64,000 bases of DNA, taken from the NCBI RefSeq assembly GCF_026151205.1, contig NC_087079.1, positions 15,066,445 to 15,130,444 of the forward strand, in the 5' to 3' direction. Position 1 is the stretch's first letter, and each line of letters opens with the position of its first letter. The stretch is from Bolinopsis microptera (lineage: Eukaryota > Ctenophora > Tentaculata > Lobata > Bolinopsidae). Shown one piece after another: positions 1 through 64,000 of the stretch. The notes beneath the pieces were generated by a model. That model made no database searches. It worked only from the letters and a program-made list of their open reading frames with translations, and was not told the DNA's origin. A program made the translations under genes and the position numbers.

Positions 1-1659
1 TTATTATCAATTGAAATTGGCATCTTTATGATTGCAATATGTATAATAAGTATTACAAAAGTAAATAACATACAATTTACATAGATAGAGGGAGAAGGTC
101 GGAGCTCTTCACTATCCGTTTGTATGTTCCTAAACCTTGAGCAGGGTGAACACCGCCAGATGAGAAGGTCTGAGGACTTCTTAGAGGAGCAGGGTACAAG
201 GTTCATAGCAGAAGAGCAGCCAGGACAGGAAAGAGAGGACTTCAGAATACCACGTTGAAAGAGGAAATCCCTTGCATGCTCATCAGTATTTGTAATCCGA
301 TGGATTTCGTTGTGTAGTGAGTGGCTCATATTGAAAACACAGTAGTGGTGTACAAGTATCTGTCTTGTATATCGAAAACGACGATGGCTGTGTACCACAA
401 TTCATCTTATATATCTCTGCGACGTTTTTCGTAGTTAATACTGACATCTTGCAATCTTAGCGAAGAAGTCTACCGTATGATTGGATCATATGATAATGGA
501 AGCTAAAGTGCTTGCTGATACCATGGACCTTGTTAAAGTGGTCCATGGACCACTTATTCAGTGATAAGGTGGTCCATGGACCAGTGGTCCATGGACCACC
601 TAGAGTGGTCCATAGACCAGTGGTCCATGGACCAGTCGGGCTTCTTGTAAACTGCCTAATCCAGTAATGTCCGCAAAACGAACAATAAACCACGGAAATC
701 AGTTCTAATCGCAGACAGCATTGTTGCAAGATATAATTCTGTTACAATCTATAATCGCATTGTAATCTGACAAAAACCAAGATTAACAATGACTAATATG
801 ACTGTACTTAGCACTGCATTGCGGACACGTGATGTGGGGAAGGAGAAGACAAATTGCGAGATCCGTTGAAGGGTGTTATCGGCTGTTACCGGAAAATCTT
901 GGCACCTTTGAGGAATTACAGTAAAAAATAAATAACAAATAAATAAAAAAGGACGTCCGTTTTATAACGTTCATACTGTGTAGACTGTAGAAAGATGGCG
1001 TTTTTAAGACTGAGGTACAGGAAAAATACAAACTGGGGATTCATCAGAACGGCCGTAAAATATAACTGATTAGTAGCAATCTAACATATGAAGTACATAA
1101 CTTAATTTTACACGAATGCCCCTTTAAATGACCGTGGAATAGCCCTCCCATCTCAATGACAAGGTAATTCCAACTACCAGACATGCAATTAACCTAAAAG
1201 CTAAAATTGGCAAACTTCATTTGACAAAATCCAAATATACGTTCGATGATAGTTTAACTCAGCCACTGAAGTAAATGTTCAACCAATCACTGAGTCAAAT
1301 GAGAGTCACGTGAGTTGATTGGACCAATGTGTAGGTCAAACGGAAAGAAGCAGCAAGGTAACAAAAGGGACAAGGATATAACTCGATATGTGTGCAGTTG
1401 ACATTAATCAATTAGAAGTTTTGTAGCAGAACGTGGAAGTTGCCAAACGTCTAAACACGCAGCACCTCCAACTGTTGCCAAATAAACCAGCCATGAATTA
1501 AATATAAAGCAAGGGCCCTAGCTTTCAGTCTTACAGCTCTAAAGGAAATGCCAACGCCCTACAGGTTTAGTTTGAAGATTAAGTTTAGTGTGAAGAAATA
1601 TTCGAAATATTTATCGATCCTGCATAGTGATAAGAGAACAATGTGTTAAAGAAACTCAC
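1..1659. other. No gene seen; probable MAGI intron
   Basis: I find no convincing exon on either strand. The minus-strand MAGI reading frame leaves through a splice donor at 1659 and its next exon (rest of the guanylate-kinase-like part, WW domains) was not found here, so this stretch is most likely intron and the gene continues beyond the window start. It holds the palindromic repeat at 521-635 and otherwise unremarkable AT-rich sequence. Confidence 0.5.
521..635. repeat. Cluster of CCATGG-centred palindromes
   Basis: The palindrome GTGGTCCATGGACCAC and near copies (including one with CCATAG) occur about six times within 115 bases. Each copy is its own reverse complement, so the block can form several alternative hairpins. 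The open frame across it is a by-product of the repeat. Confidence 0.8.
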
Positions 1660-4600
1660 ATGGTAGAGTTTTGTTGTAGATGTTGTGTCGGACTACTTTC
1701 TGTAGTTTAAAATCTTCAGATTCTTCGTCAAACTTTTGCACTAGAAAATCGCTGAGTTCCAGGGGGAGCCCTTTTCCTGGAATTAAACATGGTAAACCGG
1801 TGACAAAACGATTCACGTAGTACTCTAGTTCGACACGCACTATAGTTCGCCAGATATCACCCCTGTTGAACTTCGGTACGTGTTGAACTAGAGTCCAGGT
1901 AGCGTACTTTAGTTCGACAAATAGTTTCTGCTTGTGATCCAATGGCTATTGAGTATTGCTGGGTCCTTATCATAGGATCACACTCACTGGGTTCAATGGC
2001 AGATAAAACAATTTTCTGACATCTAGCAACCAGCGGTTACAAATTCCAGAACCTTTCAGTATAATTTTAATTCTTCTGTTTGCCTAAATTGCCACTCGGT
2101 TCTGGTCTAACAAACAGGAAAATATATTGATATCCGACTGTTCCGATTCAGCAGCCGAATCTCTAGACCGGTACTCGATTACTAGTCGTTTGTGATAATA
2201 TAAAGTGTGGTACGTGGTAGATATTTATATAACGTACTCTACAATCTAGATCTATAAAACGGAGTACGAGTTACCACGATAGTCTTTTATCTCTGCGCTA
2301 AGTCTAATTCTGCTAACTAACAATTGAGTCTGAGGTCAATGTTCAAAGATATAGATTATAGATATTATTATTAAGATTAAATTCACACATAGGTGAACAG
2401 CATGAGACAAGTGGAAAATAAACAAACGGATAGATTTCATATCAAGGCTCAAGCTCGTAAAGGATCGTCGTTGGAGATCGGAGATTTCGAAACTCTAGTT
2501 CGACAGTCGAAGTTATCTCGTCGAACTTTAGTACGTGTCGAACTTTAGTACAGGTAGCGCACTTTAGTTCGTTAGAGCCTTATATTGAGTCGAGCCTGGG
2601 GTTTGTCGAACTACAGTACATGTCGAACTAGAGTGCGTGTCGAAATTGAGTACCGGAAAAACATTCAGCGTACTTCACAGGGGTTGGTGGAAGACTCGTG
2701 AAATGTTGTGAAGATTTAATGTTTGCATAAAATGTATGCAAGTCCGTATCATTAACACCGTTTTTACCACGAGACCGTAGGCACGCAACACGCAATTAAC
2801 ATGACATAAACGTCAGAGCAGTCGTGTATATATTCTAAATAAAGAGAAAGGAAATAATCTGGTTGAACCTTGATTTCCACACCAAGTTATCTATTGACTT
2901 ACACAGGGCAACCCATTATTGTCCTTATATTATAAAAGTATAAAGGATCGGGTTTCGGTTGAATTATTCCGCGAATTTCTACAATACGGGAGAAAAATAC
3001 GAGCGTGCTCCGCGCGCGCAACACACTCACTGCAGAAAAGTCGTGGTTTATTCAAGTTTAAAGACAGAATCAGCTAGTTTTTTGAGAGTCGCACTGTTTT
3101 GAAGCGCCAAAACTGTGTTTCATGCTGGCGGCTTCTGCCAAGTTGCGATCCTTAGCACAGTAATTTTGCTGCTCTTTGTCCAAAAGAGGAACATCTGTGA
3201 GCGTATTAACACAATAAACATTCACAAAGAAGACAAATTACGTAAATTATGTTACACGTAACAGGGCCGCTTCTTAGGAGTGAAAATTCAAAATCATAAT
3301 ATAAAGAATTGGGGGATTTAAGCAAATGATCAATTATTGACGTCATACCCCCATACGTATGAAGTGATTCGAGCTTCTCACCTTGTGGCACCAGCAGTAA
3401 AGTCAGCAAACTGCCCGATCTGCGTATCTCACTGAGAAGATCCCAGTGAATGAAACCTCCGACCGCATCTCCGTTCACTTGAAGGACAATATCCCCGGGG
3501 GAGATATCACCCTGTGCTACAATAACTGTCTCTCTCACGCATCCTACGCTTCCAAATTGACCTGCAGATAGATTATAAATTTTTCACGTGGCTTTACATG
3601 ATATTTAGATCAATTTCATAGGCCAAACTAATTCTGATTTTCTGATTTTAAGGAATGCTCGCAGCGCATATAATTCTTAGAAAAGTCATGATAAAACAAT
3701 GTACATCATTCCAGCTGAGATAATCTAACCTCAAACTAGAGTCTACAAAGTACATGTAATATCAGTTACACCAGGTATTAGCGTAACTTGACGTAACGTT
3801 AAGTGAGTGTTAGATGGCGGATTGATCTTTGGAGACAAAGTTAATTTGTCAGTACATTATAACAGTCCTTCTTATTCTTGACAAATAAGTCAGATCTAGC
3901 CAGAAACGATTACAATACTGATTACCGTATGATATTGTCTTTGCATAACCTAGAATATCACGTTTTTCTACATTTTTCATAAAGCTGTCAATCAAGAAAA
4001 ATAATCACATGTCTAGATAAACGAGAAATGGTTCTTATATTATTATTGTATTACAGATCTCACACTTATTAAAGTACAAAAATAAAAATCAAATTGACTG
4101 ATATTCTTGTTACAACACTTAGAGGGCGTCAGTAGTTCTGCACCTCTATCAAAATGAGGGAGTCTCGGGGCGTCATGTCGTGTACTGGGGAAAATGCAAT
4201 CTGAAGATTTCAGATATATCTGTCATCAATGTCCAACATTTTGTGGAAATACCATGATATTGTGTTCAGGAAAGGTTAGGTATACATTGATGTCATGTTC
4301 TTGACGAAAACAAGAAGATAAATACAGTCAAAGACAGATTTTTACTTATTCTATTTTGAATACTTACCGAAATTGACATTTAATTCTGTAATTTTGCACA
4401 TACTAATGCTCTAAGGATTTAGATATCAGAAGGAGGACTGTGTCGTATCTTTTGCAGTGATAAACAGAACACCAAAAATGGAAGCCTTACTAAAAAATAT
4501 TTAAGTCAAGGTTTTGACAAGGCTTCTCTAAAACGTTGTTTACCAAAAACAGTTACTGTATTTAAAGCCAATAGTGCCAAAATGGGAAAATATGCCTGGT

Positions 4601-4835
4601 TCTTAACGATTAATCTCGTATTTCGATGCTAAGGAGTTCTTCTTTGGTGCACCCTATCATGGGACTCATTCACAGCGCCTAAAATAAAATAAAAACCGCC
4701 AAAATTGTTAAAAAGTTCAGCAAGAAACTTACCTTTGTCAGCGCCCCCTTCTATTGAAATACCAAAAGATCCGTCGCCGGAGCGGGAGAGTTTGACAGTT
4801 TTGACATTTAGCTCCCAATATTCTTTCTCCGGCAT
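1660..4835 (-). CDS. MAGI: MAGI scaffold, 5' coding exons (PDZ0 plus start of GUK-like region)
   Basis: Three exons join in phase: 4733-4835 (start ATG at 4835; a splice acceptor at 4842 implies an upstream 5' UTR exon), 3382-3561 and 1660-1776. The 133 residues form a complete PDZ domain at about 5-93; the carboxylate-binding loop reads GDGSFGISI and the closing strand LLTLLLVPQG. A helix-rich segment ending RHNIYNKTLP follows, matching the position where MAGI proteins run from PDZ0 into the degenerate guanylate kinase domain (RDNLYLRTVPCTTR in vertebrates). All junctions keep the frame (phase 1). MAGI proteins are inverted membrane-associated guanylate kinases that scaffold receptors and adhesion proteins at cell junctions. 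The gene is partial; WW and further PDZ exons should lie beyond position 1. The order PDZ, then GUK-like, is what distinguishes MAGI from PSD-95 or MPP. Confidence 0.85.
1813..2660. repeat. Inverted clusters of a GTCGAACTnnAGTACGT-type repeat
   Basis: Two blocks (about 1813-1925 and 2487-2660) are made of short variants of GTCGAACTTTAGTACGTGTC. The left block resembles the reverse complement of the right one, and a stretch including CCAGGTAGCG and CACTTTAGTTCG also matches in direct orientation. The pair could be the ends of a non-autonomous DNA element of about 850 bp, or an internally palindromic satellite. It sits in the first mapped MAGI intron. No coding sequence lies between the blocks. 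Confidence 0.55.
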
Positions 4836-4842
4836 TACATAG

Positions 4843-7800
4843 CTACAGAGAGATAACAAGGGTTAACATGGTTAACATTGTAGGTTTAACATGGGCAGCC
4901 CCCACAAAAGAAAGAGAGAGCGAGGGTTTGTAAAGAGACGAACGACAAAAATGCGTGTCGAACACGGGCTGAGAAGTAGACAAAACATCGTGGACAAACT
5001 TAGAAAATTGGGACGAATTAGGAGGACTTTGGAAACGAAGCCAGGTAACTTTAACCGAAAAACTATCCTCCAACAGCACGATACAGAAGGTGATAATTGG
5101 TATTTGATAAGATCATCTTTCAGTGTGGTAAGCAAATTTTACAAACCGCGAAAGAAAATTACCTAATTAGAACTATAGGAGTAAAGAAAATCACTTAATT
5201 AAGGAGCAAGAGAGAGAAATATCTCACTAATTGGTAGAGGGCCAGGGTCTGCAGGGACAGTTTGTACTTGTATGGTATAATTTCCTGCCTACTTCCCCCC
5301 TTACACTTGAAAGACTAGCCAGAGAAGAGGTGAGCCTGTCACGTGATATGGAAATAGTCACGTGGGATATGGTTCCTCAGTCACGTGGTTTCTGACTGCT
5401 TGCCGTGGTATTCACACGTGAAGTGTCAGGTGAGAAACCCAGTTTTCAGGCTACAGTATTCATTATGTTGCGTGATTTATAGGTGTTCCATATAATAGGT
5501 AGATGGTGTGGTTGAGTGAGTGTATATTATGGTTTTAGAACTTTTTTGTTTAATACATTGTAACTCAATCGAGCACTCAGATATTTAAGGAATTTAATTT
5601 ATTTACAAGATAGGAAAACTACAAATTTTTTCGAGTATTCTTGAGAGTAACTCGCATAGCATACCTAATATGATAATGACAGGTTTCATAGTTTTCAAGG
5701 AAAAATGTTGATTATATAGTAGAACGCTGAAAAACAATCGTACAAATTTTCCGGAAATGAGAAGAAATCTCAGCAGAATAACACGAATAAAGTAACCACT
5801 CAGAATATATAACTAACAAATTTTATATATAATCTAAAACGGGCCTAGAGTCCCAAAAACAGTATTGTTAAACTTAAAACAGATTATTACCAAACGATTT
5901 TTATGAAACTTAAAACTTTAGTAAATACGATCTACTTATTAAATAAAATCGTTTCTTAATTAACAAAAAGCGAGCCGTGTTCAAAGGAAAACGTTACTAC
6001 ACAACGAACAATTATCACGTTGGACTGTTTCCAAAAATAACTATTGCTATTACTAACTATAGTGAATAAGATATTCGAACTGGGAATATGAGGTAAATAC
6101 CTGTACAAACGGACCGGCATAGACCCTTTTCTGGCTGGGATCGGGCCAAATTTGAATAAATCTAGAAACATAACTGATATTTCCTGAATGAACGGCAACG
6201 AGAAGAGTTAAATGACCAATGATATTGGGAGTAAACAACAACATACACCAAGTCAAAAGACCGGAATTTAATCACATTTCAGAGGAATTTAATCAGATTT
6301 CACCAAATTTTCACCGGCAGGGGTGTCAAATATGTTCGAACAATGGAGACCCCTACACTCTGGTAATCTCAGAGGTTGGTGTAGCTCCCATTATTACCTC
6401 ATTACCTTAACACCTCCTCCCTCCCCACCAGGCCACCAGGGAGATATCATGTTACACTGAGTGGAAATCATGCTGAGAGATATAATATATAATATGAGAT
6501 ATAATATATAATATCTGATGAGATATGATATCTCACTCAATAGGGCTAATTAAATGTACACAAACTATACATGGGTAAAAAGTATTGTGATAAGCAATCA
6601 ATAGGTAGCGATAAAAAGCATCAAGTTGTACTATTTGCGTTCGGTAAAAGCAGATAAAAGTAATACAATACAATGTGGTATAGTGCGGTAAAAAGCAGCT
6701 AATACACACCGAGTGTGAACTGTTGTGATACCGTCTACTACACCACCTGGTGGTCAGATCTTCAGATCATTAAACAACAACTAGAGTAATAATAGCACGT
6801 ACAATGCAACGTAGCAGCGTTACAACACGTTACAGCACGTTACAACGTAACAGCGTTACAGCACGTTACAACGTTACAGTACGCTTTACACAGCTATAAT
6901 TTTACACATCATGCAGAAAGCAGATGCTGGAGGAAGCTTTAGTGACTGTTAGAGAGTCGTTACGCTTGTGTAAGTTTGTGTATGTATGGGGTGACGCAGC
7001 ATATTACATATTATTATTATGTGTTATATGCCTTTGACGTGTAAAGAGTTCCAGTGTTGAGATTGATTCGGTTATGGTGATCTCCCACGTCAGGAGGATT
7101 TTGATAAGTAGAGTTTAAGATTTTATGTTCCTACTTTTCATAATGCTTACTATATATTGAGTGGGGTGGCCGGTGGCCTCTTTCTATCATGTAAGACAGG
7201 AGTTGAAGATACGTAAGACCAACAATAAAACCAGATGATAGCATATAATAACGTAAAATAAACTAGATATCAACTGATCATAGTGTGATAAACATTAAAC
7301 ATCTGAAAACTCGCGTATGATTTACTTAATTTACATGATAATTAGCTTAATTTACATAATAAATATGACTGGGATAATATAAAACTTATAACACATTAAA
7401 GAACGCTTCCTTTACACTTTACACAATAAATATATAACATAGTCTACTATATTTACAAAGTGAATATAGTAGTTTTATAACACAACAACAGTACCTCATG
7501 TTGTTTAAGTAAATGCTTTACACATAGAGTAAGCTACTTTGTGAGTTTCGACACTAAATTAGCACAAGTGTCGAGTTTTGACTAAAGCTTAGTCGTTAAC
7601 AGCAATGTGATGTTTTCAAGGCGCGCTCACAAAAATATTCACTTCTTTCATGATAAGGAATAATCAGTTGTGGAAAATGCTCGGAATAAAATCAGAAGAG
7701 GAAATCACATTGTTGAGCAGCGCTCTTCAAAACAAGATAGTACTGCGGTCAATTATTTTAAAAGTCAATAATAACATTACTTTACAAATATCGGAATGCG

Positions 7801-8195
7801 GACTTTACAACAAGTGTAAATTCTTGTTGGTGTGCCAAATTTAGAATTCTTGGGTGTTGTCATGGCCACCAAAGGCTACCATGTTGTCACAATACTGTCA
7901 GCAGTCACTCAGTGTCTGCATACTAAAGACATTATAGTACAGAATTTGAGCGGCGTCTGCAAGATATTATTCGCTATTATAGAAATTAGGCTGATTGTCA
8001 ACTGAAGCTCGATATAAACTTTAAAATTTACTACTGGAATTGCGATCACTTTCGGGAATTAATGTTCAAAGGTTTCAAAACATTTCACAACATCGACTAA
8101 ATATGATTATTTAATAACCCAACATTTCCGTCAACAAATCTGTGATATAAATTAAAGATAACAATAAGTATCAATGAGAGCTTGTTAACAGACTT
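4843..8195. other. Intergenic region; no gene supported
   Basis: I see no exon with credible splice sites or homology. The plus-strand frame at 4891-5166 is basic and featureless, and reads antisense to the MAGI start region. The stretch contains four CACGTG sites (5340-5420), an AT-rich microsatellite near 6475-6535, and degenerate repeats of ACGTTACAAC/AGCACGTTAC at about 6790-6890. MAGI 5' UTR exons are probably hidden here. Confidence 0.5.
5340..5420. promoter_or_regulatory. Cluster of four CACGTG E-boxes
   Basis: CACGTG occurs at 5340-5345, 5359-5364, 5382-5387 and 5415-5420; the first sits in TCACGTGA. Four perfect copies in 81 bases is far above chance. The cluster lies about 0.5 kb upstream of the MAGI start exon (minus strand), so it may mark a bHLH-bound promoter or enhancer. 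Binding is inferred, not shown. Confidence 0.4.
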
Positions 8196-8201
8196 TTTAT
8201 T
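8196..8201 (-). terminator. Polyadenylation hexamer touching the Tectonic stop codon
   Basis: On the minus strand AATAAA begins one base after the TGA stop of the Tectonic gene. If used, the 3' UTR would be only some tens of bases long. Other A-rich signals occur downstream, so use is uncertain. Confidence 0.4.
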
Positions 8202-8202
8202 A

Positions 8203-9873
8203 TCAGAATTGGGGTTTACCCTGATCAGTAACCAAAATACCTAATGTCAATAGTACAAATATTATAACAGCGACTGCTAACAGTTGCAAAGGGAAACTGT
8301 CTTTCTGAAAGGAAAAGTAATGAGTAAGGGACCTTGTTAATTTACTGATAATATTGTTTTCTTTACTTGACTCGACATCAACACTTACAAACCGTATGGT
8401 AAAGTAAAACACAAGTTTATGGTTCACAAGGCCCTCTTTGTCAAGAGAGTCAAGGTTAGTGGTGGATATGGAGGTAGCCGCTGATAGGATCTCGTTCTCA
8501 GGGTTCAGCTTGTTACCATAACTCCGATGTGTTACAGTGAGAATCAGGTTCATAGGTGTAGCACTACTTTCAACTACTTCAGGAATATCCCAGGTAAGTT
8601 GGAACCATTCCTCTGGATTAACCAGGTCAGAGTTGTGATACTTAGCCAGTGAACTAGGTAGAGGCGAGAACAAACCTTTGGTCAATTCGGTAAAATCTGT
8701 CGTGGAGAAATCTGTGATCTTCTTAACACAGTTTTGGATTGAAGACGATGGAAAAGTAAGTCGACTTGTCGTGCAGTCTGTATCATCTTGAAAAGGAGAA
8801 AAAGGCACTTTCGAATTACTGATATTGAATAGGAGCTCATAACCGAGCTTGTACCTTTGTAAACGCGGGCCGATGTTTGGGTAGTCTTGCGAATTTCCAT
8901 CAAAACGTACTGTCGTCAAAAGAGTACTGGTAGAGTCTATTTCAACAGAATCAAGCGTCATCTTAAAAACTGCTGAAATGATTCCAAGGCTGATTGTTGG
9001 GCCGATTTCGGTGATAATTTCTGGGATAATTTCTGGGATAATTTCTTCGTTGTCTTCTTCGCTGATTTCTGGGCTGATCTCCTCTTTTCCATAAGTCACA
9101 AGGAGTTCAATTTTCTTGACAACATTCTCACATGTGCCACCATTTTTATTGGGGGCTAAGCACGAGTCCAACGGAAAGCCATCTTTATCAATGCAAGAAG
9201 TTGTCACAGTGATCGTTTCGTCCACAGATATCCTATAATTTTTGACGATTTTCAAATCCTTGTACATCGAACTAAGACTGTCGACTTTAGAACCAGCCTG
9301 GCAGATACTTTCTGTCACTTTTAATGAGCAAGATGCGGAGGAGTTCCGTAAAAACAACACCGAGTCCTGGACACACTGCCCTCTTAATCCAGCAGGGAGG
9401 GTCAGAGGACGACTGATCAGCTCCTCTCGAATAAATATTAAATCATTGGCTTTCATTATAGACTCATTCTTAGACTTTATGTCGCGAAATGAGCTTGTGT
9501 ATGTTACTGGAACTAATGTGTTTTGAGCCTCAATGGAACTAGATTCAGCTCTGACGGACTTGGTCGACGATGAACTAATAGACAATTTAGTAGACGTAAA
9601 GCAGTTATCATCTTCAATGCGAATGAAGCTAAAACTACTGTCTGGAGTTATTCTATTGAAAATACTACTCGGAACACATGTGACGTCGGGCTGTTCAGAT
9701 GTTTCAACACTTGTCTCACAAGTGAATCTCACCTTATCCTGAGTGGAGCAGTCTGGATCACAGCAACACAAAACATCGCAAGCAAGGGAAGTGTCACACA
9801 AACAAAGTTCAGCATTAGTGAAACTTAGACTCGAGATCAGACAACCTAACCAAACTATGTTTGCAAGAAGCAT
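8203..9873 (-). CDS. TCTN: Tectonic family protein (ciliary transition zone)
   Basis: A single open frame of 556 residues. It starts with a signal peptide (hydrophobic residues about 5-20), followed by the cysteine-rich Tectonic signature CDVLCCCDPDCS at residues about 32-43, a second conserved block around GQCVQDSVLFL at roughly 165-175, and a C-terminal membrane helix (LLAVAVIIFVLLTLGILV) just before the end. This is the layout of TCTN2/TCTN3-type proteins, DUF1619. Tectonics act in the B9/MKS complex at the ciliary transition zone and affect membrane protein entry and Hedgehog signalling in vertebrates. A short acidic insert with repeated EIIPEI units lies at about 267-290. The gene has no introns here, unlike its vertebrate relatives, while neighbouring genes are intron-rich, so retrocopying or lineage-specific intron loss is possible. 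Which Tectonic paralogue it is cannot be decided by eye. Confidence 0.85.
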   Translation of the reverse strand: MLLANIVWLGCLISSLSFTNAELCLCDTSLACDVLCCCDPDCSTQDKVRFTCETSVETSEQPDVTCVPSSIFNRITPDSSFSFIRIEDDNCFTSTKLSISSSSTKSVRAESSSIEAQNTLVPVTYTSSFRDIKSKNESIMKANDLIFIREELISRPLTLPAGLRGQCVQDSVLFLRNSSASCSLKVTESICQAGSKVDSLSSMYKDLKIVKNYRISVDETITVTTSCIDKDGFPLDSCLAPNKNGGTCENVVKKIELLVTYGKEEISPEISEEDNEEIIPEIIPEIITEIGPTISLGIISAVFKMTLDSVEIDSTSTLLTTVRFDGNSQDYPNIGPRLQRYKLGYELLFNISNSKVPFSPFQDDTDCTTSRLTFPSSSIQNCVKKITDFSTTDFTELTKGLFSPLPSSLAKYHNSDLVNPEEWFQLTWDIPEVVESSATPMNLILTVTHRSYGNKLNPENEILSAATSISTTNLDSLDKEGLVNHKLVFYFTIRFVSVDVESSKENNIISKLTRSLTHYFSFQKDSFPLQLLAVAVIIFVLLTLGILVTDQGKPQF

Positions 9874-10815
9874 TGCGAAAGTGCGTAGGTCTCACTGATT
9901 CAATCTGTACTGGATGAATGACTTTTTTCGCTCGATTCCAACATGAGTTTATTTCAAAATGTTTGGACACAATCGTTTGCGCGGCGTATTAAAAACGGTA
10001 TAGTTTGTATTTGGCCATAAACTCACTATATTGATACATTTATAGAATATTGAATAGTTTTAATTTTGTTTATTTAAAATATTTTATTTAATAATTTTAA
10101 TTTTCAGTATTTTAAATATAAATTAAAACTAACACTAATAAAAAACAGAATATTGCAGGATGTTTAAGCATAAGCGCGCCGCGCATACCGCTCCGGTGTG
10201 CAGTACAATTTATGCTTGTTAGAATCGAGCGCTGACAAGGACCTTCAAACCGAGAACGATCTACCGTCCCTAAGTACACAATAACTTTGTTTTCGTTTCA
10301 TTTTCTGTCTGCAGACCCGTGTTATTAATAGTTAATTTAACTATGGGTCTGACCCTTTTTCAGATTAATAGTGTTTTGAGCAGAATTTGGTTGATCATGC
10401 AACTTTATGAACTGCTGGGTGTGTCTACGTTGTACCATGAAACATTTGAAAACTGGGAGTTTTCTCCTGTCATGTGTTCGAATCTGTGTTGCATCAGCCA
10501 CGGAGATACCAATCCCTCGATTTATCTAATTCAGAAAGACTTGTACAGTTCCATTCATGTGAAGAATACGAATAATGAATTTGAAATTTGTTTTTAAAAT
10601 GGGGAGAATTTCCAATATAGATATTTGTTAGTCTTCCTTTCTCTCTGACCCTTCAGTTTGCTTGCTGTAAGTTTTGCACAGACACTTTTCCTAGTTTCAA
10701 TTTCAAAGTGTGACTAACTTTGATGTGAACCAAAAGTTTGAAAATTGACAGACAGAGCTCAGCTCTTTCTGATGTAGGAAATAGATGGATTGTCAGCATG
10801 TTTTGCTTCGGATTA
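9874..10815. other. Upstream region of Tectonic; no gene supported
   Basis: The first few hundred bases upstream of the Tectonic start would carry its promoter; I see no unambiguous RFX X-box. The plus-strand frame at 10319-10597 has no recognisable domain and is treated as chance. Confidence 0.45.
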
Positions 10816-11810
10816 TAATAATAATAAATAATAAATACAACATTTCTAAAGCGCCTTATAGCTAAATCATATAACTCGATATAATTAAATCCTGGAGATA
10901 AACTCCAGTGCTTTCTAAAGCGGCTCTTACATTAACTGAGCTTAGTTTAATTGAAAATTAGACATGACAAGTTCATTTTACCTATGTAAATGCAAAATCA
11001 ATCAAATGCTAGAGAAAATAAGTATGTTTTAAGTTTGGTCTTGAAAGATGTAACTGACTCAGCTGATCTTATGTCGTATGGCAAGGAATTAAATACTTTA
11101 ACTGCACAGTGACTAAAAGCTTTCTCTGTGTTTACATAGTTAGGAGAGGGCGGAAAACTAAGGTAAAAATAATCATTATCAAGACGTACATTTTTAAAAC
11201 TTCGCTGCCTAGGAGATACAACTCTTTTAAGTAAGGAGGAGCTATATTATTCAAACACTGGTAGGCAAGTAGGGCAATCTTAAAATCTATTCTAAATCTA
11301 ACTGGTAGAAAATGAACTTTCTTAATTAGTGGAGTAGTGTGTGCCTTTCTTCCTCTCCCGAAAATAAATCTTACAGCAGAATTTTGCACCTTCTGTAAAC
11401 GACTTAAATCATAAGAGCTCAGTCCAAAATATACGCTATTGCAATAATCAATTCTAGAGAGTACTATAGCATGAACAAGCTGAATCTTAAGGTTAAAAGA
11501 CAGTTTTGATGCAATAAACCACAAATTTCTGATCTGAATATTACATGCTTGAACCAATGACGTAATCTGATCACTCATTGAAAGATAACTGTCCAAATAC
11601 AGCCCAAGACTCTTCACAGTTCCACTAACAAGTAACAACATGTGCCTCTTGATCCTTAACAATCTGTAGAGAGGCTGGAATATTTTTTGAGTCAAATTTA
11701 GAGGATATTAACGATGACTTCAGTCTTAAAAGATTTCAGTTGAAGGAAATTGTTTGTCATCCATTTCTTGATATCAGACATACAGTGTTCCATACTGTGC
11801 TCTAGCTATC
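10816..11810 (-). mobile_element. L2/CR1-type LINE, 5'-truncated 3' end with broken reverse transcriptase
   Basis: The minus-strand frame at 11132-11695 and its continuations in other frames (about 11696-11805 upstream and 10985-11130 downstream) carry the C-terminal part of a non-LTR reverse transcriptase. Recognisable are LSRIDYCNSVYFGL, LQKVQNSAVRFIFG and HFLPVRFRIDFKI, then the thumb region ending SLPYDIRSAESVTSFKTKL. Past the frame comes the typical L2 3' tail, a GCGCTTTAGAAAT-like stem followed by an ATT/ATTT microsatellite at 10816-10842. The open frame is interrupted by frameshifts and stops and the 5' part is absent, so the copy is dead. It lies between Tectonic and OTUD5. Confidence 0.85.
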
Positions 11811-12010
11811 TACCTTACAGTCGTGGCTTTTCTTAATTTGTGTTTGCTTTTATAATAAATATCGGTGATTACAGTTTACACAAACCACTAAAAGCTGACC
11901 TATCCTTCGGATTTAGCGATTATATTGATTGCCCTGGCCCTTTTTAATTAAAGACTTCTCACATCTGCAAACTTCATTTTTTGAAAATAATGCACCCCTT
12001 CAGCTAAGCC

Positions 12011-15000
12011 ATGACCATCCTTCCGATTGTAAAATTAGAAAAGGAAGAAGAAAAAGGGCCAGATGAGACCCCGCCTGCCCCAGATACTCCACTTTCTCCT
12101 AACAGATTCGGTAGCTCATCTCCCAGTCCATCAAGTTCAGCTTTCTTTCCACCCCCTCGGACACCACCATCGCCTCCCAGAGACCGAGAAAAACCTTTCA
12201 TCGCAGGTATTGTAATCTTACAACCTGTTTTTTATATATTTATTAAACAATGCTTAAATTGTATTGCAAATACAAGAATAAATTCATGAACATTAGATAT
12301 TAGCTCAAATTGAAATTGTTGAGGAAATGTACAAAATTTGAGAGCTTCACAAAATCCTCATTTTTTAGAGAACTGGGAGGTAGAGCGGCGCGATAATGGT
12401 AGACGCCGAAGAAGAGTAGTAGGAACTACACGCACTACAACCCCACGCAGCCCTGTCGTTGATACCAGAGAGAGAAACAACAGTGATGATGAATACGACG
12501 TCAGCTCTGTCTACGATTGCCATGTTAGTGACGAAAACGGCCTTTGTTCGATATATCCGGTATTTGTAAGGCTGTTATTCAGAGTCTGGGACTGATACCC
12601 CTGCATAATTTTACAGTGTTTCAAACGGTTTATGGAAACAAGATTAATTACCTTACACTCATAAATCAGAATTAATTTTATACAATTAACTTAGCTTAGT
12701 TCACATTAACCGTATCTAATATGTAAATATATCCAATAAAACATCACAAACAAAATACGACATTTCAACTTTTCTCCAGAAAGAGAGGATGTATGAGAAG
12801 CTGCTGAAAGAAAATAAAGGGCTGATAATAAAACGTTGCACTGACGACGGGGCTTGCCTGTTCAGATCAGTTGGTAAGCTACTTTGAATACAGAAATATC
12901 ACTTGTCTTCACCACTTTTTATTATTTCTTTCTTCATATTATGTCAATACTGTTTTGTTGTGTTAGGCTGGCGAAATCATAACATCCTCTCAAACTAATA
13001 CAGATGCGAATGGTTAAATTTACTTTAAGTTTCCTTTATGTTTCCTAACCAGTTATGTTTTATTTTTGTTTCCTACTCAGTTATTTAAGTCGTCTAGTTC
13101 TCTGTTTTAATCATGACAGTAACATTCATTTAAAATAACTGTAATAATATTTTATGTACCAAAAGATTTTCAAAGAAAATCTATTTATCCATAGTTAGGT
13201 GTACAGTCCAATGATCTGCTTTGCTGCATCCTTTACAGCACCCATAAAAAGTTCCTTTCATAATGGTATTGTTATTGAATATGAAATAATTTTCAACCGT
13301 ATTAATTTATTAACTTATTGTAAATAGCAAGTTTGACAAAGGGATTACGTTTATTTTACCCGGAGTTCGTTTAAGTTTAGTATTGTAAATAGTTAATTTG
13401 ACGAAGGGAATACGTCTATTTTACCCTGAGTTATGTTTTAGTTCAATCTTGACACAATTTTAAAATTATAATTTAATTATTTTATATATATGTATTGTCC
13501 ATAACTAGGGTGGCCTGCTAACAGAACCATGATCTGCCTTGATTCATCCTTCAGCACAGAGAAAAGCTCCTTTTTTTATACATTATGATTACAGAGGATC
13601 TGATATTTAGATATATATTGCTGTGCTGTAAAAATTGACTTTATTTATTTATTTATTTATTTATGGTAGGGATTTTATGAATATGCATCGATATAGTGCT
13701 GTATAAAATTACAAAATTTGACTATATTTATTTTTTATTTCTTTATGGCTTTATACATATTTGTTTATTATTAACTATCAATATTTCTGCAAACCTACAT
13801 CTAAATATTCTGATAATGGATCTCCTACCACCATTACCACCATGACTAACATCACTAACATCACTAACATCACTAACATCGCCTCCCCAACCTCAGCTGA
13901 CCAGCTATACGGTGACCAGGAAATGCACGGTGTAGTGCGAATAAAGTGTATGGACTACATGGTGAAGAACCGAGACTACTTCTCTCAATTCGTAACGGAG
14001 GATTACATGTCCTACATCAACCGTAAGAGACAGGACAACTGTTATGGGAACCAGTTGGAGATGCAGGCTATGTCTGAGATGTACAATCGTCCTATTGAAG
14101 TTTATATCTATAGTATAGGTGGGTTTGTAATTTGCAGACGTGTGGGCCGTGGCCGTGGGGTACAGAAGGGATTAGGGGTTGTGCAAGTGTGTTTTGATAC
14201 GTGTTGTAACGATCGACCAATCAGCTTCTTGCATTGACCAAACCAGCATAACTGTCACATATTAAAACCCACCCCAGTATCCCACGTGTAAGTCCAAGTT
14301 TTGTAGCGAAGGGTTTCTTGTGACGTAATAATAAATACCGGACATGCTAAAGTATATTATTAGCACTAATTAATATTTCTATACAACACTTATTTAGTGT
14401 AAGTTGGCTAATAACTTTGCGCTATTTAAAGCAGTTAGCCTTGTCTTTAATTCCAGCAGATTTAATATCTACCCCTTCCTCCATCACAAATTCCAAGTCC
14501 CCTAGCCTACTATTACCTATTATTACCTCACACTCACCCCTTTCTCCTCTCAGAGCCGGTTAACACACTAGGTTACCACCTCAAGACAGACTACCCCCCA
14601 ATCAGACTGTCATACCACTGTAACTGTCACTACAACAGTGTCAGGGACCCCTATGAGCCTAGTATTGGGGTCGGCCTGGGTCTTCCTGGCTACAAACCTG
14701 GGGTATGTAACATTTCCTTGTATTTAAGTTAATTTTTTTATAAATCAGGGCTTTTAATTTAACTTTTAGGAGAGTTTTGCAATCCGATGCTGGATCCACC
14801 CCTGGGTATGTTTATATATTCCGTTTGTTGTGGCAGGTTTCAAAAGGCTCCAACAGAAAACTCTTGCAGCCGCTTTGCTGGTCTGCAAACTCTGCATTAT
14901 CAATCCTTACCTTGCTTGCAGTCTTATCACTATCTGCAACTAGCATGATTGCAACCGTTTAAATAAATAATTTTTAGTCGTTTATAGTATTTAAAATTTG

Positions 15001-17975
15001 CGTGCTTTTTAAAAGAAAAACAAATCCTCGCTTGTAACGCATATATTTTAAATGATAACAGGGCGGGTATGAGGCTACGTTTCAACTTGGTCAATCTAAT
15101 GGCCGAGCAGGAAAGTTTAACAAAACTTGTTCCAATTTGGCTCAAGATTTAAAAGTTACTTAATCAACCGCATACCTGTTCAGTGTACATGGCACTGACG
15201 TTAATTCGTATATTGGGTATACAGTAAAACCCCGATTTACCACGGAGTTTGGGGAAAGGAAACACCCGCGGTCAATCGGGGTTCACGGTAAATCGGGGTT
15301 TTTTTTGTAAACAGGGCTTTAACATGTATAATAGTATAATGTAGACATTAAACATGTTAAGCCCTATTTGGGAAGAGATGGCCGCGGTAAATAGGGGTTT
15401 TACTGTATAATATGAGGGAGAGGTGTGTCCCACGACTCAAATAATCGACAGCTCTGTTATTAGCCCATAAGTTCAATACAGCGTCGAATGCGAGTTTTGT
15501 GCTATTTATAGCCTGAGTTAGGAATGTCAAACTAGTGGTAGACTTTATTGATTCTATAAACGGGCACCGTGTTAATATGATACAGGCGATCTATCCGAAA
15601 CTGATAATTCAATTTGAATTATAAGTGTTCAATTAACTGGGGAGAAAAGAAATTATCCAGGTAAAATGGGGGCATTGATTTACAATATTAAGTGGCCACT
15701 TACATGCATTATATACATCCTTTATATCGGGGCACGGTAAATTGGGGTTACATGAAAAGGTAGCAGAAGGTTCTAGAGTGGCCGACGTTGGATTTTATTA
15801 ACCGTAACGTTACCCTCAACAAATCAGTTGACGCATATGCGTGAATAATGTTATTTTTACCGCTACAGATAATGATTGCATTGCTAATCATGTCAGGGCC
15901 CTGACCTCAACTTTCCAGCCCTTCTTTAATAGTCGCGTCAAACATTCCATTGTTTTTACATTTTCTCCGTCAACCTGTTTGCGTGTACGAGTGTGTCCCT
16001 GTCTGTCTGCGTGTACGAGTGTGTCCCTGTCTGTCTGTCTCTTTGTTTGTCTCCCTGCCTGTAACTCTTCTTTTTCTCAGCTACCAGATCAACAGCTGCT
16101 ACAAGAGGGGTTAACAAAGTCTGAAGCGGATGATATAGAGCGGATAATGATGCAAGATAAACTAGAGAGTACTGATATGGAGGCAACAGGTCAGTTATTT
16201 ATATCTGACAAAGATTTAATTTGAATTATGTGAGCATATTTGATTATTAATACAAAGCTGAAAATGCCAAGAAATGGTATTCCATCTCAGGAATAAATAA
16301 CTGAAGTTTTCTTGCATTTATGTAATAGAGATAAAATTAAAAATAACCGTCGCTGCACAATGCAAACGCAAATTACACAGCGGTCAACGGTAAACTCATT
16401 ATATTATTTAGACAGTGTCTTCATATTGTATGTTGGTACAATAGTATTAGGTGGCCTTTATATACCGGAGGTAACTTGATTCTTACACAGATTTTTAATG
16501 ACCCTGTGTCTGACTTACTGTCCTTTTTATCGTGTGTCAATTGTAGACCTGGCAATTTTCAGCATCGTCCATATTTTTTAGACTGTTTCAAGCTATTTCG
16601 CCAAATCAAATCAAACCCTAAATTATGGAAATCAGAACCCTTATAATAAATTTAAATACCCATGGAAAAATAACATCATAATTTAAACAGCGGACGCGAT
16701 AACAGCAGCGATAGCACGTGAGAGTTACATGGAGTGGGTGAAACAGAACGAGCGAGGCTCAGCCGAAACCGGCCCCTCTGGATCGAGTGTGGCAGGGTCG
16801 AGTGCTGCACTCGAAGGAGCGCCCGGTCACTCCGGATACAGTGGTACTGCTGCCTGCAGCTCCAGCGAGCAGGTTAGTGTGTGAAGTGCAAGCTTTCTGC
16901 TGCATTTTAATGACATGTCAAATATATTTGTCGATCAACATGACAAGTTAACATACTTAAAATACTTTTATAATATATATGTGCAATGCTCAGGGTCCAA
17001 GTAGCAGTAGTAGTAGCAGCGGGACGAACCAAGCAGCCCCAAACAGAACACCGCCCCACAGTTCCACCTCCATACCCACCGACTCTACTCCCTTGCACAC
17101 CTTATATCCTGTTTACGGTATGAAATATTTCCTTGGATTGTGTTTCACATTCTTTCTAATGAATTGGGGAGGAAATAAAAACGAAATGTCCCGTCTGAAT
17201 AGGGAACGTGTCGTTTTGCACACACCAGCTGGCAAAGAGCCCAGATGTGCGTGTGTGTGTGTGTACACATGTATAGTGTTATAAATACCTCCTCTTGTAC
17301 ATATCACATCTTCTTTTAATTAGCTATTAAGTCATTACACTATTGCTTTACTGTGTGTACGTTAAACATGATACAGACAGTACTTAGCTTACACCTCGTA
17401 ATTTTATGGAACGCTATACCGTCACAGTGCTTCCTTTCGAGTTTAACTGTCAGTTTTATAAGTCATGACGGTTTTTATTATTAACCACATCGGAGTGACG
17501 TTTTAGTCATTTCCGGCTCAGCTATGTTGGAGTTCGGCCAAATTTCTGAGCCTAGGTAGAGTTTTATGAACTGTTGAGTGGGAGTATAAGTGATGAGGAG
17601 CATTAATGAATGTAATTTGTAGTGACAAGAAAGCTACATTTGTGGGTGTACTGTTTAGCCTCATCACAACATTGCGTAGCGCAGGCGATTCGTTCTTGAA
17701 AATTGGAAACTTTTGAATATAGAGAGTGCGCTCGTTAGTGTAGCTCAAAACAGAAGGTCGCGCCGCGCGCACGCGATCATGTCTGCATGGTGAATTCAGC
17801 TGGTTAGTGATTAGTTTTAGCCACAATATTAATACATAAATGTTTTACCCATAACCTTAATGGTTTTCTTGACTGATTATCTTCAGGTCTCGACGAATAC
17901 GACGAAGAAAAGATGCTGGAAGCCGCACTCGCTTTAAGTCGGGCAGAGTACGTAAACAAGATGCAAAGACATTAA
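12011..17975 (+). CDS. OTUD5: OTUD5 (DUBA) ovarian-tumour family deubiquitinase, complete
   Basis: Nine exons join in phase: 12011-12206, 12369-12565, 12780-12873, 13897-14118, 14554-14702, 16081-16189, 16691-16872, 16994-17117, 17887-17975, giving 453 residues. The start MTILP matches vertebrate OTUD5. The OTU domain spans about 132-270: catalytic Cys157 in [10 protein letters not shown] (with Asp154) and His262 in [10 protein letters not shown]. Ser104 in NNSDDEYD lines up with human Ser177, the CK2 site needed for activity. A C-terminal ubiquitin-interacting helix ([12 protein letters not shown], about 431-442) closes the protein, as in human. Proline/serine-rich linkers lie at 20-60 and 337-420. 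OTUD5 removes K48/K63 ubiquitin chains, for example from TRAF3, and acts in innate signalling and chromatin regulation in mammals. Exon 2 could also end at 12559, in the same phase. The gene converges on the RING/TRAF-like gene. Confidence 0.93.
13195..13600. repeat. Degenerate duplicated blocks in OTUD5 intron 3
   Basis: A segment beginning ATCCATAGTTAGG near 13195 recurs in diverged form near 13496 (about 300 bases apart; shared ATGATCTGC and GCATCCTT-like blocks). Between them a 65-base unit with TTTGACAAAGGGATTACG is tandemly repeated at about 13319 and 13384. It looks like old local duplication; no coding content. Confidence 0.55.
15222..15405. mobile_element. Mariner/pogo-type MITE with TA target duplication
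   Basis: A 184-bp element with terminal inverted repeats CAGTAAAACCCCGATTTACC at the left and its near-perfect complement at the right (24 bases with one or two mismatches), flanked by TA on both sides. Non-coding. It is inserted in OTUD5 intron 5. A related fragment with CACGGTAAATTGGGG follows at about 15727-15745. Confidence 0.85.
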
Positions 17976-19117
17976 CCAGCGCTTTTAAAGCCCCCAGAAA
18001 TTAGTTACATGCGCCACCTCCAAAATAGTAGTTTAATTCATAGTATCGGCGCTTGGGGTGTGGTCAGATGGATTTGAGTTTTAGCTCAATCAGTCGATCC
18101 GTACCCTTATTAAGGACGAAGTTAATGCCTAGCTTGTTGAAGTACTAAAATTTGAGGGGTTTCATCACGGTAGCTACTGATGAATTGCGCTAAATCTTAG
18201 CTTTCTGGATATAATTGTGGTGTCATAGTACATAGTATGTGTTATCTGTTACTAGATGATGTTTTGGAGTTTTGTATCCTAATTTATTTGTACCATGCCT
18301 AATACTTGCACTACGCCCACAAGCTGCGTATGTTTTGATTGTATAATCTGAGTTTTGTAGATGCTCTGGATTTAAATTTCAATTATTTAGAGAGATGCGA
18401 GAAAGAGCTCGTTTTAGGACAATTTTATTGAATTTCAGTTAGCTACTTTTTAATGCACTATCAGATACGAGGGCTCGTGTATTATAATTGTGTAAATTTA
18501 ACTGGAGTTTTAACTGGAAGTGTGCACATTTTCGTGCCGGCGTATGGCAGAAATGAGCGTCCATTTGATTCATACTGTATTATTGAATAACAATGCAGCT
18601 TCATAGAATTGGTGTTGAACCAAAACGAGCGTTCATACCCCTTCCAGAAAATGGAGAGTAGCTCATGTTAGAAAGAGTCCTCCACTCTAAATGTGTATCG
18701 AAGCTTCATCAGAGGCATTAATAATTGTTGTTGTTGATGAATAATAATAAATAATCAACTGATTTAAGAAATTGAAAAAGAATCTTTAAGAGTGACCCTG
18801 TAGACTTTTGTTGGGTCATCTTAGTAGACAGGTTTTGATTGTTCATTTGTTATATTGGCCATGGATTTTATAATGGCTAGTTTATAATTGCTCTAGATTT
18901 TAGAATTATGCCACATTGGGATTCCGATAATAAGTGCCTCTGCACGATATTAATAAGTGTAATAGATTTGTTACAACTAAATCGTTTAAGAAGTTATTTA
19001 TAAAAGAATCCTTTACATCTTGTCTCGAAAATCAAATATATACAATACAAATCTTATCACCAAAATCTTCTCTCAAATAATGAATTTTAAAATCGAAATA
19101 AAGGCTTCAAACCAACA
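17976..19117. other. OTUD5 3' UTR and convergent gene boundary
   Basis: No further exon is visible. The stretch lies between the OTUD5 stop (17975, plus) and the stop of the RING/TRAF-like gene (19118, minus). It contains plus-strand AATAAA hexamers at 18746-18751 and 19097-19102, either of which could end the OTUD5 transcript. Confidence 0.55.
19097..19102 (+). terminator. Candidate OTUD5 polyadenylation signal
   Basis: AATAAA on the plus strand, 15 bases before the opposing gene's stop codon. If it is used, the OTUD5 transcript would overlap the coding end of the RING gene. The alternative hexamer at 18746 would avoid the overlap. Confidence 0.35.
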
Positions 19118-22100
19118 TCATATCAGAACAGTTTTAACCAATTCCTCCAACCCTAACTCATGTTCCGTTAAATAGTGACTAGCTAAAGAATGGTGTGAAC
19201 CCTCATAACTACAGTCCGAGTAAATACACGCTAAATTGACAGCCGTGCACCAGCCAACGTTGGGATGTGTGTGTAGTGCCATACTGCTCCTCAACTGGTA
19301 CTGAAATAGGGTTAGGTTGTTACGATCCACTTGGTTTACTGTCTCAATTATAATCAAACCTCCATTTTAGTTGCTACTAGATGTGCGTGATCCAGTACGA
19401 GTATGAATACGCTGCATAATGCATAATTCATACTCGCAACAGTAGAATCTCAGCACTGTATATTCATAGCACTGCTAGGCACGACCGATGTCATGGTTCT
19501 TGCGCGCATGAGGCGCGCGGTTTTAACGGTTGTACTCGATCTGAAATAGACTTTTTTTACAATAAAATGTTGCTGCGCCATCCACATATGTGTTTGGTTA
19601 AAAATTTTCCCGAAGTTGTTGTAGGAAATATTAAGGATTGCCATTCCGCACGTACGTTTTTAACTTTAACATCGAGCAAGAAGTAATAATTATTGAATAA
19701 AAATTCAGTTTATAAATGGGATAATAATATCTTTAGCTACATAATTTGAAGATTGATCCATTACTGATAATTTCAATGGTATCATGAGTCATCAACTGAA
19801 TCGAATAGTGTCTACTCTTTCGTGAGATAATTAAATTAAGTCAAAAAAAATCTGTGCCCATAACATCAGGTAAAGATTATAGTAATTTGACAGGGAATAA
19901 ATGCATCAAATTATAAATTATCAGCTCTATCTTGTCGTACGTGTGTCAAAACTCGCCAAATCAGACAGCACAGCTGTAATTACAAGGTTTGATTATCGTT
20001 TAAGCTTTGAGAAGTTATCATCATAAAAGAGCAGTATTTTTATATCAACGTTTATTAATACACCAAAGTGACCGTTCATATATACAACGTTCTAAAGCGT
20101 TTTTTAGTCATTTATAAAACCTTCCGTTACACAGAGATTTCATATATTATTTTATGTTAGCGTAAGCATTTAAGTTTTTTGACACGAATATCCATATAAG
20201 GATAACTTAGTAAATATGCGAATAGTTAAGTTATCAAGGTTTCTTGAGTATGCATCTGTCACTTTAACCTTCACGAAACAGGTTCTCTTACTTTTGCGTA
20301 AAATTGCTGATCGAAATAAATTGTACCAAAGTAAAGGTGCATTCCGAAAATTGAATTGAAAAGTGAAAATAACCATCAAAACATAACAATTTTTTTGAAG
20401 CAAATATAAGTTCAAATTTTAGTCGTGGATTAAGATCGCATTAAATTTCAGAATTTCCACGACTTCGCTAGGATATATACACAACATCTTTACATTAAGG
20501 TACCTAACTGGATATACCCAGGATATTACTCACCTGTTTGCATTGCGCACATAGCTGACATTCCTCACAGGCAGACTGGTGTTCCTGGGAATGACACAAT
20601 TCTGTAAATCTCACTCAAGTAAATCAGAGTTCAGACTATCTGATGGATCATCAGTTACAGTTTTCAAATCAGAACACTCTAATCCATGAATGTGCGGTAG
20701 AAATTGTGGATAAATTAAGTTATAAGGCCCCGGGAGAAAGCAATGAATGTTATCATCTAGCGACACCCAATATGAATTCAGTGCTAATATGATTTTGACG
20801 ACCCAGGTAATCAAATTTACATATATTCAGAAAGAAGATAATCAACTCGAACGTATGTAAATGAATTATGACGGCTGATAATTTAAAGTGGAATATGGTC
20901 GGTGTATGTAGGTCCCATACCGCAAAAAATCAGAGAAAATATTTTGAGATTGGACAAGAATTCGATATAGAATTGCCAAGCTATCGCAATGCTATGACAG
21001 ACATTCATTGTTCTAGAAATTTCTAAATCAGATTAAAAAGTAGAAGTACGTGCTAACCTGTAGGTCATTAAACTGGATAGTTGTATCGCAAAACTGACAC
21101 CGCACCTGAAAACGTCAGATCAATGTATGAACAGCTGGTAGGGTTTGAAAAGTTTAGTTAAATTGATGACAGTCTCTAATTACCTCTGGATTGTATAGTA
21201 GTAGTAGTAAAGCTTCAACATGCTAGGTAATCAAAATTATACATTTTTTTGACACATCAAATTCTCCTAATAGTAAACAGAAAATTAGTAGAGTTTTTCC
21301 CATAGCGTTCCTTTCACAAATGTACTCACTTTAACATTTAAAGATCTCTTCAGATCGCTAAACCTGGAATTTATCTACTCTTGACGGCCGATAACATAAC
21401 ATATAACACATTTACAAAATAATACCCGCAGCGTTCTTTCACACATTCCTTAGAATATTGTCTTGACTGAACGCTAGTAAATGTGACAAGTGACATCTCG
21501 ACGAGAATCCTTTGAAAAGTAAAAAGTGTATGCATTATGCAATCGTGTACCTACTAGTAAAACAATCTAAAGTATCTATTGCTTGATTACTCTCTTTTAA
21601 TACCGTACCAATCCCATTCATGCAAGTCTCCGTATTTCTTATTATATCACGTTATCAATCAAAACATAGGTTAATAAAACAAAATTTAATTTTCATAGTC
21701 AGTCAAAAGAATATTTAGTGATATGGTTTTATGAGAAATAAACATAATTCATGTTTTCAAAATATGGGATGTGAGGAGTGGTTCACTGGAGCATGACCGT
21801 TCGGAAGACTTGGGGTAACCTAAACCCAGTTGTTGTGTCTTGTGTCTGAATGTTTAGTGTTGTGTACCTTACCTGGGGATCCCAGGCTATTATGTTCATA
21901 AACATAATAGAGATTCGGCGAAATGACAGGCTGAGCGCCGCCCAGTAACGTGTACCACAACCTGTCAACTTAAGGTCATTGTCAATTTTGCTTTGCCCAT
22001 TTTGCTTACTTTTTGATTTAAATTTTTGAGCAGGTTGATAAAGAGCAATTTAATCCTTTCTGATATCATTTTCATCTGAAGATTCCGAATTTTCTGAATT

Positions 22101-25100
22101 CTTTGGAATGAAGTTTCTATCTCATGTGGAGCAAAAGTTATGACCTGGTTTTCGATGTGGAGCAAAAAAGTGTGGAGCACCCCGATAAAATCTATGCTTT
22201 TTGACTATTTTGATCGCCATTTAACAAATAGATCCTGGACGTTAATTGCAAAATATTTTCACTGCCAAATCATAAAATGGACCTCAGCCAGTGTGGAGCA
22301 GTCGAAATATCCTCATATTTTTCGTCTCAACCAGGGGTAAACATTACAGTAGAATCTCCGTCTTTTCACAAAATCTTAGTTTAAAGGAATACGCACCAGA
22401 TAACATTATCAATAATGGTACACCTTGCTCAACCGATGCGGAGCACGAAACTATTATAGCTTAGTTGGGAATACTGATTGGGAAGAAACTGAGTTTTGAA
22501 AGTGAGTGTGATTAAAAACGATAAATACATCTAATCAGGCCATAAAAATATCATTTTTTCTTGTGATTATGTTCAGACCCCCTGACTCTATTCTTTGGAA
22601 CTGCTGATAAACCTAGTAATGCTCAACCATGTGGAGCAGAGGACTTTTACTGCATAACATGACTCCTCATCGGCTGATATGACTTCGATGAGAAATTAGA
22701 ATGAGTATTTTAGCTTTTACATTAAATTACTAGCAGAACAGATTGAAAAATTGTATTTAATAGGCTCAACCAGAGAGGAGCAGAATGGAATGATAAATTG
22801 ATAACACAACTATTTGTAAGGATCAGTATTGTTATATTAGGATAAAGGAGGAATGATATCATCAATACTTAAGAAGCTGTTGATGTATGTAGTACTGTGT
22901 CCTTTAAAGAGAAATATGCCACCATAGAAAAAGACAATATGCTCAACCGTGAGGAGCAACAGGCTTTTCTACGGTAAAAAGAGTCTCCATGATGGTCGAT
23001 CTGTAGCCAATTTGTACGTAATGCAATTTAAAGTTTACTGATATACTTTAAATACTTTTCTTACCATGATTGGGCCATGATTTATGTTCCAGAACTGTTC
23101 AGCCAGAGTGGAACAGAGCTAGAAATGACATGTCATGTACGGGATTCCTCAACTGCCTAACATTTGATGAAGATCTCTCTTGCATGCGGCTGTAGAATGA
23201 AGTAGTGAGCTTCGAAAATCTAATACAACAGAAATTATCTCTGCTCCACACAGGTTGAGCACTGAATAGTTCCCGTGAAGTAAGTTTATTGACCACCAAT
23301 ATTATAACATATTTTCTCTAGAATGAATAAAAATAATATCCCATGAAGCACTTAAAAGTTGTCTCGATTGATCAAAAGGAAGACCTCTTTTTGCTCCACA
23401 TGGTTGAGATAGGCTGTTCTCGACTAAAGAGTCTGCATCAACGGTGAAAATATAGATACAGGAGTCAAGATGTAAATCACAGAAGTCACTTTATCTCAAC
23501 CCAGAAAGAATTTAAAAGTTGGCAAATTTTTAACCATTTTGGGCTCCACAGGGTTGAGAGAAGTGTACTGAATATAAATATCCGTTTCAGTACTCAAAAT
23601 AGAGTTAGTAAGAGTTACCAAGCTAAAAAAATCTTACAGATCTATAATACTAAACAAAAGCATTATGAAAAGCTAATAAATTAAAAATTTACAAATTTCT
23701 ACATTGCCAAAACCTCGCTCCACGTCGGTTGAGACATGGTGTGTTATCGCAAATAGTCAAAAACTCTTGAGAGGGGTTTCAGCTAAAAAGTTCATAGAGG
23801 TTCAACCAAAAACTTGACTGTTTAGCGTATGATTTTTGGTCTTGAAAATTGCCTAACTTTCAAGCTACTGCTCCACACAGGCTGAGCATTAAAAGTTGTC
23901 TCAACCGGGGCTTTCTGTGTAGATGGGACCTTTTTCTGAGAGGCTCAACCTGTTTTGACTGCCTGATTCAGTTACCAACGAGATTGCACAAATTTTTAAA
24001 ATGTCACTTTGAAGCACTGATATGCTCCACATTGGCTGAGTAACACATATAGATTACATGTTAAAGTGTCCAGTGAACATTTGTTTCCATCTGGGTGAAA
24101 TATTAACAAAGGGTGAACACCAGGCGGCATGCTAGCTCACTAAATAGCTCAACCGGTCAAATTGTACCAATTTTGGCAGTCAAATTTGGGCAAAGCAAAC
24201 TTTACAATGACCTTAAACAATTTACCCGTACGTGATTATGAGGATTACAAACGTTCAACGTTCCAACTCACAATATAATGCTGACACCCAGACTCGTGGT
24301 CAGTAATGGTAGATCTCTTGCACTTTTGGGAACAATCTTTGTGTTTACACCGCACTAGTACTTCTTCACAGTGTTCTGCATGTGCCTGAAGAGAAGTAAC
24401 ATAAAGTAACATAAAGTAACGTAACGTAAGTAATATGATACATAGTTAAAATTTGTTACAAGAGGAAATACCAAATCTACTAATATAGTCTCGTAAAGGT
24501 TCTTTGTTCTTCCTAAGTTAATTTACAGTAGATTACATTGTTGGAAAAGAAGAAACACACTTATCATTTATCAGAAATATCAGTAATATAATGATAATAG
24601 ATTTATGGTATTTTAGCCATCTCTACTCAGCTATACAATTCTGATCCCAACAGCAATGACTTAATTTTGATCCTATAATGCATCGGGCACACGTTACAAA
24701 GTATAATATAATAAAAAGGAATAGAACAGGTTATATTACTAACTTTCTATGGTTTATGGTCCCAACTGGCTCCCTAATGTCTGCCCGGTTATGGTCAAAT
24801 TTCTCTTAGATTTGTGCCATGACGCTGTAATGTTGATATGCAGATATTACAACTAAGAGCTCATGTATAGAGATGACGACAATGAATTTTCAAAAACTTA
24901 CAATTTAAAGCGTGCTCAGGATTCTCAGAAAACATAGGGTATCATGCCTTATATATAATATCAATATTATTATGGAGTATGAGGCAATGAGAATGGCGCA
25001 TATCACGTAGCTGCAGCCATGTTATTGCTCAATTACAAATCTGTGCTTGCTATCCTGTCAATAAAAAGTAAAGTTTTAATAATCAATCCTGTATTCACAC

Positions 25101-28100
25101 CATATATCTTCCTTTTTTGTTCAACCTCCAAATAGAAAAACTTTAAATGTTCAGTTAAACTTAACCGGATAGAATGTTCAGTAGCAACTGTTAGTCCAAT
25201 AAAAGTGGTTTCTTCCCAACCATTCCAAACACAGCTCAACAGCTGATAATTATCTAGGAAACGGCTGGTGGAGCTGTAAGTGTATACATTATATACATTG
25301 TATACATTGCTTTACATGTACTTTACGTGTACTCTACGTGTGCTATAAGTGTACTTTACGTTTACTACCTGCATTATATACATTATATGCACTACCAGTT
25401 ACCACCTGCACTGTGTTCACGTCAGTATTACATGCATTGTGTACATTGTAAATAAATTATTTATTTATTATATTATATCTACTAGCTGCATCGTGTACAC
25501 TGTACATGTATTGTAGGTTAGTTCAATGCTTGGTCAAAATGTTGGAGTTTCAGAGAAAACTGCCTTTTAAGTTCATGAAAGTGTAAAGAATGATATTATC
25601 CCAAGATTAATGCTTATCTTCCTTTCTTAACGCTTGTAAAGGGTGCCATGAACCTACAGGCCACTAAAAATGATGTTATAAATAGTTATGTTATTCCAAT
25701 ACAGCAATATTATTAATATTATAATATATAATACAACAGATCACCTTTCGTTAACTGAGGGTACCTCCCAATATCCAATATCCATTCATTTATCTATTTT
25801 AATAAGCTGTACAGAATTTAACATAATCATTGTCTGATGTTTAAACAGATATGTTATACTACTGAAATGCAGTAAAATGGTGGAAGTTTGAACCCTGGTA
25901 AGTGCCTCTTTCTTGCTGTGTGAAAATAACACCAAACTACTTGGGTCCCCCCCCCCCCCCCCCCCCTAGTATCAAACATTTCCTCCTGCTTTTTCCGTCA
26001 AATGCAACCCATAATACTCTGTCAGGTAAACTTCATTTCCAGCTTCCCTCCATTTTCCAGCTTTCCAACAGTGACTTCCGAATGTCAACAGATCCTTATC
26101 TGTATTAAGATCTACCAGAAATCTAGACACGACACTAAACAAAGATGTGGTTTGATTAAATTGGGTATTAATGTAATGTATTGTACGGTATAACCCGACT
26201 AGACATTATCCCTAATGTTGTGTATAATATTATATACTTGAAATAAAACCATCTACATCTGTATTTACTATTTAGGCATATCAATTTACGATTAGTTATT
26301 CTTCTAAGTTTTATTGGAAAGCGCCGCTGGTAAGCCAGAAACTTTAATAACTTTAGCGACCTGAATAACCTAAAAACTACTGTATGTGGCCCAATCTTGA
26401 TGAAAGTAGGTTGCACGAGCTCATACCTTACCGCAAAATCCAATCAATCGTTTTCTGGTACGAGACATACCTTGAGCATATTAAAATATCCCAAAGCTGA
26501 AATTGTATATGGCATATACGCTTGGTTTGATTTAGAGTCGAGCTTAAATCGTTACTTTAGAATTAAGATGGAGAAATTACAGTAGCATGCACGAGGAAAT
26601 AACCTAATGTTACAGCAGGTTGCAGGGACACCTGCAAGATAGCCCATATAAGGCACAAAGAGTTTCTCTGTCTAATTACAGGTCATTTTAATCTATTATT
26701 AGGAGACGGGAGCACACGAAAATAGTAATGCTGGTAGTCAATAACTAAACTGTGGTTATTGTAAGAAGTATACAAAATATGGTACAGAATATCTGTCTTT
26801 GGTAAACTTTTTATTTTTGGATTTGTGAATGGAATGTGCTGTGCAGTATTAACTATTAATCTGAGTTGGTAATATGAGAATATTATGAGAAATCAACATT
26901 TTTTAGGGTACCCACTATGTTATTCCTTATTTATTCCTTGTTCACTGTACTGTCTTATGATCATTTAGACATCGTAACTGTCTGTAGATGTAAAAGATGT
27001 CAAAGTTTAGCTGAGGTATTGCGTCCTCAAACAATAGCGTAGGACTAGTAATAATTAGTAATAATTAGTAATAATTAGTGGAGGACTAGTAATAATTAGT
27101 AATAATTAGTGCAGGACTAGAAATAATTAGTGCAGGACTAGTAATAATTATAATAATTAGTAATAATTATTTATTCACGCTGCGAAATCCTCAGAAAAGA
27201 CGAATAACTATTCATTGGAACCCACAAATTACGAGACAGTTTCGTTCGGTAAATTCGCAATCGATTATTCATTAGTTGATAGACTATCGCTAACTCTATT
27301 TCTGTTAAATGATTACACATATTTTTATCAGATCTATCATTTCTGATTTTTATTTTATTCGATTGCTCCTTAGCAGGACACAGCAAGATTGGAGTACACT
27401 ACCGTTCTATCAGAAGCAAATATATGTGAGATTTGCATGAAATGGTAAAATTATTCAATAAGTAGATTCCACCGAACTCCAGAATAGTCTCTTCAATTGC
27501 CATAAATACCTTAATTACCATAATTTCCATAAATAATACCATGGTGATTTGAAAGATTTGTAATCCCTGGAAGCAGCTTGAATCTTGACTCCAGAATATC
27601 ATAAACTAGAAACCCGCCGTTAGTCGAAAGCTTTGTTCGAGGAAGTTTTAAGCATCAGTTATGTTTTAATTTCTCTTCATCATATAGCCCCAAAACAATA
27701 CTTTTTACCGCATCAAAAAGTTTCAATCACAACCAAAGTTATAAATATATATAGGTATATAGCGTCATGAGGGTAAATGTGAGCTAGTTGTGAAATTCTG
27801 ACGTAGCTTACAGCATAACACCGCGCGTTGAAATCCGCTGTAGTCGAAAATTTTATTAAATGACACTATAGGACGCTTTGTTCGAGGAAATTTTAAAAAT
27901 CAGTTATGTTTTAATTTCTCTTCATCATACAGCTCTGTTATACAGTAGACATAATGGAATTTATTTAACAATGGCGACAGCGTTGTTAGTATTCGGATTC
28001 CCAAAACGATACTTTTTACCGCATCAAAAAATACCAATCACAACCAAAGTTATGAATATAAGTCATAGCGTGAGCGTATATGTGAGCTAGTTTTGAAATT

Positions 28101-31100
28101 ATGACGTAGCATACAGCATAACAACGCGCGTAGTTAAGATGTTTTTGCTCGCGCACGTGCATTTTAACGTTGCTACGCAACAGCGCAGTAAACCTTTGCT
28201 AAAATAACGACATTATTCTAACGGTTATTTTACCTCACTTCCGACGTTAATTATAAAAAATCTAAAGCCTAAATCAAAATTCTAAGAATGCTATAGCCTA
28301 TTCCTATCCTTTTTCTACAACCCTGCTAAAAATGGCGAGGTTTCAACTCCATTTGCGAGCTGGGTTTGATTTCACCAGAGGGTCATTTTGAGGTCGATTT
28401 TCGGTGTTTTTTCTTCTATGTCCCCGTTGCCGGGGAAATTTCGTCAAGTTTAAATTATAATATAGATAATAAAGGCGGAATTTTCTTGTAATGATAATAG
28501 TAATCAATATTCATTGATACCACCTAGTATTTGCGGTTGATATTCGATTTCGTTAATAATAGACTATTATTCGACTGGAGAGTACTAAGGGGGATTAATG
28601 AATTATTAATCCTATTCTATTTGCGTGTAATATCATACAGGTGCACACCGCCAGGTTATTTATAGCAGGATGGAATAACTCAGTTCCGTAATAACTCAGT
28701 TCCGTAATAACTCAGTTCTATAATATTCACGGCAAATATATCCACTCCCCGTTTTTATTCCGTCAAGGATAAGTACATTTTCTTACGACTCCCAACTTTA
28801 TTATAAGTTCCTACCAAGCATGCCAGACAATATAGTCACGTGACATACCACGTGACTATGTGTATGTGACTAGGCTCATTTATATGACACATAATCAGCA
28901 ACCACTTCCTCACGAAGTTTAACGCAGTTGCCACTACCTGACTAGTGACTACCCAATATTAACTTAACTTTATTACGAGTAAAGAAGTTGCCATTATCAA
29001 AATTACGCTATCATAACTCATGTATAAGTTATATATCATTAGCTATAACTTATAAGTAAAGTTACTTTATTAGTAAATCAATTAATTAAGTAAAGTTACT
29101 TTATTATAAGTTACTTTATTATAAGTTACTTTATTATAAGTTACTTTATAAGTAAATTAACCTGACGAAAGTCGTAGAAATCTCCGGTCCAGGAGCACAG
29201 AGTACACTCCACTTTAATAGTCTTTATGTGTTTGGAGACAAAGCTGTTAGGGGTGAATACTTCTGTTACTGGGGCGGCTTTACACTGTGGACAACATGAT
29301 CTGAAATTATGGGGTCAGTTGGGTATTGGATCAAACATCAGGGACACTAGGTAGGGACACTGGGTAGGGACACTGGGTAGAGACACTGGGTAGGGACACT
29401 GGGTAGGGACACTGGGTAGGGACACTGGGTAGGGAGTTACAGGGACACTGGGTAGGGACACTGGGTAGGGACACTGGGTAGGGACACTGGGTAGGGACAC
29501 TGGGTAGGGACACTGGGTAGGGACACTGGGTAGGGACACTGGGTAGGGACACTGGGTAGGGAAACTGGGTAGAGACACTGGGTAGGGAAACTGGGTAGGG
29601 ACACTGGGTAGGGACACTGAGTAGAGACACTGGGTAGGGACACTGGGTAGGGAGTTACAGGGACACTGGGTAGGGAAACTGGGTAGGGACACTGGGTAGG
29701 GACACTGGGTAGGGACACTGGGTAGAGACACTGGGTAGGGACACTGGGTAGGGAAACTGGGTAGAGACACTGGGTAGGGAAACTGGGTAGAGACACTGGG
29801 TAGGGACACTGGGTAGGGACACTGGGTAGGGACACTGGGTAGAGACACTGGGTAGGGACACTGGGTAGGGAAACTGGGTAGGGACACTGGGTAGGGAGTT
29901 ACAGGGACACTGGGTAGGGACACTGGGTAGGGACACTGGGTAGGGACACTGGGTAGGGACACTGGGTAGGGACACTGGGTAGGGACACTGGGTAGGGACA
30001 CTGGGTAGGGACACTGGGTAGGGACACTGGGTAGGGAAACTGGGTAGAGACACTGGGTAGGGAAACTGGGTAGGGACACTGGGTAGGGACACTGAGTAGA
30101 GACACTGGGTAGGGACACTGGGTAGGGAGTTACAGGGACACTGGGTAGGGAAACTGGGTAGGGACACTGGGTAGGGAAACTGGGTAGAGACACTGGGTAG
30201 GGACACTGGGTAGGGACACTGGGTAGGGACACTGGGTAGGGACACTGGGTAGGGACACTGGGTAGGAATCTGGGTAGGGACACTGGGTAGGGACACTGGG
30301 TAGGGAGTTACAGGGACACTGGGTAGGGAAACTGGGTAGGGACACTGGGTAGGGACACTGGGTAGGGACACTGGGTAGAGACACTGGGTAGGGACACTGG
30401 GTAGGGAAACTGGGTAGAGACACTGGGTAGGGAAACTGGGTAGAGACACTGGGTAGGGACACTGGGTAGGGACACTGGGTAGGGACACTGGGTAGAGACA
30501 CTGGGTAGGGACACTGGGTAGGGAAACTGGGTAGGGACACTGGGTAGGGAGTTACAGGGACACTGGGTAGGGACACTGGGTAGGGACACTGGGTAGGGAC
30601 ACTGGGTAGGGACACTGGGTAGGGACACTGGGTAGGGACACTGGGTAGGGACACTGGGTAGGGACACTGGGTAGGGACACTGGGTAGGGAAACTGGGTAG
30701 AGACACTGGGTAGGGAAACTGGGTAGGGACACTGGGTAGGGACACTGAGTAGAGACACTGGGTAGGGACACTGGGTAGGGAGTTACAGGGACACTGGGTA
30801 GGGAAACTGGGTAGGGACACTGGGTAGGGAAACTGGGTAGAGACACTGGGTAGGGACACTGGGTAGGGACACTGGGTAGGGACACTGGGTAGGGACACTG
30901 GGTAGGGACACTGGGTAGGAATCTGGGTAGGGACACTGGGTAGGGACACTGGGTAGGAAAACTGGGTAGGAAAACTGGGTAGGGAAACTGGGTAGAGACA
31001 CTGGGTAGGGACACTGGGTAGGGAGTTACAGGGACACTGGGTAGGGAAACTGGGTAGGGACACTGGGTAGGGAAACTGGGTAGAGACACTGGGTAGGGAC

Positions 31101-34100
31101 ACTGTGTAGGGACACTGGGTAGGGACACTGGGTAGAGACACTGGGTAGAGAGTTACAGGGACACTGGGTAGGGAAACTGGGTAGGGACACTGGGTAGGGA
31201 AACTGGGTAGAGACACTGGGTAGGGACACTGGGTAGGGACACTGGGTAGGGACACTGGGTAGAGACACTGGGTAGGGACACTGGGTAGGGACACTGGGTA
31301 GGGACACTGGGTAGGGACACTGGTTAGGGACGAGGTCACTGGTTAGGGACACTAGGGACAGGGACACTGGGTAGGGACACGGATTATGATATATTCCGTA
31401 AAATTAGTAACGTCTCTGGACTGTTGCAAATTAATTTGTCGCTCATGCCGCGTTACTAGATTAATAAATAAGTTGTGTAGTGTGTACTGGATTTTATTTA
31501 TTGTGGTGGTATTGCCACCATCATGTTAGCTGAGATTTTGTTTGGTCATGACTCATGCTTCCCAGCTTCCTCGCTGTAGACTCTACACTGGATTGATCAA
31601 ATCCAGACAATTTGTGGTTTATAACCAGCCTCAGCCTGTTTTCTTGAGAATCTGGTGAATTGCGGTGGAGCACAGAGTACACTCCACTTATGGTGGAGAA
31701 TGGGAGGGAAATCTGGTCGGATAGCTGTCCTCTTCTAGCCGACTCACTGACACACTGACTCACTGACACACTGACTCACTGACACACTGACTCACTGACT
31801 CACTGACTCACTGACTCACTGACTCACTGACTCACTGACTCACTGACTCACTGACTCACTGACTCACTGACTCACTGACTCACTGACACAGCCACTCCGA
31901 AAAGAGGTGAACACGTGTTTCAGATGTTACTTCTTCAACTATTCAAACAAATAAATGAATTTTAATTGCTAGCCGAATTGGAAATAAATGTTTTCCTTAA
32001 AAAATGTTAGTTCGGCGATCAGCAGACAAGAGTTCAGTTCAGTTCGGTTAGGATAAATCTGAATACTATTGTCACGTGACAACGATTAAATTATCAGCAT
32101 CCAGCTCTGACAAGAATAAACGTCACGTGTCAAAACAAATACTGTTCACCACTCCACCAGAGTACACATCTATTGAACACTAACTCCCGGCACTCCGTTT
32201 CATGGTATGAACCAAAATTAAAGAATACATTTCCAACGGTATCGGCTATCTAATTCACCATTGTAACTGCGTTATGTATACATAATTTATTACACATTAG
32301 TGATTACTTTTATACATCTGTTATTACTAATTCATTATACAAGGTGGCCCAGAAGTAACTGCCCACACGCAACCCTTCAATAACTCACGTAATTCTTCTT
32401 AAAATTGCGCAGAAATTTCAGATATTATACAGATGTTATAGATATGGGTCAAACTTAGATTTCCTGAAAATTTCGTCAAATTTAATTAATTACAGTGGGT
32501 GTGGCACGCCAATCCCTCTTTATAACTATGTACATTACATGTGGAAATCGGGTTTTACTTTATTTTTTCCAGAAATAATAGGAAACCTCTTCGCTACCTA
32601 TTCCTTATTATTCCGTTTTATCATGTTGACAAGAAAGATCGGATTTCTCTCCGGTAGTTGATTCCGTTGATATTTGTGTATAAATAATAAATATTCGTGT
32701 GACGTGTACTCTGCAGATTTGTATTCTAGTTACATTAATTTTAAAGTTAACAATGCTCAACAGTTAGATGTTATATGGTTTTTTGCTTTTTTTAATGTAG
32801 TGTTTAAATCATTATACAATATACACTCTATTACATAAGATGATGTGAAAGTTAATTTTGTACTCAAATTCAGCTCAAAAAATGAATTGCGAAATCATAC
32901 GTACGTGATGTTTTAACAATAAACAAAAGTAACGATACTTGATATGACTAAACGGTATAAACATCGCAGATTGAGATATGCGACACCCACTGTAACGAAT
33001 ATTTCGTTCTTTTGATATCATACAGTAAGTTTGATTTAAACTGTCAATATAATATTTACCTTTACATATACAGGTAAATATTATATTGACGCACTATATT
33101 AAACTTACAATATGAGATCAAAAGCACTAAATGGTACTTAAAGTGACATGAGCAAAATCTGCCTTCCCGTTTTGGGATGGTTTTGAAAATTCATGTGATT
33201 TTCCTCTAAGATTTAAGTTTTAATGTTTTGCAGAAAATTGATTTTCTGATGATTTTCAGATATTATACAGATGTTATAGATATGGGTCAAACTTAGATTT
33301 CCTAAAAATTTCGTCAAATTTAATTAATTACAGTGGGTGTGGCACGCCAATCCCTCTTTATAACTATGTACATTACATGTGGAAATCGGGTTTTACTTTA
33401 TTTTTTCCAGAAATAATAGGAAACCTCTTCGCTACCTATTCCTTATTATTCCGTTTTATCATGTTGACAAGAAAGATCGGATTTCTCTCCGGTAGTTGAT
33501 TCCGTTGATATTTGTGTATAAATAATAAATATTCGTGTGACGTGTACTCTGCAGATTTGTATTCTAGTTACATTAATTTTAAAGTTAACAATGCTCAACA
33601 GTTAGATGTTATATGGTTTTTTGCTTTTTTTAATGTAGTGTTTAAATCATTATACAATATACACTCTATTACATAAGATGATGTGAAAGTTAATTTTGTA
33701 CTCAAATTCAGCTCAAAAAATGAATTGCGAAATCATACGTACGTGATGTTTTAACAATAAACAAAAGTAACGATACTTGATATGACTAAACGGTATAAAC
33801 ATCGCAGATTGAGATATGCGACACCCACTGTAACGAATATTTCGTTCTTTTGATATCATACAGTAAGTTTGATTTAAACTGTCAATATAATATTTACCTT
33901 TACATATACAGGTAAATATTATATTGACGCACTATATTAAACTTACAATATGAGATCAAAAGCACTAAATGGTACTTAAAGTGACATGAGCAAAATCTGC
34001 CTTCCCGTTTTGGGATGGTTTTGAAAATTCATGTGATTTTCGGTTTTCCCCTAAGATTTAAGTTTTGACGTTTTGCAGAAAATTGATTTTCTGATGATTT

Positions 34101-36696
34101 GAGTGTAAGGGATAGCAAAAATTGGGGTAATGAGTTTGTGGTCACCTTCTGGAGATGGTTAGCACGGGTGTACGACAAATTTAGTCGGGTGTATCAAAAT
34201 TTCACTTATTCCTCAAATATTTGAAGTACAGCTTATGAAATAGTACACCGAATGAGTTATAATTTTGTTACTTAACTTGACATATCCATCTTTAATGCCG
34301 CGCTCAAGTACTCAAGCACTCAAACAATTTAAAAACCTTAAGTCGACAATTTGAAGGTGCAAAAAGTGTCACTTTCCCAGGTGCTTTTTTTCCATATTGT
34401 GCGTGATTTTACAAAACCTTGGTGTTCTTGTATCCTAGCAACCAATTAAATGATTAAGTTTCACTGGGTAATCAATCTGTACAGTGTTCACCGATTATCT
34501 AAATAAAATCTAATTTTCAACAGACCAGTAATTTTCAGTGGTTAAAGTTTCCGTTTTCAAACACAGTTATATAAAAGATAATATATCATTTTCTCTTTCT
34601 TAAATTACAAAACATCATTATCAAAACGTGATCACTGATTCAATATTTTATGTTGAAATAATTGCACTCCTGACTGTCAGGAGTGCTGACAGTCTACCTA
34701 AAGCTCCCAGTCTGGGCAGCATGGTCTACACCACGTGACAACACCACGTGACAACAGCACAACAAGTGATCACGTGATAATAAGTAAGTCAGCAGCCTCG
34801 ACACTGCCAGTCAAACTAAATCACACTACTTACAGCTCTCTCCATATCTTGTATTACAACTTCAGTCTAACAAATTCTTAGTTCAAACCAGTTATCTGTT
34901 TGGTTTCCTGTTACTCCCCAAACACTTCCCTCTCAAACTTTCCTCTCAAGTTCTTCTTCTCAAGTTCTTCCTCTCAAGTTCTTCTTCAGCCATCCGATGT
35001 CAGGTCGTGGAGGACTAAACAGAGCATACGAGGATAGCACTCCCGTAAGACAGGGCTCCATGATGGAGTTAGCTCAGCTAGAGGGGCAGCTACACACCCA
35101 TATAAAGAAGGAGGTGGAGACTGCACTTCAGAGAGAGGTTGGTTTATTTGATATAGTCAGGTGTTGGTATTTATTTATATTTATGAGTCAAGTCGTGTAG
35201 TGGTGGTTAGCTGAGGAGAAAACTTCCCATATTTTCATACTACCTGAGTAGTTAGTATTCCTCTTTTCCTTGATAGATCGCACTGATCTCAAGAAGTCCT
35301 CACGAGGTTTGGTCGGTTTAAACTTTAATCTTCACAGAAAAGTATTGCAGGGTTGCAAAGCAGTAGTGAACGTTATGAACGACCAAAGCCGATCACGTGT
35401 AAGCTGTGAGCTGCTAAAGAAGAACAGGGCGGGCGAGGAGAAGTTTCTAGAATCAGGATGGTGTGATTCTGAACTGGAAGCTGAGCATAAGGTGTTTCGA
35501 GAAGCAGCCAAGTTTTACAACCTTGTGGACGATCAGGCGAGTGTTAGATTGTTCGGGAACAAATCCTACAGACATATTCCTCGCTGCTTCTTATCAGTAT
35601 TAAATTGGTGTAAATTAGGTTTTGTTTTGAATCAAGTAACAGCACACGACATTGTAATTACTCAGTAATTGCTAGTTGGGATTCAGGAACACCAGGTTTT
35701 TATCAACATTTTACATATTCGGCTCACCAAGTTGTTGCGAATATAAAACCGTGCGAACATAATACTGCAATGTATACTGCAATAATAATATTGCGAACTA
35801 ATGAAACTTGCAGGATGTTCTAAAGACAAGAACCTGGTGCACAGGTGTCCTAAACACCCTCCTCAGCAAGTATTTCAAGGAGAAACCACCTCTAGTGGCT
35901 GCTCTACAAAATGACCCTCAGAATCCCAATGTGGGATACTTTTGTGAGGTGTGCTATAAGATACATATTAAATGGTTTGATCAAACTTAAATGAGAATAT
36001 TTCTGTAATTTCAAACTTTTGATAAATAAATTAAAAATTACTTTGCTGGCCGTTGCTAGGTATCCAATTCTCCAATACCATAATTTGCAGTTTTTCCATG
36101 AAAGCCTGGCGAATGATTACGGGGAGGAAGACTTTCCGAGAGTCCGAGGTAACACCTTTAAAAGGAAGAAAGATGCTTCTCACGACGCAGCACTTCAAGC
36201 GCTCAAGACCTGGAAATACACAAATGCATTGGCAAGTTCCCATACAGAGGAAAGCTCGAGTGATCAGTCTAGTTCAGATTCTGAGGGAACTTCGAGCAGC
36301 AGCGAGTTTTAAGATTCATGCTGGTTGCTCCAGTATAATCAGTATAATGTTGACATGAATGAGATTGAGTTTGACTAAAGCACACTGTTTGAGTCTCCAA
36401 CTTCTTTTGTGTGTCTATTAAAGAATTATTTTAAGGTTTCTTCACTTCAAGGGCATAATATTTTGGGCATATTGTTTTGGGCTTAGTCTGATATAAGTTT
36501 TATTTTATATTTAATTCTGAATCCAAAAAGTGTATTCAACTGAAATAACAACAGCCTGAAAAACTTACACTGACGGAAGACAATCATTGCAGAGAAGAAT
36601 AGAACACTTGAAACAGGTCATGACCACCAGCTGGAGTTCTGAACACACCAGACATTCGTAATCAGTACTCTCTCCTAATGCTTCATAGTGTGTCAT
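19118..36696 (-). CDS. Small RING-finger / TRAF-type zinc-finger protein (probable E3 ligase)
   Basis: Six exons join in phase to give 220 residues: 36569-36696 (ATG at 36696), 29162-29300, 24272-24385, 21058-21105, 20534-20584, 19118-19300. Residues 15-49 form an all-cysteine RING: C15/C18, C28/C31, C36/C39 and C46/C49, with the last pair supplied by exon 2. After it come TRAF-type zinc fingers with regular Cys/His spacing (ECTLCSW to AEHC; VRCKHKDC to DHESGC; VRCQFC to EHQSAC) and a final CIYSDCSYEG finger followed by two histidines. The protein stops there: no coiled coil and no MATH/TRAF-C domain. RING plus TRAF fingers suggests a ubiquitin ligase acting as an adaptor; substrate and partner are unknown. 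The first acceptor of exon 5 (20601) would break the frame; the one at 20584 restores it. Introns host a nested gene, a minisatellite and transposons. Confidence 0.8.
21885..21960. repeat. Fragment of the repeat shared with 40873-40939
   Basis: The stretch holds ATAGAGATTCGGCG and ATGACAGGCTGAGCG, which also form the arm of the palindrome at 40873-40939, so the same dispersed family is present at two places in the window. It ends a few bases before the TTAA-flanked element. Confidence 0.6.
21974..24212. mobile_element. TTAA-flanked DNA element with an internal array of twelve inverted-polarity motifs
   Basis: The element is 2239 bp, with TTAA at 21970-21973 and 24213-24216. Both ends begin GGTCATTGT and share TTTGCTTTGCCCA, giving a terminal inverted repeat of about 26 bases with few mismatches. 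TTAA duplications are typical of piggyBac and Kolobok transposons; no transposase frame is present. Inside, the motif GCTCAACC-(2-3)-GWGGAGCA occurs at 22283, 22427, 22621, 22764, 22941 and 23097, then as its reverse complement at 23242, 23392, 23543, 23717, 23869 and 24023. Intervals are 143-194 bases. Half copies lie near 22121, 22154, 22170, 22325, 23493, 23899, 23942 and 24146. Sequence between motifs looks unrelated. It lies in an intron of the RING gene. Confidence 0.75.
24386..29161. other. RING-gene intron 2; repeats only
   Basis: No exon is supported. Contents: AGTAACATAA microrepeats at about 24398-24430, degenerate TACATTATATACATTG repeats at 25275-25510, a C20 run at 25947-25966, TAGTAATAATTAG tandem repeats at 27041-27172, the dispersed family at 27622-28470, three ATAACTCAGTTCCGT units at 28676-28722, paired GTCACGTGAC sites near 28836-28860 and AAGTTACTTTAT repeats at 29050-29155. 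Confidence 0.6.
27622..28470. repeat. Dispersed repeat family, two adjacent copies
   Basis: Two copies start with GTCGAAAgCTTTGTTCGAGG-like sequence followed by AATCAGTTATGTTTTAATTT (about 27622 and 27845). The second ends with CCCCGTTGCCGGGGAAATTT then CGTCAAGTTTAAA at about 28460. A third copy with the same beginning and end lies at 47391-47853. It is non-coding and probably a non-autonomous mobile element, though I see no clear inverted termini. Confidence 0.7.
29341..31383. repeat. 13-bp minisatellite with 653-bp higher-order repeat
   Basis: About 157 units of GGGACACTGGGTA with variants GGGAAACTGGGTA and GAGACACTGGGTA. The interruption GGGAGTTACA appears at 29432, 29650, 29894, 30125, 30303, 30547, 30778 and 31021, with a variant at 31148. 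The pairs 29650/30303, 29894/30547 and 30125/30778 are each exactly 653 bases apart, so a 653-bp block has itself been duplicated. Since 13 is not a multiple of 3, every minus-strand frame is open and shows the same repeating serine/proline peptide; these frames are artefacts. The array is in the first intron of the RING gene. Confidence 0.95.
31740..31888. repeat. GACTCACT microsatellite
   Basis: The 8-base unit GACTCACT alternates with GACACACT for the first copies, then repeats purely about a dozen times. It follows the minisatellite by about 360 bases. Confidence 0.95.
32341..32415. mobile_element. Mariner-like element end, diverged
   Basis: Begins ACAAGGTGGCCCAGAAGTAA and continues with a CAATAACTCACGTAATTC block, resembling the left end of the element at 37442-38185 (CAGGGTGGGCCAAAAGTCAG). 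Only this end is recognisable. Confidence 0.45.
32493..32992. mobile_element. MITE with CAGTGGGTGT termini, copy 1
   Basis: Terminal inverted repeats CAGTGGGTGTGGC and GCGACACCCACTG, flanked by TA on both sides: a 500-bp mariner-type non-autonomous element. It has an internal hairpin and no open frame. Confidence 0.75.
33331..33830. mobile_element. MITE with CAGTGGGTGT termini, copy 2 (duplicated with its host segment)
   Basis: Same element as at 32493-32992, 838 bases further on, with the same flanks. It was therefore copied by the tandem duplication and not by a second insertion. Confidence 0.75.
34732..34776. promoter_or_regulatory. Three CACGTG sites upstream of the nested gene
   Basis: CACGTG lies at 34732, 34745 and 34771, the first two inside CACCACGTGACAACA repeats. 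They are 220-265 bases upstream of the ATG at 34997, a plausible promoter position. The stretch 34935-34990 is a CTTCTTCTCAAGTT pyrimidine-rich repeat. Function is inferred from position only. Confidence 0.4.
34997..36312 (+). CDS. Nested gene with dsRNA-binding-like C-terminal domain
   Basis: Best exon set: 34997-35137, 35351-35596, 35814-35948, 36091-36312, all phase 0, giving 247 residues. I do not recognise the family as a whole. Residues about 145-205 look like a degenerate double-stranded RNA-binding fold: a helix, PPLVAALQNDPQNPNVGYF as first strand region, then RKKDASHDAALQAL, the basic loop and last helix typical of that fold. The protein ends in a serine/acidic tail (SSSDQSSSDSEGTSSSSEF). 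A charged segment with GEEKFLESGWCDSELEAEHK precedes the domain. Exon 2 edges are least certain: a better-looking acceptor at 35336 leads to an early stop, so the one at 35350 was chosen to keep frame. The gene is nested, on the opposite strand, in the first intron of the RING gene. Confidence 0.6.
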
Positions 36697-36834
36697 ACCT
36701 GAGTCATAATGAGCTTAATTGGATGCATTAAAATCACATTTACAAATCGAAAATAAAATTTCATCAATTATAGAAGAGATATCTGTTACTGCAATTAATG
36801 ATAGTTCGGCCAGTTGGTAATCTAGCTAGGCATA

Positions 36835-37085
36835 CTTGGGGCACAAAGTTTAAATTCCCGGGCACATTTAGGGCACAGTCGGGGCAAAAAGTTACTTGGG
36901 GCACACTTGGGGCATACTCGGGGCAAAAACAGCTGAGGCACACTTGGGGCACAGTCGAGGCAAAAAATGACTTGAAGCACAGTTTAGGAAAACTAAACAC
37001 ACTTGGGGCACAGTTGAGGCACAGCTGGGGTGAAAAGTTACTTGTGCACACTTGAGGCACATTCGTGGCACAATCGGGGCAAGTT
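36835..37085. repeat. GGGGCACA-rich repeat upstream of the RING gene
   Basis: Irregular copies of ACTTGGGGCACA, CAGTCGGGGCAAAA and CAGTTGAGGCACA fill about 250 bases. The plus strand is G-rich with many GGGG runs, able to form G-quadruplexes. The block begins about 140 bases upstream of the RING gene start codon (minus strand). Open frames on both strands here are produced by the repeat. Confidence 0.75.
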
Positions 37086-37190
37086 GTGGTACAAGAGGAT
37101 AAAATAAGATTAATTCAATAAATCTTCTCATAATTAACTTAAAAACGTATTTCAAAAGAACAAGAATCATTTAGGATAATACTCTTCTCA

Positions 37191-38600
37191 TCAGCTTAGG
37201 GAATTCGCTATTAAAGGCTCTTCCCACAGATGAGTCCGATCGGATGAGGTTGTGACACTTGCGCCACATGAACTCACAAGCTCACAGAAGGCTATCTGTA
37301 GGGCTTCAGAGTCTGCACGGGTCCTTCCATGGCCACGGAGCATGTGCCTTTTTACGTGAAACCACATCTCTTCACATGTCTTGGTGTGAACACCAGCTAG
37401 AGGGTCAATGAAGCCTCTTGAATGGTTGACCACAAGATGTACAGGGTGGGCCAAAAGTCAGTGTGCAAACGTTGGCATTAATAGCTCAGGCACTGAGTGC
37501 CCAATTGAAATACTTCCTCCTGGTATGACTCAGTACCACCACTGGTTCGAGGTATTTGTCAACTCGAAAAATATTCGTGTTCATTTTTTTCAAATGGAGG
37601 TTCATTTTCACATTTAATTGATCGTTTGGATAGTCGGATCAAGCTAAATGTTATTGAATTGTGTTTGGCCATTAAAATTACGTTTGTCCTGAAAGAATTA
37701 GAACTGTAGCTTCTCAGATGACCGAGATATGAAGCATAACGAGTTTATTCATTACGTGTGATCAGGTGATTGGTTTACCTAATCACGTGATAAGGTGACC
37801 CCGTTAACTACCCCGTTAAACGTTATGGGAATTGTTAAGGGTGCCCAATTGAGGTGTCGTGTCACGGTGTCACATAATCACCCAGTCAATTTTGTTAACG
37901 AGATACACAAAATGCTTGATAACTTCGTCATTTCTAATCTGTTTTGCCTCATGTTTTCAGATCATATAATGCAACATTTGATAATCTACCGTCTCTAAAA
38001 AAATTAGGCGTTCAGCATGTTCAGAGAAAACAATATAGGTCTTTTAATATTGAATGGGCGTGGTCTAAAATATTCGAATTTTCTTATTTTGACGACGGAA
38101 TCCTCGAACCAGTAAGTACAGTATGCCATCTGCAAAGCAACAGCTCTCAAATATAAAACACGGCGGAGGTATAAGACCCACCCTGTACAAATCCTTGCCG
38201 TGAAAGAGCACTGTAACCTCTACACTTGTCTGTCAAGATGGTGGTTCCTGGGGCAACATAGAGCTTTATCAAGCAAAGGAGAGTGTGGTGGTCCCTCCGG
38301 TTGTTAGGACATTTCACTAAAAAACACTCGTGTGTTATTCTGTAGTCCTACAAAATTCCCCAAGTACCCATTTACCAACAACTCTTCTTCCTCGGTTATA
38401 CTTCCATTTTCCAAACTTTGATTCGTCAATTTCTATTATATGGCCGGGTTCACCAATTTTTCTTTGAGCTCCGTCTTCCAGAAGGTCTTCTGCCTGTTGC
38501 CATGCACTGACGAAGGGTATTGACAAGGGATTGGACTGTTTTCGTGTTCATGGACAGTGGTCGGACAGCGTCATAGACACTGATGCTGTTGCAGAACATC
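37191..38600 (-). pseudogene. Merlin-type (ISXO2/IS1016-like) transposase relic, split by a later insertion
   Basis: Read on the minus strand, 38335-38530 carries the first catalytic block (HIIEIDESKFGKWKYNRGRR), followed after a frameshift at about 38345 by a block ending TILTDKCRGY with the second aspartate (38190-38340). The C-terminal part at 37191-37439 reads HLVVNHSRGFIDPLAGVHT and then the glutamate region KTCEEMW. These three blocks in this order are the DDE core of the Merlin/IS1595 transposase group. Frameshifts upstream of EIDES and after GRR, plus a 744-bp insertion between the second and third blocks, show that it is dead. Confidence 0.8.
37442..38185. mobile_element. Mariner-like non-autonomous element inserted in the Merlin relic
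   Basis: Starts CAGGGTGGGCCAAAAGTCAG and ends GGTATAAGACCCACCCTG, flanked by TA at 37440-37441 and 38186-38187. Removing it rejoins the Merlin frame across the TA, so the insertion point is certain. Related pieces occur at 51470-51540 (GAGTGCCCAATTGAAATA), 32341 and 62095-62212. The last shows that the right end here has lost about 30 bases. No transposase frame was recognised. Confidence 0.82.
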
Positions 38601-38879
38601 ATATGTGAACGACCTCTAAGTACTATAGTTTTACACCTAGCTGGAGTTAAAACTTACTATTCCTGCGGAAATTTTGTCAGCACAGACTCTTACAGTTATC
38701 CTTACCCTTTTCAACCCCCTATAGATGTGAAATCCTGAATCTGCAAGACACGGTAATGAGGGGTCTCCCCATATTCTGTAAGGATGGCAAATTCTGACGG
38801 ACATGAATATGGAATATAAACAGAAAAAGTGAAAGAACTATGATAGATTGTAGATAGTTGAACTCTGTAATAATCATTT

Positions 38880-39800
38880 GTATCACGTTGCGACCCCCTA
38901 CTTTATCGTCCTGACGATACAGGGGGAGCAGCGCACTTCGTGCGCAGCGGGTCATACAACGTATGGCAAATAATCATGGAATCCTATGTACTGTGTGAGC
39001 CACAGTCTGGCACTTATATTATGGTTGTTAGTTAAAATTTGATATTCTTGCTAATTACTGTGTACAGCTTATAAATTATTTTTAACAATATTATAAATGA
39101 CTCATAATTTTCAATAAATAAGTTCGATGACATTTAACTTATTTCATCTTCAATCTTGTCATATACGTTGTAATACGTTGTATGATTATATGTAGGTTTA
39201 CAACCTACCAGGACGCGCGCCGAGTTGGACTCGTCGAAGGTCCTGTATTTGACCATTGTAAATGATCTGGCCCGGCGCGCGCTACTTCGTAGCTCGTGCC
39301 GTAACATTTCGAGAAGAAAACGGCGCGCGCTTGGCGCTACTTCGAAGAAATTTAGACGAGTAACATCCGTCAAGTCCTGTATATGGAACAAATATTTTAC
39401 GAGTATCACCCGTTAATGTATGACTTGGTTGACGATGTCAACCCATCGAGATCGTTACTCTGCGAAGCAGAGCAACGATCGACGATGCGAAGCAAGAATG
39501 CTAGTTCGCGCGGCGCGTCGAAGCGGCGAAGTCCTCCAAATGTATGACCCGCCGCGCACGAGTGCGCGGCCCCCCTGTATCGTTAAAACTCTACAGGTGT
39601 GAAACCACAGTTAATGAGGTCACGACGTGATACAAATTCCTCGAAGTACGTTTGTTCTTAAATCTTAATTGACGATGTCAATTCTTCGCAGCTTGTCTGC
39701 GAAGCTAAAGTAGCGCATCTAGCCGATCTAACGTGTGGTCGCGAGATCAGAAGCATTATTGGATGCGCGGCCCAGTAACACATCGCGTGCTACATAACAA
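38880..39800. repeat. GC-rich hairpin mosaic, left part
   Basis: Local composition rises sharply in GC and CpG. Short perfect hairpins recur: GCGCACTTCGTGCGC at about 38932, GATCGTTACTCTGCGAAGCAG folding with GCAACGATC at 39450-39482, and CCGCGCACGAGTGCGCGG at 39551-39568. TACGTTGTA and GACCCGCCGCGCAC blocks recur at 40150-40185. Open frames here are CpG-rich artefacts without domains. Confidence 0.65.
39249..39373 (-). mobile_element. MITE copy a, 9-bp target duplication
   Basis: A 125-bp element with ends TTGACGGATGTTAC and (complement) TTGACCATTGTAAA, flanked on both sides by GTCCTGTAT. The interior is CpG-rich with GAAGTAGCGCGCGCC-type sequence. It lies inverted relative to copies b and c. 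Confidence 0.9.
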
Positions 39801-40376
39801 TTATTTGTTCGTACGTTTGCAGTTTTATTCATTTATTTAGCGCACGCGCACAGAAGTTCGATAAAATTGAACTTCAGGGCGCCATGTCAAACATTATTAA
39901 TACTAGCAGCAAGCAGGAACGGCCGTATAACCGTTGTAGCGCGTTGTTCACCTAACCATGTGCTTTCGCGCCACTGCGGGCGCGCTTGTTTCACAACAAG
40001 CGCAAGGGCTCTGGATAGAGCAAGCGCGATGCACTACTGGGCCGCGCATCCAATAATGCTTCTCGCAACCACAAATGCAGATCGGCGAGATAAATGCAAA
40101 GGATTGACATGGGTCGAGAATCAAGTATACAGTATAGCCTTGGCCTTGTCATACGTTGTACGACCCGCCGCGCACAAGTGCGACCGTGGCATGGGGGTCA
40201 CGACGTGATACAAGTAAAGCCCTAAAATGGTGCCAAGACTCGAGTAAAGAAACTAAAATAAATATTACCTATTTAGTTTGCTTTTTTGATTCCACTTGGG
40301 AGTCCAAATTTTGGCTCTTACTAATATCCGCTCACCCAAAAATTTCACGTTACTTTGGTTTTTATGGTTTTGCAGC

Positions 40377-40502
40377 CGAGTAACATCCGTCAAGGGTTTA
40401 TGTTATCAGTTATTGGTTATGTAAAAACCGTTTTGTACGCGTACAAAACGGTTTTTACATAACCAATAACTGATAACATAAACCCTTGACGGATGTTACT
40501 CG
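40377..40502. repeat. Perfect 126-bp palindrome
   Basis: Two 63-base arms are exact reverse complements with no spacer (centre between 40439 and 40440, TGTACG|CGTACA). The right arm runs from a GTACAAAACGG block through CATAAACCC into the first 17 bases of MITE copy b. The left arm repeats all of this in inverted order, including that MITE fragment. The palindrome therefore arose after the MITE inserted. Confidence 0.97.
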
Positions 40503-40613
40503 TCTAAATTTCTTCGAAGTAGCGCGCGCCGCTTTCTTCTCGAAATGTTACGGCCCGCGCGACGGCACAAGCTACGAAGTAGCGCGCCGGGCCAGATCAT
40601 TAACAATGGTCAA
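40486..40613 (+). mobile_element. MITE copy b, 9-bp target duplication
   Basis: A 128-bp element, same termini as copy a, flanked on both sides by CATAAACCC. It is inserted into a telomere-like repeat; its left end is shared with the palindrome at 40377-40502. Confidence 0.9.
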
Positions 40614-40690
40614 CATAAACCCTAATCCCAACTTTAATCCTAACTATAACCCTAAAGTTATCCATAACCCTAACCCTAACCCGGGACCTA
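40614..40690. repeat. Interstitial telomere-like repeats (CCCTAA type)
   Basis: Degenerate TAACCC/TAATCC units, ending in CCCTAACCCTAACCCGGG. They belong to a dispersed element also present, inverted, at 53190-53395, where the same flanks surround GGGTTAG units. Confidence 0.85.
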
Positions 40691-40731
40691 GTAAACAATT
40701 GAATTCATGTTTTGCTTTACTGGGCCGCGCT

Positions 40732-40862
40732 TTGACGGATGTTACTCGTCTAAATTTCTTCGAAGTAGCGCGCGCCGCTTTCTTCTCGAAATTAAATATT
40801 AAGGCCCGATGGCAAGTGCTACGAAGTAGCGTGCGCCGGGCCAAACCATTAACAATGGTCAA
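40732..40862 (+). mobile_element. MITE copy c, 9-bp target duplication
   Basis: A 131-bp element, same termini as copies a and b, flanked on both sides by GGCCGCGCT. It lies 118 bases downstream of copy b in the same orientation. Confidence 0.9.
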
Positions 40863-40872
40863 GGCCGCGCTC

Positions 40873-40939
40873 AGCCTGTCATTCCGCCGAATCTCTATTT
40901 GCAATTTGCGCAAATAGAGATTCGGCGGAATGACAGGCT
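40873..40939. repeat. Hairpin with 30-bp perfect arms
   Basis: The arm AGCCTGTCATTCCGCCGAAT (continuing to 40902) is exactly complementary to 40910-40939 around a 7-base loop. The arm sequence recurs at about 21905-21935. Confidence 0.93.
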
Positions 40940-40984
40940 TTGGTTGGTATGTTTATGAGCATGATAGCCCGAGGTCCCCAGTAG

Positions 40985-41310
40985 GGTGGGCAACAATTGA
41001 CCCCCGACAATTGACCCCCGACAATATAATTTAATACAATTGACCCTGACCCTAACCCTAACCCTAACCCTAACCCTGACCCAGGACTCTGACCCTAACC
41101 CTAACCCTAACCCTAACCCTGACCCAGGATCCTGACCCTAACCCGATCAATTGACCCCGGTGTAATTACATGGGGGGTCAATTGTCAGGGGGTCAATTGT
41201 CGTACTAAACCCTAGATTTCGCGACAATTGACCCCAGTGTAATTACATAGGGGTCAATTGTCGGGGGGTCAATTGTCGGGGGGGTCAATTGTCGCGGTAC
41301 CCCCCAGTAC
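40985..41310. repeat. CAATTGACCCC inverted cluster around telomere-like repeats
   Basis: Copies of ACAATTGACCCC at 40989-41050 and 41155, and of GGGGTCAATTGTC at 41170-41300, surround two runs of CCCTAA repeats (about 41048-41078 and 41093-41122). The inverted flanks suggest a compound element that carries telomeric repeat. Confidence 0.8.
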
Positions 41311-42345
41311 AGGTAAAACCAGATCGGCGAGATTGAAGATGCACGACTGGGCCTCACCGAGCTGGAAATAAAAGGATTGACATCGTGAATCAATTATGAG
41401 CGATTCCAGATTCCTCCTCTAATAAGTTTAAAGTATTCATGACGGTGTAATTATGATATATATTAATATATACGCTACATAAAATGCAGTAATGGGAGAG
41501 AGAGCGAGCCTCGTAACTCTTACCGTTTTCTTGATTAAGCTGCTCACGCCATTTTATGTAACAGTTGTGGTACAAAACCATCAATTAAACCACTTACCAC
41601 CGACCAATTAAAAAACCCTTTACCATTTGGCTTCCTCATAGTTTTGTCGGCACTATACCGAAAAAAACCAGCACGGTAACTTGTAACTGTTTCAGTTTTC
41701 TTGATTAACTAGAGGCTCGGAAATTACACGCACACACACAGATCACAGACAGAAAACACACATTCTGAGATTATCGTTTATTTTTTAGATAGGGAACAGG
41801 GAAGTTGGGCAGATTTCTCGTTAGGGTTAGAGCATTCAGCATATGTTTCAGTTAGGGATCAGGTAAGGGTTGGGGTCAGTGTAGACATTCGAGTGATTAA
41901 TCATCATTCAGAAATTCTCCTAGATTACCCCTAATCAGCTCGGTCTATTCACTATTGTAAGTTGTAACGAATCAAAATATTATAATTACGTTGTAAGAAC
42001 GAAAATGTTTCAAATAAATCAATAAATTAGTTTCTCTAAAACGTCTATATACTGACAGTAGCATCAGTAGTACAATATTCTATATTCACATCATTTTTAC
42101 AGTGCACACATCGTGTTATCAGTGGCGAGAAGTTCGATTAAAATCTAAAATCGAATATTGATGAATTCGTTCCCGATCACATATCGATAGATCAACCTAA
42201 TATTGTGGCATATGGCCCGTATGGCCGTAAATCATGTACATATCCCGCTAATCTATTTATCACTAATCAGAATTTCAAAAATCATTGCAGAACAAATTTT
42301 TAACCACGCGAATTTACACAGCTTAAAACAAACAGCACTGAGGCG
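41311..42345. other. Intergenic; no gene seen
   Basis: AT-rich sequence downstream of CLPB with a short CACACACA run near 41730. I see no exon or RNA gene. The CLPB 3' UTR should begin at 42345 and run leftwards. Confidence 0.5.
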
Positions 42346-43747
42346 TCAGCTTACATTAAATTGTATCTGACCATCCAAAACAGTAAGATAAACTTTAGAA
42401 CCAGCCCTAATCTTATTCTCCAAGTTCATATCAGCTATTTTGTTAACAACTCTGCGGGATACCTCGTTTTTCAGTGACCTAGCACCGTAGTTAGAATCAA
42501 TAGCTGTGGCAAGTAGCGCTACTGCGCTGTCACTCCACGAAACTTCAATGTTTTGTTTCTCGGCGTACTGTTTGATTCGAAGTAATTCTCGTTCTACCAG
42601 CTTCAGACATTGCTCAGAGGTGAAAGGTAAAAAGTAAACGATCTCGTTTATTCTGCCCAAGAACTCATTTCTCCGGAATGCTCGTTTCAGTTCAGGGTAC
42701 ATGACGTACTTCTTGAAGTCCTCGTCTATCTCAGAAGCTGAGTTTGCGATCTGGTCAGCCCCCACGTTGGTTGTCATCACAAATAATGCGTTGGGACAAA
42801 GTATTGTTTTTCCTTTACCGTCTGTTAATCGTCCTTCGTCGAACAACTGAAATAATAACGAGATTTAACAACGTTCTTATCAAATTGCATCCTTTTTTAA
42901 CGCATAGCTTAAATTCTAGTTTCTACCTGTCTATTTCGTCAACGGCAAAATCGTTCATAGACGAAAAATAGTACAGAAATCCCCAAATTACAAACCTGCA
43001 ACATTATATTGAGAACATCTGGATGAGCTTTCTCCACCTCATCGAACAAAACCACCGACTCAGGATGATCAGTGAGAGCCTTGGTCAGCTGACCTCCCTC
43101 ATCATGTCCGATATACCCTGGTGGGGAACCAATAAACTTGGAGACCTCGTGTCGCTCCTGGAACTCGCTCATATCAATACGGATAAAGGAGACCTTGCTG
43201 TCAGGATTGTTGTCGTTCTTGTGCGCAGCGAGCTGCTTTGCTGTTTCTGTTTTGCCGATACCAGACGAACCAACGAACAGCATCACGAGGGGTTTGTCGT
43301 CTTGCCAGCCCAGATCTCTTCTCTGAACAGCTGATGTAACTAAAGCCAGTGCGCTCTCCTGACCGATCACTTTATCCTTGAGAAATGGTCCTAAACTTAG
43401 AATACGTTTCTTCTTTTCCACCTGCTCCTGCTCCTTCAACATTTTCTTTATCTCCGAGTCCGCAGCCAGATCAACAGGAAGAAACCCAGTGTTAGTCCTG
43501 GAGTTCACGCTAGCCCCAGCCTCCACCAGCACTTTAACCATCTTAACATCGTCATTTATCACAGCGTAGTGTAGCGGGGTGAACCCGGCCCAGTTCACGT
43601 TGAGCTTGTAGTTGGGGTTCAGGGTGAGACGCTGCTGGTGGACATTAACTAGGTCTACTTTGGAGATGTTACCCGGGGGATATTGATCAGCTACATTCAC
43701 GTCCACTCCAAACCTGGGGGGTTTAATTGGGTCAAGATGAGGAATCA
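42346..43747 (-). CDS. CLPB: CLPB (SKD3) mitochondrial AAA+ disaggregase, C-terminal exons
   Basis: Exons 42996-43747 and 42346-42846 join in phase (CAG|GTTTGT donor, TTTCAG acceptor) and encode an ankyrin repeat (GFTPLHYAVINDD) followed by the AAA+ module. Seen are Walker A GSSGIGKTETA, the pore loop PPGYIGHDEGGQL, Walker B VVLFDEVEKAHPDV, sensor 1 TTNVG, the arginine-finger region FRRNEFLGRINEIVYFLPF and sensor 2 YGARSLKNEV. Order and residues match metazoan CLPB, which keeps proteins soluble in the mitochondrial intermembrane space. Compared with human CLPB the loop after TTNVG is shorter and the C-terminal tail is missing. The N-terminal exons are at 57649-58214. The joint needs at least one more exon: this block starts in phase 1, while the upstream exon ends in phase 2. 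Confidence 0.93.
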
Positions 43748-44320
43748 CTATATGTAAATTGTAAAATAGCGTTCTATTTCAGGAGTATCACTGTAGAATA
43801 TTGAGCAGGTTAAACTCATATAGAAGATAAAACGATATAGAGACTAGAGAGGTTAGCCGTAAAATCTGTATCCTCTCAAATATTTAGGCCTAGCAGAAAT
43901 ATCATAGTTGGATTAACTGAATAGAGGACGGCGAACATGATGCTGATGTTTATTTTCATCATAACCCAAGTTTTAGCTGTTTTTAAGCCAGTGCCCATCG
44001 AATATTATAATGATAATTAAAAACGCATAAAAATCGAGTTTATCAAACAGCTGTCTAGAACTTGATGTGTAATTACATGGTCTGATAAATTCGCTCCACT
44101 CGCCCTATATTACTATTTCTGAACATAATACGGTAAATTAATAATCATAAGTTTCTTAAAGAAAGTTCCGACAGTCCATCAAAATTAAAACTAGTGTCTT
44201 ATAATTTCTCCGCTTCTACTAGTACTGCTACCCAGGCAGGTGCTCATTAACAGCCACAGTTTACCACAGCCTTTTGTTATAGAATTTTATACATATTTTG
44301 CCCCAGCCCCAAGTCCTCTA
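43748..44320. other. Start of the large CLPB intron; no gene seen
   Basis: AT-rich sequence with no recognised exon. The stretch 44225-44320 and 45410-45480 together resemble 49815-49980, suggesting duplicated flanks of the GPCR genes; the transposon at 44321-45376 interrupts this copy. Confidence 0.4.
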
Positions 44321-45376
44321 AGGGGCCATCTACTTAGGACGTCCGCCAAAATCGCAAATTTTCAGACACCCCCCTCCCCGTCCGGGTATGTCCGAATTTT
44401 CAAAACCACCCCCTCCCCCGGACGTCCGGATTTCCAGCTACTTTTAAGAGTACATATAAAACTAACTCAAATTCATTGTTAATAGAATTCAAAGAGTTGA
44501 AATAAAATTTAAAGAGTTGAAATAAATGGGACTTTTTCGTTAATTCTGCCAAAAACGTCCGGATTTTCAGAAACCACCCCCCTCCCTCTGTCCGGATTTG
44601 ACCGAAATACCAAAACCATCCCCCTCCCTATTTGCCGGACGTCTTGAGTATATGGTCCCTAATATGAAGCATCGTCCCATATTTATCGAACACCTACGGC
44701 TGCATATTTTCAAACTTGTTTAACCATTTTTTTCGATAAAAACCAACGACCTTGAACTCCTAAATCTCTGTTGAAATTTATATAAATTTATATAAATAAA
44801 ACGGCAAATTGTTCTATAATGCAGAAAATTCAGAAATATAATGACATAAATGCGAGAAAGTTATATATTTCATTAGTCGTAAAAGTCACGGTAACTACTA
44901 CTACTATGTTAAAAATACAGAAAATTGTGTAATAACAGCCTCAAAAAAAAACATCTGTTCGAAGCATTGGGCTAATGCTGTGGTCTTAATTCGAAATTAC
45001 TACATAAACGGTTGAGAATTGTTCTGAGAAACTGTTTTTTGCTAGCTCAACTATTCAGCAAATTATTTACCCATGGTGTGCATTTCGATTAAATTATACT
45101 GTTTGCTATAAGCGCGCTTTCCAGATTATCTGCTTATCAGAAACAAACGGCCATTCACTCGCATTTCTTGTTGCTCATTTTCATTATGTAAATACTAATA
45201 GCTGTCAACTTGATTGATAATGGCCCCCAATGCCCATCCGTTTAATTTCGTTAATTCTGCCAACATTTCCGGCCGTCCGGATTTTCAGAAACCACCCCTT
45301 CCACCTGTGCGGATTTGTCCGAAATTCCAAAACCTCCCCCTCCCTATTTGCCGGACGTCCTGAGTAGATGGCCCCT
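44321..45376. mobile_element. DNA element with GGGGCCATCTACT termini, two right ends
   Basis: Left end AGGGGCCATCTACTTAGGAC then GTCCG; right end at 45376 is its complement with one or two mismatches. A second, similar right end (ACGTCTTGAGTATATGGTCCCT) lies at 44660, so either a short copy (44321-44660) is followed by a second end, or the element is internally rearranged. Subterminal ACCACCCCCCTCCC tracts recur four times. No transposase frame is seen. Confidence 0.7.
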
Positions 45377-45695
45377 AATATAACTTTCTTTCGTTTACAA
45401 CTATTTTTTTTATATTAAGGCCCAATTTTATATAATTAATGATGGACGATGATTAATGGTAGACCACATTTATATGAACGTTTAATAAAATTATACAGAG
45501 TAAAACGGACAAAATCTGGCAATGGAATAGCGATAACAAATGCTGATCAACAGCAAATATTTTTAGTGGCCGGACCAATATTTTGGGTATCTTTACCCAA
45601 AAATGCTTGGTCGTTCCCAGGGCCCAAACATTTTAATCCTATGTAAATTAATATTCTAAAGTATCATTTCCTAGTTATAGCCTGACAATCAAACA

Positions 45696-46688
45696 ATGCC
45701 ATCCAACCAATCCCTACTGCCCCTCTTTAGCTTTGCAGGGCAGAAACGGACACAGCACGATGCTGAGCGGTACATCTGGGCATTGTGGCTGATGTTGATC
45801 TTTGTAGTGTCCCTGTTCGGGGATTCTGTCATTCTAGCTGCTTCCATCAAGTATAACGCCTTTAAACTGCACAAAGTTCTAGTAACGTTCATTCAGCACA
45901 TTGCAGTCTGTGATCTCCTGTTGTCGTTTGTGAGCATTTTGACACAAAGCGTTTCTTTGATGGCAAATGGTTGGGTCTTCGGAAGTTTTGTTTGTTACGT
46001 AAAAGTATACTTCCACTTCGGAGTCAGTTCTGCTAGTCGCCTTCTGGTTTGCGGGATGGCTGTAAGTAAACTTGTTATGTCGAGGTACCCTGACAAAACA
46101 AGATCCTGGTCCACCAAGCATGCTCACATAACGTGCGCAGGACTCTGGGCTTTATCTTGCTGCGTTCCAGCAGTGTTTCTAATTGTAGATAAGGATGACA
46201 TCAGGATTTGTGAAATCCAACTCACGTGTAATTACAATGTTTCTTCCGCTGTTTGGATTGTGTCAAGGCCGATCATAACAGGGCTCTTCGTGGCCATTCC
46301 AACGATAATAGTCGTCATTACATCCATTTTCTTAGTGAAACATCTGCTTTATGCTAGAAAAGTAGCCAACAGAACACGTGGAAGGGTACGCTGGCAAGGC
46401 ATCGCTACTGTTCTTGTTACAGCTGCAGTCTACTGTGTCTCTTTTATTCCCAAGGCAATTCATATGTCGATAAGAATCTACGTGAAAAATGAATGGTATC
46501 ACGTGATAGTTCCCCGGGTTACAGAGACACTGACGTATTTCAACGTTTTCTCCAATTTCTTTGTCTATAGTCTTACAGTGCCCAGTTTTCGGTTGTTTCT
46601 TAAAACCAGGATGGAACAGGCGACATCATCAACACATCCTAGTGTAGATCCAGGTAATTGTAACTTTCAATCATGTTTAAATTTTTAA
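45696..46688 (+). CDS. Class A-like GPCR, atypical DRY motif (copy 1)
   Basis: A seven-helix receptor of 330 residues. TM2 has the conserved aspartate (HIAVCDLLLSF), TM3 begins with the conserved cysteine (FVCYVKVY) and ECL2 has a partner cysteine (CNYN). The DRY position reads SKL (AVSKLVMSRYP). TM6 has YCVSFIPKAI in place of CWxP, and TM7 NFFVY in place of NPxxY. TM1 carries GD where GN is usual. A splice acceptor (TTTCCTAG) ends 22 bases before the ATG, so a 5' UTR intron is likely. A donor at 46654 (CAG|GTAATT) and an acceptor at 46777 would replace the last residues with a 26-residue tail ending at 46857. Ligand unknown. It lies antisense in the CLPB intron and is very similar to the copy at 53428. 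Confidence 0.85.
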   Translation: MPSNQSLLPLFSFAGQKRTQHDAERYIWALWLMLIFVVSLFGDSVILAASIKYNAFKLHKVLVTFIQHIAVCDLLLSFVSILTQSVSLMANGWVFGSFVCYVKVYFHFGVSSASRLLVCGMAVSKLVMSRYPDKTRSWSTKHAHITCAGLWALSCCVPAVFLIVDKDDIRICEIQLTCNYNVSSAVWIVSRPIITGLFVAIPTIIVVITSIFLVKHLLYARKVANRTRGRVRWQGIATVLVTAAVYCVSFIPKAIHMSIRIYVKNEWYHVIVPRVTETLTYFNVFSNFFVYSLTVPSFRLFLKTRMEQATSSTHPSVDPGNCNFQSCLNF

Positions 46689-46857
46689 TGAGAAATTTGC
46701 AATCTTCCTCACTCTCTCAATACTATTCCGTATATTTGGTCCAACCAGCACTCTCGGCTAATCAATTGATATCTCAGAAAGATCTGGAAGACACGGAATA
46801 TCTGGAGATAACAAGGGAGTGATCAACAATCAGCTGACATCACAGGGCGGAAGGTAA

Positions 46858-48130
46858 CAGTTTTCTTTGGAAGTCAGTTTTTATCGCATCAAAAATATCC
46901 ATTCCAACCGAAGATACAGCTGATTTAAAACACACTCCACACAAATACAATTACAACGTTATAACAAAACCGATCAAAATGTCGCTCCAAAATCTTAGCA
47001 CGTGCGTGTTTCCACCCGTGTTAACATGCAATTTTCTTTTTCTCATCCAATTTGCAGGTGGGTGCGAAAATGGAAATGCAGCGATTGGTCAGAAAGCCAT
47101 TTGTAATTGTTGAGGGTTAGAAATTGATTGCGGCCGCATTTTTTTCTTCATTTGATGACTCACGGAATAATTTGCATTGTAGAATGTAGAAGTTAAAAGA
47201 ATGTTTGTAAATTGTTGCTTCATGTAGCATATTATATTCCACATAATTTTTAAAAAAATCTTGGCGAAAAAGCAAGCTTACTTATCTACTCATTTAACAA
47301 TTTCAATGATATCAGAAATAAGAGATGCGTAGAATCAAAAATGGAAATCCATATTTGCATCCGCTAAATTATACATTACTAGATACTCGCTAGTCGAAAG
47401 CCTTGTTCGATGAAATTTAAAAAATCAGTTATGTTTTAATTTCTCTTCATCATCTAGCTCTGTTATACTGTAGAAATTATGGATTTTATTTGACGACTAC
47501 TTTGTAAGTATTCGGATTATCTAAACGATACTTTTTACTGCACCAAAAGGCAAAAATATTAATCATAACCAACTTTATGAATAGTCATATGTGTGCGTAA
47601 ATGTGAGATAGTCATGACGTATCATAAAGCATAGCAACGCGCGTTACTAATAGGTGCTTGCTCGATAAAAATCAGTTATGTTTTTTTCTCTGCAACATTG
47701 CTAAAAATCACGAGTTTTCAACTCCATTTGCGAGCTGAAATTGGTCATGCCAGAGGGTCATTTTTTGGTGAATTTTTAGTGTTTTTATGACTATGTCCCC
47801 GTTGCCGGGAGGATTTCGTCAAGTTTAAAATATAGTAATAGTAATAGTATAGATGTGTATCTGTGTTTATTCTGGATAACGTGTTAGTTTCTTCTGTTTG
47901 TTACCAATAGAGGTTTGGTCCGGTTAGCTAGCCTCCTAAGCCGGATTAAAACTTGTTAAAACAGAATTCTTAGAAAAATGATTCGACGTCGTATTGAGGC
48001 TTTATTTGTTATTTTTGTTCAATGATAAGCAACATTTTCAGACTATGTTCACTTTTAAGCTAATCGGCTAAAAACTAGTAATACATAGTAATAATAAGTA
48101 ATATGATGTTCACATTTCTTTTATTTCAGT
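46858..48130. other. Spacer between GPCR genes; repeat copy
   Basis: No exon is seen. It contains the third copy of the dispersed family at 47391-47853. Sequence around 46850-46905 and 47020-47060 resembles 49500-49680, that is, the regions 3' of GPCR copies 1 and 2, as expected from tandem duplication. Confidence 0.5.
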
Positions 48131-48141
48131 GAAGGGACAAT

Positions 48142-49167
48142 ATGCACACCGAACCGTACATCAAATATGATAACGAAACCTTGTATGGAATCCAAGACAA
48201 GGCAGGAAGAGATCTTCTAACATTATATAGCTCTACCATATTCCTATCATCACTCATAGGAGACGTACTCATATTGATAGGAACGCTTAGATGCAATGCA
48301 ATAAAACTACACAAGGTAATGGTGGTAATAATCCAGTACATAGCTCTCACCGACCTGATCATCGTCATCTTTAGAGCCTTGCCTGGCTCCGTGTCTTTGG
48401 TAGCTGAAAGGTGGATATTTGGTGACTTCCTCTGTTATGCTGGATACGTTATAATCTGTACTGCTGGAGGGACTGCCTGTCTTCTCATCCCTGTTCTCTC
48501 ACTCACCAAGTTGCTGATCGTAAAGTTCCCTCTGAGAGCGACAAGTATCTCTACCAGGGCTGCTCATTTTGCCACACTTAGCCTGGTGCTCTACTGCAGT
48601 TTTTCACCTGTGCTAGAAATAATTGTGGACAAAAAAAGTGCTTACTTCAGTTACCTTGACTACAATTGTGACGTCGTCCAATATCTTCACCATACTGCAG
48701 GTTCTACTATCTGCACTGTCCTGGTTGGGTTGAGCGGGCTCCTTGCTACCATGACAACTGTAGTGAGCAGTGTGATGCTGGTTGATGTTGCCAGGAAGAT
48801 GACTGAGAGGGGGCCAGGACAGCTCCAGTGGCAGGGACTAATAACTGTGCTCCTCACTGTAGCAGTTTACTCAATAGCTACCCTTCCTGGAACCATCTAC
48901 TTTATAGGCAGCTGCCTCGTGGCTGAAAGCCAGGTAGAGCTATTCAAGTTCTGGAATGTCTACGTATACAGGTTTTCTACTTACATGGTCTTCCTCAACA
49001 TCATCTCCAACTTCTACATCTACACGCTCACTCTCACAAGCTTTAGAGAGTTCTTGAGAGCCAGGGTTAGATTCCTGGTATCCCCTCTCCTGAGATGTTG
49101 CTCTCCGACTGGGTCAACAGATGAAAGGGTCGGTGAGAATGGAGAAAGACGTAGACTTTTGGATTAA
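48142..49167 (+). CDS. Class A-like GPCR, atypical DRY motif (copy 2)
   Basis: 341 residues, seven helices. TM2 aspartate is in YIALTDLIIVI, the TM3 cysteine in DFLCYAGY, ECL2 CD at about residue 178. The DRY position reads TKL (LSLTKLLIVKFPL), TM6 ends with ATLPGTIYFI and TM7 has NFYIYTL in place of NPxxY. An acceptor TTATTTCAG ends 12 bases before the ATG. The C-terminus is long, with a CC pair (LLRCC) that could be palmitoylated and an acidic/arginine tail. It is more distant from copies 1 and 3 than they are from each other but shares the layout and the RGPGQLQWQG-like loop before TM6. Ligand and coupling are unknown. Confidence 0.85.
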   Translation: MHTEPYIKYDNETLYGIQDKAGRDLLTLYSSTIFLSSLIGDVLILIGTLRCNAIKLHKVMVVIIQYIALTDLIIVIFRALPGSVSLVAERWIFGDFLCYAGYVIICTAGGTACLLIPVLSLTKLLIVKFPLRATSISTRAAHFATLSLVLYCSFSPVLEIIVDKKSAYFSYLDYNCDVVQYLHHTAGSTICTVLVGLSGLLATMTTVVSSVMLVDVARKMTERGPGQLQWQGLITVLLTVAVYSIATLPGTIYFIGSCLVAESQVELFKFWNVYVYRFSTYMVFLNIISNFYIYTLTLTSFREFLRARVRFLVSPLLRCCSPTGSTDERVGENGERRRLLD

Positions 49168-51290
49168 ATCTGACGTTTAACATTTTTGAGCAAATTAAAT
49201 CTAGAAAACAGTTTAAATCAACAAAAATGGTACTTGATTTGCCGCCTGGATTTGATAAAACACTTTCTGATTATGAAGGTGGTCTTGGTATTTTGAATTT
49301 CAATATGACTTTTAATATAATAATAATATAAAAATAAATCATAAAATGCACGTTAATTGCTGATTGATTATATTAGTCGTCCTTAATTCATTGGGTTAAA
49401 TTTAATACTTTAAGTTTAATGTGTATGGCGGAGAAAAACTATCCTGTTTGTAAGCGAACTTAGTATTTGTTATTCTATTTTACATAACTTCTCTGATTTT
49501 GAAATGTTCAACACCGTCACCATGGTTACTATGCAACTTCCTATTTCTCATCAAATTTGCACGTGGGCGGTCGGTCGTACAACAAAGATAATCTTTCGAA
49601 TTATAAGAGTGACTAGAAAGCCCGTGATCACAGGGAGGGGGATAATATTAGTTTTTATCGCATCAAATAGAAGCCAGACCATGTTTGCTAATTTATCATT
49701 TTATGGTCCGATGGTTTCAGAATATAGTGCTAATAGTTTATATCAATCATGAGTTTCTGAAAGATCAAAATTAAAATTATTTTCTCATGATTCCGGTAGC
49801 CCGGTGTAATGCCAAGTAATGGTAAGTGGTCACTAACAGCTGCAGTTTTCCCGAGCCCTTTGTTTTTATTTTATTCACCTTGGATATTCTTCCTCGAGTT
49901 TCGCCCCTTACCACTTTTAACGCCTAATTTTAGATAATAATCGATGGTGAGAAAGCATTCACATAAATGTTCATCTCAAACGATTGTAGTAAAAGGCATA
50001 AAAAACGTACCCCACTGAAAATTATGCGCGGGTTGAGGCCATTATTTATCTGTGCCATTGCATCTGTTACAATTGGACAGTGGAGTTCCTTACTGCCCAT
50101 GATTGGACGTCATGCCTATGATTGTGGTTACAGTTGCCAGTCACCCAGTTAGATGGCACCATTTGGTATTATTACGATTGGACTTTGGAGTCGGTTCTAA
50201 GTAGACTAAATGTTCTCGTATTAATCGGTTTCAGATTGTTGGGTATTAAAGAACATTAATCGTGTGGTGTAATCGTGGTGAAATAGTTGGTGGGATGAAA
50301 ATAAGAGCATGGCCGCCCCGCAAGCTTCGGATTGCGCTCAAGTTTTCCAATCCCCCTCAAAAGTTCGGCCACTCCTCCACGGCCCTACTTAATACTTTGT
50401 TGGTCAACTGCAATTTTAAAATACCACCCGTTAAGGCGTTAAATACACCTGTTCAGTGCTCATTCACTCCTTTTACCGGCCAAAAGTTAATCCCTTTTGT
50501 ATACGTGGGCAATTTTTTGTGACGAGTTAGGCTCGTGGGGTCCATTCGTTGGATGTAAATGTTGAAAGTTGTTGTATATTACATTTATGATGTAACTTTG
50601 TCATTAACTCTGCTCGTTATTTCTGTCCATATATTTAAACAAGTATTTTGTTTTTGCATCAAATATGGATACCGATGGGTGCGAGAATAAGTATTCCGAT
50701 CCAAGAAAATTATAAGTGAAAAATTCTCCTCTTAAAGCTAAAACAGCAAACAAATAAAAAAATGTAAGTGATAAAACCCAAAAACATTTTCTGGTTATAT
50801 CAACTATTGTTAATCAATTAATTATGGCTAATCAAAAAATCCGGCGGCAGGGTAAGGGCTTGCGGAATATATTTAATTGGATAGTAGGTAAATATTAACA
50901 GGGCTGCATGCATGTCCTCCCAGTAATTTTGTTTGTAGTTATAAGTGTAGTTATAAAGTTTTGGGCGGAGTGGAATGTGGATATTGACCATTGCATGGTG
51001 ACTCCAATGTGGGACCTCTAGTGATGTGGAAAATGAGCTAGTTAGTTCTTTTATATAATTTTTCTTATTATATATATCAGTGATCATCACTGCCATGTTT
51101 TCACATGAGTGAACGGCTATCAGCTGGCGGTTACGTACAATAGTTTCACGCATGATTTACGTTGTTTACCCCGTACCACTATAACTAGTAACTACCAGAT
51201 CCATGTTTATGATACTATTCATCCTAGCTTTAAAACGTTAAAGTTTTTCATCCACTCATCAAACTCATTTTTCGTTCTTACTACTGCTGG
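49168..51290. other. GPCR flanking region; no gene supported
   Basis: 49790-49980 resembles the sequence 5' of GPCR copy 1, and 50770-50885 resembles 54990-55095 downstream of copy 3. No receptor frame lies between these, so if a fourth gene was once here it has been deleted. The remaining open frames have no domains. Confidence 0.4.
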
Positions 51291-51315
51291 GGGAGGGGTG
51301 GGGGAAGGGGGCAAC

Positions 51316-51377
51316 CATATTAAAGTATATTAAAATGTTTTTTTTCCTTCCAATTTTGGGGTATACTTTAATATACA

Positions 51378-51435
<58 letters not shown>

Positions 51436-53070
51436 GGGGGGTCAGTACTCAGTACCCATACGTTGGCTCAATCACTGAGTGCCCAATTGAAATAATTCTT
51501 TCTGGTATGACTTACTACCACCATACAGTAACAACTAACAAGTAGTATATTTCGAGAACTCTCGATTAATTAAAGATTTATGACTATGTACCAAATTATT
51601 TGCAGTTGAAAAACCTGGTAATGAACACACCTGGCTCAGATTTGTAATCTTAGACAATAAAAAGCGCGAGCGTAATTTTTCTTTGCCGATTATACATGGT
51701 GTACATGACTACATGTGGTAAGCCAGTATCTGTGCAACTTGAAATTGCATCGAATAACATTAACATTTTATTTTGGGGGGGGGGGGGGGGGGGGGGGCAA
51801 CCATATTAAAGTATATTAAAATGTAGGATTTTTCCCGATTTTGACCCGGGGATATACTTTAATATACTTTAATATACTTTAATATATCCCTATCTCCTTG
51901 GAGGCCTACATCAAAACTTGTTGCCCAAAATAAGCTTGAAATGCAATCCTTAATCGATTCCAAAAAGTTCTTGAAAAAATATTGAAAACTGATGGAGTTA
52001 TTTCAATTTTAATGAAGTTATTTTGGCTAGTATTCTGAACCGAGATATTATGTGCAATTTTCCCAATTTTGTTCATGGAGGTCTTTTTACTTAGTATCCA
52101 CTATATCCAACAAACACTGAGTTATATCTTTTACATAGTCTCATTAAAAATATTGAAATTTTATCGAATTTGGGCAAAAGCGAATTTGGACAAAAGCGTA
52201 TGCCCAAATATGGGCATATTTTTTAAAGCTCATAGCTCAGCCAATTTTTGACCAATCTGGATGGAAATTCGTGTACTAGTCCTAAATCAGGCTTATCTTG
52301 CGAATCTGAGTGAAAAATATAGTTCATCATGTAAATCTTAACGAAGAATATAAATCTTCTAATTGTAGGTATATTAAAGTATATTAAAATGTAGGATTTT
52401 TTCCGATTTTGACCCGGGGATATACTTTAATATACTTTAATATGGTTGCCCCCCCCCCCCCCCTATTTTTGTTATTTTTTATTCAAGGGTCGTTCACATA
52501 TTACGTAATCAGCAGAGGGGGAGGGGGTTTTATTTAGTTTCCAAGTTCAGTTCCCAAATGAATACGGTGGGGGGGGGGGGAATTTAGTTGGAAAGGTGCT
52601 TGGCCGAATATCATAACAATGATTTCGGCTCATAATGAAATGACCAGGGTAGCATAGAACGTAGAGAAAAGTGTTTTCCAGGGAAAAAGTGAAAAATGAT
52701 CATGCTGTCGGGATTCTAGTCTATGACCTAAAGTTAAAGTCTCATACAAGATTTAATCATTTTCGGGGCCAAATAAAAAGCTATCACATTTTATTTGTGT
52801 TTCAAAATATGGGCATATAGTTTTTGGCTCATAACACGGCCATTTTGTGTCCAAACTGGATGTAAATTCGTTAATGAGTTCAATAAGGGACTAAATGGCT
52901 TATCTTGTAAATCTTAACGAAGAATATAAATCTACTAATTGTACTATTTAGGTATATTAAAATGAAGGTTTTTCCGATTTTGACCCGGTATATTAAAATG
53001 ACCCGGTATATTAAAATGAAGGTTTTTCCGATTTTGACCCGGGGATATACTTTAATATACTTTAATACGC
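51316..53070. repeat. Modular repeat of ATATTAAAGTATATTAAAATG inverted units
   Basis: The block CAACCATATTAAAGTATATT...CCGATTTTGACCCGGGGATATACTTTAATAT occurs at about 51317-51376, 51798-51890, 52372-52448 and 52948-53070. Each block is itself an inverted repeat (TATATTAAAGTATA against TATACTTTAATATA). Between 51775 and 52464 two blocks face each other and the outer edges are a G23 run and a C16 run, as if the element ends in poly-G/poly-C. The whole region interrupts the spacer between GPCR copies 2 and 3. Confidence 0.8.
51378..51441. repeat. Poly-G tract of 57 bases
   Basis: An uninterrupted run of 57 G, then A and six more G. Such long G runs form quadruplexes and are hard to sequence, so the length is approximate. 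It directly follows a TATACTTTAATATACA module end. Confidence 0.9.
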
Positions 53071-53189
53071 TCCTACAAATTTTAAGAAAATTCTTGTGAA
53101 AAGGCCCTTTGGGTATGAAATTGATTACCCCCCATGAAGTAGGGTAAAAATGCTTCCCTGGAGAGTTATGGGCAAAAAACCGTTTTGGT

Positions 53190-53395
53190 CACGTGACAGG
53201 CTAGTAAAACATGAATTCGATTGTTTAGGGCTCGGATTAGGGTTGTGGTTAGGGTTATGGATAGCTTCGGGGTTATGGTTAGGGTTAGGGTTGGGATTAG
53301 GGTTTATGTAAAATCATTTTGTACGGCTGCAAAACCATAAAAACCAAAGTCACGTGAAATTTTTGGGCGAGCGAATTAGTAAGAGCCATTTTAGA
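53190..53395. repeat. Dispersed element with TTAGGG-like repeats, second copy
   Basis: Degenerate GGGTTAG/GGATTAG units at 53222-53312, flanked by TTTTGTACGGCTGCAAAACC then AAAAACCAAAGTCACGTGAA. The same flanks, inverted, lie at about 40315-40378, and the distal side (AAAACATGAATTCGATTG) matches 40695-40720. So telomere-like sequence is part of a repeat family. Confidence 0.8.
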
Positions 53396-53427
53396 TTATC
53401 ATAATACTATCCTGTTTCAGTTTTGCT

Positions 53428-54420
53428 ATGAGTATGATATCTAGCCAGCCTCTACTATCGCACTTGGACCCCGCACCACAAATACAGAATAATGCTGAGC
53501 GACTTATCTGGGCAATGTGGCTTCTGGCCATATTTGTAGTCTCAGTTTCAGGGAACATGATCATCCTCCTCGCTTCCATAAAGTACAATGCCTTTAAACT
53601 GAACACAGTTATTGTGACAATCATTCAGCATATTGCCGTCTGTGATCTCGTACTATCTTTTGTCAGTATTTTGACACAGTGTGTTTCTCTAATGGCTGAT
53701 GGTTGGGTCTTCGGAACATTCCTCTGCTACGTAAAAGTGTACTTCAACTTCGGAGTCAGTACAGCCAGCCGTCTTTTAATTTGTGGCATGACTGTAAGCA
53801 AACTACTGATGATAAAATACCCAATCCAATCAAAATCCTGGTCCACGAAACACGCACACGTGACATGTGCAGGACTCTGGGCGTTATCTTGCTGTGTCCC
53901 TGCAGTGTTCCTTATCGTAGATAAGAATGACATCACGATCAGTGACAGCCAGTACACTTGCAATTATAGAAGTTCCTCTACTATTTGGAAAATGCTAAGA
54001 CCGATCGTGACGGGTCTATTTGTGGTGATCCCCACTATCGTAGTGGTGGTTACATCCATTGTCCTGGTGAAGCATCTAATTTATGCGAGAAAAGTATCAA
54101 TCCGAAGTGGGGGTAAGCTTCGCTGGCAAGGCATCGTAACTGTTCTTCTTACTGCAACAGTTTACTGTCTTTGTTTCCTCCCCAAGGCGATTCATATGAC
54201 AATTAAGTTTTACGTGGACGATGACTCGTACCAAGTGAAGGCTCCACGGATTACAGAGACCCTCATGTACACCAACGTTGTTGCTAATTTCTTTGTCTAC
54301 AGTCTCTCATTGGACAGTTTTCGGCAGTTTCTTAAAAGCAAGATGACGACAACATTAACCAGCATGAAATCAGGTAATCAGGAAACAATTGGAGACATCA
54401 AGAGACCCAACATCAATTAG
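53428..54420 (+). CDS. Class A-like GPCR, atypical DRY motif (copy 3)
   Basis: 330 residues, highly similar to copy 1 throughout (for example KYNAFKL, HIAVCDL, SLMADGWVFG, TKHAHVTCAGLWALSCC, DRFRQF-like SFRQFLKSKM end). TM1 keeps the usual GN (SGNMIILLAS), TM2 aspartate and TM3 cysteine are present. The DRY position reads SKL (TVSKLLMIKYP), TM6 has YCLCFLPKAI and TM7 NFFVYSL. An acceptor CCTGTTTCAG ends 7 bases before the ATG, as in copies 1 and 2. Directly after the stop a 21-base unit with AGCAGACATTCCCCTGCA is repeated twice. It is a tandem paralogue on the antisense strand of the CLPB intron. Confidence 0.85.
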   Translation: MSMISSQPLLSHLDPAPQIQNNAERLIWAMWLLAIFVVSVSGNMIILLASIKYNAFKLNTVIVTIIQHIAVCDLVLSFVSILTQCVSLMADGWVFGTFLCYVKVYFNFGVSTASRLLICGMTVSKLLMIKYPIQSKSWSTKHAHVTCAGLWALSCCVPAVFLIVDKNDITISDSQYTCNYRSSSTIWKMLRPIVTGLFVVIPTIVVVVTSIVLVKHLIYARKVSIRSGGKLRWQGIVTVLLTATVYCLCFLPKAIHMTIKFYVDDDSYQVKAPRITETLMYTNVVANFFVYSLSLDSFRQFLKSKMTTTLTSMKSGNQETIGDIKRPNIN

Positions 54421-55888
54421 CAGACATTCCCCTGCAATTAGCAGACATTCCCCTGCACTGAATTTAAGGGTGAGTTCAAAGCACTAGCGGGGAAATTTCA
54501 TGAATTGAAGAGTATACATTTGAAGTTATTTTTCACGATATGTATTACGTTTCGTTTCCATTTTAGTTTAACAAATTTGTAAATTGTAGGTACCTTTTCC
54601 GTTATATTGTGTAATGTGTATATTTATTTTAACCATTGCGTGTTGCAGCTATGTATTAAAGTAATAAGTTATTTCAACGTTCGTCTATGAAAAAAGCATC
54701 TAGCCGAAACTTTGACAATACACGATTTATTTTGTTTTAGTATTTTGTTTAGACTCTTAATTCGTCCCCAGTAATCAAATGTTTGATTTACAAGAAATGC
54801 GAGCAAAGGTGTCCCACATCTATATGGTCGCAACAGTGAATTATATCAGCACAATACCACTGGGCACTAATGAGGTAAAAAAGTTCCTCCCGAAAGCAAA
54901 AGCTTATCAGGAGTTAATTCTTTTATTTTATTTTTACGGTTAAATTCAGTCCGGTACTCATCCCTTAAGGAAATTTGAGCGATAACAACGTTCCAAAACC
55001 CAAAAATCTTTCCTGGTATTAATTGAAGCTTATATTATTTAATTACAGTCATGAGAAAATCTGGTGCCAAGGCTGATAAGAGATAATTGGATAGCAGAAC
55101 AAATGAACAAAATAAAAAGGAACGTCTCCTTGGGTAATCATAGGGTAATCCATTGTCCGGGATATATTTGAGTCGTTCTCTCACCATACAGTTGTCACGA
55201 TGTTTAATTTTTATCGCTTAACTTTTGTTTCGACCATTGTGATAGGACATACGGCTGTTATAACTTTATTGAATTCAATGTTATAACATTTGAAATACTC
55301 AAATTGTACATAGTTTCACAGTTGATATCACATTAAATCTGTACTACTAAACGGAAATTCCCGTTATTACAGTTACATAATATAATATAATATAATGTAT
55401 TATATTATCAAGTAATACGATCAGGGGTCTGAGTAAGAGTATAGAGTTTGGTTTTCACCAGTTATTTGCCTTGTTTACTAAATACTACGATGTTAAAAAC
55501 TCACGCTCGGTCTCACGAGATTTAGAGTTTATAGCACTGTCCTATGTCGCGTAGGTGTTTTAATGTGCTACATTTTTAATGAGACCAAACTCTTTATGGC
55601 CAAATATATAAATATATTGCGCTGTAGTCTAAATGAAATATTGCTCGATATTGGATATTAGGATATTGCTCGATATTGATATTGTTCTAAATTAGATTCG
55701 TCGAGAATCTTTACAGAAAATCACTGTATGATGAATGTTTCAAATAATGTTTGTGCTCTGTCAGCTTTAGTATTTTTCTACAACTTCATTTAAAAGGTTG
55801 GATAGCAAAGTTAAACATCAATATAAATACCTATTTTTCCTATACTGAAAACCGGAAAACCTTACTGCCTTTTATCTAGGTCATAAAT
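54421..55888. other. Spacer between GPCR copy 3 and the SLC35G-like gene
   Basis: No gene is seen. It contains TATAATATAATATAATG microrepeats near 55378-55410 and the duplicated GPCR 3' flank at 54990-55095. Confidence 0.45.
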
Positions 55889-56911
55889 TTGTCGATGGAA
55901 GAAGAAACCAACATCACAACAATATTGCTAGAACCTGCAACAATACTGCTAGAACCTGCAGCAATATTGCTAGAACCTGCAACAAAGACCGAAAACAGGA
56001 CCAAACTCAAAGACGCCTGTAAGAAAATCAGTCCTATGTGCAGGACTTGTTTTCAGCGGTCAAGCTCTTCTCTCCAAACTCATACCTATACCCTCTGGAC
56101 AATATGTTATAACTGAAGCTGGTTTTAATGTCCCCTTCTGTCTCGTTATCTGTGCTCACTCAGGAGTTAATGTTTCACCCTTCAACATCAAGGAAAACAG
56201 ACTGTGGTTCTGGGGGCGGGTTGTGTTTGGCGGAGTAGCTGGCGGATTGAAAATAGTTGTTATTAGGAACATGAACATTGGCGATGCTACGGCCATCTTC
56301 AACTCCGCTCCCATTTGGTCTGGTTGTTTGGCCAGGGTAATCCTAAAGGAAAAGTACACGATCGTCAATCTATTTGCCACAATGGTCGGCTTGGTTGGAG
56401 TTGTCCTCGTTACAGAGCCAGGTATTCTGTTCCCAGATATATCAAGCCGAGGAGAAAGCTCGGTACCGTGGGCCTGCGCAACTTTAGGTGTATCTTTACT
56501 GTTCTCTGTGTCCTATGTGTGTGTTAGAGCGGCGGGTGAAGTGGTACATCCCATGAAGTTTGCCCTCTACACAGCGATCGCTGAATTACCACTGGTTTTT
56601 TGATAAATCTAATGATGGCGGAGTCCCTGGTGTTACCACCGTGTGACTATGTCAGGACTCTTCTATTTTTATGCGGTTTGGGAGCACCCTTGGCAAATGT
56701 TCTGATTGTGCGAGGAATGTCCCTGGAAAATTCCGGACCAGCAACTTTGATGCGGAACTGGGACACTGTATACGCTTATGTATTCCAGGTCATCTTCTTT
56801 CAGTCTCCTCCAGATTGGATCAGTCTTGTTGGGGCAGGACTTATCGTTTCTACCGCGCTTCTCCAAGGGATTGACAAACTCTTCGATATTTCGTGTGGAG
56901 TAACATTTTGA
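55889..56911 (+). pseudogene. SLC35G-like (EamA/DMT) transporter with two frame breaks
   Basis: From 55974 one frame encodes drug/metabolite transporter helices: SVLCAGLVFSGQALLSKLI (TM1), FWGRVVFGGVAGGLKIVVIR, then the family signature NIGDATAIFNSAPIWSGCLA and LKEKYTIVNLFATMVGLVGV, matching SLC35G1 (SLADATVITFSSPVF, LKEKY). At 56601 this frame ends in TGA just after a T6 run. The next frame continues without gap through the second EamA repeat (ANVLIVRGMSLENSGPATLM, YVFQVIFFQ) to a stop at 56911; one extra T would join them. At the 5' side the only ATG-led frame (55889, with repeated ILLEPA units) is out of phase with TM1. Either sequencing errors, or an unseen intron plus one error, or an intronless pseudogene. 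SLC35G members are poorly characterised membrane carriers. Confidence 0.7.
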
Positions 56912-57648
56912 AACATCGTCAAGCTAATTGCATATTGGATGTTCGATTCAAAGGACGATAAGCTCCCTTAATTTTATCTCCATTCACATGCAAAAATAAA
57001 GTGGTTCTAAACTATTTCAAATTGCAATTATTGATTTGTAGTATCAAACTTTAATCACTAGAGGTATAAATTCGAGACTAACCAAAATTGAAATACGTTT
57101 TTAGAACTGTTAAATCCGGATTTATTGTGTCTCCTTTCTCCGTAAATATTATTGAACAGGTAGGACCAGTAAGTATCAGATATAATCGACTATTAAGGGT
57201 TAGAAAAGCAACTGATAAGGAAGATAGATTTTAAAAATCGTTGACCAACACTCCCGGTTCGTTTACACGCTTAGTTGATGCAACAGAGATTACCAAAGAG
57301 GCGAACGCACAAACACATTCACTCTATACTATTGCGCACCCACATTCGCGCTATTGCACACCCACGTGCAACATGACGTCCTCATAGTTTGCAAATTTAC
57401 ATATTTTACAATCTTGCATAAATAGACGGATTTGAACTGGAAAGCGACCAAATTCCCTTACCACTCCCACATTTATTCCCCACTCAACGATCCAAAAGAT
57501 TTCCTGATATCTGGATAGTATAATAGCATACAATCTATCACAATTAGCTATAAAGAATCCTGCTGATCTATAAATATAGTGTCGGATTTCAAATAACTAT
57601 TACTAAACGAATAAAGTCAAACGAGTAATAAGAATCTGTCCGACTAAC
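56912..57648. other. CLPB intron; no gene seen
   Basis: No supported exon. The CLPB exon needed to repair the phase between 57649 and 43747 was searched for by eye here and not found. Confidence 0.4.
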
Positions 57649-58214
57649 CTAGTTAGCATCTTTACCAGCTGAACATTTCCTCTCGCAGCGCCCACATGTA
57701 TCAGGCTCCAGCCAGCTTGGTACCTGATTACAGGGCGAATCAATCAAACGACCAATTGGAATTTCAGAAGGACGAAATAACTGACGGAAGAAAAACATGG
57801 CACCCTGCGCCGGGATGAACAGATTATTAAATCAACTTATCATGTTATCACCCACCTAAAATTAGGGTCAGCACCATCTTTTAGCAGTTTCCTAACTTTT
57901 ACAATGTCTATCTGTCCATCTTCCAGTACCATAGTTGCCAGTTCTCTCGATTCAATATCATCAGCCCCGTCCTTTTTCTTCGAAGCCAGTAGAGCTGACA
58001 CATTTAGAAGGATGAAGGGTGCAGCATACTTAAGATTTGAGGAATTTTTGTTGAACCCGTTTGAGTTGTCGCTGTAATCCTTTCGGGAATGATCCTGGTG
58101 ATATTGTAAGGAAACAGTTGGAGGATTGGAGCTGTGTGAAACTTCACGGGCACAAAACACACATGCTGTTTGGGAATGGAGTATTCTTCTAACACACGTT
58201 CTTCCTAACAGCAT
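57649..58214 (-). CDS. CLPB: CLPB N-terminal exons (mitochondrial presequence, ankyrin repeat)
   Basis: Exon 57856-58214 starts with ATG at 58214. The first 30 residues (MLLGRTCVRRILHSQTACVF...) are arginine-rich and lack acidic residues, as in a mitochondrial targeting sequence. A hydrophobic stretch (APFILLNVSALLA, about 67-79) follows and may be the membrane anchor removed on maturation in CLPB. The exon ends in the first ankyrin repeat (VRKLLKDGADPNF). It joins in phase 2 to exon 57649-57723 (YQAGWSLIHVGAARGNVQLV). This matches the start of human CLPB's ankyrin domain. The remaining ankyrin exon has not been located; the AAA+ part is at 42346-43747. The gene therefore spans nearly 16 kb, mostly intron. 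A CpG-rich patch at 58485-58512 may belong to its promoter. Confidence 0.88.
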
Positions 58215-58767
58215 CCCTTAATAGGATTAAAGTTAGAGATTTGAGATAATCACATCATTAGCAGCTGTCGCTTTGTGATTTTGGTGATGATAATCAGTAT
58301 TTCCAGAGGTCGGAACGAGACTAAAACCACACGATCGCAGAAATAAACATTGTTCAATTCATTCAATAAATAGTAAGTAAAACAAAAATTGGAAACAATA
58401 TCTGTAAAGAAATATATTACATTAATGTCATTTTAATCGAATCGATCTAAAAATGAACTAAAAAAATTAAATTTACCAATTCGGGCGGCCAGCCGCGCGC
58501 GCGCAAACACGGAAAAAGTGCGAGAGTTAACCCGATTACATATTGTAAAACACATCACCCCTTACAAAAAGTAACTTTTAACAGAGTGACCGGGACAAAA
58601 TGCAAAACAGCTTTTTTGGTGCTCATCGTTATGCAAGGGGTATGCAAGTATTTCTGGCATAACACCTTGTGCAGACGACAATTAAATCTATTCACATCTG
58701 CACTTTCAACATTCAGATCCCAGATTTCGTCACATTTCGTAGGTTTGTTTATTAGCAATGATATGTC

Positions 58768-59895
58768 TCAGGTATTCCAATTATTATCACTATTCCCGGA
58801 CTGTCCGGATTGTTCCCCAAAATCAGGAGTCCTCTCAACAATGGAGCTGTTACTGTTACCACTGTTGTAAGTGTTGTTACTGTTACTGTTGTTGTTGTTG
58901 GCTCGAGGTGCTGCAGCGTTGTCAGGAGTTGAGTAGTTCCACTGATTGGGCGAGTATATTCTCCATATCCGAGAACTGTAAATAATTAGTTCAGGGAATA
59001 TTCAGTGCCAGCCTCTTTAATATTAATCAAAACTGAATGATATCTGGGAATACTATATCACACTGTGTTAATAACCATACTGTATAATATGACATATTGT
59101 TAATGACCTTTTACAACTTTAAAGCCATCTTTGACGTAAATGATTATTGATTATTGATTATTGCGTAATGAGTTTCCTTTACCTGCTATCAGATTCCGAT
59201 ATACTGTTAACATCTGCCTGTATATTGTCAGTTGTATCAAACCCAATACGCCGCCTTAAGTCGTTATGTCGTGAAAGTGGCGATTTCACCTGAAAACATA
59301 GACAATCTCATAACTTTAAAGTTCAGTGTCGAAATAAGGGATCGTTATTCGTTCACATAATATTACGTAATCCAGCCTAGAAGGGAAAGGCTTGCTGGTA
59401 TAATTTCTATACAATAGCTATAGGTGTAAATTAGCTTACGGAGGGGACGTATGGTGTGTAGACCGGCCTTACGTAATATGTGAACGATCCCTAATGGACG
59501 GTCCTGCAGACTCCACCTTGCCAAATTTGGCGGTAAAGTCTATAAAATTGGCGCCAAAAATGAGCAAGAGTAGAAAAAGGCTAAGAAAACAGAGGCTAAG
59601 GAAAAATGAGTACAACTAACAATAACAATCTAATTAATTTAAACGAGGTGCTAAACCTGTAAGACCATGTTTTCTTTCTTCTTCTTCTTCTTCATGTTCT
59701 TCTCCATTACAGCCTGGTACTCATTTAAATGTTCGATACGGTGATTCACTAACGTTAACTCTCGTCGAATCATGATGTAGCCTTGAATATGAGGTACATT
59801 TGTTGGCCTTTTTAGATGTATCATATAATGTAAAATTGTAATTATCATCGACGGATATTTTGGACTGATAGAACTGATTTTGAGGTAGTCAAGAT
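58768..59895 (-). CDS. Unrecognised protein, last three exons
   Basis: Exons 59657-59895, 59183-59289 and 58768-58975 have good splice sites and compatible phases (0 then 2), and the last ends in TGA; together about 183 residues. The first exon is entered in phase 1, so at least one exon lies upstream, possibly beyond the GNPTG exon. It contains a predicted helical segment (RELTLVNHRIEHLNEYQAVM) followed by a lysine run (NMKKKKKKENM). The second has SPLSRHNDLRRRIGFDTTDN, a basic and phosphorylatable stretch. The third is low complexity: ANNNNSNSNNTYNSGNSNSS. I do not recognise the family. The low-complexity tail and basic patch would suit an intracellular C-terminus. Confidence 0.6.
59337..59492. 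mobile_element. MITE with AGGGATCGTT...TTACGTAA termini
   Basis: The left end AGGGATCGTT, then GTTCACATAATATTACGTAA, pairs with the right end TTACGTAATATGTGAACGAT then CCCT; about 155 bp, with an interruption in the left arm. A half copy (GTCGTTCACATATTACGTAA) occurs at 52489-52510. It lies in an intron of the unrecognised gene at 58768-59895. Confidence 0.75.
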
Positions 59896-60094
59896 CTAAC
59901 AAAGGGTATTAGATACATCAGTTGTATGTTTATGAACACTCAAGTTAAACTAGAAGTTGTTAACAGAAAATCAATAAATTAAGCTAATAAACAATCAAAC
60001 AAACAAAATAAAAATCATCCACAAAAATCTGTCTTTATATCGTAAACCCAAAGTTTAAAGTAATCAATAAAAAGCAATCATGATCATTAATAAA

Positions 60095-60648
60095 TCATAC
60101 TTCATCTGGAAATACTAATCCATTCTCGCTCAATACCCTCATCAAATCCTCGTATCTACTTTGCAGTTCTTTATACTTTTCTTCATCATCATTTTTATCA
60201 CAACTTTCACTCAACTCCTTATGCTTTTTATTCAAATCATGGTATTCATTCCCACATTCCTCGAGATCTTTAAATTCCTTTCTCATAGTCAAACACCCAA
60301 CTCTCTCCAGTATCTCCCTTCTCTCCACTCTTAACCCCTCCTCAGTTAACAAATTATGTTGAAACTCCTGAGTAGATCTAGCAAAATCCCCCTGCTCACC
60401 CTCCGGTAAAGCACTGTACACATCACTGAACACATCGTGACAAAACAGAGGAGATTGTAACGTTATGTTATAGTGACAAGTATCTGGTTCCGTCACGCTG
60501 GTTACACGTGTTTGTTTCCCGCACGTGTGGTGAAGAAGCGCGATGCGCGGGATTGTCTTGGTGTCTTTTGTGCACGTGTCACCGTCCGTGTAGTGACCGT
60601 GGGTTAGGGTGGAGTAGAGAGAGTCGTAGCTCCAGTGTGACCAAATAC
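60095..60648 (-). CDS. GNPTG: GNPTG, last coding exon (GlcNAc-1-phosphotransferase gamma subunit)
   Basis: One 184-codon exon entered in phase 1 at 60648 (acceptor AAATTCCAG) and ending in TGA at 60095. It begins in the mannose-6-phosphate-receptor-homology domain: IWSHWSYDSL, YTDGDTC, CGKQTR and VTEPDTCHYNITLQSPLFC match vertebrate GNPTG (GIWHEWEI, RDGDAC, CGKSNR, VSEPSTCVYALTFETPLVC). The C-terminal part (LLTEEGLRVE, EFKDLEECGNEYHDLNKKH, SENGLVFPDEV end) matches the GNPTG-specific tail, not glucosidase II beta. The gamma subunit assists the alpha/beta phosphotransferase in the Golgi to tag lysosomal hydrolases with mannose 6-phosphate. The N-terminal exons (signal peptide, first MRH half) were not found and probably lie beyond 64,000. 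Confidence 0.9.
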
Positions 60649-60913
60649 CTGGAATTTAGTTTTCTAAGAATAGATTATGGTTTGTAGCTATAGTAAACTA
60701 AATACCCATTTGCATTAGTAGTCGGATCCCAACCGTTCTAAAAGGCTATCTCGTTAGCTTTTCGTGTTAAAAGCGATTTCTCAACGTTTATCACCTCTCT
60801 AGATGATTCTTAAAACATTTGGACACTATTGCATTTTTGAAAAAAATGCAATAGTGGCGTTTTCGGCCACACCCTTTTTCAGGGTTTCGCGGTCAGTCGA
60901 ATTTTTGTATTTC

Positions 60914-61290
60914 AGCCCAGGAAGGTCTTAAAGACTATTCCGATACACCAAAATGTGCCTAATAGCCATATTTATATACAACTTATGAAGCAACATATAC
61001 CTTAAAATGCTTCGTTTCGGAAATATGGCCGAAAAACGGTTTTTGGCTTGATGCAGTTCATAATTTCCGTGATTTTTGGCATTTCCGCCTAGGAAGGTCG
61101 TAGAGACTATTCCGATACACCAAAATGTACATAATGGCCACATTGATATACAACTTATGAAGCAACATATACCCTAAAAGGCTTATTTTCGGAAATATGG
61201 CTGAAAAACGGATTTTTGCCGAGCGAAAAATGACAATATTCACAAATGGGCTATTGGACTGTTAACTAGAAAGGTCTTAAAGACTCATGA
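60914..61290. repeat. 172-bp tandem repeat, about 2.2 copies
   Basis: The unit starts GAAGGTCTTAAAGACTATTC at 60921 and recurs at 61093; a partial third copy (AAAGGTCTTAAAGACTCATG) is at about 61270. Units share ACACCAAAATGT and ACTTATGAAGCAACATATAC. Minus-strand open frames across it are repeat artefacts. Confidence 0.85.
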
Positions 61291-61846
61291 GCAACATTTG
61301 TCACAAGATGTAAGATGACTCACTTTGTGTCCAGAAACTCCTACAAAAATTGGAGAATGATCTAGGTACTTTATTGGGCATCTCTCTTAATGGGCCAAGC
61401 CAGCAGCATATTTGTGTCTTACGAAAGGGCAATTTTTCAAAATTACGGTTTCTTAAGGTCAAAGGGTCGGCTGCTAACAGCAAATTGTTCGCAATTGCCG
61501 ACTCATGCACCTCATATAGTTATACTGAAAAACGCTCACTTTAGGAGTCATCAGTAAATAAGTTTAACTACTGCATGATTTGTGAAAACTCCAACAATTA
61601 ATTTTCATTGGCACCATGATTTAAATAGAATGTGTGCCAAACCAAAATTCAACTTCAAACTTTTTATTTATTCTTGCCATGAAACCATGATATATGTACC
61701 AAGAATACCGGGCCTAAAATAAATCGGCACTGAATCCGGGCCAGACTGTTGCTTGACCGCTGACCAGTACCCCACTTTATAATTATGATTGATTTCGCTG
61801 CCTCGACCAATATTGGTCTGTAATCCCTGGATTGAGATCTCAGATC
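61291..61846. other. No gene seen
   Basis: AT-rich sequence between the 172-bp tandem repeat and the long inverted-repeat element. Frames of 61-69 codons on both strands overlap and look random. Confidence 0.5.
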
Positions 61847-62094
61847 TGTTGGCTGCAGTTAAATTTAGCTAATTTCCTATAATACCGCAGTGGTTTGGTT
61901 CCCACTTCAGAATGACCACATATTCTTTTTTTCAGTCGCATAGATTTTCCCATCGTATGATAATGATATTGCGTGTCATTCCCTCGTTTTTTAATCAAGT
62001 GGTGACTGGCTAGTTCACTAGTTCTTCTATTATTATAGTTGTGAGCTGCCTCAGGATCTTATCTGGGGCATGGGCTATATATATATATATATCC

Positions 62095-62212
62095 TCGAAC
62101 ATCAACAAGTAGGTACAGTATGCCATCTGCAAAGCAAGTTCAACTCTAAAATATAAAACACGGCGGAGGTATAAGACCCAACGTATGTGTACTGACTTTT
62201 GGCCCACCCTGT
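62095..62212. mobile_element. Right end of the mariner-like element seen at 37442-38185
   Basis: Shares GTACAGTATGCCATCTGCAA and CACGGCGGAGGTATAAGACC with 38117-38180, then continues about 30 bases further to the intact terminus GACTTTTGGCCCACCCTG and TA. The left part is missing. Confidence 0.75.
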
Positions 62213-62573
62213 ATAATAGAAGGTCTCGAGATGCTGATTTAGCTATTGAGGTTTCACATGTGAAATTTTTCCAGCTTTGGGTAAAGTGGACTTTAGAGCT
62301 GGGAGGGGATCAAAATCTGAACGATCTCTTACTTATGGGACACTACGGATCTCGGGCCTAATAGCTGGTTTATAATGAGAGGCTGGAGTCTGGACCTAGG
62401 CCTAGATGGTCAACGTGAGGATAGCTTGAGGATTTAGGATGCTATGCCTGCCTTTCATGGGGTTTTGTAACCCCGAAAGCTGGTATATCTCATCTCACTT
62501 AACCTTGGTTACATCCCGTGCATGTTTAATCCCTGTTTAATTTAACTCCTGTTTAATTCCCGTGCTGTTTCGA

Positions 62574-63297
62574 ATACCTTACTCGGGATTATTATGACCG
62601 GGATAAAGTGGTGGGTTTAGGGTAATTTCGCCATATTTTTCCCGAACCACATTTTCACCGGTCGTTAATAAACCCGCCTACTCAGCTTTTAGGGTTCCCA
62701 AGGGGTATGGGTGCTCATATTTTAATCGTTGTCTTATATTCACTAAAGAAGACTATTGGGACACTTGTTGTAGGTTTTTCGACTTCATTTGGCTAAAATT
62801 GCAAAAAATTCACCTTTTTGCCCAATTCTTGTCATATATCCTTATTGTCAAATTTGATTTAAATAGGCCAATTTTTAATTTCTTAGGTATTGACTATCTC
62901 TACATAATGAAATAGGACTCAAAGTAAAAGTAACAGTTAAATTAAAACTTGAATTAATTAAAACTGATGAAAGGGATGATCCAGATGAAGATAACGAAGA
63001 TGATTACAACTTATTGGAAGACTAAACAGCTCTCCCTTTATCTTAATATCGATCTGGTTGTTACGCTTCAAATGTTAAAAATTATTTTCCATCTAGTTTG
63101 ATTAACCACGAGTCATTATTTCTGTCTACTTTCTACATCTGAGACAAAATTTTTGAATCTAAAATTGAAAGGTTGGACACCGGTAAAATGGCGACCGGGA
63201 AATTGTGGTGGGTTTTGAGCAATTTCGCCATATTTTTCCCGATCCATATTTTAACCGGTCGTTAATAAACCCGTCGTAATAATCCCGAGTAAGGTAT
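62574..63297. mobile_element. Non-autonomous element with ATACCTTACTCGGG termini
   Basis: The left end ATACCTTACTCGGGATTATT pairs with the right end AATAATCCCGAGTAAGGTAT (21 bases or more). Inside each end there is a further shared block in direct orientation, AATTTCGCCATATTTTTCCC and CGGTCGTTAATAAACCCG, at 62620-62690 and 63220-63270. About 724 bp, nested within the 61847-64000 element. No coding frame. Confidence 0.75.
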
Positions 63298-64000
63298 ATA
63301 ATTAGATTTAAAGGTCCAATATCAAGCAAAAAAGTCTGATCTCCGGTACTGATGTTACACTTACTTGATTTCCAACGTGAGGATCTCCGAAGTTCGATCT
63401 TAAAGTTGGATCTCAGAGCCAAAAAGAGGAACCTAAGCCTTGGTTCCTCTCTTTGAGACTCAAACAGGAAATTCGGTGTTATCAACTCAAACTCGGATTC
63501 GTAGCACAATTGAAAAACCAAAGATTAAAAATCTTAATGAATTTCCCGACATCCTTAAATTAATATCAGGTCGTATTTTGTTCAGTGGCCCAAACTCCAG
63601 TAGGTTACAAGACTTAAGTTCAAGTCGAGGAACACTTTGATTCAGCATGATCCTTGACTAGTTGGATTTTTCCCATACCATGCAGTTGTTATCTACTAAT
63701 CACTCCTAAACTGAACGTTTTAGAGTCGAATCTCGAACCCTGCCATTCGGCCAAGAAATCTTAATCTGAAGTAATTCCAGAATTACAGTTCTAATGTTCT
63801 AGTACTAATGTATTAGTGCCCTAGATAAGATGTCGAGGCAGCTGTAACAACAAAAGAGACAGCCAGTAACCAATTGATAAAAAACGAGGGAATGACACAC
63901 ATTATCAATTATCATACGATGGGAAAATATATGCGAACCAAACCACTGCACTGCGGTATTACTATTATGGTAAATGAGCTAAATTAAACTGCAGCCAACA

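Follow-up and report, generated by a model that had tools for sequence, protein, structure and literature searches.

A transposon with an ordered site array in the window

The window (64 kb of Bolinopsis microptera contig NC_087079.1, positions 15,066,445 to 15,130,444) contains, at 21974–24212, a non-autonomous terminal inverted repeat (TIR) transposon that is a copy of a family here called A (Table 1). The terminal repeats noticed in a first-pass annotation of this DNA were borne out, with inverted arms that are 93% complementary over 30 nt including the TTAA. An Rfam scan of the window returned nothing at the gathering threshold.

The element carries twelve dyad sites, six on the forward strand followed by six on the reverse strand. 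All twelve motifs of the first-pass annotation are present, six pointing each way, and its intervals are correct within 1–2 bp; however, the exact motif pattern that it gave fits only 4 of the 12 sites, whereas a 17-position score (threshold 14) recovers all of them. Across the 64 kb this score found the 12 sites and one stray site elsewhere, compared with 0–1 hits per window in 15 dinucleotide-shuffled windows. Each dyad is composed of two CTC(A/C)AC half-sites facing each other, and half-sites are enriched outside the dyads as well (8 observed vs 0.66 expected). Helical phasing of the intervals, which are not mutually independent, gave R of 0.37–0.53 for periods of 10–11 and is given no weight here.

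The motif had also been described as a short hairpin, and four of the 12 sites do give −0.7 to −4.1 kcal/mol on DNA folding, in favour of hairpins or cruciforms read as DNA or RNA structure. Yet there is no covariation: among 36 sites from three families (A and its sisters B and C, below), the stem positions pair in 16, 17, 28, 33 and 36 of 36 cases vs 13.3, 18.7, 25.7, 33.1 and 36 expected if independent. Because folding is weak and pairing is about what independence predicts, we think the motif better described as a dyad than as a hairpin under conservation, and a structural role of this type as very improbable.

Table 1. Features of the family A element, in window positions; distances are from the element ends.
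Feature	Position	Strand	Remarks
Whole element, family A copy	21974..24212	.	2239 bp; zero ORFs >=100 aa inside
Left target-site duplication TTAA, 4 bp	21970..21973	.	ATAT, TTAT, ATAA, GTAT etc. in other copies
Right target-site duplication TTAA	24213..24216	.	
Left terminal inverted repeat GGTCATTGTCAA...	21974..21999	+	arm comparison
Right terminal inverted repeat	24187..24212	-	arm comparison
Left half-site CTCCAC 1	22126..22131	-	
Left half-site CTCCAC 2	22157..22162	-	from left end: A 184, B 183, C 194
Left half-site CTCCAC 3	22172..22177	-	from left end: A 199, B 197, C 207
Dyad 1 (left outer 1)	22281..22300	+	motif score
Half-site CTCAACC	22326..22332	+	from left end: A 353, B 350
Dyad 2 (left outer 2)	22426..22445	+	motif score
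Dyad 3 (left outer 3)	22620..22638	+	motif score
Dyad 4 (inner)	22763..22782	+	motif score
Dyad 5 (inner)	22940..22958	+	motif score
Dyad 6 (inner)	23096..23115	+	motif score
Dyad 7 (inner)	23242..23261	-	motif score
Dyad 8 (inner)	23392..23410	-	motif score
Half-site CTCAACC (inner)	23495..23501	+	
Dyad 9 (inner)	23542..23560	-	motif score
Dyad 10 (right outer 3)	23716..23735	-	centre 487 from right end
Dyad 11 (right outer 2)	23869..23888	-	centre 334 from right end
Half-site CTCAACC	23900..23906	+	from right end: A 307, B 307, C 308
Half-site CTCAACC	23944..23950	+	
Dyad 12 (right outer 1)	24023..24042	-	centre 180 from right end
Half-site CTCAACC near right end	24148..24154	+	

Copies, target sites and relatives in the genome

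Genome-wide, 35 A-type ends were sorted by eye: 14 copies have both ends and one is split, and the remaining ends belong to two short derivatives and one single end. Two sister families of this genome share the motif, namely B, with 2 full copies, and C, with 60 end pairs. The C pairs were obtained from 61 left and 62 right ends, and 56 of them are of normal length; of the four odd pairs, two (L072 and L076) are accounted for by insertions, one (L048) is C nested in C, and the fourth has 1559 bp between marks. The TIRs, the fixed-length target duplications and the independent insertions are those of a cut-and-paste transposon: none of the 91 pairs of flanks among the 14 A copies is alike, and a C copy nested within a C copy has ACAT on either side.

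In all three families the ends are GGTCA...TGACC and the target duplications are 4 bp long and AT-rich. The duplication is perfect in all 14 both-ended A copies and the 4 bp are identical at 36 of 40 C loci, most often being ATAT or TTAT. TTAA flanks just 2 of the 14 A copies and, among the 40 C loci, 3, of which two probably stem from one insertion; the TTAA flank by which the element was first described is accidental. Kolobok elements duplicate TTAA. The proposed piggyBac- or Kolobok-like assignment is therefore rejected on the scarcity of TTAA among A copies; furthermore, the 5'-CC..GG-3' termini described for piggyBac (PMC10045372) are absent.

An autonomous relative was sought among A and C copies and single ends, and none was found. 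In two A copies, inserts of 4.57 kb consist of mutually unlike insertions with reverse-transcriptase ORFs; a further A copy, L031, is one-ended, and no second end of type A occurs in its 9.9 kb. The three unpaired C ends (L073–L075) were read over ∼6 kb each: a Pfam scan of seven ORFs from L073 and L075 identified Fcf2, C2H2 zinc fingers, an endonuclease and a reverse transcriptase but no transposase, and L074 lacks any ORF of 120 aa. Since neither transposase, autonomous copy nor binding protein was found among the A, B and C ends and copies examined, in a search that would overlook elements sharing only short ends with these families, function and superfamily are inferred from sequence.

In a search for further families, the ∼100 of 115 places listed comprised, apart from A and B, C2:4173149, C3:13310898 and, close to C7:19.146 Mb, a tandem repeat. 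A second search found 35 places, 22 of them A or B and 13 other (reversed control 9); reading of four of these 13 revealed no arrays, and the rest were judged by letters only. A third search produced 358 matches vs 125 in the control, with ∼100 matches listed, from C1–C3 only, and is not informative. Five loci (L028–L030, L032 and L034) have single motifs each, while L035 has two weak motifs in an inverted repeat and, outside the motif, is not similar to A–C.

Conserved geometry and diverged spacers

The positions of the outer sites recur in the sister families. Measured from the right end, site centres in A/B/C lie at 180/180/180, 334/333/334 and 487/486/486, and from the left end at 318/316.5/328, 463/461/470.5 and 656.5/654.5/663.5, with a half-site also matched in distance, at 307/307/308 from the right (Table 1). 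Inner intervals vary, for example the third right interval (174.5/165/154). Between families the spacers are near saturation, with ungapped identities of.349/.314/.380 vs about.27 by chance. Under a neutral spacing model with an indel rate taken from the families themselves (36 private indels to 487 private substitutions), the agreement between A and B of five outer intervals, chosen after inspection, has a joint p that lies, according to the settings used, between 1.4e-6 and 2e-10. Positional overlap exceeds shuffles for A–B and B–C and is weaker for A–C, where it was reached by 5 to 127 of 3000 shuffles. Spacing and polarity had been singled out as features that might recur in other copies, and for the outer sites they do; the comparison of the three families supports the earlier reading of a mobile element with an apparently protein-binding array kept as its spacers change.

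Such an array might instead have arisen through tandem duplication of a ∼150-bp unit, of which the motifs would be the slowest-decaying part, functionless in the element. Arrays can indeed grow by duplication, because a segment inside family B is duplicated (76% over 168 bp), the aligned part spanning two motifs. However, the A spacers are not recognisable as diverged 150-bp units on self-comparison: only 2 of 110 comparisons reached p<0.01, both from one spacer pair, in agreement with the first impression that spacers within the element are unrelated. In addition, the outer spacers are nearly saturated yet their length is kept, and even recent copies have fewer private substitutions in the motifs than expected. 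We thus consider this origin improbable.

Within families, motifs do not drift like the spacers, as private substitutions in them are about half the number expected (A, 11 vs 23.8; C, 24 vs 49.3). The deficit is weaker in A when the diverged copy L011 is removed (9 vs 12.9, p 0.17), and it was not significant for variants common to at least two copies. A similar or larger deficit was found in the TIRs (A, 0 vs 4.6; C, 4 vs 12.9). Of the indel sites in A, 14 of 15 lie in the inner part. In C the outer part, for which 75% would be expected, has 27 of 28, so that indels near the ends are present in living C copies. Two derivatives that lost outer sites, a 412-bp form (two copies) and B2 (four copies), are each represented by a single insertion, whereas the 14 A copies have no flanks in common; this comparison draws on two derivatives, and family B copies are possibly undercounted.

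The intervals are also reminiscent of a nucleosome gauge, in which ∼150-bp spacing would set the sites in linkers or at nucleosome edges and keep the ends accessible or compact. Centre-to-centre distances are 141–157 bp for 8 of 11 intervals in A and, in B, for 6 of 11 once its two reversed sites are set aside; when those sites are counted, however, the B intervals range from 62 to 203. Moreover, 154 bp less a 20-bp site leaves about 134 bp, below one nucleosome, and 8 of the 11 A intervals leave 122–135 bp between sites, into which a nucleosome clear of the sites will not fit. We consider a gauge of this type improbable.

A host architectural or silencing protein, such as a CTEP-like zinc finger or a repressor, could in principle own the motifs, being either exploited by these transposons or directed against them. 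In favour of this, oriented arrays are reminiscent of insulators. The loop proteins CTEP1/2 exist in ctenophores, and promoters in loops of Mnemiopsis are described as rich in transposon insertions, which also fits this explanation (PMC12221973). The CTEP motif is by the same description GC-rich with two CpGs, unlike CTCAACC-n-GTGGAG (PMC12221973). The motif is, furthermore, nearly restricted to these families, with 62 of 62 exact matches genome-wide lying within A or B and, at no more than one mismatch, 47 of 50 lying in these families among the matches listed (of 78; reversed control 6). Ownership by a host protein is unlikely on these grounds, if somewhat less so than tandem growth or a nucleosome gauge.

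A proposed reading as long transposon ends

Eukaryotic transposons whose ends carry several accessory sites are known, and the subterminal repeats of CACTA elements are densely packed; Sola2 is not known to carry an array like the present one. Here the sites are ∼150 bp apart, with spacing conserved across about 490–660 bp per end, and unlike CACTA elements the three families have GGTCA termini and a 4-bp duplication. The likeness to CACTA (En/Spm) lies in repeats at both ends and in both orientations, which in CACTA are short direct and inverted repeats bound by the regulatory protein TnpA, and in non-autonomous copies, which are the majority in CACTA (PMC8195511). P elements likewise combine a TIR and internal sites with end-specific spacing from TIR to transposase site, but each of their ends has a single 10-bp transposase site, at 9 or 21 bp from its TIR, together with one 11-bp internal repeat, and their duplication is 8 bp rather than 4 bp (PMC7776569). 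Sola2 duplications are 4-bp and AT-rich (such as ATAT and ATTT), as here, a likeness in target duplication (PMC3627910). Coral CMITEs are non-autonomous too, with an interior more conserved than the TIRs; they differ in being about 100 bp long, TTAA-flanked and piggyBac-related, with one continuous conserved block (PMC2872659).

We feel that the element is probably a non-autonomous cut-and-paste transposon in which each end is a long array of sites for one dimeric, transposon-specific DNA-binding protein, for which the transposase itself or a TnpA-like accessory would be candidates. Dimers would occupy the dyads, and contacts between dimers could join the left array to the oppositely oriented right array, thereby bringing both TIRs together for cutting. 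The geometry of the outer sites would have to stay, with inner sites free to be gained, duplicated or lost. The 6/6 polarity switch noted earlier is present, but need not be a special feature of the centre: the halves read as the arrays of the two ends, and polarity would switch there because the orientation of each array is set by the end to which it belongs. The element body thus reads as two long ends put together.

More tentatively, the families may represent an undescribed type of transposon end, in which about half a kb per end would serve as a ruler. Its marks, three dyads and half-sites in fixed places, would hold positions that are specific to the end and exact almost to the base, although the intervening DNA has been replaced almost entirely. 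The transpososome implied would be a large assembly of several proteins able to gauge long distances. On this reading the superfamily, with its GGTCA ends and a 4-bp target that is mostly WTAW, could itself be new. Long-range spacing kept despite near-saturated divergence is a strong sign, open to testing, that geometry is constrained. With three families and >70 both-ended copies, this one genome offers a clean system for asking how a transpososome measures distance, and the motif could be used as bait for the missing transposase.

Dyad sites in the element and across the genome

Inverted ends bound the element at 21974-24212, with 30-nt arms (including TTAA) that are 93% complementary. Within it, the arrangement TGCTCAACC-(2-3 nt)-GTGGAGCA occurs 12 times, six on the plus strand followed by six on the minus strand. 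The twelve motifs of the first-pass annotation, six each way, were all recovered when ≥14 of 17 positions had to match, whereas its strict pattern matches only 4/12. At this threshold one stray site was found in the rest of the 64-kb window, and 15 shuffled windows gave 0-1 matches each. No ORF of ≥100 aa was found inside the element. The remaining features of the window are listed below.

Other features of the window
Feature	Position	Strand	Remarks
Tandem array, 13-bp unit AGGGACACTGGGT, about 159 copies	29340-31380		Overlapping long repetitive open frames; strong GC skew
(ACCCTA)n stretch, telomere-repeat-like	41042-41144
CLPB-like gene (ankyrin repeats, AAA_2 and ClpB_D2-small domains)	42346-43778	minus
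Rhodopsin-type GPCR open frame (7tm_1)	45681-46688		Local cluster of three
Rhodopsin-type GPCR open frame (7tm_1)	48133-49167		Same cluster
64-position run, nearly all G	51378-51441		Possible assembly artefact
Rhodopsin-type GPCR open frame (7tm_1)	53395-54420		Same cluster

Each dyad is composed of half-sites CTCAAC and CTCCAC facing one another. Across 36 sites from family A (represented in the window) and its sister families B and C, the dyad carries ∼26 bits of information, and its conserved blocks are separated by 2 or 3 nt in 35/36. Stem positions show no covariation in these 36 sites, so the dyad behaves like a putative binding site rather than the short hairpin proposed earlier. All 62 exact motif matches in the genome fall within A or B; with ≤1 mismatch, 47 of the 50 matches listed (78 in total, vs 6 for a reversed control) fall within A, B or C. 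This near-confinement speaks for a transposon-tied protein, rather than a widespread host factor, as the likely user of the motif. One further locus (L035) contains a 71-bp inverted repeat (93%; 1293-1363 and 1953-2023) with one motif-like copy at each outer end; it may be unrelated or a remote relative.

Copies, insertions and target duplications

A DNA search of the genome (264.65 Mb, 232 contigs) with A returned 12 nearly full-length matches and fragments of further copies. When the A terminal repeat was used as a search pattern, all 35 matching ends were listed; these were sorted by eye into 14 both-ended copies (12 uninterrupted, two with 4.57-kb inserts), one copy split by about 7 kb, two short derivatives and one unpaired end. 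An identical 4 bp flanks both sides of all 14 both-ended copies: ATAT (4), TTAA, ATAA and ATTT (2 each), and TTAT, GTAT, CTAT and ACAT (1 each). Since TTAA occurs in only 2/14, its presence at the window copy is accidental and not, as first suggested, the target signature of the element. None of the 91 flank pairs among these copies is similar, and the 14 are therefore independent insertions.

Family B is represented by two full copies (L019 and L020; 97% identical, each flanked by TTAT on both sides) and a deleted form, B2 (L021-L024); the copy count is a lower bound. Family C, discovered through the genome motif search, has 61 and 62 of its two end types, giving 60 pairs, and 40 long copies out of 65 candidates were scored. 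Among the 40 C loci examined, the 4 bp on the two sides agree at 36, most commonly as ATAT (14) or TTAT (10), and differ at 4. One C copy lies within another, with ACAT on both sides. Two loci, L056 and L057, are probably one insertion, because their 4-bp duplications agree, as do the handful of flanking bases compared.

Insertions bearing a reverse-transcriptase ORF were seen in two A copies (L017, L018; relative position about 752-759) and one C copy (L072; 731-737), a near coincidence that may be due to an insertion hot spot or to chance. In L018 the insert is bounded by inverted ends of 28 bp beginning (A)CGGGTATCGGCC, with the RT ORF inside, and its target is apparently TA.

Conserved outer spacing and probable constraint on motifs

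Outer sites (the three dyads nearest each end) hold nearly the same positions in A, B and C. Site centres lie 180.0/180.0/180.0, 334/333/334 and 487/486/486 bp from the right end, and 318/316.5/328, 463/461/470.5 and 656.5/654.5/663.5 from the left, all C left-end positions being offset by 7-10 bp. A lone half-site, CTCAACC, is found 307/307/308 from the right end, and two CTCCAC half-sites 184/183/194 and 199/197/207 from the left. Inner sites differ: A has 6+6 dyads, B two additional sites in reversed orientation and a duplication within the element (76% over 168 bp), and C is shorter.

Spacers within A gave 2/110 pairwise comparisons at p<0.01, both from a single pair, so no decayed tandem unit of ∼150 bp is recognisable and the spacers look unrelated to one another, as first described. 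Between families, some A-B and A-C spacers have equal length and zero visible similarity (e.g. 171 and 171 bp, z 0.26). B-C similarity is still visible (aligned z up to 6), and ungapped identity outside sites in the right 520 bp (A-B 0.349, A-C 0.314, B-C 0.380) exceeds the chance level of about 0.27; most likely, therefore, the families share one ancestor and their spacers are near saturation. In 12 A and 39 C copies, private changes (those found in a single copy) run at 36 indels to 487 substitutions; at 1.0-1.9 substitutions/site, neutral change would be expected to leave about 13-24 indels in the longest outer interval of the five. Chance agreement of A and B in all five has a probability of 1.4e-6 to 2e-10, depending on the indel lengths and divergence assumed, or roughly 1e-3 to 2e-7 when corrected for 792 choices (5 of 12), as the intervals were selected post hoc. 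Position-overlap shuffles reached the observed value in 0-11 (A-B), 1-20 (B-C) and 5-127 (A-C) of 3000. Counter to such constraint, indel sites in living C copies lie in the outer part in 27/28 cases (vs 75% expected), a result read as neutral decay after insertion that gives constraint no support; in A, 14/15 lie in the inner part (vs 49%).

With rates by base and CpG context taken from the remainder of the element, private motif substitutions number 11 vs 23.8 expected in A and 24 vs 49.3 in C; an equally low count was reached by 10% of shifted masks in A and by 0/240 in C. Without the diverged copy L011, the A count is 9 vs 12.9 (p 0.17), and variants common to ≥2 copies show no significant deficit (1 vs 1.4 and 6 vs 9.2 expected). 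Terminal inverted repeats carry 0 vs 4.6 (A) and 4 vs 12.9 (C), counts that may be lowered by the few mismatches tolerated in end detection.

Two natural deletion derivatives were found. A dyad-free 412-bp form of A occurs as two copies in the same flanks (left 201/204, right 177/202 identical). B2 is missing all three outer dyads on the left and, judged at the threshold applied, the third one on the right; it is probably carried inside another repeat, because its four copies have the same flanking sequence, one sharing only 31 and 82 bp. No second insertion of its own was seen for either form among the 35 A ends, fully listed, or the B copies, a lower bound. This is what is expected if arrays were needed for movement, in two cases only.

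Classification and a proposed mechanism

The element is a TIR DNA transposon. Assignments to piggyBac, Kolobok, CACTA and P were rejected, as one defining feature fails in each; the first-pass piggyBac- or Kolobok-like reading falls here, its TTAA being accidental. Target duplications fit those described for Sola2-like elements (PMC3627910), a candidate superfamily for an element in which no transposase was found. In CACTA elements, subterminal repeats are bound by TnpA (PMC8195511), and in P elements the spacing from TIR to transposase site is end-specific (PMC7776569). In the present families the sites are about 150 bp apart and their outer spacing is kept. No other element is known to combine sites so spread with kept outer spacing. 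A literature search by title and abstract opening, covering mainly freely accessible papers, gave no match for such arrays or for ctenophore elements.

The most economical model would have a dimeric protein occupy the dyads, protein-protein contacts pair the left array with the right, and the paired arrays bring the TIRs together, in the style of the TnpA-bound subterminal repeats of CACTA as outlined in the same source (PMC8195511).
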